A stretch of DNA of 64,000 nucleotides from Bryoerythrophyllum caledonicum (lineage: Eukaryota > Streptophyta > Bryopsida > Pottiales > Pottiaceae), in the NCBI GenBank assembly GCA_963971425.1, contig OZ020519.1:16074028-16138027 (forward strand), in the 5' to 3' direction. Below the pieces are notes generated by a model. That model ran no database searches. It saw only the letters and a program-made list of their open reading frames with translations, and was not told the origin of the DNA. Below are positions 1 through 64,000 of this stretch, one piece after another (positions within the stretch are counted from its first letter, which is position 1; every line of letters starts with the position of its first letter). The position numbers were made by a program, and so were the translations under genes.

Positions 1-497
1 TATAGTACATAATGCGGTTATAATGGGTAAATTTGATTTTTGCATTTACATACGTTTATTTAACTTGGGATTGCCCCGACCAATTGATGACAACGGGGGA
101 TGTACTAGTATTCATATATTTACGGAGGATTGCAACAAAAAATAATGGCATGCTCATACAAAAGTTTATTTCAAGATCTTAGGGATGAAAGTCCAAAATA
201 TCACTTTGAAATAAAAATTTACATGCCCTTGTTGTCACTGATAGTTTTGGACTACACCAAACACTGAATATAGTGTAGAGGGATTATTGATGTAGATCAC
301 TCACACTAATTTCCATCAAAGCATGGGCATGCCAAGTTTTGATTGGGTATTAGTTCTCAAGCAAGTGTGTGTCAGTCAACAATTGCATGTAAATTTTCAA
401 TTAGTGCAGGAAATTTCAAATAGTCTAGTCTACACTATATTCACGGAACGGTGTAGTTTCTAAGCGAAATTGACTGTGGTCCACTAGGGGTTAATCC

Positions 498-1315
498 TTA
501 ACCTCTAAAGGACCAAGGCAATTTTTCCTCAAAAACACTCCAAAACTGCCATTTTCAGCACATTCAATACAAAATGATACAAAATCATTTTTTTGAAAAT
601 TTAACCGTAGGATCTTGTACTAGACTTGTATGAGAGCGAGTGGTAAAATTTTTGGTAAGTTTGACGGCACGGATTGAAAGATATTAGCCTTTGAAGTGCG
701 ACATAATCTCTTTTTCAGGTCATACTATACACCTTCAACAAACTTCTACCACCTTCTATGGCATTTTTTTGCACTACGGGCCGTGAAATTATTGTGTTAA
801 CTTGAAAAGGATCATGTTAGACACATGTGCACCAAATTTTAGAAGTAGAAGAGGTGTAGAAGATGTCCTAAAAAATCCTGCAATGCAAGTATGTGCTGAG
901 AATCAACAATACACTTTATATTTTGTATCTATCATATCCTTCTCAAATTTTTGAAATTCACAAATCCGTACGGTAGATGCAAAGATCTCAATTTTCTTTC
1001 CTAAGAAGACATTTTCTTTCTTTTAAATGGACAAAAACTCGAATTTCTATTGAATTTAGAAGTTATTAAAGTTTGGTGACAGTATTTGTGATATGTCGCA
1101 CTAAACTACTGCACTAAGTGTAAATTTGTAAGTGAAAATAAATTGTAACTTTTCAACCATATGTCGGAATTCTACGAAATTTGTGTCTACGCAAAGCTAA
1201 TCAAAAGTTGTCCATTTAATAAAAAATCTCAGAAAATAATGCCTGGAATTGAGAACGTGGTACCCTACCCAAACTCAAAATGTCCCCCGAGGGGACATTG
1301 GTCCTTTAGGGATTA
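498..1315. mobile_element. Short non-autonomous element, family M1, copy in R1
   Basis: The ends form an imperfect inverted repeat: TTAACCTCTAAAGGACCAA on the left and TTGGTCCTTTAGGGATTAG on the right. A diverged inverted relative lies at 38879-39702 and a same-orientation relative lies in R2. There is no coding capacity. The TTAA-like ends would fit a piggyBac-type TTAA target, but the superfamily is inference. A small hairpin, TGTCCCC-CGA-GGGGACA, sits just inside the right end. Confidence 0.65.
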
Positions 1316-2150
1316 GATGTCGGACGGGAACCGTGTATATACTGGCACATATTTAGATTTGTCGAATACAAAAATGTATTGAAGCTCAGCAAGACATACA
1401 CCTTTGGGTTGAAGATTCTTCAACTATCATCTTTCATTTGGAGGTCATATCAATTTCTGGAGTCTGGACCTTGTCATGTTCAAATACAACACCATACATG
1501 TACACTACTGTGGCCACAGTATGCACCTTCTGACGTTTAAAAATTGATCATAAATTAATAGCCATTGTAATACAGTCACTGCATCTTGCAGAATTGATGA
1601 TATTTTGTGGCATTGCAAGTCTCAACTTCTGCCCTGATTTTGGGAGGCACAACTTCCATGGGCACATTGAAAGTGCCATGCCCATGTGATAAGCCATTAA
1701 AAAAACCAGGATGCTCCACAAGAATCCTTTTCACAGAAATATACACTACAGTCGGCTCTCTATAAATGTTACCTCTATACTGTAAGTGTTAGATCCACAA
1801 AAGTGTTACTAAAAATTTCGCTCCTGGAAAAAACCTCAAATTTAACATTAGTAAGTGTTATATGTTAAGTGTTATAACATGTTCCGCTCCCCCCTTTGTT
1901 AGAATGATTCTATAAGTGTTACATTTGGCAAAAACATCATAATTGAACTTGGTTTTAAATTTTTAGATTACTTCACATGAATATATATCATATCTTTTGT
2001 GGAACTTGAGTAGACTTGTTCTTTCAAAAAAGAATTTGTCAGGATTCTTCCAGTAGTATCTGGATGGGCATTGCAGGCCATATTTGAGAAGGGTATCGCA
2101 GGCCACATAGTGAGTTTTTATTTTTATTTATTTATTTATTTATTAAATTT

Positions 2151-2657
2151 TTGGTGTGGTTGTTTGCATGCAAGAGGCATGCCGTCGACCCCATCATGGA
2201 TGCATGCCCTGTCAGGCTGAGGTTTGATTGTTGGTTGTGGCTGTTTTTTTTTTTTTTTAAAAAACTCCCAAATGGGTGCATGCCTCATCCGCTTTCACTT
2301 TTATCTTCAGACCTAAAAGATAACAATGTTATAGACGCTCATGAGTTCATAAACTATGAGGTAGACTTTGATTTAAATAATCCCTATGAACTTACTGAGG
2401 AGGATGTCCTAGACATGCTTCCTTCTGAAGACTTGGAGATTGTTGCAGATGAGGTTATAAATGATATGGTAGACGAGGTGGTTGGATTTGACACTGTTGA
2501 AGGTGCACTTCATATTGTGAAGAAATTCCTTTAGCAAAGACCATGTGATGTTTCATCACGCATCAACTTGGTTCAAGCTCTTATGCAAGATGTGGCAATT
2601 GCCCATATGAAAGATACCCATCAATCCACTATGGATTCTTTCTTCGATAAAGCTTAA
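2151..2657 (+). pseudogene. Remnant of pogo-type transposase C-terminus
   Basis: The reading frame encodes an acidic region (EEDVLDMLPSEDLEIVADEV) followed by an in-frame TAG at 2532-2534. It then continues open to TAA at 2655-2657, ending in QSTMDSFFDKA. Pogo and Tigger transposases typically have an acidic tail and a C-terminal PCNA-interacting (PIP) box of the form Q-x-x-hydrophobic-x-x-F-F, and QSTMDSFF at 2622-2645 fits it. The DDE catalytic core is absent from this copy. Assignment rests on the tail motif, the TIR and the TA duplication, not on a database match. Confidence 0.55.
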
Positions 2658-2705
2658 TTTAGTTGAGTTTAGTTGAGTTTAGTTGAGTTTAGATGAGTTG
2701 AATTT
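2658..2705. repeat. Short tandem repeat AGTTGAGTTT
   Basis: Four consecutive, slightly degenerate copies of a 10-base unit follow directly after the transposase remnant, inside the pogo-type element. No function is evident. Confidence 0.7.
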
Positions 2706-3378
2706 AGTTGCATTATGGTTTATATTTTTTGTATTTTCAGCTTTCATATTCTCTATATGTTATGGATTTTTCTTTGAAGTCTTACAAGTGTTATTTCTTT
2801 AAATGTTACTAACCATTGGTATTGTATTTCATAAGTGTTATTTTTGTAAGTGTTACTAATCGTCGGTATCTAGTTCTATAAATGTTATATGTTATAACTT
2901 CATAAGTGTTACCAAATATCCCGCTCCCAAGGAGTAACATTTATAGAGAGGCGACTGTACATGTCAAGGCTCTTTCCCATACCTGATGCCATGTATCCAA
3001 CACATGTTGTACAGTATAGTCCATGATACACCATTACCTTATCATAGATACACTATTCCCAAAAAGGAAGTCACAAGAGTTGTGCCTAGTTTGGACACAT
3101 TTGTTTTATAGTAATTTAAAAGAAACATTCTGAATAAAACAATTAAGTGGCGGAAGCGCTGCCTGATTCTCACCTGTTCCAACGGAGGAGTCACTGAAAC
3201 CCTAGCTTCCCAACTTCAAACTTGGACTCATACCAACCGTAGATATCTACCACCCCAGAAAGTAGTCAGAACCTCCACTGCTACCTTAACCAACTCTCAG
3301 AAACGTATACAGAATACCGGTCCCTCACATCACTACAGTATCCAACACACCCGAACCACACATGCCCACTCCCAACGC

Positions 3379-5603
3379 ATGAGCTCAGCAAGATCAACAC
3401 GTAGCAAGAGCTCTCTCTCCACAAAAAACATACCTGGTGAACCAAAACCAAACAAATCAACCTCCCGGAGACCAGGCACCAAAAAAGATCAGTCCCGGCA
3501 ACCTGCAGGAAGCGAGAAACTCATAGATCCTCCCCATCGCAAGTCGAGGGTCACCCTGAAGCTGCAGTCCAATACGTGGACAGCCACCCCAAAAAAGAAC
3601 AGAAGAACCCTAAAGAAGAAGGAGACGTCGCCATCGACGTCAAAGGTGAAGTCCAGTACGAGGGACTCCCCGAAGTCATGAAACCTGCCCACGCCCACCT
3701 AGCACCTGTCGAGCTCAGAAGACGACGAACCCATCCTCACCTTCCGCAGGCGAGGTAGTAAGAAGATCCCTCCCAACGAACTGTTCCCACTGCTCCAGAA
3801 CTCCACCGAATCAGGTGACAAGTTGCGAGCCAACTCAAAACGCCCGGCTCCCTCTTGACCCGCCTCGACCCGAACGAGTACTTTAACCTCCAGCAAATTG
3901 ACCGAAACCATGCAGGAACCCCGCCCTGATGTAGACGACATGGACGTGGAGAATGGCGCACCCAACCTCAACCATGTAAACCCAGACAAAACCTCTTCCT
4001 CTGGTAGACTAGAAGCTCACTACCCTGCAAAAAAACATAGAGGTAGTATCCAAGACTCTACCCTCGGTGGCAGTATCCCAAACCTCACACCCGAATCTGG
4101 ACCAGACATGACCACATTTCACTTTTGGTTGGGTTTTCCCACAATGGAAAAACTTGCCAAGGACGCCGGGCTAAACCCGCTCAATACTGGGAAGAGTGTC
4201 CCGGACATGATGCTACGGGGAGTACCCAAATCAGAGGCGGAAGAGGCACTCAGTGGCAACATAGCCTATCCCCGCATCCCACAGCTACTATATCCCAAGG
4301 TGAAAAAAGATGGTGTTGAGGGATAACACTATAACCTCACTCAACTCCCCTTTGATATCTCTACCGACCTAGATACTGGCCTATCACATGACTTTCATAT
4401 TGCCATCTTCTTTGAACTCCACCAAACTCCATTGCTTCATGATAATGTCAAGAAACTTGCTAGAGATAGGCTAGTTTAGATGAATATCTCTCTTGGTACT
4501 AACCTTTTAGATCCTCTTGCAATTCATTGCAAAGGGGTGAAGAAAGAAGGTCAAAGACACATTTTTTCAGGTTTAATCAAGCTGCACCTGCTCAACCCGG
4601 AAACCGATGCCATCTCTTTACTCCGTGGCACACGATATTTTGTACTACAACTTGCCCCATGGGAATGGCATCCTTAGGGAAAGTTTGCAAGACTTGGCAT
4701 GCAATAGCACGCCAAGGACTCTCTGTCAACATCCGAAGTGACAACCTCAGGGGAGTCCCTGCACACACCCTATTCCATGACATTGTCTTGAACGGTTTCT
4801 CACGTAAACTTGAGTTCGAGGTGACTGATGTGCAGAAATAGGAAAAGGAAGCATTTGCATGGGTTGTGGCGCCCACCCCTACACAAGCGAAGAAGCTGGA
4901 GACACACCAAATCACCACCTTCCATGAGGTAATCCCAGTGGAGCCCAACACCAAAGACACCTCCTCCTCCACCGATAGAGCCAAGAGGGATGCAATTACT
5001 CTTACACTTTCTCAACTCCCTATCCTCTCAAACGTCGTTACAACCACGGAAGCCATCTTCAAGGCCTTGGAGAAGAAGAATGTTGCGTGCATTTACTTCC
5101 ACCGACAGGTGGATGGCAAGCACAATGGCTCCGCCAATGTGCAAGTCATCAACCCTATTGTCTATAGACAATTCCTCAACAAAACCTTCAACATTGGTTG
5201 TCACCAAGTTGAAATCCGACCTCACCGAAGGAGCCTCGAGGGTGCTGAACCTCCTTTCGCAACTCTAGTGGAAAAGTGGGGCTTCAATGACATCAACACC
5301 GCCTTGGTTAACATCGTAGCCACCATCATCACCGCTGCCACCTCTTCCACCACCATCCGGGAGGAGATAGCTGCCATTGTTGCCGAAGGACAAAAACAAC
5401 TTTGGTTGGAACTATCTATTCTCAAAGGTGATATCATCCGCAAAACTCGCGAATACACTGACGCTCGTAATGCCGAAGTCTACACCAAACTTGGCAACGT
5501 TGAGAAATTGATGGCAGCCACCTTGACCGCAATGCAAGATATCACCTCCAAGCGTGAGCCGCTAGCTCTTCCACCTCCGATGGACTCGTCAAACGTGGAT
5601 TGA
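3379..5603 (+). pseudogene. LINE ORF1-like region (broken)
   Basis: Open stretches at 3379-3681, 3898-4326, 4480-4677 and 4866-5603 lie on the plus strand in different frames. The first is very basic and low-complexity (Ser/Lys/Arg-rich). The last encodes about 245 residues with a possible RRM-like segment (around LEKKNVACIYFHRQ) and a helical C-terminal part. Position upstream of an endonuclease-RT region suggests a nucleic-acid-binding ORF1 protein. Frameshifts separate the pieces. The change of base composition at about 5600 leaves open that this is a separate sequence joined to the LINE. Confidence 0.5.
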
Positions 5604-6349
5604 CCACAAACCTCCCACGACCTTCACAACAATACGGTAACCTTTGGACCATTCTCTATCTTCCTCTATTCCCATTGTTAGTTGCACACACCTCCATCAC
5701 TCTACTCATCCCTCTTTTCTCCCTTCTTTCTCTCTACTACTACATACTCTTGACAATGTCTCATTCCTTTATAAATACACTTTACTACTCATTTATCATA
5801 CCTATAGTTCTCTTTAGTCTCTCCATACTTCCCACTTCACTAATATTTGTAGCAATCTCCAGGAGATATCTCTATACATTCATATGCTCAAGATTCACAT
5901 GTAGACCAAAGGATAGATCACTACATTATCCACGGTCTCCTATCAATCTTGAGACCTTGTCTTGTATCCAATACCACCATATAATAACATACCTTATGTG
6001 TCAAATTCTTTGGCAATGGACCACAATCAAGAATTCTCAAACCAAACACACACCATCTATCAAAAAACAACAAACCCCAACTCCCACTCATCAACACCAA
6101 TGGTACTTGATAGTACGTAAATCACACAAAAACTCCCATCAACCACCACTACTTTACTACAAACACACCAAATACCATTATACACACATCCAACAAACAC
6201 AACCAAACAAATACCCTCCAAACACCACTCCAAACAAAATCATACACATATACACAAACAAAAATACTAAAACCAAAAACAAACAAACGAGTAAATACAC
6301 AAAAAACACATGCAAATCAATAAAACAACGTTTTAAACCTTTATACTAC

Positions 6350-6397
6350 AAAACCATACTATTACTAAGTGGAGATATAGAAACCAACCCGGGACCC
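6350..6397 (+). other. 2A-like translational recoding motif in the LINE
   Basis: The frame starting at 5600 reads LLLSGDIETNPGP, with D-I-E-T-N-P-G-P at 6374-6397. The signature D-x-E-x-N-P-G-P defines 2A-like sequences, where the ribosome skips the Gly-Pro bond and releases the upstream product. 2A-like motifs are established in several protist and animal non-LTR retrotransposons. Here it lies between an N-terminal region and the endonuclease domain, as expected for separating two products. A frameshift about 50-75 bases downstream breaks continuity with the endonuclease frame in this copy. Confidence 0.8.
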
Positions 6398-9300
6398 ATG
6401 CCCATTATACTAAAAAGACACCCCCCAACACACAAGAAAAATGCCAAATGTACTTCATACCAAACACCATAAAACTACAACCGGAATACACACACATCGC
6501 TAAAACATTCGCACCATTGTTAAAACCCACACATACACTACATCAATCATATAACGTAACATACCCCAATATTGCCCAATACATACAACAAAAAAATACG
6601 CTCCCATCAACGCACATATTATACTCCCTAATAGTCACCATGCATCCAAACATAGCCGAATGTAACCGTATTCTAAGTCTACTAAACCCAAACATAATCA
6701 CATGGACCAACAATTTATTAAACACCCTATCAAACTTACAAAATCCACCCAGAAGACATATCCATACCCCACACCCTCATACAAAATTTCTTGAAGACAA
6801 CCTAAATATCATAAAATATGGGAACTCAATACACAAAGAATTACACGACTTCTTACATAGGCAAAACATACCACCTTCAAACCACACAATAAAACAAATA
6901 TTTCCTTACCTCCCTAATGACCTAATAAACGAATCACTAAAATGCTTTGACCCCATCCCAGAATATACCCCCCCACCCCCACATCTCCCTCCACAAAACC
7001 AACACATTAACTCAACCAACAACAACACATACATAATTACATGGAATGCCTCATCACTAAACACGGCACTCCCTAGCTTACAAACTTTGGTCACCAATAC
7101 TAACACACCCCCAGCCATCATAGCTATACAAGAAACAAAACTATCGGCTACAAAATCCACAAAATACATACAAAACATATTTCAAGACTATAAACTTATC
7201 TTTAATAACACACATGCATTAACAAGATGCATCCAACAACGTAGACCATATACACCAGGTGGAGGCGGCCTCCTTACACTAATCCACAAAAAATATGCTT
7301 TCCCGGGCAACATTACAAAAATCCCTACCCCTATGCACATATCCCCTTACCTTCAAATAATTAAAATCGCCAATCAACCACTACAACCATGGTTAATCTT
7401 TCACATGTATATGCCCTCCCACCTTGAAGATATCAGATTTACTACAGACATACAAAATAATATTACATCACAAATAAATAACTACCCGAACCACAACTAC
7501 ATGCTATGTGGAGACTTCAACAGAGATATTGCTTTAATTGGCCGCCAAAACGGAAACCATAACACTCCCCCGCAAACTATCAATGGCGACAATTTACAGA
7601 AAATCTAAACTTCACTTACATAAATACTGATACACAATACTCCAGACAAGGTGGATACAACTATAATGACTAGAGTCTAATTGAAGGCTTTTTTTATAAA
7701 TACAAACAATAATACACAATATACTTCTACCACAAACAAAGACACTATCCTCAACTGAGACCACTCGCCCATACAACTCCACATACCAAACAACATACTA
7801 ATCAATCGTACCCCTATAACCACAAACAAGGATACCATACAAATACTAAACCCCATCCCAAAAGATAACTTAGAAAAATTCAATACAATGTTTTTTGAAA
7901 AAAACTCTATTCAAATTGACTCTCTAACAAACATCATGGAAAATAATAACCAACTTTCTCAAACACAATGGCACGAAACATGCCACACCCTAGACTTACT
8001 CATCAAAGACATCTCTGACATTCTAGAAAAAACTTCTAAAGCCTTGCCAATACCAGAAATGACAAACCGAACATCACAACAAGGCGGTTATTTATCCCGC
8101 AAACTCTCAAAAATCTGGAAACAACATCTAGCTACATATCATATAATACGAAAAACTATTAGAATTGTAAAAAATAATCCACAATGGCGTGACCACCCCA
8201 TATGTAACGAATTATTGAATCTACAACACACCCGAATCCTTGTCCCACCTCCCACAGGCCTACCCCATGATATATGGTAAAAGATATTGCCCTTATCGCA
8301 AAAAATGCCAATATACAAGCCCGGAAAATAACTACAAAATACTCCCAAGATAAAATACTCTCAAAATACTCTCAAAATATCGACAAATGTACGAAACCAG
8401 CCCCAGAAAAATAAACAGAAAAGTCTTTAAAAAAACAGATTCCCCACCTTTAGATTGCATCATGGACCAAAACAATAACATTCTAACGAGTCCAGAAGAC
8501 ATTTCAAATGAAATATTCAACCAACAGACAAAAAATAATAGACCCATGGTACCTACTTGTAACTACCAACGACAACATCCAACAGAATGCACATGTGCAA
8601 TACGCCAATATCCATGGCACTACCTAGATGGATTTATATTAGAAAAAAGAGACAAACCTGAAACCCCATTACATACATACTTTAATGAAGCCATATACGA
8701 TACATGCCTCTATAACCTTGGAAACAACAAAGCCCCAGGGCCAGACCGAATACCGAACTCAATACTGAAAAACATGCCCCTAAGATTTCACAAACTTCTC
8801 TTTCTCTTCTTCTCCCATTGTTATAAATTAAAACAAATACCAAACTCATGGAAAAAAAACGCAACAATCTTACTATATAAAAAAGGAGACCCCGCAATAT
8901 TACCAAACCATAGACCAATTGCATTAGCCAATACAATATATAAACTCTACACCATTACACTAACCTCTATACTTTCCTCATATGGAGAATTTTTTTGAAT
9001 CTTACACGATAGTCAAGAAGGATTTAGAGCAGAGAGAAGCACCTCAAGACAAATACAAACTATAATAGCGGCATTTGAAGACGCACGCTTCACAAATCAA
9101 GATATATATATTTTATATGTTAACTTCAAAAATGCCTTTGGCTTTATTGATCATGCTCGGCTAATAGCTATAATGAAAGACATTGGATACCCAAATGATG
9201 CAATCACATTAGTCAGAAACATTTACTCCCAAACATCTGCATACTACATAGGCGAACACTTTGGAAAGACTAAGCCTATACCCATCCATAGAGGTACTAT

Positions 9301-9424
9301 ACAAGGAGATACCCTTAGCCCATACTTATTTATCATATTTCTAGAACCACTACTCAGATGGCTAGAGCGAGGCAATAATGGATACACCTTTGGTACATCG
9401 CAAACTACCATAAATTCTGCGGCC

Positions 9425-9434
9425 TACGTAGACG
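9425..9434. repeat. Target site duplication, left copy
   Basis: TACGTAGACG here is repeated exactly at 24381-24390 on the other side of the inserted element. Ten bases is within the 8-11 bp range typical of Mutator-like elements. Confidence 0.9.
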
Positions 9435-9500
9435 GGGAAACTTGATTACGTGAGCGGTTAGAGAGCAGTCGGCGTGAGCGGTGAGCGGTGAGCAGGAAAA
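9435..9500 (+). repeat. Left terminal inverted repeat of the large element
   Basis: The terminus contains GTGAGCGGTTAGAGAGCAG followed by three near-tandem TGAGCGG units. Its complement, with a few mismatches, is found at about 24320-24380. Confidence 0.75.
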
Positions 9501-10031
9501 TCTGAGAGATTTTTTTATTGCAAGAGTGGACTTGAGGGGCCTAAAGCCGTGGGATTTTGTAAATTAGGGCAATTGGCTTTAGGAAATTCCTATAACCGTG
9601 GGATGATATGGAGATTATTGAAAATTCATAAATAATGCTAATTGTGTACACTGTCCTGTTACCGTGGTATGTAAATACAACAAACATTGATATGTTCAAC
9701 ATGAAATCTTAAAATATCATAATTTAACCAATGTGACAAAAAACAAAGTGAATGTTTCAAGTAATTGTTTCAAGTTAAAGGTCACCCATTACCGCAGTAA
9801 TATACATGCATATGTGAAAAATTTCCAAATGCACAAGCTACAATATTAATCACCAACAATATAAGAAGATGAATTAATTATATTCTATATTAAATTGTTT
9901 CATCTTTGATGATACAAATCCAAAAATATCCATATATATTTGCCTTGGAAATTTCATTATTGTATTAAAAAATGAACCAAGTACAAAATAAATACGAGAA
10001 ACATATTGAACTCCAATATACTGCCAACGCA
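9501..10031. other. Non-coding left arm of the large element
   Basis: AT-rich sequence between the left terminal repeat and the end of the methyltransferase-like gene. It must contain that gene's 3' flank; I recognise no other feature. Confidence 0.5.
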
Positions 10032-13000
10032 TTAATCAATGGAACTACAACTGTGTGCCTCAGAAGAAGAGTCCTTACTACCTTCTTCAGCCTCCACATC
10101 CAGATACTGATAAACGCGAGGGTTGAAACGTCGTTTCTTTTGAGCTAAAGGCGGAGAGTGTGTTGCTGCAAAAGCTTGGGCAATACTGTCGGCATATGAA
10201 GGAAGGATATAAAGATCCGGGGGAGAGTGGACAAAGGCCATCAATCTGCCATAAAAAGACAATTACAATTAAAGTAATGGAAAATCATTTGAATATAAAA
10301 ACAACAAACAATTGGAAAAAACAACTTACTTACTTAAACGATTGCGTTTTGCAACTCGACGAATTGGAACATCATCATCACCAAAGATATCAATAGCTCT
10401 AGAAGGAATTGACAAAGTTGGTGGTTCATCTCAAAGAGGAGAAATAATAGCCTCAAAAATCAAAGGATCGGCTTCAAAGCCAATAACATGGCGATGCAAA
10501 TGCTTTCCTGCTCGAATAGAAGCTCCTGAAATCACATAAAAAAATATTAGAAATGTTTAATGCCGAAACATTTAATAAAAGAAGTTAATAAGAGCAACAC
10601 CTGTGCCAGCAATGGCATCTAGAATTACTGATCCTGGTTTGGTGAAGGCTTCAATAAGAATTTGGTGTAATACTTGGTCCTTCTCTCGGGCTCCCCTCCA
10701 TGGTACGATTCCGTTCATCTTTTGAGAGTCAGTTGAGATATAATTGAATAGTATATCATCTTCTTTCACATTAATACCAAGGTTGGACAACTCACGATCT
10801 ACATGAAATGTGAAGGTATTGGATACCTTCTTTTCACGTATAAGAAGGAGAATACGAAATCGGCGAGTCTGTAAAAAAAATACATGCAATCAAATGTAAA
10901 AAATATGTAACAAATGCAAAACATAAAGTAGTTGTAACTAATAATTAGTCACTTACAGTGAGCTCTGGATTATTTGGAGAAGTAAGTCGTAGCTCATTGA
11001 TGCCCCACCAGTCCTTCAAAATCTTGAACTCATAAGTTGAAGCATATGTCCTCACATCGGATCTGATTGCTTGAGATTCAGAGAGAAAAATCAAAATAGC
11101 TCCATCGGCATGAAGAAATGCTTCTGCAAATTCAAATAGAGCCTCCACGTGAGACTGAACATACGCATTCCAAGAGGGAATGTCTGAAGGTGTAAGAGAA
11201 ATTTTTGGAACAGGAAGACCTTTTGGGAGATCAGCAATGATAAGATCCAATCCACTATAAGGACAAGTATCAGAACGAAGAGGGCCTGCATCATTACCCT
11301 TGACCTACAAAATGACAATTATAAAATTAGTGATACATAACGGAAATTTGAAAATTCAAATAAATCGATTGCAATGAAAGAAAGGGTGTATACCTTCTTT
11401 ACAAATTCGTGCAATTTTAGTAGGGCTGGATGTGATAAGCCAACCTCCAAGATATCCGGAATGGAGGTTTGTTCCAACAAAACAAAAGTGGAAGGATGTT
11501 CAATTGTAGAAGTAGCAGCTTTGTGAACAACAACAGACTTCTTTGCCTTCAATTGTTGAGATGCAAGAGTTGAAGTTGAAGACGGCTTCTGAACAATAGT
11601 TTCTGATGACGGTAGAGGGTTCACTGCTACATTTGAGGAAGATGGCAAATTCGTCTTGGGTTCCAATGTATTGACGTCTGCTACATCATTTGAACCCTCT
11701 GGGATATTCTTCTTAGACCCCCTAGTTTTCTTAGCAACAGGATTTTCTACTACCTTCGAGTGGACAACTTGAGTACCTTTCAATGCAGGTTCAATACTGT
11801 CTCGAAGCCCAATGTCAAAGCTAGGAGGTCTTCTATCAGGACAGTCCAAATACCAGCCACATGACTCCCAATGGGAGGAATCCCAAGATTTCATGATACC
11901 TTTTGTTAACATGCAGTCATCGTTGTCAACATCCAAGTAGCTCGCAAAAAAAGCTGGAGACCTTGAAATTGCCTTTGTAGGAAAAATGATATACTTGAAA
12001 TAGCGATACAACGAACGTTGCATGGCGGGCTTAAATCCATACTGTTTATCAAAGGTATTGTTCTTGTGAACACCTTTCTCTTCATTGAACTCACGATGGA
12101 AACCATAATCCCATAGTTGAATCCTTATCTGCTCAATATACTCTGAAATGGTTGGAATGGGATCTTTTCCATTTGGATGGTAGTCAATGGTAACTCCCAT
12201 GTCCGCAATGGCACCATCAAAGAGTTTTTCCGATTCAATAGCCAACTGAAATTATATAAATAAGCTGTTAGCATATGCATTAAAACGAAGACAAATCATT
12301 AAGAAGTAATATTGAAGCACACTTGTGAAAAACAAACCTGAGCCCACCAAGTAGCCTTGCGAAGCCATTCGGGGAATTCTGCATCCCCAAACCGAGGTTT
12401 TGGAAACTTCAAAGCCGCACGAAGAGCAGAAGAAGAATTCCATCTCTCAAGCCATTTCACCTTCATATGGGAATCTAGAGCTGAGGTAGCAAGCATCCAT
12501 AATTTTTCTTGTGTCATCTCTGGTTCCTCGCTATTTTCATAATTTTTCTTCACTTGTAGAAAGAATTCTGGGGTGTGTTTAGGATCAGCAATGGGTAGCT
12601 GCTTCTTTAATTCTAATGTGCACTGAACCTTCATCTTCAACACCGCTTTAGACACAAACTCTTGAGCTTTGAGAGAAATCCATTCTTTGGGGTCTGGATA
12701 CTTCTCATGGAATCTCCTTTCAGCAGTGGCAGCAGCTACACCCAGCTCTTGCTGTAGAATAAACTCAATATTTGAAAGGTTAAATTATAACAATAGCCAT
12801 GCATTAAAATATGGAGAATTCAATTGTTAAAGGAAAAATTGATAAACAAATGGGTATGAGTAGAAAATACCTGATACAATACTCCATTAAGAGCTTCTGT
12901 AGTGAGTGAGAACCATGTTCGATTCTTACTCTTTTGCTTAGCTTCAGAAGCAAGAAGATCCTCCTTACTGACCAAATTTGTGAAATAAGATAAAGGTTGC

Positions 13001-16000
13001 CCCGCTATACCCTGAACTCGAAAAAATTTGTGAACCAAATTGGTAGTCACATGGCATTTTTGGTTTCTCCTGTCATACATGAATGAATCAATAAAATTAT
13101 TAGAAGTTATAAAATGAGAGTTTAATATTCAATCTGCATGGAAGGAATTTAGAAATGAGTATGGCCAACTTACCAATTCACTTGGTGTAGAGCAGTCAAA
13201 AGTGGCCCAACACATCCTTTGACATCAAGAATGATTGATTCCACTGCGTAATGCCATGTTGGATCATTAGAATGATCACGGTTGATTATTGACATCCATG
13301 CCTGCAGACGGTGATTCCCATCCCAAACATGAAACATCTTCCCGGAGAAACACCTCAAATCTTCATCTTGAAGAAGAAGATTTTCAAAAGCAGCATTTGC
13401 TGCAACCCAATGAGGGCTCCACGAATCTTTTACTTCATTTGTCACATCGACAATTTTACCTTCATGATCTTCCAAGGCAACATAAAATACGCCATTGCCA
13501 TCCATATATCCATTACTCAAAAAGTGAGATGCGAGATTCTTGACATCGTTTTTCAAAAATGGTCTGACAACATCCAACGATATCATCCGACAAAGAGGAA
13601 TTTGAAGTTTGGACTTGGTCTGTGGTTTAAACCGTAAAGTGTCCAAGCTTGATGAAATATTCACTGACTGCTCAGAAACCATAAGATGCATTTTTTTGTC
13701 CAACTCGTCCGCAGAAATAATATCCTCAACACTTGTTTGAACGTCCATAGGGTTGTCATCTTCATCAATCACTGCACAAACATAATTAGAAGAAACAATT
13801 ATAATTTTGAGCATGGTAATCAACAATCCATTCACGCTCATGAGACTTTGATTGGAGGGTTCCCTTCCTAGGCCCCGTTTTTTCACTCTCAGCCCTTTCA
13901 AGGCCCCACATTGCACTCATATTGCCATACTTGTAAAGTATCATCCCAAAAATTTGACAGCCGTCAAAGAGGTGCCGGCACCGGCATTGGTTTGAGATCG
14001 TACTCCATCGTAAAATATTTGAAAAATATTTATCAACATGGATCTATCAACCGGCGGTTCGATCCTGACCGACGCATTCACTACATTTTCATGGCAGCCA
14101 TCCTGTTAATAATGCAGCCACCCAACAAGTCCCAACATATGTGATGATAGCTTTATAGACAGGTGAATATCCACGTCAAGTGACAGTTCTCATAATGTGG
14201 TCCATGTTGAGTGCACGTTAGAACCGACCATAAAGATTCAGAGACAATAGTATCTAGTCCCGAAATGTTTTGTAGGGTAAGCTGAGCGGGAATTTACTGA
14301 ACGCCACAAGTCCATGGGGTTGCGAAACCACGACAACATCACAAACCCGAAGAATTGCGTCTCCGGACCACCATCAGCAACGGTTCAGGGGATTAGCTCT
14401 CCATCGACTCATGCACCACCACCTTAACTAGGAGTTTAGGGGATCAGGATCGCCATCGATTCATGAACCACCACCGTCGCCTGCAGTTTAGGGGGTCACC
14501 ATGCTCGGAGCTGACAACCAATATCAACTATCTGTAAATAAATCTGGCACATCGAAGAGAAGCCGGCACCGGCAGGCCTCTCCAGGCACCAGGCACCCGA
14601 TCGAGATCGCCCACTGATGCCCATTGATGTGATATCCCCACAACTACGAAATATAACTAGATAATCTTGCAGCCTAGGTACGGTTAGCTACAAACTGGAG
14701 GGATGTTGTCTAGGACTTGTTTCATAATGTAACTGGAGTTAACTTCAAGCATGTAATTGAACTGAGCTCGACACGAGAAAGCTGGTTCGATATGAAGAGA
14801 TGTCCGCCTTGCTCAGCTTAAATGCAACATCGAAGAGGGTGCCATAGTTTTTGAATACCATGTTGGCGGCTGTCGTGAGGCTTATTACAGACTAAATGTT
14901 GAGTTTGAGTGTCAAAAGCTAGCCAATCTGTACTACTGCTTGCAACCGCCAAGCTTTAAACCCTGTTCTCAATAGAGGACTGTGTGCACATTTAGTGCAT
15001 TGTGCAGGCAGCTGGGTTGACACTTCGGGAGGGTGCCGGCACCGGCAGGCCAAACAACAAGAGAGCCGTCGACGAAGATCAATGAAGAAGAGAGCCGTCG
15101 CACTGCGGTACGAACTCTAGAACCTGAAATCCACATTATCAAGGGTGCCGGTGCCGGCACCGGCAGGCCAACTCTAAACTGAAGCTTGATGAAATATTCA
15201 GGTCAAGGTTCATAACTTCATCACATGACCACGTCGATCCCGGCATGCAACATGGCATGCAAAGTGCCGCCTCTCATTGCAAGTCCAGTCAAGCGAAATC
15301 CAGGTTTCCAACAGGGGTGCCGGTGCCGGCAGGCCTCCACAAAACTGAATCATATAAAAATATTCGGCTCATAACTTCATTGCATGACTTCAAGTTAGTC
15401 CGGCATGCAACATGGATCCCCATACATTTTTTATAGGGTGCCGGCACCGGCAGGCCTTGGCTCGTTTCACTTCGCTAGGATGCCGGCACCTGAAGGCCTT
15501 AATAAGCATCACTTTGCAAGGGTGCCGGCACCGGCAGGCGTCTTTGGCTGGCGTCTACCACCAGGGACCAGCTACCACCATCCACCATCACTTTGTCGAC
15601 GTCGCAAACTTGGACGGGGCCATGTATTCCATCACCGCCGAGCCCAAAGCCACTGAATGTAGACAACGAAGTAGGGAAGCAACAAGGAAGTAACTGCGGG
15701 CTATTTAGGGTGTGCGGGCTAATAACCGGCGGACCTTGCTACACTATATTGCAAGCAGACCCGGCGGACCTTAGGCGGTGCCAAAAGCGGTGCCACTTCA
15801 CTGGGGTGCCGGCACCGGCAGGCCTTGGCTGGCTTCACTTTGCCACGGTACCGGCACCGGCTGCCGTCTTCCACTTCACGGGATCGACGTCGCGAACCCA
15901 TTCAACTGCGTTCCCGAGCCACCAGACTAGCATCGCCATCCATACTCATGCACCACTACCATCAACAGGAGTTCATGCAGGCGCGGACCTTAGTGCCCGC

Positions 16001-17561
16001 AGACCTTAGTGCCAGGGATCTGTCCGCACCCTAACAATCTCTCCAATAGTATCCTTACGAACTGCGCTCTAGAGCCTGGAAAACCCGACCACTATGCGCG
16101 GCACAAGGATGCCGACTTCCACTCGACCACTTTACTGATCCCAGAAAATTGAAGGGTGCCGGCACCGGCTGCCGATTTCCACCCTCTTTCTGGGGTTTGA
16201 AGGAGCTACCCGAAGCTCATTCAAACTGACGTGCCCGCACCGGCTGCCAACTTCCACCTTCACTTTGTCGACCTCGCAAACTCCATCATCTGCTTCCGCG
16301 AGCTACCAGACAATCAGATAGTCCCGCCATCCATACTCATGAACCACCACCATCACCATGCGGAGTAGTCGGTGTTACCCTAAATCTGTTGAAACTGATG
16401 TGCCGGCACCGGCTGCCCTACCTTGGCGCCACATCGCCATGTTGACCACGTCGATTACTTTGATCAACGATGACCACGTCGACAACGGTTAGCATGCTCC
16501 ACCACCATCAATAGGAGTTCGCAGGTTGATCACAACATGTTGATGACAACGTCGCAAACTGGATCAACATCACGAACCCGATTAATAATGTCGATCAACT
16601 GTCAATCAGGTTGATCATGCAAACCATGTTTCAACGTAGCTAACCAACTGTCGATTATGAGCATGCTTACCAACTTGGTCGACGTCGCGAACCCGATATA
16701 CTGCGTCCCCGAGCCACCAGACAACCAGGTAGCATCGCCATCAATACTCATGCACCACCACCATAACCAGAAGTTCATGCAGGCGCAGATCGTGGAGATC
16801 AAACAGGTGCCGATCGACCTTGGTACTAGAAGTTCATGCAGGCGCAGATCGTGAAGATCAGGCAGGTCGTGAACATCTCTCGAATAGTAATCTCGAATAG
16901 TAATCTCGATTCAGGTCGTGAACATCTCTTGAATAGTAATCTCGAATAGTAATCTCGAATAGTAATCTCGATTCAGGTCGTGAACATCTCTCGAATAGTA
17001 ATCTCAAATAGTAATCTCGATTCAGGTCGTGAACATCTCTCGAATAGTAATCTCGAAAACTGTGCTCGAGAGCCCTGAAAACTGTGATGGGCACAAGGCT
17101 GCCGACTTCCACCTGACCACTGTCCTGAGCCAAGTTTCTACGAAATCACAGAAGGGTGCCGGCACCGGCTGCCCACTTTCACCCTCCTTCTAGGGTTTGA
17201 ACTGGCTACCCAAAATACATGCAAACCGTTGTGCCGGCACCGGCATCCTTGTCCACCTTCATTCTGGGGTTTGAACTTGTTACCATAAATCTGTTCAAAC
17301 TGATGTGCCGGCACCGGCTGCCCTCCCTTGGCGGACAACAATACACGCATCCGAAGAGAAGAATAACATTCACACCATCTTCCCGCACCATTCAACGCAA
17401 GGATCCAACGGCGGTCCCTTTCATAACAACATCAAAAACAAATAAACCTAGATACAGATCTCACCTGGAGATGATGTAGTTGTATGGACAACTTCTTCTT
17501 CAGTCAAGGCAACCTCCTCCAATATGCTCTCGATCGATGGTTGATCCTCCTGAAATTCCAT
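10032..17561 (-). CDS. ParB-like domain / beta-class N6-N4 DNA methyltransferase-like protein
   Basis: I read nine exons: 17465-17561, 13174-13771, 12871-13069, 12338-12751, 11394-12245, 10957-11304, 10601-10868, 10330-10525 and 10032-10245. All have GT-AG borders, all phases match, and the total is 1062 codons including stop. The start ATG (17559-17561) gives MEFQEDQPSIESILEE. Exon 2 has a ParB/sulfiredoxin-like signature, FHVWDGNHRLQAWM. Exon 5 has a low-complexity Ser/Pro/Lys-rich linker. Exon 6 holds LIIADLPKGLP, the motif IV position. Exons 7-8 hold KPGSVILDAIAGTG, the SAM-binding motif I, then HVIGFEADP. Motif IV before motif I is the beta-class order of N6-adenine/N4-cytosine methyltransferases. 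Two oddities stand out: DLPK replaces the usual DPPY, and an in-frame TGA at 10431-10433 would end the protein at 956 residues, losing a tail with KKRRFNPR. Modified target specificity, a non-catalytic DNA-binding role, or early decay are all possible. Confidence 0.75.
10431..10433 (-). other. In-frame TGA in exon 8 of the methyltransferase-like gene
   Basis: After ...FEAIISPL the frame reads TGA and then stays open (DEPPTLSIPSRAIDIFGDDD) to a good splice donor and a final exon. It could be a recent nonsense mutation, or the true stop with a retained old tail. The methyltransferase core lies upstream and is not removed. Confidence 0.75.
15885..16800. repeat. Longer degenerate repeats within the iteron region
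   Basis: A block reading roughly GTCGCGAACCC...GAGCCACCAGAC...CATCGCCATCC...ATGCACCACCACCATC...AGTTCATGCAGGCG occurs near 15888, 16268 and 16685, and partly near 14440. It suggests local duplications inside the intron. It is not coding in any consistent frame. Confidence 0.6.
16863..17057. repeat. Higher-order tandem repeat GAATAGTAATCTC
   Basis: A 13-base unit GAATAGTAATCTC is repeated two or three times and then followed by GATTCAGGTCGTGAACATCTCT. The whole ~50-60 base block occurs four times, the last partial. It lies within the first intron of the methyltransferase-like gene. Confidence 0.9.
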
Positions 17562-17948
17562 CCTCAGCAATACTCAGTGTAGCAAGCGTGTGAAGGAGAA
17601 TAGGTTAGGGACAGTGAGTTAGAGATGTGGAGATAGAGAGTGGATATGGACAGGGAGTTGAAAGTTGGAACGACGTTGGAGAGGATGAACGAAGTTGGAG
17701 AGGATGAACAAAGTTGAAGAGGATGAACGAAGAGTGTCCTGGGAGATGATACCCCTAACGGACCAAGTGTCCAAATGGGTGGAAGCAAAGTTCGGTCAGT
17801 TTCCAAGGATGTCAATTTCCAACATTCCCATTAAAAAAAATTCATTGTAGAAAGGCATTACCAAGACGTTAGTGAGATTTTTTTTTATTAAAATTGTACA
17901 TTTGATGAAAAAATTATGGGGTTTTGAATTTCAAATGGGGAGATCGGG

Positions 17949-18335
17949 CACCTCGGGCAACTCTAAAAGCTTTTGCTAGGACACTCTATTAAATGTGAAA
18001 TTTTCATTACTTGCAAGTAATATTGTTTCCCTTTGAGTTGTCAGAAATAAATATTGTCTTTTGTGAGAAAAAGCATACAAACCCAAGTCAAACATTTTCA
18101 CACATTGTCACCCATTGTCGGACAAGGTTCCAAAATAAATTCTTCTTTTCCACATCAAAACTAGATATCTTTATATTTTTCTCTTTTATTTTTTCCACAA
18201 CAAATATGTGGTGTAAACCTTTTATTTACCATTTGGTTAATCAATCTAAAACATACAAAGTTCACAAAGTATTAAAGTGTGAATTGTCAAATTTTGAACC
18301 TCCATTCCTAGCACTGTTGTTTTGAATATGCTACA
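17949..18335 (+). repeat. ~385-bp dispersed repeat, copy inside the large element
   Basis: The sequence from GGGCAACTC...TTTTGCTAGGACACT to TTTTGAATATGCTACACCC matches 38437-38828 over its length with moderate divergence. A weaker partial relative lies at 28729-28950. There is no coding capacity. Its presence both inside the mobile element and next to host genes means either it inserted into the element or the element arose from host sequence. Confidence 0.8.
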
Positions 18336-18607
18336 CCCTTCCTCTAAATTTTGAAATAATGTTTCTTTATAAATCTTAATTGGAATCCTATGATCACAAA
18401 TAGAAATCAAAGTTCTTGTTTCCGTCAATGATGAGAGTTTGTTAAGAGATCATGTTATCTTCCAATTAAATATAAATGGACAAGTAATGAATACATGAAT
18501 GAACCTCTACATATAACGTTTATATTGCCGTGACACCATCCGTATAAAATTTTCAAATCAAAACCCTAGAAACAAGACAAATTGTTATGTCGTAAGTTCT
18601 GAAGAAA

Positions 18608-19099
18608 CTAATATTTTGTTACATTGTTGTTAAGCATTATACAAATTTGTTGAGAGCATACCAGATATCCATTTGGATGTCTGCTCACCTCAATCTCGTC
18701 CTTGTCCTTGTCCTTGTCCTTGTCCTGGTCCTGGTCCTGGTCCTCCTCCTCATCCTCGTCCTCGTCCTCGTCCTCGTCCTCATCTTTGTCCACAATGATG
18801 TCTTCTTCACGTGCCGATGTCGTAGCACTACCCTCTCCAATTGTGTGCAAACGCCCACTTCTATCGTGCTCTCCAATCCCAAATGCTAAGACACAACGGG
18901 TATCTCCTAAGTCATCCTCAAGAATCTGGACCTTCCGTCTTCCCATCCTTGACTTCCTCAATTGTTTCGCACTTGAGAAACGAAGTCCGCCTTTCCTCCT
19001 CCTCTTCTTTTTCTCAACCCCGTGAGCAGCTGTTTGAGTGACAACTTCTCTGTGCATCTGCAAATAATCACATCTCAACTGAATCAACTCAGTAAGCAC
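18608..19099 (-). CDS. Unrecognised acidic, lysine-rich protein, possible partial gene
   Basis: The frame encodes a basic segment (EKKKRRRKGGLRF), a mixed region (KVQILEDDLGDTRCVLAFG) and a long Asp-Glu/Asp-Gln/Asp-Lys run from a (GTCCTn) microsatellite. A good acceptor (TTTGCAG) lies at about 19057 and a possible donor (GAG-GTGAGC) at about 18692, so the true gene may be spliced with further exons I could not place. It lies on the same strand as, and upstream of, the methyltransferase-like gene, between it and the transposase. I do not recognise a family. Nuclear localisation is only a guess from the basic and acidic tracts. Confidence 0.35.
   Translation of the reverse strand: MLTELIQLRCDYLQMHREVVTQTAAHGVEKKKRRRKGGLRFSSAKQLRKSRMGRRKVQILEDDLGDTRCVLAFGIGEHDRSGRLHTIGEGSATTSAREEDIIVDKDEDEDEDEDEDEEEDQDQDQDKDKDKDKDEIEVSRHPNGYLVCSQQICIMLNNNVTKY
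18690..18785. repeat. Microsatellite of GTCCTT/GTCCTG/GTCCTC units
   Basis: About fifteen consecutive six-base units of three slightly different types, in blocks. On the minus strand they encode alternating Asp with Glu, Gln or Lys. Confidence 0.9.
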
Positions 19100-20171
19100 G
19101 GTTCATTAAAAGATATCAACTTGGTAAGCCTTTTATTGTTGTATCTTTGCAACTACAACCGCAAGAAGCAATGGGTCATAATCTACATAGATCTACTTCA
19201 TTTCTAACTTGAGTATAACCAGCTAAAGGTTCAATTATTTATAGATTTCAAATTTGCAATCCCACTTGACCATCAAGGTATCCACCGTCATCATTAATAC
19301 TATATGGTATTTTACATATGTTCACTATCATTGACAGAGTTGCACATTTATTTTATTGGTTGACAGTTAGAAATGTATTCTATTTTCAAATATTAACTAT
19401 TTTACATATTTATTTTTTTACAATTATACCTACCTAAGCACAACCATAATTCAAGGTACCAACAACAATGACATGTCATTAATTGTTTCTTCTTGAAATA
19501 CACAAACCGCCAAATCTGTTATATTGTAATACACCCTCAACGTCATCTCCCTCACTTTGCATGTTGTCCATCGTGCACATGTCAATCATTGCAAATGCCC
19601 ATGTTGTTCTCCGTATAAATATGCAAATTTCCATTAGTGTCATTCACTATTTTAGTGTTTTCATACCAACTTCTAAATACTTCACTGGGTAATTGAGGGT
19701 GACTGAAATTTGGACCGGTCAGTTTCCACCATAATATAGGACTGCCGGCAACGGCAACCCTTCTCATAAACAACTTCTTTTATTGATAAACCAAAATTAA
19801 GATAGTAAACTGACAACTGTGGCGCCTCTGTCTACGGAATACTATATAAAATACACTGCAAGATTGGACTGCCGCTGCCGGCTGCCCATTCCCACAAACT
19901 AAAAATGGGAAAGAAAAGAAACGGCAATGCTGGCAACCTTATCAATAATTGGGGGACTTTAATTTTATCAGCCCATGATTTTTCTACTTCACTATATTCC
20001 TAAGACTCGGGATACAAGTAGCCATCATATATATCTCTAGATGAAACATCTTCATCTGTATACCATCTTGACACCGCAGACCATCTTCGATTTGATGCAT
20101 GATTTCTATTTAATGTATTGAAGTCCCCCTAGCTTGCCATTGCCTTCTCTTGCTTGCTGCATTATTATGTC
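19100..20171. other. Intergenic region upstream of the transposase
   Basis: AT-rich sequence between the acidic ORF and the transposase start. It holds weak copies of the GC-rich motif (CTGCCGGCAACGGCAACC near 19741, CTGCCGCTGCCGGCTGCCC near 19869), so the putative binding motif also occurs upstream of the transposase. It probably contains the transposase promoter; I cannot place a start site. Confidence 0.4.
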
Positions 20172-23100
20172 ATGGCTTCTCTTCGATTCAACGGCGTCGA
20201 TGTTCCTCTCACTATTCCCCCAGTTGCCAATGGGTCATGCACTATCCTTGCGTCTGTACTGCGAGTCCGTTACGAGTTAGATATTATGTCGATTCATATT
20301 GAGCTAGAGGTCTTGGACGAGAAAGGAGTTTTGGTTGAGTCCATACTTATGCTCTTCACGGTCGAAGGCGGCGACCGTTCTTGGAACCTTTTGCCTGGTA
20401 GGTATAGAATCATAGGTCTGAAATTCGAACAGATGGAGGCAACGACGAAGATCGATACGCGAGACAAATCAACAACGAAATCGAAGAATGTTGTGAAGAT
20501 TGAGCCTGGAACGGAGACTATCGTATTGTTAAGCGATGACGACGACGACCCCCCTCTAGCGGACCTTTCCGCATTCACGCCATTACGGACACCGCAGCCA
20601 ATCGAGGTCGATTCGCAGAGAATTGTTGGAGGCTTTGTCCAACATACTTCCGCTTTGAAACCGCCTCGCCCCAATAGTGCTGAGGGCCTTGGGAGCATCG
20701 TCCACAATCTGAGAAGACTCATTACCAGACCAGGTGCACGAAATGCCCTCAGACGTCTCGATTTCAATTCGGTCCCCGTCCACCAAGTAAGGTACCTCCC
20801 TCAAATTTACAATGGTGATGTTATTTACGAATTTGAGCCAATTGGTGACTTGAAAAAACAAGGAGGCCTGATGGACGGGATGGATAAGCGGTTCGATGGC
20901 CACGCATGGTGCAGGACCAAGACAACAAATATCCAAAATGACATGGGCCTCACCTTCCGCTACTCTGCATGCGCGGGGCATCTTCGATGCTCAAATTCTA
21001 CATGTGATTATCTGAACCGCGAGCAACGGTTGTACGAGGTGAACGAGATGGAGTGGGATGGGTGTACTGAAAATCCCTTCAGGGTGGGTGAGAGTCCACC
21101 CAAGAAGTCGACTCTAGTATGTGGAATTTGCCGAGAGCCCCCCATGTGCGTGGACACCTGTCCGGCTCTTCTATACTATGCGAGCGGCCAAGGGGATATG
21201 ACACGTGCGTGCATCCATCTTGGGACTCACAATCATCCGGTGAAAACTGGAGATTGTCGTGAATCGCTCCTCAGAATGAAGGCGCTTTGCAATGACCAAG
21301 TTTCTAGAATGCCAAGTGCAACCCATTCTAAGATTGTCCTCGAGGCAAGTAAGGAGTTCTTGAGTGAATTTCTCATCACGAAGGAAGGCAAGATGGCGGT
21401 GCCTCTTACCGTTGATCAATTGTTTGAGGTTGCAGAAAAATTCAAGTCATTCACGTCGCCAAAGTTGCGGCATACTGTATCGGGATTGAAGGCGCTACCT
21501 CGCTTGGGCCCAATCGATGGAATCACGAACCTGGCCGGTCTCAGTAATTGGTCTTACGTTCGGGATAACAAGTTTCCGGGGCAGGGGAAGGGGAAGGTAT
21601 TTGTGTTTAAGATGTCCGAGGTTGGCCCTGGATCTGGCCTTGGCTTAGTCCTCCGAATGCAACCTGGCGGTGATTTGCAAGACGCTTGGATGATGTTTGA
21701 CCATGTTAAACGAGTGAAAAGTTGGACGACCATGGCGTGTCATGTTTATGATCCGGGATATTCGAAAGTCATGACTATTGCGATTTGTGACATGCAGTCG
21801 GAGGACACGGAAGCGCAATCCCTCCTCTGGCATGGTCTCAATGGTGTTGTTTTGGATGCTGGACACACAAAGCCAGTATTTAAGGGATTCATGGCTGATA
21901 GTGCTCAGGCAAATTGGAATGCCGTTAGAATTATATACGGGTCTGGAAGCAAGACGGAGAAGATGGTTGGCCAAGAGAGGACGTGTCTATTTCATTGGAC
22001 TCAGTCCATGACGGAACACACCGACAAGCACATCAAGCCGGAGCTCCGTGAGCAACACCGACTACTCTGCAAGCAATACAAGGACTCTACTACCATTTCG
22101 GATGCCAAAGCTCGTTATCGTGCTATAAGAGAGTGGTGGATTTCAGCAAAAGCTGCGACTGGTGATAAGGACATCTCGAAGCTGGATGAATGGTTAGCAT
22201 TTTGGCATTTCCGCTATATTCAATGGGGTGGAGCTATGTCCCTGGTGAGTCCCTCATACTACCATATTTTCTAATTCATTTCCTTTTCTTATAATATTGT
22301 AACTTGTTCTTATTGATATCCGTGTAATTGATAATTGTATCTAGGATCTTACGGACGAGGAGCGGGCAAGCATGCCGAGGTGCAACCTTGCGGAAACAAT
22401 GCACAACAAATGGCTCCAAGCATCTGGGAACAATGGCAGTGATCTCTTTGAGGCAACTTTGGATGATTACGTTAGGGCCTTTATGCAGGTTACTCATTAT
22501 ATTTCGTTTCTCAAGGGTGAACGTGGAGGGACTGGTCCAGGTAAAAACGAACTAAGATTGAGGAGAGCCCAAGAGTCTAGAGATCCGAAAAAAATTAAGG
22601 CAGCAATGGAAAACTTCCAAAATTCAGCGGACCTCCTCACACGATCTCCACACTTTGTTGGTGAGGAGGTTTTTGGGTCAACTAAGCGCAAGCTTAATCT
22701 ACCCCCAGGATCGGAGTTTGACTCACATCGCCCGGAGAAGATTAATTTCTCCCATCCCCGAGTGGAAACTCGGTCGGCCAAGGCTCAAAGGACTCATGAA
22801 GTCCTTGAAGCTTTTGATGAGGATGCACATGTGGAAGAGGATGTTGATCTAACTACTGGCACAAACGATTCTTCAAGTCCGGAACATATGGACAGCGTTA
22901 GTGCCGGGCATAATCGACCTACCTATGTTACGGAGGTAGAAGAGTCCGATTGTGATGTTACCGAATGGCATATCACTCGAGTACCTAAACATCGCACCGG
23001 TGTAGCATGTTGGGCTCTCCAAGCCGTCTCTCAGAAGCAGTGCACAATGAAGATTATCCAGAAAAAAAAGGCCACTGCATGTCCCACATACACAGGAAAC

Positions 23101-23826
23101 TGGACGAACTATCACTCTGGTAGAATCCAACGACAAGAGTTTTATTTTTGCCCCAACGATATTAACCGGTGTCTATTGGGCTCTAGCAAAAAATGGGTTC
23201 TTACTCGCCCGGATATCGTTCCACACATTTGGCCTGTTAAGAGGGGCACCAATCTAAAGCGGTCGGAGATCATTGCACTAGAGCGCGCTGGTTTTCAGCT
23301 TCCACAGAAGCGAGAAGCGTCTCCCCGTCGGCACTTCGAATCAACCAATGTCGATGGTGTTGACCTTGCTGCGTACCCAATTCCAGAGGACGCTGACAAA
23401 CATCCCACGTCTCGCTTCACCAAAGTGGTCAAGCGTCGTTCCGGCGGGCCAATTGCCACCCAGATTCAGCGATGGGGTTCAACCAATATGATGAAGGCAG
23501 TAATTCGGAAGCGCACAATGGTGCCCTTCCCAGGACTCGGCTGCATCGTCGATCTTGAGGTTGACTCCTCCACTACCCACACCATAGAGCACTACATTCT
23601 TACGCTCAGCTCAATTCCAGCTTGTACATGTCCCGACTTTGTTTCAATGCAGGTGAAGGCCAACCGATCCGGCCGGTCTTGGACTAATTGCAAGCATTTA
23701 TATTTTGTCTATGCGGTCGTGTGCAAGCTCGATGAGCTGGAGGACTTGTTTGTCCATGCCCCCACACTTAGCTTCAACGAACTCATGCCTGTAGTGCAAG
23801 CCATTTTGTTGTACAAGCTTTCTTGA
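20172..23826 (+). CDS. Mutator-like transposase with SWIM zinc finger
   Basis: Two exons, 20172-22244 and 22345-23826, joined by a 100-bp GT-AG intron in phase 0, give about 1184 residues with no internal stop. The first ATG in frame is at 20172 (MASLRFNG). The N-terminal part has a SUMOylation consensus (VKIE) followed closely by IVLLSDDDDD, a SUMO-interacting-type motif, around residues 110-131. A Cys/His region (HLRCSNSTCDY ... CIHLGTHNHP) resembles WRKY/GCM-type zinc-binding domains common in MULE transposases. A transposase core is suggested by CDMQSED and KGFMADSAQANWNAV, then CLFHW. The C-terminus has CTCPDF...NCKHLYFVYAVV, the C-x-C...C-x-H SWIM finger. It would recognise and move the surrounding element. 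Exact DDE residues need alignment. Confidence 0.85.
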
Positions 23827-24319
23827 AACTTTATAGGCGGACTAGAACTTGGAAAGTCATTATAATACCAAGTGTTATAGTTGTTGAGTTTAGTCTCTTC
23901 TGCGTATCATGTTTGCATATCTCCCAAGAACCATAAATCTACAAATTCAGTAATCATGCCACTCCAAAAATGTGTCATATGTTTGACTCTTGTCTCATTT
24001 GTTCCAACTTTTTTCAATGGACTAATCCGGGGACTAGAAAGGTTATAATTTTGAGTGGTAAAAAAGTAGGAATTTATATCATGGTCCACGGTTATAGGAC
24101 CCCTGTTTCCCATTTTTTATAGTTTCACTTTGAATTTCCAATGACTCACACGATCATTTACAACCATCATAACGGAGAAATGAGTAAAATTTTGCACGGC
24201 AATCGGTCCATATTTTTTCCTAATTTAGACCTTTTGCATAAGAAAAATCCAATTTAGAATCCAATTTAAGAAAATCAAATTTTAAATTTTAAAAATTGCT
24301 AATTTTAGGTCTTATTTTT
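23827..24319. other. Non-coding right arm of the large element
   Basis: AT-rich sequence after the transposase stop, presumably carrying its 3' UTR. No other feature was recognised. Confidence 0.4.
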
Positions 24320-24380
24320 CTGCTCACCGTTCACCGCTCACCGCGAGCGCTCTCAGACTGCTCACACGGTCTCGTCGTTG
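24320..24380 (-). repeat. Right terminal inverted repeat of the large element
   Basis: CTGCTCACCGTTCACCGCTC followed by ACCGCGAGCGCTCTCAGACTG and CTCACACGG is the imperfect complement of the left end at 9435-9500. The outermost bases match less well. Confidence 0.75.
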
Positions 24381-24390
24381 TACGTAGACG
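24381..24390. repeat. Target site duplication, right copy
   Basis: An exact second copy of TACGTAGACG. It is followed by ACCTAGC, which continues the RT reading frame as YVDDLA. Confidence 0.9.
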
Positions 24391-27300
24391 ACCTAGCTAT
24401 CTTAACCAACACAATAAAACTAATACAAACACAAATTGATAAAATTGAAAGATATTGTAAATGGATTGGCATGGACGTAGGCGTCCCAAAATGCGCTGCC
24501 ACTGGATGTCCAAATAAATCCAAAACAAATCCAACTACCTTTAAGGCTCTAATGCAAGCCTCGAACATCAACTACCGAGGCCAACCAATCCCTATATTAC
24601 ACCAAAATGAATCATATACATACCTAGGTATAAACCTTGTTCCCTCTCTAAAATGGAAAATCCAAATCCACTCCACGACCTCAAAACTCATCAAGCAGTG
24701 TAAAGAACTAACAACATGTCCACCCACTATGAAACAAAAAATTAAAATGGTTGACACCGTACTACGACCAGGGATAGCATACAGCTTCTACGCTGTATCA
24801 TACTCTATGCCAACTCTCAAAAAACTCGATCAAAAAATAACAGCCTTACAAAAAACCATATGTGGCATGCCAAAATGCATGTCCAACGCACTAACCCAAC
24901 TCCCATACAATCTATTTGGACTCGAAGCCTTCTCCCTAAAAAACGCCTACCTCAGGTGTATAGGGGAACAATTACAAAATGCCTTAAATGACATAGGTAG
25001 GCTCGGAAAAATATACACCGGACTAACCCAATATATACTTGCCCAATTTGGAAGGGCTGAAAATATATCCGGAATCAAAAAAACGAATTGTATAAGATCA
25101 CCAATAACCCGTACACTATTCTTATTAAAACACGTAGCCAAAGTTCATCTTAAAAGCACACTACCAAAGTTCCTCTACAACCATTCACCATTAGAAACAA
25201 TATGGCAGCAAGAAACAAGAAACCACAATACAATCAACGGCCAACTCTCCCAAAAACTACTACAAAAACTCCTATCAAAAAACATCATCGAACTAAAACA
25301 AATCACTCTACCAAACGGCACACACATCATGAATAACGAGGACTTCAAAACCTTCCACTTCACCCCATCCAAACTAATCAAAAGCGCTCTAAAAATTGCT
25401 AAACAACTTTTTAGCCACCCAACATATCAACCTACAACCACAAGGGACATCCCTTACAACACATACCAATACTCATACACACTCCAAGACCCATTTATAA
25501 CCACCAATAACAACACCCTCCCAAGAACTACCATACCACCAATACATCCTCCCACCCCCCCACACCAACATTATCCCCGCCCCCCAACGTACATCACTAA
25601 AAACCCCAACACATACCTATTAATAACATTATACGACATGAACACATACAACATATAGACACCAATGGAATACAAAATAACTATATAAAATATCTATGTC
25701 GATGGCAACACAACAACAACACTTTCAATAAATGGCTCCCTCAAAGAAACCTCTTTCCAAGACACGACTGCAACACCTCCACATATAACACAGGAAAACT
25801 AAAAGAATATTATCAAAAAATAAAACATAAACTTTTCTTGGAAATCATTCAAGCCCATCACCCCCAAGAACAAATACAAGACCCAAGATCCGTAACTCCA
25901 CCTATAAACATCCCACTACTAAACATCTACACAACGGAATGTAATCCCGAAAACGATATTACTACAACCTCAAACACAATTAAAATAGAAAATAACCAAG
26001 CTCATCTATATGAAGCAAATGGCCGACATTTACACACAATCCCCATTGATAGACTCCAATGGCTATGGAATCAATACAACATAAAACTACAAACCCCCAC
26101 AAACATTGAACCAATAACCCAACCTTTTGAAACCGAACTGATTTGGCTATACCAAAGATATAAATACCGCACCCCAAAAAATAATCCCCTCAAAAACGCA
26201 CAATACACAATACCCACACCTATCTTAGACACATTAATTTCATCCTTTATCATCGAACAATCATACTTCTCATCCCCCGTCACATGCCCCACCAAATTAA
26301 AAAAATCCTATTCACCCTTTGAAAGAGATAAAGTATTTGGATCATTGGGGAAAGCCTTTGACTATAAATGGATTGGTAAAGGCATAGCTCACCCCCACAA
26401 CAAGGAGGAAACCCAACAAGCACTACACTGGGCTAGACTTGCTGCGAAAATGACCCACATCACTCACCCACACTTATTATCACACCGGACAAAAATTGGT
26501 ACCAAAACGATAACCCACAACCAAGTCCATTTGCAGACTTGCACATCATTGCAATATTCGAAGCAGACTCAATTGCATACGAAGAACCTACTATTCCACC
26601 CGAGCAAAAAAAACCTAGAATTGAACCTTCTACTATACAAATAATATGCATCCATCACCACAACCACACCCTGGGCACCCCAACACAATTTGCAGAACTT
26701 ACTACCATAGAAAAAACCCTTAACATAAACCGGATATACACAAAAATGGCCCCACCAACACCTACACAAACACTAGTCAACAAAAACAAAAAATGGTCAA
26801 AACTAAATTACAACAACAATACACTAGACTACACCCTACCTCTCCCACCCCTCCCGGACTACCAAACTAACACCACACCTAAATTTGACCCCAAATATAG
26901 CTACTTCACAGATGGCTCCTTCAAACCACCAGAACAATTAGTCCAGGTAATTGGCGTCGAGAAAAAGCTGGTTATGGCATATTTAACCCTATGAAAGAAA
27001 TCAAATTAGCCAAAAGATTACACGGACTACAAAATATTCTGAGAGCAGAACTCATGGCCATCCACAAAACACTGGAAATCGTTACAACAAAATACAATAA
27101 TGAACCAGTACACATATTCACAGATTGCATAAACGCACTATACCTACTAAACACCCAAATAACACATCCCACCCTCCACAATAGCCACCCCGACAAAACC
27201 ATACTAAAATCTATGATCCAAATGATACTCAAAAGAAAACAAACCACAAACATTCACAAAGTTCGAGCCCACGCCAGTATAGATGGTAACGAACAAGCGG

Positions 27301-27960
27301 ATAAACTAGCAAAGGAGGGACGAGAAAAATCACACAAAAATGCTAAAGACCCACACAAACACGCCCACGCCTCCCCATACTATTTCCAAAAAAGAAGATT
27401 GGCCCTCTAAAGAAGACACCCCCGATAAAGGCCCGATTAGATTCTTAAGTAAATACCTCAAAAAATAAGACCTATATAATAACCTTGACATAATCTCATA
27501 CACCTTTCCCAACATAGAAAAATGGACTAATAATAAAGACATAGATAATGAACTCTCCACAAACTTCTGGAAAAATTCCATCATCACCAATTCACAAATA
27601 ACATGCATTATCAAATTCCGTACCGGACAACACATGGGAAATGCCAGAAAACAACTCTTCTTTGGAGTAGAAAGATTCCCATCCATAACATGCCCAATAT
27701 GCACTTCCACGGATCCTGACACATGGCTACATGTCCTATTTAAATGTCATAACCATCACATACACGCCTTAATTGTCAAAAGACATAACAAAGCCGTATG
27801 GGAAATCCGCAGATTAATCACCTCCCACTACAAAACGAGATGTTTTATCCTTATGAATGCCGGCACCTTCAACAATAACCCACAAGAAAACACGGTACCA
27901 ACATGGCTACTCCCATGTACATGTGTAACTCAAAGATGTCACTGTAATGCTAGACTTTAA
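24381..27960 (+). pseudogene. LINE ORF2, 3' part: RT C-terminal half, RNase H, zinc knuckle
   Basis: The frame resumes with YVDDLAILTNT, the RT catalytic motif, and runs to 25658 with thumb-type sequence (SYTYLGINLVPSLKWKIQI, about 24595). Later broken segments (25838-26644, 26539-26994, 26991-27410) encode RNase H: FTDGSF (about 26905), LRAELMAIHKTLE (about 27040), IFTDCINALYLL (about 27115) and GNEQADKLAKEG (about 27288). A terminal CPICTSTDPDTWLHVLFKCH (about 27690) matches the C-terminal CCHC-like knuckle of many LINEs. Frameshifts show that it is non-functional. AC-rich sequence continues to about 28370 as probable 3' UTR. Confidence 0.85.
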
Positions 27961-28439
27961 CCGGATATACTCTGTGTTAGAGGATTACCATACAATGATC
28001 CCCCACCTAACAACATAAACCAAAACTACACCATACAATTCATCGAATTCACATATTGTAATGACAGATTCTCCCCGCAAACAATTGAAAATAAAATCAA
28101 TAAATACCAACCCCTTCTTGATGACATCACTGCCCTCGGGTGGAATGTGGACCCCCTTATTGTAATCATTGTTGGTGCTCGTGCCACCACCTTTACACCA
28201 TCTATATAAATCCTGGAAGATACCTTCAAAATTCCTATTGACACAATCAAAAACACGTTCAAGAATATTAACATCATTGCCATACAACATGCTATGACCA
28301 TCCTTCTGCATAAACGCAAGATTGAAAACAACCAAACCCTCCCCGTTACACATGACCCCCCATAAAGTCTCTTCTCCACTTTTCCCTTTAAAACCACCTT
28401 TTTGGGGTCCTTCGGATTGGTTCTATGGTTTTTGGCTAC

Positions 28440-28610
28440 TTGTTACATAGTGTCTACCCCCGAAAGGGAGAAGTAGTTCCAGCTCACTAATTCCCTGTCC
28501 GGTGGACTTGGTCTTAGTAGTAGAACGAGCAGACACTTTATTCACGCTGGCCCCCTTTGGAGACCGGCGTTCTTCTTCTTCTTGTTCCAATGGTCTCAAT
28601 TTTGATAATG
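28440..28610. repeat. ~110-bp sequence shared with 58625-58735
   Basis: The block from CCGGTGGACTTGGTCTTAG through AGTAGAAC and ACACTTTATTCAC to a TTCTTCTTCTTCTTG tail is matched at 58632-58728 with about 20-25% divergence. It may be the tail of a retroposon family, because it lies close to the LINE 3' end and finishes in a TTC-rich run, but no boundary is proven. Confidence 0.55.
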
Positions 28611-29278
28611 ATTTTATAAATTTATTTATGAAGATCTGGCATAGTAGTAGCTTTGTGGGAATATGATATTTTTTCACATGGGACCTTTAAAAAGAAATTT
28701 ATGTTATTCTAAGTGGAAAACTATGGACTCCAGGTAGCTCCAAATTTTTTGCTAGAAGTTTCCATTGACATTGAGATTTTTCATACATATAAAGAATATT
28801 ACCTTCTTTGAATGTGTCGAAAAACAATTAAGGTCCACAGTGTAAAAAAGAAATTAAACCCTAGTCAGACATTTTCAAACATTGTTGCACAAGGGGGGAA
28901 AAACTTTTCTTCCATTTCAAATGCTAATATCTACCTATATAAAAGGCGACAATTTTTCTGTCCGCCGCTCCCGGTCATGTGACCTTTGGATTTGCCATTT
29001 GAATCAAATGTGCCCTTTGAATGAATGTGAACTTTGAAAGAATCTTCCATATGTGCCCTTTGGAGGAATCCTTTATAGTGCCCATTTATTCAAATTTGGC
29101 TTAATGAGCTTTAAAATTGTATTATGTATCAAAACAGAAAAATAAAACCATAATTTCCAACATATTGAAACAACACAATATACTACCTCGGGTACATAAA
29201 ATAAATGATAGTTATCTAAAGACAATAACACGTATATGAAATAAATAATGGGTATTTAAAGTGAATAATAGGTATATA
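28611..29278. other. Non-coding sequence between LINE and repeat R2
   Basis: AT-rich. At 28729-28950 it holds a diverged partial copy of the 385-bp repeat seen at 17949 and 38437. No gene was seen. Confidence 0.5.
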
Positions 29279-31206
29279 TAGTACATAATGCGTATATAAT
29301 GGATAAATTTGATTTTTGCATTTACATACATTTATTTAACTTGGGATTGCCCCGACCAATTGATGACAACGGGGGATGTACTAGTATTCATATATTTGCG
29401 GAGGATTGCAACAAAAAATAATGGCATGCTCATACAAAAGTTTATTTCAAGATCTTAGGGATGAAAGTCCAAAATATCACTTTGAAATAAAAATTTACAT
29501 GCCCTTGTTGTCATTGATAGTTTTGGACTACACCAAACACTGAATATAGTGTAGAGGGATTATTGATGTAGATCACTCACACTAATTTCCATCAAAGCAT
29601 GGGCATGCCAAGTTTTGATTGGGTATTAGTTCTCAAGCAAGTGTGTGTCAGTCAACAATTGCATGTAAATTTTCAATTAGTGCAGGAAATTTCAAATAGT
29701 CTAGTCTACACTATATTCACGGAACGGTGTAGTTTCTAAGCGAAATTGACTGTGGTCCACTAGGGGTTAATCCTTAACCTCTAAAGGACCAAGGCAATTT
29801 TTCCTCAAAAACACTCCAAAACTGCCATTTTCAGCACATTCAATACAAAATGATACAAAATCATTTTTTTGAAAATTTAACCGTAGGATCTTGTACTAGA
29901 CTTGTATGAGAGCGAGTGGTAAAATTTTTGGTAAGTTTGACGGCACGGATTGAAAGATATTAGCCTTTGAAGTGCGACATAATCTCTTTTTCAGGTCATA
30001 CTATACACCTTCAACAAACTTCTACCACCTTCTATGGCATTTTTTTGCACTACGGGCCGTGAAATTATTGTGTTAACTTGAAAAGGATCATGTTAGACAC
30101 ATGTGCACCAAATTTTAGAAGTAGAAGAGGTGTAGAAGATGTCCTAAAAAATCCTGCAATGCAAGTATGTGCTGAGAATCAACAATACACTTTATATTTT
30201 GTATCTATCATATCCTTCTCAAATTTTTGAAATTCACAAATCCGTACGGTAGATGCAAAGATCTCAATTTTCTTTCCTAAGAAGACATTTTCTTTCTTTT
30301 AAATGGACAAAAACTCGAATTTCTATTGAATTTAGAAGTTATTAAAGTTTGGTGACAGTATTTGTGATATGTCGCACTAAACTACTGCACTAAGTGTAAA
30401 TTTGTAAGTGAAAATAAATTGTAACTTTTCAACCATATGTCGGAATTCTACGAAATTTGTGTCTACGCAAAGCTAATCAAAAGTTGTCCATTTAATAAAA
30501 AATCTCAGAAAATAATGCCTGGAATTGAGAACGTGGTACCCTACCCAAACTCAAAATGTCCCCCGAGGGGACATTGGTCCTTTAGGGATTAGATGTCGGA
30601 CGGGAACCGTGTATATACTGGCACATATTTAGATTTGTCGAATACAAAAATGTATTGAAGCTCAGCAAGACATACACCTTTGGGTTGAAGATTCTTCAAC
30701 TATCATCTTTCATTTGGAGGTCATATCAATTTCTGGAGTCTGGACCTTGTCATGTTCAAATACAACACCATACATGTACACTACTGTGGCCACAGTATGC
30801 ACCTTCTGACGTTTAAAAATTGATCATAAATTAATAGCCATTGTAATACAGTCACTGCATCTTGCAGAATTGATGATATTTTGTGGCATTGCAAGTCTCA
30901 ACTTCTGCCCTGATTTTGGGAGGCACAACTTCCATGGGCACATTGAAAGTGCCATGCCCATGTGATAAGCCATTAAAAAAACCAGGATGCTCCACAAGAA
31001 TCCTTTTCACAGAAATATACACTACTTGTCAAGGCTCGTTCCCATACCTGATGCCATGTATCCAACACATGCTGTACAGTACAGTCCATTACACGCCAGT
31101 ACCTTATCATAGATACACTACTCCCAAAAAGGAAGTCACAAGAGTTGTGCCTAGTTTGGACACATTTGTTTTATAGTAATTTAAGAGAAACATTCTGAAT
31201 AAAAAA
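29279..31206. repeat. Composite dispersed repeat, copy R2 (uninterrupted)
   Basis: Same orientation as R1. It contains the TTAA-bounded M1 element (about 29774-30592) and the same 14-bp inverted pair. It preserves the empty target site of the pogo-type element near 31023 (ACACTAC followed by TTGTCAAGG). The 30883-31176 frame is not conserved as a gene because the pogo insertion and substitutions break it in R1. Confidence 0.9.
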
Positions 31207-31321
31207 ATGAAATGGACTACACATTTGCATGACTATATTTAGTTCAAGATGAGGACGTCCAAATGGGCACTGATGTCATTAGACAAGTCTTTGACTTGTG
31301 GATGCTCAAGAGTGTAGTATA

Positions 31322-32988
31322 CAGTGGTCAGCACAAGTGTTTGGACAGGACGCTTCCACTTCCAATATGAGCTAGTTTTCTTACGTAACTCACATTCAAG
31401 TTGTAAAAATTTAAACATACAATCACATAGTTACAAAAAACATGTAACATAACATTCATAATAAAAAATGTCAATCAAGAAATCAATCAAAAATAAAACA
31501 CATGATGTGGGTGTCCAATTCTTTATGCAAAAAGTGAAGTGGTTATCTATTTACATTGGAAACAAAGCCATGAGCTACAAAATCAAGCTAAAAACTTGAA
31601 TGTAGAATCATGAGGACTACCTAAAAACTTGAATGTACAATCATAATGACTACCATCGTGTATAGCCACCTTTTGCTTGATAAACATCTGCAGCTCTCTC
31701 AGGCATAGACATGATCAATTTCCTCACGGTATCAATCTCAATGCTATACCAAATTTCTTGCAATTTCTCCCACAAATCCTTCTTGTTAGTGGGTTTCTTC
31801 TTTGACATTCTCATACGACGATCTACTTCATTCCAAAGGTGTTCTATAGGATTCAAGTCAGGAGATTGAGCCGGATGCCAAATTAGTTGAAACTTCTGTG
31901 CTAACAACCAATCTGTAACATACTTAGAAGTATGTTTGGGATCGTTGTCGTGCTGAAAAATAACATTCTCCTCTCCTAAATCATACATGTGTATAGTATT
32001 CATGAGCTCCATCTCCAAAATTTCACGATACACAAACTTATCCATGTTTCCTTCTATAAGACGAAGGTTGCCAATTCCCTCCCAAGTCATACATCCCCAA
32101 ACCATAATGTTTCCACCTCCAAATTTGATAGTAGGTTGCACATGCTGATCTAAAAGATGCTCTCCTCTCTTCCTCCAACAATACTGCCTCCCATCTGAGC
32201 CAAACAAATTGAATTTTGACTCATCTGAAAAAACCACATAACTCCAGTCCATCCAACTTGCATGCCTACACTTCTTTGCCCATGCATATCGACGTGCTTT
32301 GTGTTTCTTTGACAAGAATGGCTTCTTAGTTTTCACTCGTGCTCTCAATCCTTGCCTCTGAAGACATCTTCTAATTGTATCATCACTCAAATCCAATCCT
32401 TGAGATCGCATTTCTCTACCCACTGCTGCAGCTGTACCATTAGATGGTGCATTCAACAACCTTACAACCTCACGATCACCACGTTCATCAAGAATTCGAG
32501 GTCTCCCTTGTGAAGGAGCATCTCTCAAATGACCTCTCATTGTAAACCTCCGCACAATAGCATGGCAAGTGCTTCGAGAGATGCCTAGAACCGCTGAAAT
32601 TTCGGAGTACGAATTCCCTCTCTCATGCATCTGAAGAACTAACTTACGTTCAGCAAGAGTCCTTCTAGGAGCCATAGCTAATCAAGAGCAATCTTATTCA
32701 ATCACAATGTGTCTTGAAATGCAAGAGGTCTCCATAAATACATGTCGATTCTCAAGATTTTTCAGATGCACAACTTGTGTGCATAATGAATTGGACACCC
32801 ATGATTGACACATCATGAACTGCAGCCCATGCAAGTGGCTCAATGTGAATGATGGTACTCTTTCTAGTTTACAAGTGGCTCTTTAGTTATAATTAGCTGA
32901 AAAAATCAGCACCTACCTACCAAACTCGACAAGTGTTACTATTAAATTGAGATTGTAATTACTGTCCGAACACTTCTGCTGACCACTG
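31322..32988 (-). mobile_element. Tc1-type transposon, apparently intact
   Basis: The 1667-bp element has inverted ends, CAGTGGTCAGCACAAGTGTT on the left and the complement of CAGTGGTCAGCAGAAGTGTT on the right. TA dinucleotides flank both ends (31320-31321 and 32989-32990). It contains a full-length transposase gene without stops. All requirements for autonomy that can be seen are present. The right end lies 74 bases before the start codon of the carbonic anhydrase gene. Confidence 0.92.
31650..32675 (-). CDS. Tc1-like DD34E transposase
   Basis: 341 residues, uninterrupted. The N-terminal half has paired helix-turn-helix character (YSEISAVLGISRSTCHAIVRRF, about residues 18-39; then LSDDTIRRCLQRQGL). 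The catalytic triad is D in FSDESKF, D in FQHDNDPKH, and E in SPDLNPIEHLW. I count 34 residues between the second Asp and the Glu, the Tc1 spacing. WGCM and GHLRD-GRP linker motifs are also typical. It cuts and pastes the surrounding element at TA sites. Plant mariner-like elements are more often DD39D, so a DD34E Tc1 element is noteworthy here. Full length and intact TIRs suggest recent activity. Confidence 0.95.
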   Translation of the reverse strand: MAPRRTLAERKLVLQMHERGNSYSEISAVLGISRSTCHAIVRRFTMRGHLRDAPSQGRPRILDERGDREVVRLLNAPSNGTAAAVGREMRSQGLDLSDDTIRRCLQRQGLRARVKTKKPFLSKKHKARRYAWAKKCRHASWMDWSYVVFSDESKFNLFGSDGRQYCWRKRGEHLLDQHVQPTIKFGGGNIMVWGCMTWEGIGNLRLIEGNMDKFVYREILEMELMNTIHMYDLGEENVIFQHDNDPKHTSKYVTDWLLAQKFQLIWHPAQSPDLNPIEHLWNEVDRRMRMSKKKPTNKKDLWEKLQEIWYSIEIDTVRKLIMSMPERAADVYQAKGGYTRW

Positions 32989-33062
32989 TAAATGAGTGGT
33001 AGCAACAAAAGAGTTGCACCAGTTCATTTTGTTTCAGAGTTCCTTCATATTTGCTTGCAACC

Positions 33063-35208
33063 ATGTCGAGCTTCTCCATGACGACTGCTGGATTGCTCGT
33101 GCTTCTGCAGAGTGTCAGCGTGTGCGCCCTGTTGCATGACATTACTTTGGAAGACGGCCAAGATGGTGAGTGTGTGGCTTTTATGTAGCTTATTGTACTA
33201 TCATTCATGGCTACATTTGCAGTTTTTTATATCACTGTCCAAACTAACAAGATGCAAGTTCAAACATGTCAAGGCTTTTGATATTATTTCTGTCAGTATG
33301 ACATGTTTCACTGAACACGTGAGTAGAGAAGAAATTACAAATTGGTCAAAGAGATAGTAATGTGAATATAACCACAATTGTTATGAATATCATCACATGT
33401 TTCAAGGATAATTTTCTAGTGGAACTTGTGTTGTTGCAGCGCACTGGGACTACAGCAATGGGGACCATGGGCCGGCACATTGGGATGAGCTAAACGACGA
33501 GTGGGAGATTTGCAAGTGGGGCGACCAGCAATCGCCCATTTCCCTCACCATGAATGACATGGTGACTGATCCGAGAGTGTCCCGTGTGGTGATCTCAAAC
33601 GATACCGAGGGAATACCTGCAACCATCCTCAACAATGGTCACGCTGTAAATGTAAGGAAGTTTTACAAATCTGTATGTTATCATGTGTGAACCTACTAGT
33701 TTTATGCATCAGTGAAGTTGCCTTGATAAGTAGTTTTAAGTGTCCAATGAAGGATGGCCTCTTAGTTTGCTACATTTGTTTCCAGGTGGAAGTTCAAAGC
33801 TCTCTGGTCCAGGGATATATGACGGTCGATAGATTCTCTCACTTCTTTCTCGAACAGTTCCACTATCACATGCCCAGCGAACACACTATCATGAATCAGA
33901 GGTACTGGTTCAAAGTCCATTTCATTTAAAAAATATGGATTCGACCTAATGACACGGTAACTAATTGTGTGATGATTGTGTTATTTGCAAATTCAACACC
34001 TAGCAAAAGTCTTCTAACCTCTTCTCTTGGTCTACTATGGTAGAGTGTCAAATCCACATCTAGCATGGATAATGCATATGGTTTCCTTGCATAAACTTCG
34101 GACTCAAAACATGCTTCTTGACACTTGGCTAATCCTTTGTTTTGGTTTTTGTCTGAAGATGCTGTTGGCCTTATTCTAGCCAATTTCACATTGATTTCTA
34201 ACCTCTCTTTCCTCTTCTGGTACGGCTATGGAAATAACTCCCGACTTGCTTTTATGGTTGCCCAGCTTCCCCCTTGAACTACACATGGTTTACCGGAGAC
34301 CAGAGTCAGCTCGACGTTCACCTAATACTGCAGTCATCTCCTTTTTGTTCCTTGAAGGCCGAGCGAGTAAATTCTTGGGGCAGGTCTTTCCCTCAAAAAC
34401 CCTCTCAATACACTGCATGATCTCATGGCATCTATGAATGCACTTATGTGTTTCGTTGGTTATTTGATATACACTCTACTCTAACCTCTTTTATGCTACC
34501 ATCAAAGCAAACAAGTGATACTGTCTTTCTACTTATTTCATGTAAGTTTTACCTTTTTACTTGTGCAGTTTTCTAACATCCTGCCATCATATACAACCCC
34601 AATCGAGAAGAAGAGCATCGGCAAAATTTGGCTTCCGGAGATGCGGAGAAACTACGGCCTGTACATGGGCTCCCTCACAACCCCTCCCTGCACAGAAGAT
34701 GTCCTTTGGATCATCAACATGTGGGACGTAAGTTCATCAACATTGCTTTAAGACATGCTATCCTTATTTGATCTGCTTCAATTCCATGTCAATTCAGTTT
34801 TATCTGCTCCTGATTGTCATGATCCAAAACCAAGCAACTTACAAAATCTCTGCTGTCCACCAGTTCCCAACAGTGTCAACGTCTCAGCTGAGTAAGCTCA
34901 AAGCTCCATTGCCACGGCCAGTAAGTGAAACTCCACTAAATTGTCATTTACAATAGGGGTCACCGAAGTGGAGAAAATAGTGCTGGTCGCAATTGCTAGG
35001 TGGCAAATTTATGGACACTGATTGGCTGAGTTGCTAGATGTTTGGGGCTCCTCGATGAAAACCAGCAGCTGATTCAAATATTAGCTTTGAATACCAATTT
35101 TATTAATGAGGGAACTATCTGACCCATGTTTGACTATCTCTGCAGGGCATCACCAATCGCCCAACGTTTTCAAGCACCGGAAGAGGTTTCCAAATGGTTG
35201 CCAAATGA
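33063..35208 (+). CDS. Alpha-type carbonic anhydrase
   Basis: Seven exons, 33063-33165, 33440-33651, 33786-33901, 34266-34383, 34569-34727, 34864-34920 and 35146-35208, give 275 residues with consistent phases. The enzyme interconverts CO2 and bicarbonate. An N-terminal hydrophobic stretch (residues 1-23, ...AGLLVLLQSVSVCALL) looks like a signal peptide, so a secreted or thylakoid-lumen location is likely. Family motifs are HWDYSNGDHGPAHW, CKWGDQQSPI, FHYHMPSEHT (two zinc-binding His), ELHMVY (third zinc His) and GSLTTPPCTEDVLW. All key active-site residues are present. A Tc1-type element sits immediately upstream and may supply or disrupt promoter sequence. The start of exon 6 is the least certain border. 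Confidence 0.9.
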
Positions 35209-36000
35209 GGACATGACGCCACAAGACCTGAAGTCAATGCTCAATGGTTCATTCCATGTATTGTTTGTATGCACAAACTAAAGAAGAACCTGATGGAAAC
35301 ATGACACTAGTATATATGCACTTAACCCTCTAAGGATGAGCATCTAGTATGTAGCGGGTGGAAAGATGCACACGCCGGAATGTAATGCAACGAAAGATGT
35401 ATACACCACATCCTTCAGAAACATATGAAGTAGACCTCTTTGTATGAAATATGTTATCTATGATCATGATACAAAAAACTTCTTTTCAAGCATAGACCTC
35501 AGCAACAACTTGGAGAGAAGCTGTGTCAAAGGCCAATGGCAATAAAAAAAGAAGCAGAGGACTGGGGAAGAGTAGGTTGTCAATATAAAAACAGGCAACC
35601 TGTGATGTATAAAGTTTTTGAACATGATATTGTATCCAGTGTACAAAATGTGCATGGTGTATACAAATGAAAACCAAAAATCCTACCACTCCAGAAATAC
35701 AAATTAGAAAAAAACTGCACATGATCTCAGCTGCACCATATTCATAGAACACAATTCCAAGAGCAACTAATTCCCTCTACACATGCTAAAAAACCTATTC
35801 GCTGCCACTTATCCCACCTGAAACAAGCAAAAAGAAAAGGAACCCTACTTTCATCTTCTAGAAAAGAGCAGGAGAAAGAGAAGTCTATTCTCATGAAAAG
35901 GAGAGATGTATTCTCAAAGAAAAAGTGTGTTCAATTCTCCGAAAAGGAGAGGATCGATCACCTCTTGTGCTGGGATAATAACGATGGTTACGCCATTGAA
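35209..36000. other. Intergenic region downstream of carbonic anhydrase
   Basis: It contains the presumed 3' UTR of the carbonic anhydrase gene and AT-rich sequence. No other feature was seen. Confidence 0.4.
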
Positions 36001-36415
36001 CCTGTGGTGTTTGGTGCTACACCTGCAGAAGAATCGTATTCACAATGAGAGGAAACATCAACGGGAGGATGAATCGAAATCACAAGCCAAGACCGAAAAA
36101 CAGACAGACAGACACAGACACATACACACCCACAGACACACACAGAGAGACAGAAACAGACAGACAGACAACACACAAAGTTCGAGCTCTCCTCATCTTG
36201 GCCACAGTGCTTCCGGAGCATGGGTCCGGACCGAGAACTCTTCGAATTCACAATCAGATAAAACCTTATGGTGCTACAACTGCAGAAGAATCACAAGCCA
36301 AGACCGGTAAACATACAGACAGACACACACAAAGCTCGAGCTCTCATCTTGGCCACACTACTTCCGGAGCATGGATCCGGACCGAGAACTCTTCGACACG
36401 CACGACACCAAAATC
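36000..36415. repeat. Degenerate duplicated repeats and CAGA microsatellite 3' of dehydrin
   Basis: A block containing GGTGCTACACCTGCAGAAG, AATCACAAGCCAAGACCG, a CAGACAGACAGACACA microsatellite, and CTTCCGGAGCATGGGTCCG is repeated once (second copy about 36262-36400). The GCTACAnCTGCAGAAGAATC unit recurs upstream of the dehydrin gene at 37240-37680. Confidence 0.8.
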
Positions 36416-36431
36416 TCTTTTCTATGTGAGT

Positions 36432-36512
36432 GTGTGTATGTGTGTGAGAGAGAGGGAGAGGGAGAGGGAGAGCGAGAGGGAGAGGGAGAGGGAGAGGGAG
36501 AGGGAGAGGACA
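36432..36512. repeat. GA/GAGGGA microsatellite
   Basis: TGTGTGAGAGAGAGGGAGAG and continuing GGGAGA units run up to the 3' end of the dehydrin gene. Long open frames here are artefacts of the simple repeat. Confidence 0.95.
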
Positions 36513-36523
36513 TCACCTCTAAT

Positions 36524-37222
36524 CTAGTACGCGGTGGTGGTGTTGGCAGACTTTCCCTTGGGGCTGTGCAGCTTATCCATGATTTTACTCACAAACCCTT
36601 CCTTCTTCTCGGCATCGTCGCGCGGCCCCTCGTACACATTCCCCTGATGATCACCAAGCACCGCGCCGCCGTGCGCGTTCGTCACCCCCGTCGGCGCTGC
36701 TCCGCCATAGCCCGCGGCGCTAGGGTTAGGATTCGGCAACCCCGTCGCCTGGTTGTGCGTCTCCCGGTGATGATGCGCGTCCGCAAACGGATTCGGCAAC
36801 CCCGTTGGCTGGTTGTGCGTCTCCCGATGATGATGAGCGCCTAATTCGTTTGGGTTCGCGGGATGCGGCCACCCGCCGTGCACCGCGGCGCTCGAGTTCA
36901 CGTTGGTGGCGCCGTTGAAGTCGGGGCTGGCGCTCGGATCGTAGTGCGCGCCTCCCATGACTCCGCCGCCCTGTGCGCGTGTCTGTGCGGGGGCGAGGCC
37001 GTGGCCGACGCCGCTCTTGGCCTTGAGCTTGTCCAGGCAGCCGACGCGCGTGGACTCCGCCGTGCCCGTGGCGGGCGTCGCGTCGCCGTAGACCGGCGTC
37101 CCCGTGTGGTCTGCAGCCTGCTTGTGGCCGCCGAGGAGCCCCTTCACCTTGTCGGCTATCCCGGGCTTCTTCTCTGTCGACACCCCCGGGTGCGTTGTTG
37201 TCGTGTTCCCCTGATTCTCCAT
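36524..37222 (-). CDS. Dehydrin-like LEA protein
   Basis: A single exon of 232 residues, GC-rich relative to its surroundings. Two Lys-rich amphipathic segments match the dehydrin K-segment pattern: EKKPGIADKVKGLLGG (about residues 18-33) and EKKEGFVSKIMDKLH near the C-terminus. Between them the protein is Gly/His/Asn/Pro-rich and hydrophilic, with an internal duplication of HHHRETHNQ(P/A)TGLPNP. Dehydrins are intrinsically disordered and bind membranes and proteins during desiccation, cold or salt stress; His clusters can bind metals. The first ATG is at 37222; just upstream TTGCAG could be the acceptor of a 5' UTR intron. No Ser-rich phospho-segment or typical Y-segment is obvious. Confidence 0.85.
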   Translation of the reverse strand: MENQGNTTTTHPGVSTEKKPGIADKVKGLLGGHKQAADHTGTPVYGDATPATGTAESTRVGCLDKLKAKSGVGHGLAPAQTRAQGGGVMGGAHYDPSASPDFNGATNVNSSAAVHGGWPHPANPNELGAHHHRETHNQPTGLPNPFADAHHHRETHNQATGLPNPNPSAAGYGGAAPTGVTNAHGGAVLGDHQGNVYEGPRDDAEKKEGFVSKIMDKLHSPKGKSANTTTAY

Positions 37223-37239
37223 CACTGCAACAACCTCTA

Positions 37240-37690
37240 GTCACTACCGCAACTGCAGAAGAGCCGGATTCGCAATCAAACGGCGCTGCACCTGCAGAAG
37301 AATCAGAATACTCACAGTCAGTGGAAAAGACTTCACAGACAGTGCTACAACTGCAGGATGATCGATCTCACAATCAAGATGCTAGATACATAGAAGAAAC
37401 ACTACAGTGCTAGAACGAGACTAGACTACAGCTGCAGGAGGATCGATATCACAAGCAAACGAGATATTACGACACTACTAGCACCTGCAGAAAGATGAAG
37501 TTCACAAACAGTCACTGAAGATGGTTCTAAAACTTGCAGCAGGACAGAGAAAAGTTTGATGCTACACCGACGTGTAAGTTGGAATTCTCAATCTGTATCT
37601 ACAGAACGATCGAATTGACAATCTGAAACGGTGTCACTGTGACTGCAGGAAGATCGAAGTTCACTGTATTACGGTGCTGTAGTTTCGAGA
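37240..37690. repeat. Degenerate CTGCAG-unit repeats upstream of dehydrin
   Basis: Six to eight loosely spaced copies of a unit like GTGCTACAACTGCAGGATGATCGAnnTCACAATCA occur here. The same unit occurs downstream of the gene (36010, 36262). It lies in what should be the promoter or 5' UTR of the dehydrin gene. Confidence 0.7.
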
Positions 37691-38020
37691 TGGTTGGAGT
37701 TTTATGTTCGACATGGCTCAAGTTTCAGACTGAGACGAAGGGTGGGTTTTCTGTGAGGGTGCCAAGTGGTTTTTTTGCTCTAGTTTTGTGCCACCTGTGT
37801 TTCATGTAACAAGACTGGGTCCACTGGAATCTTTATTGCTAAACGAACTTACTGTCCATTATACTGATAACTCGTGGGGATGGAATGACTCACCATTCTG
37901 TGGACGTGAAGGCCACTGTCGCATATTATTGAGATTCAGCCTGTGATCTTTCATTCGACGATGAGGGTGAAGGAGTTCACTTTTTCGACTAATCCAGAAT
38001 GATACCCGGTCGCTGCTGTC

Positions 38021-38255
38021 TTAACCTTTTTAACGTCAGTCAGGAACTGTATACACATGCACGTATTTTACTTTGTGGAATACTAAAAATGTATTCAAGT
38101 TTGGCAAGACTTACACCTTTGGATTGAAGATTCTTCAATTATCATCTTTCATTTGGAGGTCATTTCAGTCTTATCATGTTCAAATACAACACCATATAAG
38201 TGTAGAATATTGTGGCCACACGGTGGCACCTTTTGTCGTTTAAAGGTTAACCCCT
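38021..38255. mobile_element. Short TTAA-bounded element, family M2
   Basis: The ends read TTAACCTTTTTAACGTCAG and TTGTCGTTTAAAGGTTAA (imperfect inverted repeat with TTAA outside). The interior (CAAGACTTACACCTTTGG, TTGAAGATTCTTCAA, TCATTTGGAGGTCAT) is shared with 1307-1545 and R2, and with partial copies near 46400-46530 and, inverted, 48276-48375. It has no coding capacity. Confidence 0.65.
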
Positions 38256-38436
38256 GAATGACAAAAGTCCTAATGTGGACTTTTACAAATCTTGGGCATG
38301 TTACCATGGTTGCAATTTTATATTTGCGGTCATTGAAATTCTTTACACATATGGAAGAGGTATGTGGGGATTTTATTTTTATTCTCGTCAGGCTTATAGA
38401 ATGCTATCTTAAATTTGTATCTGTCAAGTGCGAGCA

Positions 38437-38830
38437 TGTGGGGCAACTCCAAAACCTTTTGCTAGGACACTTTATCAAATGTGAGGTTTTTAATACTCGC
38501 AAGTAATATTATTTCCTTTCATAATGTCAAAAAACATTTCTTTGTCTTTAGTGGAAAAATGCATTTTAATCCCAAGGCAACACTTTCACACATTGTCAGG
38601 CAAGGTACCAAAAAAAACTTCTTCTATTTCACATAAAACTTAAATATCTTCATGATTTTTTATTTATTTTTTCCATTACAAGATGTGGTGTAAACCTTCT
38701 TATTGACCATTGAGTTTATCATTCTAAAAACACATGAAGTTCACCAAAAAAAATAAAATTTAAATGAGAATGAATGGGCACTTTTTGAACCTCCATTCTT
38801 TGCACAGTTGTTTTGAATATGCTACACCCC
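38437..38830 (+). repeat. ~385-bp dispersed repeat, second copy
   Basis: Matches 17949-18335 inside the large Mutator-like element, in the same orientation, with many small differences. Confidence 0.8.
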
Positions 38831-38878
38831 TAATAATTTGATGGACAACGACCTAATATCATGATCAACATGATGATA

Positions 38879-39702
38879 TTAACCCCTAAAGGACCAAAGT
38901 CCCCTCGGGGGACATTTTGAGTTTGGGTAGGGTACCACGTTCTCAATTCTAGGCATTATTTTCTGAGATTTTTTTATTCAATGGACAACTTTTGATTAGC
39001 TTTGCGTAGACACAAATTTTGTAGAATTCCGACTTACGGTTGAAAAGTTACAATTTATTTTCACTTACAAATTTACACTTAGTGCAGCAGTTTAGTGCGA
39101 CATATCACAAATACTGTCACTAAACTTTAATAACTTCTAAATTCAATAGAAATTCGAGTTTTTGTCCATTTAAAAGAAAAAAAATGTCTTCTTAGGAAAG
39201 AAAATTGAGATCTTTGCATCGACCGTACGGATTTGTGAATTTCAAAAATTTGAGAAGGATATGATAGATGCAAAATATAAAGTGTATTGTTGATTCTCAG
39301 CACATAGTTGCATTGCACGATTTTTTAGGACATCTTCTACACCTCTTCTACTTCTAAAATTTGGTGCACATGTGCCTAACATGATCCTTTTCAAGTTAAC
39401 ATAATAAATTCACAACTTGTAGTGCAAAAAGTTGTCATAGAAGGTGGTCGAAGTTTGTTGAAGGTGTTTAGTGTGACTTCAGTAAGAGATTATGTCTCAC
39501 TTCAAAGGCTGATATCTTTCAATCTCTGCGGTCAAACTTACCAAAATTTTCACCACACACTCTCATACAACTCTAGTACAAGATCCTACGGTTAAGTTTT
39601 CAGAAAAAAAACGTTTTGTATCATTTCGTGTTGAATGCACTGAAAATTGCAGTTTTGGAGTGATTTTGAGGGGAAAATGTCTTGGTTCTTCAGGCGTTAA
39701 AC
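38879..39702. mobile_element. M1 element, inverted diverged copy
   Basis: Reverse complement of 498-1315, with ends TTAACCCCTAAAGGACC and GGTTCTTCAGGCGTTAA. TTAA is present on both outer sides. It lies upstream of the anoctamin gene. Confidence 0.75.
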
Positions 39703-40441
39703 CTAGACCCGTATTACACAAAATTACTCGATGTTACTGAACGTTATGAGTTCCTCCTCTTCCAATGACAGCGCCTTCGGTAAAGAATTATAAATCGTAT
39801 AATAAATTGTAAAGGATAATGAACATTTATTCTTGTTTTAATTATTTTTATAACTATAAATCATATACTATATACACTTTTAATTGGTTGGCATCACAGC
39901 GCTGGCAGCGCTGAAAGCATTGCGTGATGCAGCGTCCACGCCACGAGGAGCATTATTGACGATCCATGTGGCCAGATTAGTGGACCACACCGACTCCAAG
40001 ATCCGAATTCATGGTTGGATTCCCGGAACTCGAATCATCCGCCGCAATTCGTCGGTCCACAGCCATCGAGACAAACTGGACACAAAAACGCCGCCGTTCT
40101 GGGCTGATATACAGGAAGTTAATCCAGTCGATACCCGCTAGATACTCAGGCAATACCAGTCCAATACCACTGCGATGCTAGGGTGATACTGCGGCAGCTC
40201 CGGGCCGAGAAACCACATCGTCAACCTTCGGTGCACACACTTCGACGCGTTCTTTCTTGTCTAGATCCACTTCGAATCTTGTTTACGTCAGTTACCGCCT
40301 TCGTTCGAGTGCGTGGTGAACTGGAGGTTTTACAAAGCAAGGATGGATGAGTCTAGTGCCGTGTTGAGGAGGTGGATCTCGGGAGTATGAGAGTTCTTTC
40401 GGGGTGATTGTCACTGGTTGAATCTCGCGTTGGAGAGGAGG
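39703..40441. other. Upstream region of the anoctamin gene
   Basis: Base composition turns GC-rich from about 39890, as expected for a promoter and 5' UTR. Short upstream ATGs occur (for example MDESSAVLRRWISGV-stop near 40343). The 85-codon frame at 39884 shows no recognisable domain and I do not call it. Confidence 0.4.
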
Positions 40442-43400
40442 ATGGACTTAGCGCAGGAGGGTGGTCCGGGAACGAGCTTGGCTTTCACTGGCGGCGCTAG
40501 TTGCGGCGCGGATGACTCCTATGAGGACTTGCGGTACGAGGCAGTCGTGGTGTGCTCCGTGGCGGGAGGCAGGAAGTCTGATGAGGATGCGGACGCGGTG
40601 CGGTTCTTGGTGGAGTCGCTCGAGGCTGCAGGGCTGAAGGTGGAAGCCCTCGAAGGAATGGATCACAAGGTCTTCATCAAGGTGAACTTTTCTAGAGTCA
40701 ATCTTCATGTGATGAATCAGTATGATACGAGGTTGATGTTTTCTTTTGTGGTTAGATTGCTGCAACGGAGAAGATCATCGGTCGAGCTGCAGAGACTCTA
40801 CAGCTGAAGAAACTGACAAGTCTAGGTGAGCTTTTGGACCTTCATCTTATAACTGCGGTTTCAGGGTTTTTGATATGATATTTCATGTTTCTCTTTGCGT
40901 TTGGTTGTGTGGATTTTTTCAGGTCTCCAGACTGTGTTCGATTGGGAGCTTCGAGAGTCTTACATGAGGCAGTTGTACGACCAAGCGCTCTTCAGTTGGA
41001 CTGAGCGCTACTATCTCCTCCATTACATAATCCATAGCCTGGTATCTTCTCTCACCAGGAAGAAACCCTAAATTCTCTATTAGCTTCTCTAAAACTCATA
41101 TGGTGTCTGGTAGAGACCTTGTGCCATCACCATCTTCAAGTTCTTAGGTTTGAACATGTGTGGTGAGCTTTCAGTACTTTTCGTGGGCTTTTTGACCAAT
41201 GGATGTAAGTTTGTTTTTTTTGTAGAAACATGAAGCATTTGAGGAGGTTGAGTTCAAGCTCACAAATTCATCCGGCAGGGATGTTTCTGTTGCTCTGGAG
41301 CCGGGCGCTTCGATATTTTCCTCTCTTGAAGAAGCAGGTCTTGTTGTTGACGTTTTCCCATCACATGGTATGAAACCCACATCATTCCTGACTTTAAGTC
41401 TGAATTTTAGGGGATGAACCATTTTCTGATCAGAATGTGTTTCTCAGTTGAACAGACGCGAAAGGATTTGCTACATAGATGGTCTTTGAACTGGTCTGGA
41501 GGAACATCTCAGCCTTTGGACGCAATCTACTCATACTTTGGACCAAAGGTGAAGTTCTTCCTTCAACATGTTCTTCATTCAATAGATTCCTTAGAAGTCT
41601 ATAAGTTAATACAGTTTCCCTTCTGTTCTAACTTGTTACATGTTTAATCTGAATGTTTGAAGCCCTTGTGGTTTGTTCTCACAGATTGCCCTCTATTTCG
41701 CCTTCCTTGAGATGTACACAAAGTGGTTGATATTTCCTGCTGCCACTGGTACCCTTTACTTCCTGATTGACCTGGGGTAAGTGACAGAAGACATGCTTTC
41801 ATGCAAGTATTTCAGGTTAACATGTGTATGCTTGGAATTTTAGCCTTCTAATGCCTGGTCTTTGTACAGGAAATGGAGTCCGGTGATACCTCCACTATCA
41901 GCCGTGACCATGGTGAGTTGGGCAGCATTGTTTCTACAGTTTTGGAAGCGCAAAAACTTATCTATTCTAGAACGGTACTCATAACTAATTCCATGCCTGC
42001 CAAGGACACCTCTCAATTCCGCCCTTGAATTCCATTCCAATTAAAGATCACCTCTCTTGAATGTCTTAATTCTTGGTCACCAACAAAGACTGTTATGAGT
42101 TAGAAGAAGTAACTTCTATGAAGAGCGCGAGTTCTATAACCATAGAGGAAAGAAGGTATACCTTACAACATAGGAGAATAGTGAGAAGGTTTTGGTCTTA
42201 CAACTTGAGATAGTTTAGATGTGTATAGTAATATTTTGTTTTGATCTATGGAGGTTTGGAAGTGTTACGCTTTCTTTCTGAGGGGTTGAATGATAGTGGA
42301 GTAATAAAAGTGTGGGATTACTAAAGCCTCTTTTTTGCAGGTGGGAGTTAAGGTTGGAGGAGGATGAGATTCATGCCAAGATGCCTTGGGACAGTGCAGA
42401 AGACGAACCTTTGATTGAGCAACATGCGCAGTGCCCTCCAGAAACTCTCTCTGGCAAAGGAGTTGGTATTGAACCATCTGCAAAGAGAGCACTCAACATA
42501 GAGGAATGGAAAGACCGGGCCATGATTGTGCGCAACATTGCTGTGGTGTTTCTCGCTGTGACGCTCTTCCAGATCCCCTTCGAGCTTCTGTACGCAGCTT
42601 TCAACCAACGATCCACAAACACAGTCACCAAGTATGTTGTCCATGTTCACATTCCCTTCCATCTCCTACTTGCATCTCATTCCTACTCTCTTGTTTTCCA
42701 TCACTACTTGTGAAGATGGTAGCTGAAATTATGGAGCAGTGCTTCAGGGTGGTCGAAGAACCGCAGCTGAATTTGAGTGTGGCTTTTGGTAGTGATTTTG
42801 TGTTAGTGCTTCTTTCTAATACCATCAGATAATCTTCCCTTGTGTGATCAGGTTGTTCTCCATGAGCTGTTATCTCTTCTGCATACAAAAATTCAAAGTG
42901 ATTGGCGGTAAGTTGGCGGTTCGCCTGAACAGGTCCCAAGCCCATGTCAGCTCTGAGGCTGCAGCTGATAGCCTTATTTACAAGGTACTTGCACCTAGCT
43001 CCGGCTTTGAATTTTGCTTGGAAACCTAGAAGCAGGTACTAACAAACTCTCACTGACTGGTGCCTTTTAGGTGTTCTGGATTTACTTTGTGCAATCTTAT
43101 ATTGGAGTCTTCTACCAAGCTTTTGTGCTGCAAGACTTCAAGCTCCTCCGCCGGACTCTCATCGACCGCATGCTGATGGCACAGGTCTGCAAACTCAGCT
43201 GTTTTGTACCTAATATATAAGAAATCATGGTTAAAAATATCACTGCGATTCTTTTGACCACCCTGAATTGCAGTCACAAAACAATCGCAGAGTTTTATTA
43301 TATTTGCAGTAGGTATGAATATACCATTGGTATGTAATGCAGCGTCAGTGGAAGTGTTTCTTGAAGTCCTTTCCAACAATATATTGCACAACAGTAGCTA

Positions 43401-45415
43401 ACAAATGAAGTTTCTGCCGTCATTTTACAACTGCAATTGAGGGGATCGAAAGAACCACAGCTAGTGCATTGTTTCAGGAAAGGTGTTTTCTTCTAGTGTT
43501 TGATCATGTCGTGAGAGCCTTACAAGATACCAAATGTCTGTCTCTTCAGGTGATCAACAACGTGATGGAAAGCCTGGTTCCATATATTTCCTATCTCTAC
43601 GCCAGCAGAAGAACATACAAGTGAGTGGTGTTTCTGTGGTAATCCAAGCTGCCTTTCTCTTGTGGAAGCTATCAATCTGATGAGATTTGTGGATGTCAGC
43701 TCCGAGATGAAAGAGAAGCAAGCAAATGGAGAGAAAGTGACGGAATATTCTGCCTCCCGAGCCGAGAAGGAGTTTCTGAAACCTCGGTACATCACCAACA
43801 TAGCCAATGATCAACACGAAGGCCTGTTCGACGGTAAGTGCCCGAGCTAAAAACACGCATATATCTAAAACTAAAAACCCCCTACACGTGCATCCAAAAA
43901 CTACTTTACATAGTAGAAAAAAATAACTTACTTTCCATCGATGTATAATTCAGTCCTCTCTAGTGATTTAACCCCTAAAAGACCAATTTTTTCACTTAAA
44001 CAGAAAATTTTAACCACGTCATTTCATATAAGTTTATCCTACGGTTAATCAAAGGAGTCGAGATTCCTCTAAACTGCCTTGAGCCTTATAATGGACACGT
44101 CAGATTTGGCAGTCTCACTTTTGAAATACATCTTGTAGAATTCACCCACTTCAAGTACGCATTGTGTGTCTGTGTGCAGATTACCTGGAGTTGGCGTTGC
44201 AGTTCGGCATTGTGGTGATGTTCGCCTCGTTTTTCCCGTTGGTGGCAGTCCTGGCGCTCCTTGTAAGCAGCAGCTGCACGCCCCCTCTCTCTCTCTCTCT
44301 CTCACTTCAATTCACCTTCTTTGCGTGAGATCCTGACGTTGTTCTCGCGTTGTGTCTCCAGAACAATTTGGTGGAGATTCGGTCGGACTCGTTCAAGCTT
44401 TTGGAGACCATGCGGCGGCCTGTTCCGCACGTCGTTGGCTCCATCGGAGCTTGGCTGCACATCTTCCAGGTTCAATCCCTTCTTCACCCCAACCAACGAC
44501 GTGAACTGGCTACAACTGATTGATGTTTGGTAATCTGTTAGATGCTTTGTTGAGTAGTTTCTACGACGATTGATGCGTTTATTTCAATGGGTTTATAGAC
44601 CTTGTGGTTGCCAAGTTGGAATGTTGAAGCTCATGTGAGTTATGTAATTGATGAAGAGTGGGTGGGTTTAACCATGTGCAGTACTTGAGTGGGGCTGCCA
44701 TAGTGAGCAACTGTTTTCTGTTGCTACTCATGTTTGACAAGGATGGAGAGTGGAGAATGGATCCGGGCCTTGCAGGCGTGCTTGTTCTAGAACATGCCCT
44801 GCTTCTTGCTAGATTTGGCTTCTCTTGGTTTGTGCCCGAGGTAAAGTAACAATCATATCCATCTCTTTTGTAGCAAAGAAAACGATCACATACCTTATGA
44901 AGTCAAAACCTAGACGTGAGACCATGTCCCGGTGTGATAAACACTGGGACATGTTATCTGGGGACTGCCCTTGCCTTGTTGGGGACAATGGGGATCTACA
45001 CTTAAGAACTGAAAAAGGGTAAGTGCTTTCAGTCCTTAGATGACTGGAAGCCCCGAAAAGATTTTTTGTTTTTTTGAAACAATTTTTTTTCTGAGTGGAA
45101 TATCTTTATTGTTTTGGAACTGTTTTTGATGTTTTATGTTTGATCTGATATATGTATTCCATGGAGTCTTTCACCACCATAAATTTGTTGAATACTGATA
45201 GAATTCAGTCATGTTTGTTTGAAAGATGGTCTAGTTTTCACTACATGTATTTTTACTATTTGTATTTTTACTTAAACATTTGTGACTTGTAAAAATAGGT
45301 TCCAGCGTGGGTGAAGGCAAAAAGAAGGAAACGGAGGCGGATGCAAGAGGGCTACTCTCTTCATGTGTTACTTTCTATTAGCATGAAATTGATGGCTTCC
45401 AAGCAAAGCATGTAG
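40442..45415 (+). CDS. Anoctamin (TMEM16)-like membrane protein
   Basis: Sixteen exons give 692 residues: 40442-40681, 40756-40825, 40923-41041, 41226-41367, 41448-41548, 41685-41776, 41870-41974, 42341-42631, 42852-42984, 43071-43184, 43550-43620, 43700-43833, 44180-44262, 44362-44469, 44682-44840 and 45299-45415. Phases agree throughout. The family signature is clear: [44 protein letters not shown], the EEWKDRAMIVRN loop, YFVQSYIGVFYQAF, then DYLELALQFGIVVMFASFFP and PLVAVLALLNNLVEIRSDSFKLL. It has about eight to ten membrane segments and a basic C-terminus (KAKRRKRRR). Animal and fungal relatives are calcium-gated channels, lipid scramblases or ER tethers; plants usually have a single member whose function is less known. 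Calcium-site acidic residues need alignment to verify. Confidence 0.92.
43965..44060. repeat. M1-type element end in an anoctamin intron
   Basis: TTTAACCCCTAAAAGACCAA followed by TTTTTTCACTTAAACAG and later TATCCTACGGTTAA resembles the left part of the M1 family. The other end is not seen, so this is a fragment within the intron between exons 12 and 13. Confidence 0.5.
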
Positions 45416-47150
45416 TCTAGATTGCTTTAAAACATCTTCATTGTAGATTTGATTGCGTAATTTGGTAGGAAAGTAGCTTGGTATGGAAATTTATGGAAAC
45501 TTAAATGCATCTCTTAAATTGTAGATTTAATTGTCTAGTGTGGTTGAAAAGTAGCTAGGGAAATTTTTGGAAACTTGTCTGCAAAGGAAGAAAAATAACA
45601 AGAGGCTTGAGAGGGGCCCCTTACATTGTACCGTCTTTTTCCTTCACTACCAGCGCTTATAACCACCAGCCATGGATTAGGATGTTACAGGTACTGCTTC
45701 CTTATTGAGAAGCGCATAGAAACTTGTATGTTGCATTTGGAGTACAATTTAAGATGTGCTTATTGATTTTAGTTGTGTGTAGATGGATTCGTATCCTGAT
45801 TATATAACACTTGAACATGACCTTGGGAATTGTCGAGTCTTTAGCTTTGAAGTGTGGAATTTGCTTTGTTGTGCATCTTGTTGAATCCAAATGTTAAAAA
45901 AATTACCACTTTTTATATCAAAGTTCTAGAGTAGTACTATTCAGCTCTATAGTACCTTGTCTGGCCCGCCCATTCACCTTGTTTGAAAATCAAAAGCTAG
46001 TTGTAAACTTTAGTTTTGTACATTTATTTTAATTTTAATTTCGCCCCCACAAGGTTACTACTAATCCACATCTCTAACATAAATTTTAGAAATTCATGAT
46101 TTAAATTGACATTAGTGTAAACTATCCAAAATCACTAGAGGCCCACCTTGGGACTTTTAGCCTTTAGGGATTAAAGAAATCTTTTAAATAATATTAGTCT
46201 CACTCTTAAACAACAAAGCAAAAAAAGGGTAAAAACTCATAGTAACTTAGCCTCACTTCACAAACAACTATAATACATAATGCATGGGACTCAAATCCCT
46301 ACCTTTGACTCCCTCCTACTATTGCCCTCTTTAAATGTTACCTCTTTATATGTTACAGTCTCATGTATGTGATGCAAATAATGCTTCCTAATGCTCTAAT
46401 AGTGTAAAATTTAGCAAGACATACACCTTTGGATAGAAGATTGTTCAATCAATAGCTTTTGATTTGGAGGTCATTTCAGTATCTAAACCTTATCATGCTC
46501 AAATACAACACCATACATGTAGAATACATGACCATTTTGCAACTTCTTTAGCATGTAGTAGGTGCTATAATGAACTAAATTTGAATTATCATGTGTCATT
46601 TGATCAAGTTCAACACAAATACAAACTTTGATAACTATTAGAGTTTTCCTGAAAGTCGTGTTTTTCCAAGGTAGCTGGCCTATGTCAGGCAAAATGAGAG
46701 GGTGCAGCAGGATGTGCGGATATTGTGTCTTTTTCTAAACACAAAACTCAATATGAGATCTATAAGTGGAAATTTTTGTAGGATGAGAAATCTCACTTTG
46801 CATATTTCTTGGACCATAAGTTGGCATTCCTTAAATAGTGCGTACTACAACATCCACAAGCTCCACCTCGACTCCTAAACCCAAGCCCCACATGCACATG
46901 TGCATGATTTGTAAAACCCCATATAGCCTCCTCCGTTCATTATTTAAGGAAATACACAGAAAGCATCATGTGGCTTCTCAGACCTTTAAGGGTTGAAGAG
47001 AGAGTTTCTACTTTTTATCATGTGTTCCCAAAATGTATGTGGTACCATCTTCTTCTTCACCATCACAACACATATCCCAGATGACATCACAAGTGCAATG
47101 CCATCACACTCTTCTGCTTTCACATTCTCGGACCTTCATCTAGTGAGCAA
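45416..47150. other. Long intergenic region 3' of anoctamin
   Basis: It starts with the presumed 3' UTR, in which a ~75-base segment (GTAGATTT...AAGTAGCT...GGAAATTT) is duplicated at about 45444-45510 and 45521-45580. Later it holds element debris: an M1-like right end (CTTTAGGGATTAA near 46165) and an M2-like fragment (46400-46530). No gene was seen. Confidence 0.45.
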
Positions 47151-47159
47151 AATGCTGTC

Positions 47160-47890
47160 AAAACTCATCTCTTCATTGTGGTGTAATTAGGGTTTCAATT
47201 CTGGGTTGATCAGGGTTCTAATCAGCATGTGATTTTGCAGATAGGAGATGATGGTCGGATGCTAGGGTTTGCGTTAGAAACAACCCCTCAATTCGATCAC
47301 ATAGCCTTTTCTTTGGCAGTTGTGGTTAGGGTTTCAGTTCCCGGTTTATCAGGTTTTGGGAGGAGGAATCAGGGGTTAGGGTTTCGAGGGAAACACCTTA
47401 ATCAGGTCACAGAATCCTGGTCTTCTCATTGTGGTATCATGCTTAGGGTTTGGTTTTACCACGTGAATGTCTGAGAGACCATCCAGTGTCTAATTGGGCT
47501 GCGGTTTTGCGAAGAGGGATTTTCGAGCGATGATGGTCTCATGTCAGGGTTTAGGGTTTAAAGGGAAACACCTCAGTCAGGTCACTGAATCCTGCTCTGC
47601 AAGTGTCTCCTCATTGTGGTATCACGCTTAGGGTTTGGTCAATGTCTGAGGACCATCCAGTGTCTAATCAGGCTGCGATCTTGCGATGATGGTCCCATGT
47701 CAGGGTTTAGGGTTTAGGGTTTAGGGCGCAACTCCTCATCAATCAGGTCACAGAATTCTGTCTCGTCGTTGTGGTATGCTTCGGATTCTGAGGGATCATC
47801 CACTGACTACAGCATCGAATCAACCTGTGATTTTGTGACGAGGGCTGATGTGAGGGGTTTGTGGCAGGGTTTGAGGGTGACCATTTCCTG
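47160..47890. repeat. Degenerate tandem array with telomere-type TTTAGGG repeats
   Basis: Four to five diverged units of about 150-200 bases share blocks: TAGGGTTTGG, ATGTCTGAG-GACCATCCAGTG, TGCGATnTTGCGA, GATGGTCnCATGTCAGGG and CAGGTCACnGAATCCTG. One unit contains a perfect run of TTTAGGG (about 47701-47726), the plant telomere repeat. The array ends about 40 bases before the start codon of the small gene at 47932 and so overlaps its promoter or 5' UTR. Confidence 0.75.
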
Positions 47891-47931
47891 GGCGGCGATG
47901 AGGCGGTAGAGTGAAAGAGGGGGACGCCAAG

Positions 47932-49023
47932 ATGATATTCCGGTTTGCGACTCGGGTGCGGGAGATCGTGCGCGTGATAAGGGGCCTTCCGCCCGACGAG
48001 GCGGTTCGTCGCAAAACCATGGCCATCAATGCGCAGCTTGCCAAGGTACAGTCACACTTCCCTGGATTCCTCACAAAGTGGAATGTGTTCCGTGGAAGAA
48101 TGTCATGAGGACGAATGCACTCAAAATGATGTGATCATTCCGAGGTTTTGCTCGCTCACTTCGGTGGTTAACGGATGAAGCGTTGTAGACTGGTCTCTGG
48201 AAGTATTCTTAGACACGAGTAGATGTTGCAAAGAAGAGTTACTCATGCAAAACTCTTCAATTCACTACTACTTCAACCCTTAAACGTCAGACAGTACCCT
48301 ACACGTATGGTGTTGTATTTGAACATGATCGACCTCCAAATGTTAGTTGAAGGATCTTCAATCCAAAGGTGCAAGTCTTTTTTGTATTCCGTTCCTGGAA
48401 ACCCGGTTCATCTTGAGTTCAGAGACCACCCAAGCTTTTTCCATTGTTCCATCTAGAGTGAACAAAAGAGAAGTATATCTTATTGAAACTGTGGGTGCCT
48501 CTACAGATAATTCCATTACTTGTTTTTTTAACACTTTTCTCCCCTTGTAGCTTCGTGAGGCCAGGTTAGCGCAAGAGAGGTACCGGGAGGAGGTGGCGCT
48601 TAAGGAGGTGCACATGGTGGTGGAGCAGATGGCACAGCTCAAGGACAGCTTAACGGCTGCGGTGAGTACCACTCTTCTCCTCAAAACCTACTACTATTCC
48701 ACATCTTGCCCCTTTAAAAACACACACACCAGATCCCCCACCTTTCTCTTCTTAAGACTCTTTTGAGCTAACAAAAAGAGGGGAATTATTTTTTAAAAGC
48801 TCTAGTAAAAGCTCTAGACGAGTTAGGCAGTTGATACAATCGTTGTTTAATCCAGGAGCAAGCTGCGGTTGAGTTTGTGGACCAAATTGGGGACCAGGCG
48901 AAAGTGCAGCTGGAACAAGAGTGGAACCAGAAGGCAGAGACTTTGATGACAACAGTGGTCAATACGCAGGAGAAATTTGCAGCTGATCTCTCTTCTTCAC
49001 CTAAAACTGGACGCAACATTTAG
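47932..49023 (+). CDS. Small protein of unknown function, three exons
   Basis: Exons 47932-48045, 48551-48661 and 48856-49023 join in frame to 130 residues. I do not recognise the family. The N-terminus (MIFRFATRVREIVRVIRGLP) is basic and amphipathic, compatible with an organelle-targeting or membrane-binding helix. The middle is charged and helical (REARLAQERYREEVALKEV, MVVEQMAQLKDSL), so a short coiled coil is likely. The C-terminus (EFAADLSSSPKTGRNI) is polar. A short uORF (ATG AGG CGG TAG at about 47898) precedes the start. Intron 1 contains an inverted M2-type fragment. Convergent with SMC2, about 680 bases apart. Confidence 0.65.
48276..48375 (-). repeat. M2-type fragment in intron 1 of the small gene
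   Basis: ACCCTTAAACGTCAGACAG, then TGGTGTTGTATTTGAACATGA and AGTTGAAGGATCTTCAA, correspond to the M2 interior and one end in inverted orientation. Confidence 0.55.
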
Positions 49024-49707
49024 TTATAAATTTATCATTTTCTACTATAAATGTCTGGAGAAAGTTCTGGAGGTGTGACCTAAATGTCAGTGAAATAGCT
49101 GAAATATCTACTTGGTTGACAAATTATTTTTGCTTCACGAAGAGTTGTTACCTGTTTGTATCAGCTGTAATCCTCCTGAGTGAAATGAAAGTGCTCGGGC
49201 GCTCAGGGTCACAGTCGTAAAACCAAATCTGGGATGTTACAAACTATATTACAGTGACTGAAAAGTGCACGCGGAGTGCAGCAAGGTGCGTCCTTCTGTA
49301 CATACAACCTCTGGTATAATCCTTCCTTCACAGCTGCTGCTGATGCAGACACATCTTTGTATCTGTGCGCCGTTGTCTGGGACTCAGTCAAAAGCTGTAA
49401 AGAAAGCAGAACGATACATGTTAGCAAGTTTAAGATAATGATGAGTTTCAGTGTAAATCCATGTCGCGTGAACTAAGCTCTTGCATCAGATTCTATTCTC
49501 TAATCAAACCTTGGTCAATTTAAAATCCATTTCCGTTACCAAGTGCAAATGGGACTTCAAACCTCTAAAACTAGAAATATTAACTTTTTGTGTGCTTTTT
49601 TTTCTTCTTCTTCACATTGGTGCATAATTTGACCCTTTTCTTTTTACATTTCTAATGATTTTATTTGAGGTTTAATGAGAAATGGCATCTTTTATTCTCA
49701 TCAACAC
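49024..49707. other. Intergenic region between convergent genes
   Basis: It holds the 3' UTRs of the small gene and SMC2. The 66-72 codon frames here lack recognisable features. Confidence 0.4.
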
Positions 49708-52700
49708 TTACGGGCTAACAGAAGAAGCGATAAGAGTTTCAGAGGTCATACCGTGAGAAGTTTCTTCAAGTGTAGGTCTTGTGATTTTAGAAGGAGCTTG
49801 TCTTCCACCTGGTACAGTTCTGGTGACAGTTGAGACTCCATCCACAAATTTGGTCCGGAAGATGACATTGGCGTTGTTGAACATCCCCTCCTTCAACGAC
49901 ACCACGACAAACTGTCCAAGAGAGCAAGGGAGTGGGAAACACTGTTAAGTCTTTGGATACATCTTCATTTCGTGGAATTCGTTACAGAAGCTGTCTTCGC
50001 AAAATAAACCCCGGCGTACCTGTGATTGAGGGAAGTGCTCTTTGATCATCCTGCCGATATTTTGCGTGTGACTCAAATCGAGAGCAGCATCCACCTACGA
50101 TATTCAAACACACAGGACGTTCAATAGTGCATTCGATAACAGATAATATGCACCACACAGATTATTCTATTTGCAACAAGACACATTAACTATTTACTCG
50201 AGGCATTTACTTTCTATTTCATGTTAAAATTTACCAAGATTGAATATATATTGGCACTACTCATGTGACGATATCCTCGTAAAAGCATCCAACATGTGTA
50301 AAAATATGTAATCAATTAGTCCATCTCGTACTGAATAAGGTCTACTAATAGAACCCAAGTGAAAAGCTTCGTACCTCATCAAGAATGTAGAGTGGAGCAG
50401 GTTTGAACAGGAGCAGGGCGAGGACAAGAGAAAGCGCCAGCAAGGACCTCTGGCCACCACTGAGCTCTGAAAGCGATTGCTTCCAGACACCTCCAAATGC
50501 AACCTTCACTTCCAGGCCGTCTAAGAAACTCGCACCCTCTGGGGGCTCAAGTTTTGCAGTTGTGCCCGGTAGCAATGTGGAGAATATTTTGCCGAAATCC
50601 CTGGGACGAAAAGCAAAGTTTGATATTAGCAATTCGCATGCTACATTCACAATATCATGCTCAAAGCTGATAACATACAAAGTCCAACAAAAATAGATGG
50701 AAACATGCAAAATCCTCATTTGGGCTACCGTAAACATATCCAATTCTAGTAACTTACTTGGTCACGCTCTTCCATGTGCCCTCAAGCACCTCTTTTTTCT
50801 TGTCGTCCAGCTCATGAATAACTTTCTGGATTTTCTCTTTGTCACCCTGGAAAGACATTACTAAATGTCAGCTTCATATCATGTGAGTGAAGCTTGAACT
50901 CCCGCACAAATGCTTAGGAAAGATATCAGTGTCTCCAGGTGAAGTTATTGTGCAGATAATACCGGTTTTTAAACTTTCACAATTGCAACAAACATCAAAG
51001 CATGAGTATACACTCCTCTGAAAGGTACCTCAACAATCCTTCTCCTGTCCAAGAGATCAATGTAGTCCTTTTCAGCTTGAACAAACATAGCTTCTGCCTT
51101 CTTGTTGACACGCTTTTCAATACTGCAACACCGAAAATCAATCAGATTGCAATCGAATAAACGAGTAACCTGGTGTCCTTAGAATATCCTTCCTACTGTA
51201 AATTGGAGGTTCACAACACGAAGATGAATTTGAATCGAGATAGGAATCGACACTGGACGTACTTTTTCTGCTCTGTTTGCAAAGCATCCAGCTCCTGGCG
51301 AGCCGATTCGTAGTCCCGTGTGGAGAAGTCAAAGTCTGTCCCAGGCTTATTGAATAACTGTTTCGCAGTAGCTATCCATGGATGCGTCTCCTGCAATTTC
51401 TCTACGGTCTTCCCGCACTCAAGTTGTTCTTTTTCCATGCGCTTCACCTGTCACAGGTTGAAGACCAGTACGTTGCTGAGCCCTCCACGTCCATCATAAA
51501 CTGAACTTCTAAGGATGGAAATCATAACTACACGTCTATACACGTCTATTAATTATCCACGTGAAAAGACCGATCAACCAACTAGCCCTAGTACCGCTAT
51601 CATTTAGTACTATCATCTATTTATCAGCCTCGATGTAGTAACATAGAAGTGGAAGGACAAACCTCATTATCAATTCTTTTCTGATTGAGAAGGCAATCAG
51701 TAAGCTCTTGCTTTCGAACAGCCTGCTCTCTGACCAGCGCACTAATTTGATCATCACAGGCTTTCATTTTCTCTCTGTTCTTCGTAAGCTCGTCATTCGC
51801 CTTGGTGTACTGAGATTCAACAGTATCTCTCTGCATCACAGAATAACCAGGCAGCAACTTAAGATAGCAATAAAAATCTCGCAGTACATGTCGCTGACCA
51901 CCCAAGCCACGACCAGTAATTGACCTCAGAGCATGTGGGATTAACCAAGAGCATATGAAAAACTCTACATTAATATATATGTACAAAGATACTACTACAA
52001 TGAAGTTACCTTAGCTTCCAACTGGCCAAGAGCTTCTTCAAGAACCTTGATCTGGGCTTCCATGGCCGTGATTTCTGTTTTCAAAATCTGCATTTCCTCG
52101 ATAGCCACATCTTTCTCCATAATCAACCTCTCTCTTGCAGCCTCCTGAGTCTACAAGCAGCTCAAAACAGCGGCTTAAGTCTTTTGAGTCAGGTCTGAAA
52201 CGCAGATGTGTCATAAAATTTGAAGATAGAAAAGGTCAAGCCAACTTGGGGGGATAAATCGCCACCACTGAGACAGCTAAACAATTACCTTGAACTCCTT
52301 AGAGACGGAGGCCACCTCCTTTTTCAGAGACTTGATTTCCTTCTCAAGAGCTAGAAGGCGGTTCTCCCGATCACGCCCATGGTTTTTGATTGATTCCGAC
52401 AGGATAGACACTTTATTCACACTCTCCTTGTGCTCCTCTTCCTTCTTCAAAAACTCCGCTTGTTCAATCTCCAGCTCGGTAGTCATAGTTGCAACTACTT
52501 CCGCCAGCTGTTCAACATTCCCAAACAAAAGTCTCATAAGCTGAAAGTGAAGCAAGGCATACAATCGCTTGCAAGTGCAAAAACCAGAACTATACCGAAG
52601 AAACAAGACGACATGTACGTACCTTGTGGTGCTCGCTTTGTTCAGCTCGACCTTCGAACAACGAGAGATCATACGTCTTAAGCTCCAGTTGAGATTTCAG

Positions 52701-55700
52701 TTCAGAAAACTTCTTCTGCACGGGAGCCAAAGATGCAATCTGCAAACACCAAAAGTTTTAAAACGTATTTAGCCACCGAATATTGTTGATAAGAAGGCGG
52801 TATTTTTTGTGAACTAGATATCGCCCCTTCATCAACATCAATAACTAGGAGGTAGTCCAGTAAGATCATGTTCACTAAAGTAAAGAGTAGCTAATGCAGC
52901 TAGTGGGATCATCAGCAGCAGTACTTACTTCACTTTCGATTTCAGAGAGCTTCTGCGAGTGCTGAGCCAGGTTTTCCTCGGCTTGTGACAGAGCATGCAG
53001 GCGCTTAAGGAGTTCACCGCCACCCCTGCAGATTTAAGACTGCTTACTTAGTAAGGATAAATGGTAGATCCTGTGCAGAAAAACAGAAAATTGCTTACGA
53101 ACCCGATAATAAGCTATGAAGCCCTTACCTGCGGGATCCCCCCGTCAGAAGACCTCTTGGTTCAAAAACGTCGCCTTCAAGCGTGACGGACCTTGTCATC
53201 ACATCTTTGTGAAATGCCACCTACAAAACAAGGCATGAAAATTTATTTTACATTCCATCTCACACAGATAACCAACTATTTTCGCCAGAATGGGCCAAAA
53301 TCGGGCAGAAATAGCATGTAGATTGAATACTACACTGTCACGATCAACAAGAGAATCATCCAGACGGCAAAGAGAGAACATAACCCAGCGCTTCAAAAAT
53401 CCACATATACTGCACTGAGAAAGACATCTATCATTCCAACAGTATGTTTGCGGAAGTATCACCTGCTTGGCTGTGTCCATATCAGTGCACACGAACGTGC
53501 CTCCAAAAACAAAGGACATAGCAGCCTGGCACACGTGAAAGCAGATGACGACTGTTAGCAACTTAAGTACCTAGAGCTCACAACACAAAATTGAAAATTG
53601 AATAACTTAGTGATCCAGAATCAAGAATGTTGGATTGGCATGCCAGAGAGTGAATGTACCTCTATCTCCTCTTCGTAACCCACGAGAGACAATGCAGTTC
53701 TAGCATTTTCAGCTCCCACCTGAGAAGAAAAGCGGTAACCATATGAAGAATGAGTGGACTTTATTATGATATGTAAATCTAAAAGCTGGTCAAGCATCTT
53801 AGTTGGATGGATATCAAATAATTCAGACAGATCCAACAAGGCCTCAGCTACTACTCAAAAAAGGTGTAAGAATTTCACAACTTTAAAGAAAGAAAAACAG
53901 ACCAGCTTCGTAGCTGCAGCTTGAGCTCTTGCAGGCACTCCATAAGCCTGAATCTTGTTCAGAGGAATGATGGTAATTCGACGCTGAAGACCACCTTTCT
54001 CCAGTAGCAGCTTACCGGTTTGCTCACTATCCACAACAACGTTGAACATTTTTCCTCCAGCTGTCACCTGTTGGGATTGACAACTAAATTGGTTAGAGTT
54101 CATGATTTGAGGATGATGAAGAAAGGGACATTCAATCGAGTTTATAGTTCAACAACAGCGTGAACCACAGAGCACGAATAACCGCTGGTGAAGATGTACG
54201 GAAACAAGAAGTACCAAGGTTCACAGCAGAGTGCAAGGGAATTCACCTCGAGCGCTGTCATTGTTGAGGAATCCTTCACTTTAAGAAGACGAGCTACAAC
54301 TCCCTTCACTCTGGAACGGTCAAAGTCGCGGGAAGGATTGTTGTAAGAAAACTGTACACCGTTCAGCTCTCCAGTAAGAGAACTCACATCTGCCTTGAGT
54401 TTTCTCACAGCTTCAATCTCTTCATTACGTGTCTGCACAACCCAAATAGCAATCAACTTTCCGAGCATTTGACTTTTGTGCAAGCCAACACTAGATGTGA
54501 CAATGATGCTTACTATAGATATAATGCGCTGCACCATTGGTTGAAAGAAGCACTACAATGAGACAAGAGAAGGTGGAATAAACCAACCTTATCAAGTAAC
54601 TCCATGCGCGCTTCGTCAAACTTCAGGCTCTGCAGAGTTGCTGTGATTTTCTTGACCTCCGCCGTACGCGTTTGATGCTCCTTCTCAATGGTTGAAGCCT
54701 CTTTCTGTTTTGATGACAACTGAGTCTTCTTCTCCTTCAGCTCTTTCTCAAGATGCTTGATTTTCATCTTACTCTGCTTCACCTCAGTAGCAACTTTCCC
54801 AACAGCTGCGTTTGCATCGACAAGCTGGTCAGCCAAGCTTTTCTGGTCCCCACCACCACTCTTCCCTGCTTGCACACCCTGATCCCCCAAAAAAACCGTC
54901 AGCCAAACTGCAGTCGGGTCTGAAACCTGAATTTGGCTGAAGTAATTCTATATGTACTTTCCGCAAACCTTGTTTTTATAGCATCTTCGTAACATAGGGA
55001 GCAATCCATTCTTAAATCCAGAGTAAGAACCAAAAGGCGTCCTCTTACACCAAACGATTTCAATGCTCATTAAATATACAAAACAATGTAAGTCACTTTG
55101 ATTATGCACCTACCTGATAGTCAGCTTCTCTCTCCGCCAGAGTCTTTGTCAGACTTTCAACTTTTTGAGTAAAACCAGATGCATCTTCTTCAAACTGCCG
55201 CACAGCATCATCTCTTTCAGCCACGCCTTTCTCCAGCTCGCTTAACGTTTTCTGTGACTGAAATAAATGCAATACACATAACTGTTACAACCTCATTCCA
55301 AAATGTACCAGCCAACATCTCGCTAGAAGTGACACACTCTTTCACTCACTCAGTATAACATCATGAAGAACGTGACATTTAACCTTGCCACACTTGAAAC
55401 CAATTGTAGATCAAGAAAAGAGCTTGCTTGACCGAAACGTTACTATATGGCCAGGAGTGCAAAAGATACCTTAACAATGGTTGCTCTCTCCACTTCTAAG
55501 CTGTCCTTCTGATTGTTCACAGCCGACCCAACTTTCACAAGCTCCTTGGACAGCTTATCCGCCGTCTCAGACAAAAGTTTGAAATCGCTGCTCATCTGTT
55601 TCTCCTTTTCTTCAGTGATGGTTGCAATCGTTCCCTCAATTTCTGCAACTCCAGCTTCAATCTTGAGATACTGCTCCTGAAACTCTGCTATCTTTGCCTT

Positions 55701-57656
55701 CCGCTCCGTTATTTCAGAGAGCGCAGAATTCTTGACCTGCTCAATACCACGAACACTCGCTTAACGCACACACAACATCAAGTCCAAGACGAAATATTGT
55801 GAAAAGGAAGAAGAAATACAAGGGCCTTATCAGAAATAATAACCCGAGCACTACATCAAAGCATCCTTTCTCCTTGCACTCAACTTAGCTATAGATGAAC
55901 TACAGTAGAAATCGAATCATGGAAACAACTCAGTTTATACATGCGCCATCATCCAAATGGTGCAGGTTTATCCAGCTACTGAATGTATCAAACGTCACTG
56001 CAAGTAGACCATATGAATTTCAAATATTTGCCATCTTAAACATATGAAATAGATCGTTCTTAAACACATGAATTTCATATACTTGGCCATCTGAAGCACA
56101 TGAATTTCACATACTTTCGGTTTTCACACGCACCTGATCGGCACTTGTATACTGGTAAGCAATGCAGAAGCGTTTGAGGCGCTCAAGCTGCGCATTCCCG
56201 GACGTCCACTGCATGTACTGAGCGCGCTCTTTCCGCAGCTTTTCCAGAGCAGGCAAGATGTCCTGGTTCAGCACGTTGTCGATCTCGTCCACCTTCGTCT
56301 GCTTCTTCTCGAGCGTCTTCAGCGCGCCTTCCTTCTTCATCTCGTACATCCGGGTCCCAGCCGCTTCCTCCAGCATCGACAGCGTCTCCTGAGGCTTCAT
56401 GTTCAGCACCTTTGTGATCCGACCTTGCATGATCAGAAAGTGCGGGTTATTCACGTTCAGCTGCACTGAGTGGAAGAGGTTCTGGACTTTGCTCGGCTGG
56501 GCCAAGTGCCCGTTGATGAGGTACTTGTTACGACCGCCTACCACAATCTGCACAACCAGATGTGAATACCAAAACTAGGCACAACATTTGCAAAGAAGTA
56601 TATCCTGAGAAGTAAGACTTGAAGACAACTAGTAAGATGCGAGTGTCTTGAAACTTTATTGCTCTTGGTTTTAAAAAGATAGATTCAACACAAATCGAAG
56701 GCGCTAGTGATTTTGTACATTTTTGTTGCATCCAGAACAAACGGACATCTCTAGTGAGGTCGAAGAGAAGTTAGAATTCATATTGACGTGATTTTAGTGA
56801 GCTATTATGTCCCGAGCTTTCATTTGGTAGCAAATGCCAACTATTGCATCAAATTGCTGTTGTCTGCTTCAAAGCAGCAATTGCTCAGGCTCTCGCTAAA
56901 TGGCCAAAAATCTTCCGTCCTCGCATTGCAGCTAAGCTTAATCGTAGCACTCTTCCTCGCAGCGCATTACAACCAAAACATTAACCTAAAGGAAAGCTAC
57001 ACTACTGTTTCAAATTTCGAGAACACTGACATTTCTCAAGGTCTCTCATCCAAGAACTGTGCGAGTGACTTGAAACTCTAATGCTGTTGGAGAAAGGATA
57101 GCAGCAATTTCTCAGGCTCTCGCTGAATGGCCAAAAAATTTCCGTCCTCGCATTGCAGCTAAGCGTTATCATAGCGCTCTTCCTCGCAGCTCAATAAAAC
57201 CAAAACTTTAACCGAAAGGAAAGCTACACTACTGTTTCAAAGTTCGAGGACACTGACGTATCTCAAGGCCTCTCATTCAAGCACGAAACCCCGAAAAGAA
57301 AAACCTCAACAAGAGAACAGAGCGAGAGCTCGACGCACCTGGCGAGTGATGGTGATCTCGTCGTGGTCATCATAGCCGATAGGACTGCGCGACTTGTCCG
57401 CGTTGGAGAACACGATGGAGACCGTGGCCTTGGTGACCCCGGCCTGCCCCTGCTTGTACACGAGCTCCTGCAGATTGGCGACGCGCACCTGCTGCAGGTT
57501 GGTGATTCCCATGACGAAGCAGATGGAGTCCAGAATGTTGGACTTCCCGGAGCCATTGTACCCCGTGATGGCGTTGAACACCGGGTCGAAGTTGGTCACG
57601 GTCGTGCGCGTCGCGTACGACTTGAACCCTTCCAAACATATCTCCTTAATAAACAT
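49708..57656 (-). CDS. SMC2: SMC2, core ATPase of condensin
   Basis: I read 21 exons with GT-AG borders and consistent phase, giving about 1204 residues (SMC2 proteins are usually ~1170-1200). The start at 57656 gives [15 protein letters not shown]. The Walker A motif is GYNGSGKSN (about residues 31-39). The N-terminal head continues through [19 protein letters not shown], followed by [10 protein letters not shown]. Long coiled-coil exons surround the hinge (about 54070-53460). After the hinge come [18 protein letters not shown] and the second coiled coil. The C-terminal head has [13 protein letters not shown] (ABC signature, about 50440-50480) and LYILDEVDAALD (Walker B, across exons 19-20). 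It partners SMC4 in condensin I and II to compact mitotic chromosomes. Main exons include 57339-57656, 56134-56547, 55470-55736, 54588-54878, 52289-52507, 50375-50600 and 49708-49911. Confidence 0.95.
56872..57285. repeat. Tandem duplication in SMC2 intron 1
   Basis: GCAGCAATTGCTCAGGCTCT and the following ~185 bases (56872-57057) are repeated with about 12% divergence from 57102 to about 57285. Shared blocks include TCCGTCCTCGCATTGCAGCT and GGAAAGCTACACTACTGTTT. The unit length is about 230 bases. Confidence 0.9.
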
Positions 57657-58624
57657 GGCTCCTTCGCCCCTCGGCAGATCACACTCAACCTCTCCTCTCC
57701 TCCTCACTAGCCTACCATAGCGATAGGCGATGGCGATGGAGCTAAACTTTCAAACTTCATCGCCTCGATCTCTTTGTCTATCTCTCTCTCGCGGAGACGA
57801 AAACCTAATACCGTTAGTGTTCTCTTACCGAGACAAAGATCTAAAACCGCTACTGCTCCATACTCTAGGAAAATCATAGATCTGGGATTGACGGCGTGGT
57901 TTTTCAGTATGGAAACCGTGACGGTTTTCAGTTCCTGTCGTGGAGGAGTGACGGGATTTTGGGGTGGCCGTTGGGTTAACGGAATTAGGGGAGAGAATAT
58001 AGGAGAGACGATGATTCTAGGGAGGTGGCGGGTTTGGGGAGGTGTCCGGGAAGGGAGCAGGCGGTGGAGATTTGAATTTGGAGGCGCATGTTGTGGGCCA
58101 AAAGCGCGCGAGGTCCGCTCGGGTACCTAATACCGACCCTGGCCCCTTCGCCGTGAACAGCCTATATCCGGGTTTTAAGTGGAGATTTTCATATTTGAAC
58201 ATGGAAGGTGTAATTTATTTTTTTTAAATTTACACCACCAACCTAGGCAAAGTACTCAACAAGTTTCCTTTCTTGGTGCTGCTACCTTCTTTTAGTGGAT
58301 TGATATCATACTAGACTAATCCTTTTATTCTTTTTTATTTTCATCATAATGTTTTTTTTGGAAATTCTTTATTAGCAAGTAAAAGAGATATTAAAAATTT
58401 GTAAAAGTGGATTTGTAAAATGTGAATTTTCTAATTTGTCAAATTTGTAAAACTTGTGTCGAATAATGTATGTAATGCATAACAAAAAAGATAGGAAAGT
58501 TCTAGGAAAATTCTTCATGGCATTAGAATTATACAACTATAAAGTTCAAAATAGAGATAACTTCAAAGTAAAATGCCTCACTTCCTTTTGCCACCCCACA
58601 TATTGTTCTCCTACAATTTCCAAT
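57657..58624. other. SMC2 upstream region
   Basis: The part near the start codon is GC-balanced and likely holds the promoter and 5' UTR. Beyond about 58200 it is AT-rich. The plus-strand frame at 57774-58130 has no recognisable domain and is not called. Confidence 0.4.
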
Positions 58625-58735
58625 TAAACCTATGTCTGGTGGACATTGATTTAGTGGTAGAACAAACAAACACTTTATTCACTCCAGCCTCCTTGCGAGG
58701 GCCGGAGTTCTTCTTCTTTTTCTACAATAATAAAT
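58625..58735. repeat. ~110-bp sequence shared with 28440-28610
   Basis: TGTCTGGTGGACATTGATTT, then AGTGGTAGAAC, ACACTTTATTCACTC, GGGCCGGAGTTCTTCTTCTT match the block next to the LINE 3' end. The AGTGGTAGAAC stretch resembles a tRNA A-box but no B-box was found. Confidence 0.55.
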
Positions 58736-58887
58736 GGGAAATAACAGCATGGTCAATTTTTTCCCGGAATGGAATTTTGCATTATTTTTCTTTTTTTTCT
58801 TGGCAAGACTTCCAATATATTTCTTCTAGGATTATTCAAAGCCAATCCAACTTCCAAGTGTTAATTTTAACCCTTAACCCTTAATCC

Positions 58888-59173
58888 TTAACCCTTTAGC
58901 GCCAAATGAACTCCAGGCCCGGGAGAATCCACAAGTGTACTAGAGCATGCACAACAACATTTCCACTTTACTATTGACCCCACTTCACAGAAATCATTGT
59001 AGCTCGCCAACGCTTGCACCAATGCACTCGCGAACTTTTCCATTTGAAGGATATTCATTAGTGCTAGACAAACTGCGACCAAAAAAAGTGCACTTAACTT
59101 ATACACAAGGTGCTATAACTGGAAATACACCTAAATCAACTCCAAAACAACCACCTCGGTGCTAAGGGATTAA
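58888..59173. mobile_element. 286-bp TTAA-bounded element, family M3
   Basis: The ends TTAACCCTTTAGCGCC and GGTGCTAAGGGATTAA form an imperfect inverted repeat with TTAA outside. TTAACCC is repeated just to its left (58869-58890). There is no coding capacity. Confidence 0.65.
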
Positions 59174-59996
59174 CCCATTGTGATAGAATCCAACAACAAT
59201 TCCTCCAACTAGAAACCATGCTTCTTGTATAGGGTGAAGAGGGCCTCGCCTAGCATAACACCGAGTCATGGTTTATGCCCGACGCTACCCGTAGAGCTTT
59301 TTCAATGCCTGCCCAAGCAAAATTCCTTGGCACACAAAAATCCGTGAGGTTTTTGGAATGCCCGCATCCTGAGTACGTTACAGATTATAATGTTCACGGA
59401 TTACAATGTTTGCCGAAATGAACGGGCACAAATCACGGCCGGGCGTTACGTATCCAACAATTCAATCCTATTATAGCTCTTCTAGCGCTATGAAAAATCC
59501 TCAACGCCCAAGCATCCACATATTGGATAGCAAATGAAATCTTTCACACCTAAGGTAGAGGCACCCAATTTCAATCGGCCACGCAATTCGGATCATAAGA
59601 GTATGCATGGCATGGTGGTGCATGAAGTAACCCAAAACCGATAACCCGAAATCTGAAAACACCAGTCATTATGGGCATTGGATCATGAAGTGTGCAATTT
59701 TGGGTTGTTTCACCTCAATTGAACTCTCATTGGTGGCCTTGCCTCGAAAGTCGAACGAGGCCAATCGGCATTGGGTACCCTCCATGAGTTGGTTATCCAT
59801 GGCATGTCTTCTCTCTTTTACTCACTCTCACTTGTTGACATTGGGTAAGAGAATCTTGAGATTTGGTGCCTCTACCTTAATATCCTCACAAAAGGGACGT
59901 CAAAAAAGAAGAAAGTTGTATAATTCCCTTGATATCTAAAAGAGAATACTGCATCATAAGAACTAAACCTCTGGGAAGAAACAAAACCTGAAGAAG
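59174..59996. other. Intergenic region 3' of RPAC2
   Basis: No gene or clear repeat was recognised. The 84-codon frame at 59685 is not convincing. Confidence 0.4.
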
Positions 59997-60695
59997 CTAC
60001 AGCTTTCTTACACTACCAGAGGGTTGCGATGTCATCCCGGATTTCATACTGAGTTCGTTCATGCCCTGGTTGGCTTTGAATCCCTCCACTGCCCTCTCGA
60101 ACGTAGCCATCACGCGCTGGTTCATCGCCGTCAGATCGTTCAATCCATCCTTCAAAACATCCCGAGCAGCTACACCTACAGAAACGAGAACAGGATTGAA
60201 ATCAATCACCACGCAACAAAAAAAAAGAACAACAACAACAAAATATGCAGTTAAGATTTCACCGAGATCTTGCTCACCGGTGGTCTGAACGCGGACGTTG
60301 ATGCGATTCTCGGACGGGTGAGGAACACTGTAACCACAGAACGCTACACGCGGGCTGCCAAAAACAACAAACCACGCCAATGTCAGCAGAAAGAAACCCT
60401 AAACCCCTAATATTCAAACGACAATCTAAGCTCATATTCAAACAACAGTCTTCCTTTCCATAATGCGGCTCTCGGCAGACAATTTGGACCGACATTTCTA
60501 AACAGAGCGTCTGAAATTTCTTCAACCCTAGACTCTCGGCCTCATCGAAAGAACGTAGTAAGTGCGGAGATGAGATACTGACTCTTTGTTGAGCACGAAG
60601 CGCAGCGAGTTGCCGAGCGTGTGATCCTCGTCGGCGATAGAGAAGGTTGCGTTCTCGGGGTCCGTAGCCGACCTCAATTCCATGGTCGCTGCCAT
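59997..60695 (-). CDS. RPAC2: RNA polymerase I and III subunit RPAC2 (AC19)
   Basis: Three exons, 60583-60695, 60278-60354 and 59997-60175, give 122 residues with matching phases. The Rpb11/AC19 family motif is complete: TFSIADEDHTLGNSLRFVLNK across the end of exon 1, then DPRVAFCGYSVPHPSENRINVRVQTTG in exon 2. The C-terminal exon is helical (DVLKDGLNDLTAMNQRVMATFE) with a short polar tail. The protein dimerises with RPAC1 (AC40) to start assembly of Pol I and Pol III. Length is normal for the family. It is divergent from the GNAT gene, sharing about 590 bases of upstream DNA. Confidence 0.95.
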
Positions 60696-61288
60696 GATTT
60701 CTCAAACTTCTCCCAAACAAATCGCCCTCCACTCTCTCTCTTCTAGCTTACTAAACCCTTCCAGGCAACGTCACAGCCGGGTTTCGGAGCGTTTCCGCCG
60801 CTGCAACGTCGTGCGTTGCAAACGAGTAGGCCTCGCTTGAATGAGCTGAGACGACCGGATGAAAGCGAAACGTAAAAGTAAAAAGTAAACGTAAAAGGAA
60901 GACACGAACAGAAATAGTACTGGCTTCTGATTGGCCTCTCATGCAGAATTTGGATTACGCTCTGGATACCCGCCAAATACTCCTCTCACACCCGCCGATT
61001 ACTCGGGAGATACTCCCCTACCCGAAATACCCGTGAGTATACCCGCCTAGGTATCTGCGTCTCTCTCACTAACTCACGAGTCACTCTCGCACATTCACTT
61101 TGCGAGCATCGCCATCGCCGCAGCAGCTGAATTCTCGTGCTGCAGAGCAGGAGCGGGGGCCATCGCTGCGATTGAAGTTTCTCGGAGCACGGAGAGGGGA
61201 TTGGATAGCAATGGCCGGGTGATCGCTGCTGGAGGCGAGTCGAGACGAATCAATAAGAGGCTGTTGCGAGGGTTTGACGTCTGTTTCA
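60696..61288. promoter_or_regulatory. Shared upstream region of divergent RPAC2 and GNAT genes
   Basis: 593 bases separate the two divergent start codons, so the region must contain both promoters and 5' UTRs. I see no TATA box I would defend. CCCGC/ACCCGCC-rich short repeats lie around 60968-61045. Overlapping minus-strand frames are not credible genes. Confidence 0.5.
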
Positions 61289-62080
61289 ATGAGCGCGGCG
61301 CATACGGCGGTTGTAGCGACTGTTAGGTGCGTTTCAGAGCCGCAATTGCGGTATGGAGTGCGGCGGGTAGAGTTTCGGGGATGTGAGCGGGTGAGGTGCG
61401 AGGAGCGGCGGTGGCGGGGGGTCGCGGGGTTGGATTTGAGGGCGCGCGCGAGCGGTCGTGCAGCTGGTGCGGTGGCGGTGCGGCGCTGGGACCTGCAGGT
61501 GACGACGAACTGGCGCGACGTCGATGTTGAGGAGCTGCGGGCGCTTCTGACGGCGACTGCGCAGAATTGCGACCAGTTCCCGAAGGTGAATTCCGACGGG
61601 ACGATTGCGGAGCCTGTGAGCCCGGTGAAGCTGCGGCGCGCGCTTCAGCATAGTTTTATCGTCGTGGCGATGTACGTCCGCGGGGGACTCCAGGAGGATT
61701 ACTTTCCGGACCGGCCCGACGCGCGGACGCTGAAGCGGACGCTGGTCGCGTTCGGGCGCGCCACTTCGGATCGCGCGCTCACGGCGGCCATCCACGACCT
61801 CGCCGTGGCGCCGTCGCTGCAGGGCCAAGGGATCGGTCGCCGTCTCGTGCAGCGGATTGTGCGCGAGATTTGCCGCTACGGCATCTCGGATATCTCCGTC
61901 ATCGCCGGCCGCGACATCAGGCCCTTCTTCCGGTCGTGTGGCTTCGGCTCCGACGTCCTGGGATCCACCGCCATGATGTACACCGCCGCAGAAGATTGCA
62001 GCGATGCCGAGCTGCTGTGGACGCTTGACGCCGCGGAGTCTCGCACGAAGGAGGTTGTAAACAATGTATCATCAGCATAG
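61289..62080 (+). CDS. GNAT-family N-acetyltransferase, probably plastid
   Basis: Single exon, 263 residues, very GC-rich. The first ATG in frame is 61289 (MSAAHTAVVAT). The first ~70 residues are Arg/Ala/Ser/Val-rich with few acidic residues, compatible with a chloroplast transit peptide. The GNAT core follows: FGRATSDRALTAAIHDLAVAP (beta-4), then LQGQGIGRRLVQRIV, the acetyl-CoA pyrophosphate-binding Q-x-x-G-x-G/A motif, then ISDISVIAGRDIRPFFRSCGF and TAMMYT. It resembles plant plastid GNATs that acetylate protein N-termini, lysines or serotonin-like amines; the substrate cannot be assigned. Lack of introns and higher GC than its neighbours are the only oddities. Confidence 0.88.
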   Translation: MSAAHTAVVATVRCVSEPQLRYGVRRVEFRGCERVRCEERRWRGVAGLDLRARASGRAAGAVAVRRWDLQVTTNWRDVDVEELRALLTATAQNCDQFPKVNSDGTIAEPVSPVKLRRALQHSFIVVAMYVRGGLQEDYFPDRPDARTLKRTLVAFGRATSDRALTAAIHDLAVAPSLQGQGIGRRLVQRIVREICRYGISDISVIAGRDIRPFFRSCGFGSDVLGSTAMMYTAAEDCSDAELLWTLDAAESRTKEVVNNVSSA

Positions 62081-62472
62081 AATCAATTATCCGTCATTGG
62101 AGTTGTATCATATTCCACTTGGAAGCAATTTTTTCTCCTCATTTCTGTCTTCGGAGGTCCGAGTCCAGACACTGTTTGTGTCTAAAATTGCAACATGATC
62201 ACTGCTTGTTTGCAGCTCCGTTCTGTGATCGTACTGTCGTGTTGTTAGCCTCCGGTTGCCATGTGCAGAATTTTGGTAAGAAGAGCGGCATTATCTGTAC
62301 CAAACCGAATGCAACAGCGGAGAGAAGAGTTTTGCAAGGAATATTAGCTATACGTTGAGACAGATCAGCTTTTGATTCTCGAGGTTACAAATATGTACAT
62401 AATCTTCCACTTTCAGATGGAAGAACACCTGAACTCTGAAGAGAAATCTGCTAGCGCTACAAAAGAATCTGA
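62081..62472. other. Intergenic region between convergent GNAT and ACT genes
   Basis: The presumed 3' UTRs of both genes. No other feature was seen. Confidence 0.4.
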
Positions 62473-63561
62473 TCAATCCTGGGCCGCAAACTTGTGATGA
62501 GCGGGATTAGGCAAGTCCGATATCTTGATTTCAGCTCCTAACGTTTTCTGCAAAGTGTCCAGGTTCTTGATGAATGTAGCAGTCGACAATCCAACCGGCA
62601 TCGCAATGACGCCTTCCATCATGAACAACGTAACTCCACCGGAAGCTGTCTGCATCATCCGAACGGAAAATAATCAGACTCTCTTCTTCACCAGGTACCA
62701 AAAATAAGAACATGCTTGTGAAATCACTCACCTCTTGAGTGTAAGTCTCCAGGCTTTCTATGTTGATCCTATGTGACGCTAGATACTCCGTCAGGTTATA
62801 TACAAGACCTGCACAAAACGAAAAACGCTCGTCAGAATCTGAAGGTACAGAATCTGGAGTAAGATTATTATACTGAGAAAGCACAGACCTGGATTATCTA
62901 CACCGCGGAGCAGGATCTTGCGAAACTTGTTCAATGGAGGTACGAGCTTCAACCGCTCCTGAGAAGTCCATCTCGTATTGACCTGGAGGTAAAGCAGAGC
63001 GTTACAAGCAGAGACGGAGAAAGAAAAAAGCAAAGAACGCTAGTGATGTGCATAGCCAGACCTGGAGGCCTTCAATCTGCAGAAGAGAGGTGCGCAGCTG
63101 CTCGGCTTTCCTTGCCGTTCTGTACAAACCATATACAAACTCTGGATGACAAGTCAAGAGGAAACTCAATGAGTTTGATGAGGAGTCGCAAGTGATGAGG
63201 AGTCGCAAGGAGGAATTCACTCACGTGATGTCGAAAGTGACGAGCATGAGGATGGAGAATTCGCCAGCCAGGCGCGCCATCCGGCTCACTTCCACATTGC
63301 CCCCGCAATCCAGGACGCGCTTGCTCAGCCTTGCCACAATCCCTGCCCTGTCGGCTCCCGACGCCGTCACCACCAGCTGCTGCCGCCCTATCAAGAGAGA
63401 GAATTGAATCAACACAAGCTCAGACGAAAAAAGCCCTAAAGAAATCCTTTGAGAGCCTTACCGGAGTCTTCGTGCGGCTGAGGCAGCGTGCACAGGGGCA
63501 GCGCCGGTCGCCCTAAGCGCAGCGGCAGACGCAGCGCGAGCGCCCTCCGCATCATCATCAT
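62473..63561 (-). CDS. Two-ACT-domain, GcvR-like regulatory protein
   Basis: Six exons, 63462-63561, 63225-63387, 63062-63164, 62889-62982, 62732-62808 and 62473-62649, give 237 residues in phase. It starts with four Met codons and an Arg/Leu-rich segment (RRALALRLPLRLGRP) that looks like an organelle presequence. The first ACT domain is LVVTASGADRAGIVARLSKRV, then GGNVEVSRMARLAGEFSILMLV. The second is NKFRKILLRGVDNPGLVYNLT, then RINIESLETYT and a hydrophobic strand pair (GGVTLFMMEGVIAMPVG). Paired ACT domains of this kind occur in bacterial GcvR and in plant ACT-repeat proteins, where they bind amino acids. Ligand and partner are unknown. The exon 3 acceptor was chosen by phase and is the least certain border. 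Confidence 0.82.
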
Positions 63562-64000
63562 GTCTCCTCAGCCTCAAAGAATCCTTTGCTAACGGGCTTC
63601 TCTCAACTTGACCCTGTCCGAGTCCAAATGCAAAACGATAGGGCACCCAATTCTGGCACCCTCCTTTTTCTGGCAATATCTACGATGATGAAGTTACTAT
63701 GCAACGAATATTTGTCAAGCCGCTTTTTTTAGAGCTTGTGATTTTGATCAGAGTGTGCTCGTAATTTGCTTTTGAGTGCGATTTGTATGAGGAGGTTGTT
63801 GGTAGTAGTTGAAGCCATAACTTAGCTGGTTGTTGTGTCAATCGCGTTCGGACATCACTGGTGCAAATTGATGAGGTTTCAGCGATCGGTGGATGATTCC
63901 TCGCCTGGTTGTGCTGTGTTGAAGGTCTGTAAAGCAACGTTGAGGATTATGCGATTCTGGTTTGTGGGTCGATTGGTTGGTTGGCTGATGGGGAGGGTTT
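63562..64000. other. Window end, upstream of the ACT gene
   Basis: Presumed promoter of the ACT-domain gene. The minus-strand frame 63680-63937 shows no recognisable domain. No other feature was seen. Confidence 0.4.

Follow-up and report, generated by a model that had tools for sequence, protein, structure and literature searches.

The closest described counterparts of the locus reported here are the Ectocarpus transposon Sola1-1_Ec32 and the Arabidopsis element VANDAL21. On the strand opposite to its transposase, Sola1-1_Ec32 encodes a protein of 1104 aa that combines a ParB-like part with an N4/N6 methyltransferase, and it has been proposed that this protein binds and modifies its own element (PMC12477816); for cases in green and red algae, the same paper refers to Iyer 2011 and Petroll 2025. 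In a literature search that covered mainly openly accessible papers, it was the only one found to describe a transposon-borne combination of ParB and methylase, and by its description an accessory protein of this type is an already published kind (PMC12477816). In VANDAL21, motif arrays are found in the introns of VANC and VANB and upstream of VANA, in the same orientation and with tandem repeats (PMC5735166), and a related family has been described with a different array motif (PMC5735166, PMC10398659).

The element described here lies in a window of 64,000 nucleotides from Bryoerythrophyllum caledonicum (contig OZ020519.1). A first-pass annotation, made from the letters of the window, had proposed a Mutator-like element with a divergent gene for a ParB-methyltransferase-like protein and had regarded such a companion methylase gene as unusual. 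The gene pair is real, but the kind had already been published with Sola1 (PMC12477816).

Insertion site and transposase

The element (9435..24380, no strand assigned, about 15 kb) interrupts the reading frame of a LINE reverse transcriptase (RT) gene. The perfect 10-bp target-site duplication noticed in the first pass, TACGTAGACG at 9425..9434 and 24381..24390 (both plus strand), holds, and in the reconstructed empty site the RT frame SAAYVDDLAIL is restored. The terminal inverted repeats are imperfect, as stated, with 52-nt cores at 9450..9501 (plus) and 24314..24365 (minus) that are 83% complementary. A 10-bp duplication was found at four of five copies examined (window, A1, A3 and B4) and was absent at A2, while A1-A3 and B4 have terminal-repeat matches at both ends. 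Duplications of 8-11 bp are described for Mutator-like elements (PMC6446971).

The transposase gene is complete, with 1184 aa encoded by two plus-strand exons that flank a GT-AG intron, and without any internal stop. Exon 1 (20172..22244, 691 codons) contains a CxxH at residue 605, and exon 2 (22345..23826, to the stop) a SWIM-like CxC..CxH at residue 1118 that is a pattern match only. The Pfam and NCBIfam profiles gave no transposase match. A single-sequence AlphaFold model of the transposase core is of low confidence (45.5), and with this model Foldseek returned 531 matches at E<=10 and no PDB match at E<=0.001. The putative Mutator-like assignment thus rests on the duplication, the terminal repeats and the CxC..CxH and CxxH patterns, without any profile match. 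The KDZ superfamily has 8-bp duplications; it was considered and rejected, as there was no Pfam match and the duplication here is 10 bp.

The divergent accessory gene

Divergent from the transposase, on the minus strand, lies an accessory gene whose nine exons are joined at GT/AG junctions that keep the phase. The nine-exon model of the first pass was reproduced at 1061 codons. Its frame contains two stops (one internal, one terminal), whereas in 300 dinucleotide shuffles even the best frame never had fewer than 37. Exon 1 of this model (17465..17561) is followed by exon 2 (13174..13771), which encodes a conserved N-terminal domain with DGNHR at 13308-13322, and by exons 3 (12871..13069), 4 (12338..12751) and 5 (11394..12245). 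Exon 6 (10957..11304) covers the region of methylase motif IV, with DLPK at 11221-11232, exon 7 (10601..10868) encodes PWRGAREKD and the start of motif I (DAIAGTG), and exons 8 (10330..10525) and 9 (10032..10245) lead to the terminal stop. A candidate extra exon upstream (18689..19057, minus) encodes a basic stretch, KKKRRRK, followed by an acidic run; if joined to 17549, it would keep the frame and give a putative gene of 1180 codons. An inverted-repeat search for a nested insertion in intron 1 gave no prominent intron-enclosing pair.

The phases thus match as had been claimed, but an in-frame TGA in exon 8, at codon 957 of 1061 (10431-10433, minus strand), had been overlooked, and the accessory gene of the window is consequently truncated after the methylase fold. 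The window copy is not alone in having this stop, as the decayed copy L103 has a stop in the same alignment column. Moreover, a stop is present in each of the five subfamily A accessory genes read, within the segments read, and for this reason subfamily A may be dead. Of 11 B copies, four have no stop in the five segments that were read.

A family with a recurrent gene pair

The genome-wide search for the gene pair that the first pass had suggested was positive. The 437-Mb genome of the species has 161 matches to accessory exons. A count by hand gave 24 places of related transposases with an identity of at least 69%, with exon-2 rows and the second row of one element excluded. At least 20 of them have the accessory gene within 20 kb and on the other strand; the remaining four have no accessory partner among the matches listed. 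The same pairing also occurs in subfamilies C, D and E. It is no accident of one copy, and the accessory gene is no passenger. The two outcomes that the first pass had named as refuting its proposal, the lack of a methylase match and the absence of the gene from the other copies, did not occur. Judged by sequence, this is a putatively Mutator-like family with at least five subfamilies (A-E) in its own genome.

The accessory gene evolved under purifying selection. In 55 pairs between subfamilies A and B, dN/dS was 0.139-0.195 with a mean of 0.164, and by part it was 0.088 for the N-terminal domain, 0.18-0.21 for the methylase exons and 0.33 for the last segment. Mean coding dS between A and B exceeded 1 in four of five segments.

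Methylase fold and ParB-like motif

The predicted beta-class N6/N4 methylase fold of the accessory C-terminus is real. The protein of the window matches PF01555 above the cut-off (E=3.1e-7; 31.0 bits against 26.7), and the scores of B (22.0 bits), C (20.5) and a D fragment (14.9) are below it. With hhalign, the C-terminal fold reached 97.0% in local mode against 14 bacterial-type methylases, 99.0% in global mode against 16, and 98.6% in a further comparison, whereas 50 shuffled queries in local mode reached at most 2.9%. The beta-class order, motif IV before motif I, is kept, and in tblastn searches of phages and plasmids the C-terminal half matched bacterial-type methylases.

The catalytic residues tell a different story. 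When tested against the catalytic pattern [DNS]-x-P-[YFW], motif IV of the window protein reads DLPK and lacks the aromatic residue, which is present in none of the 18 readable rows (of 20 A and B rows) but in all 16 bacterial-type methylases. It is also missing in C (DFPD) and D (DVAE), while DQPF of E fits the pattern. In the rows read from A to E, HPxxKP is replaced by a PWRGxxE/RK-type sequence, and the GxG of motif I is kept in A and lost in B-E. In the rotifer enzyme N4CMT, a change of SPPY to APPA has been described to abolish activity (PMC8885841). Because the aromatic residue of motif IV is gone, the fold of A-D is probably a scaffold, and an active enzyme is improbable there; subfamily E may still be enzymatic.

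The ParB identity proposed in the first pass is reduced to a motif-level resemblance. DGNHR is indeed conserved, and in the A/B alignment it is the sole conserved ParB-like feature of the N-terminal domain, but every profile test for ParB was negative. No ParB profile matched the accessory protein in Pfam, NCBIfam or PDB sequences, a six-frame search of the genome with PF02195 gave no match, and hhalign gave 0.2% against 80 Bacillota ParB proteins, whether the query was the window sequence or an alignment of 18 family members, the ParB set representing one clade and leaving distant ParB-like folds outside its reach. In the tblastn searches of phages and plasmids, the N-terminal half gave nothing usable, and searches for relatives in IMG/VR and GTDB genomes found none. 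The single-sequence AlphaFold model of the N-terminal exon has a mean pLDDT of 34.2.

Arrays of short repeated motifs

Intron 1 of the accessory gene contains an array of 16 sites of GCCGGCACCGGC with at most one mismatch (13974..17318; 14 on the plus and two on the minus strand), compared with a mean of 0.012 and a maximum of 1 in 500 shuffles. Identity within the array is 0.90 in the core and 0.28, which is near random, in the flanks. Two sites lie upstream of the transposase ATG, GCCGGCAACGGC at 19744..19755 (plus, 428 bp upstream) and GCCGCTGCCGGC at 19871..19882 (minus, 301 bp upstream), and four of five A and seven of 12 B-like copies have sites with at most one mismatch at a distance of 209-435 bp upstream from the transposase start; the other one and five, respectively, lack them.

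The reading of arrays covered two elements of A, one of B that was nearly whole, and a single one from each of C, D and E; as exon 1 is mapped in A alone, the arrays of B-E can be placed only between or beside the genes. The second A copy has 14 sites in 3.6 kb, and the B copy (C12) has 19 (maximum of 1 in shuffles), every one of them in antisense orientation to the accessory gene, like most of the A sites. The array regions of A and B align with E below 0.1 only at the sites. In the C element, GCCGGCAACGGC occurs 17 times exactly, with ten sites in one and seven in the other orientation, and the A/B core is absent. The D element has five exact copies of TTTCGGATCCGAAA and seven within one mismatch. 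For E, TGTTCTGTACAGAACA has two exact copies and six within two mismatches in L162, five of which lie at the position of the transposase intron, and three more in L161. The motifs thus differ between A/B, C, D and E, and each is palindromic or has a palindromic core. Local tandem units occur in A (42 and 74 bp), B (21, 128 and 319 bp) and D (about 117 bp). Genome-wide, the A 18-mer has 33 occurrences, of which 25 lie within A elements or next to decayed A relatives, and the reversed control has none. Among the matches listed, many motif sites lie away from the listed transposases, and the motifs are therefore not exclusive to these elements.

Proposed function and alternatives

We propose, with a probability of about one half, that the accessory protein is an array-binding self-recognition factor that de-silences or regulates its own copies, and that the methylase fold of A-D is a non-catalytic scaffold. 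Composed of the DGNHR domain, a middle part of unknown fold and the C-terminus with the N6/N4-methylase fold, the protein would most likely bind, perhaps in dimeric form, to the sites that are arrayed in elements of its own family. Such binding could distinguish the own copies and, by analogy to VANC, de-silence or otherwise regulate them, and in A-D the fold would probably serve the binding after catalysis was lost. A more far-reaching version is tentative and has somewhat less than an even chance, namely that a bacterial protein of the ParB-methylase type was turned into a non-catalytic and sequence-specific self-recognition factor, that each subfamily has palindrome-type, parS-like arrays of its own which diverged together with the proteins, and that family-specific anti-silencing or copy maintenance arose here independently of VANC.

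What alternatives exist? It is doubtful that the arrays are bound by the transposase, or by a host factor that controls the bidirectional promoter, with the accessory protein working elsewhere, for example in transposition. This would fit the positions upstream of the transposase start and, in E, at the transposase intron, and array differences follow the transposase subfamily no less than the accessory protein. However, transposases of elements with terminal inverted repeats bind at the element ends, and most A sites are inside accessory intron 1, away from these ends. Very unlikely is a functionless, neutral growth of tandem repeats: local tandem units in A, B and D and other arrays elsewhere in the genome agree with it, but neutral growth would hardly explain the conservation of the core relative to the flanks, nor a core common to A and B in a region that is otherwise unalignable, between subfamilies whose mean coding dS is over 1 in four out of five segments.

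It is unlikely that the protein is an active methylase which places 6mA or 4mC on the element encoding it and so marks, protects or de-silences that element, the role envisaged in the first pass. The fold on which that idea was built is real by Pfam and hhalign and under purifying selection, A has kept the GxG of motif I and E the aromatic residue of motif IV, and the same role has been suggested for the ParB-methylase of Sola1 (PMC12477816). Against this stand the loss of the motif IV aromatic in A-D, the replacement of HPxxKP in the A-E rows read, the loss of GxG in B-E and the inactivated rotifer enzyme (PMC8885841), and the methylase is probably no active enzyme in this lineage. Finally, a Pack-MULE-type event, in which one element captured a host gene, could account for why the two genes differ in base composition (GC 0.415 versus 0.492, CpG observed/expected 0.53 versus 0.87). 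This explanation has next to no chance and was rejected, as five diverged subfamilies all have the pair and dN/dS between A and B is well below 1; moreover, the one locus read among eight further PF01555 loci in the genome also adjoins a related transposase.

Comparison with known systems

As described, Sola1-1_Ec32 shares with the present element a methylase-type accessory gene on the opposite strand, the transposase there being of the Sola1 type (PMC12477816). DNA-modification proteins are also carried by fungal DNA transposons with TET/JBP (PMC12730594) and by retrotransposons with DNMT (PMC5890265), which as described represent other enzyme classes and element types. By description, prokaryotic fusions of a ParB domain with an adenine methylase have the same pair of domains. 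Degenerate methylase subunits of the METTL14 type keep the fold as a binding partner after the loss of the catalytic motif, but they act on RNA and belong to a different methylase class. If the self-recognition reading is true, transposon genes that carry a ParB-methylase annotation do not necessarily encode writers of methyl marks, and the subfamilies with their different motifs would be ready-made pairs of proteins and sites.

The likeness to VANDAL21 with VANC in Arabidopsis lies in a Mutator-like element, here a putative one, with an accessory gene and an array that is both intronic and upstream of the transposase, a combination found here for A. In contrast to the palindromic sites or cores described above, the VANC motifs have 8-9 nt and are non-palindromic, and in the accounts compared, a methylase fold is not described for VANC (PMC5735166, PMC10398659). 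Should the accessory protein indeed read the arrays, the problem that VANC solves, the freeing of the own copies, would have been solved a second time in an apparently unrelated way, and this second solution would have been built from a methylase fold that has lost its catalysis.

Element structure and insertion site

The transposon at 9435-24380 interrupts a LINE reverse-transcriptase frame, and the frame SAAYVDDLAIL is regained when the flanks are joined with a single copy of the 10-bp target duplication, which, as the first-pass annotation had claimed, is present on both sides. The terminal inverted repeats comprise 52 nt with 83% complementarity. Duplications of 10 bp also occur at the further copies A1, A3 and B4, and such a duplication is absent at copy A2. 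The host LINE extends over about 6337-27410 and is split at its YVDD motif; it has reverse transcriptase and RNase H domains, and an endonuclease-like match scored 24.4 bits against a cut-off of 24.5.

The transposase was correctly described as complete, being encoded on the plus strand by two exons (1184 aa, zero internal stops). Its patterns CxC..CxH and CxxH, together with the target duplication and the inverted repeats, are compatible with Mutator-like elements by the criteria in PMC6446971. There were zero matches to Pfam and NCBIfam profiles, and a low-confidence structure model matched nothing convincingly; the element is provisionally classed as Mutator-like. Elsewhere in the window, a stop-free Tc1/mariner-type transposase frame (31650-32681, minus strand, 343 aa; DDE_3, HTH_Tnp_Tc3_2) and a GNAT acetyltransferase frame (61223-62080, plus strand) were found.

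The accessory gene and its domains

The nine-exon minus-strand gene beside the transposase was recovered with 1061 codons and GT/AG junctions in phase, but its frame is not intact: it holds an internal TGA at codon 957, which the first-pass annotation had overlooked. The frame has this one internal and one terminal stop, whereas the best frame of each of 300 dinucleotide shuffles contained at least 37. An extra upstream exon (18689-19057) splices in frame and is a candidate alternative 5' end. Between this possible exon and exon 1, the stretch 17955-18338 is 76% identical to about 38441-38829 outside the element (402 columns, E 5e-72) and is, judging by sequence, a dispersed repeat, either nested in the element or common to both. 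Intron 1 spans 3.7 kb, the remaining seven introns 75-119 bp. The gene has a GC content of 0.415 and a CpG o/e of 0.53, compared with 0.492 and 0.87 for the transposase; the CpG o/e of intron 1 is 0.85.

The proposed beta-class N6/N4 methylase fold is borne out for the C-terminal half of the protein (Pfam 31.0 bits, cut-off 26.7), and the best PDB sequence match is CcrM (1.6e-4). An hhalign comparison with 14 annotated frames (one named hypothetical) returned 97.0% in local mode; in global mode, with two frames from unannotated records added to make 16 (15 phage, 1 plasmid), the value was 99.0%. Local-mode values for 50 shuffled queries were no higher than 2.9%. As to the ParB-like domain, the GNHR motif does exist in the N-terminal half (VWDGNHRLQAW), but profile support does not: because comparisons with Pfam, NCBIfam, PDB and a ParB profile were all negative, "ParB-like" denotes a resemblance and not membership.

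Copies and pairing in the genome

A search of the moss's own genome (437 Mb in 894 contigs, with the window located at C7:16074028-16138027) gave 161 exon-wise matches for the accessory protein and 99 for the transposase. By hand count, 24 transposase places have at least 69% identity, and at least 20 of them have an opposite-strand accessory match within 20 kb (one about 16 kb off); C6:24521855, C2:34866517, C6:4061065 and C1:20055149 have zero accessory partners among the matches listed. The elements fall into subfamilies A (the window and four near copies, 93-98% transposase identity), B (about 70-77%), C (47%), D (about 50%) and E (43%), and the claimed gene pair recurs in divergent arrangement in the representatives read of all five. 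PF01555 scored above cut-off at eight places; the one read, L161 (C3:3864500-3872500), is an accessory gene of the fifth subfamily, adjoining a related transposase.

The internal stop of the window copy is shared by one further row of 20, the decayed copy L103. In the segments read, the four other A copies each have a stop at other positions, and four of 11 B copies are stop-free.

Selection and probable loss of the active site

Mean dN/dS between A and B is 0.164 (55 pairs), with 0.088 for the N-domain, 0.18-0.21 for the methylase exons and 0.33 for the last segment; it ranges from 0.23 to 0.76 among A copies, where changes are few, and from 0.09 to 0.63 (median 0.16) among B copies. By these substitution ratios, the accessory gene has evolved under purifying selection.

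In all 16 comparison methylases, motif IV ends in P-Y and HPxxKP is present, while the window copy has DLPK and GAREKD in the respective places. The motif-IV exon alignment comprises 20 rows, 18 of them readable (L103 and L104 are decayed or shortened there), and none of the 18 has an aromatic residue (Y, F, W) in motif IV: the window copy reads DLPK, five A rows DLPE, eleven B rows DVPE and one row DVLE. Apart from these 18 rows, motif IV is DFPD in C, DVAE in D and DQPF in E. The end of motif I is AGTG for A and AATG for B; C, D and E all have AST(G) there. The simplest reading for A-D is that the fold has been kept and the active site lost. In a rotifer methylase, N4CMT, activity was abolished by the exchange SPPY to APPA (PMC8885841).

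Repeat arrays in the subfamilies

Intron 1 contains 16 sites with at most one mismatch to GCCGGCACCGGC, 14 of them in the same orientation (500 shuffles: mean 0.012, maximum 1). Two further sites lie upstream of the transposase, and the remainder of the window has zero. When 16 sites were aligned (one two-mismatch site included, one overlapping site omitted), identity was 0.90 in the core and 0.28 in the flanks, and no pair out of 120 exceeded 60% flank identity. A second A copy has 14 sites within 3.6 kb. The B copy C12 has 19 in the 5.4 kb separating the transposase from accessory exon 2, and every one of these 19 is antisense to the accessory gene. Between A and B, alignments of the array region with E <0.1 are restricted to the sites.

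The array region of C has 17 exact copies of GCCGGCAACGGC (shuffles at one mismatch: maximum 1) and no A/B core. D has TTTCGGATCCGAAA (5 exact, 7 with at most one mismatch; shuffles 0) in an array that is partly a 117-bp tandem. In E, locus L162 has TGTTCTGTACAGAACA (2 exact, 6 within two mismatches; shuffles of L162 0), with five of the 6 at the transposase intron position, and L161 has 3 more within two mismatches. The D motif, the E motif and GGTGCCGGCACC are perfect palindromes; the A/B 12-mer core and the C motif have GCCGGC inside and are non-palindromic as a whole.

Genome-wide, an A 18-mer occurs 33 times (reversed control 0), 25 times within A elements or adjoining decayed relatives. 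The corresponding numbers are 573 vs 86 for GCCGGCACCGGC, 304 vs 18 for GCCGGCAACGGC and 476 places vs 0 for TTTCGGATCCGAAA. Among the matches listed, many A-core and D sites are clustered apart from the listed transposases. This applies to same-strand GCCGGCACCGGC clusters at C1:423725-427019, C1:1419709-1423003, C1:6213350-6214482 and C1:20695499-20696033, and to TTTCGGATCCGAAA arrays with about 520-bp spacing at C1:5819524-5822668, C1:19184182-19187348 and C1:59691348-59694514, the latter perhaps being satellites or non-autonomous elements.

Comparison with known systems

In VANDAL21, the short motif bound by VANC21 forms one-orientation arrays in VANC/VANB introns and upstream of VANA; it was spread by tandem repeats, and its counterpart in a related family differs (PMC5735166, PMC10398659). 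The likeness lies in the anatomy of array and genes. On this anatomy, the accessory protein would most likely recognise the array of its own element and counter silencing, or otherwise regulate its own kin, and in A-D it would act without DNA methylation.

A transposon-borne ParB-like/methylase protein is as a kind already known. Searches in the accessible parts of open-licence papers turned up no Mutator-like host, eroded active site or differing arrays for this kind of protein. PMC12477816 describes a 1104-aa ParB-like and N4/N6 methylase protein of a Sola1 element in Ectocarpus and refers to further cases from green and red algae. The Sola1 companion is likewise encoded on the opposite strand, whereas the host element described here is provisionally Mutator-like.
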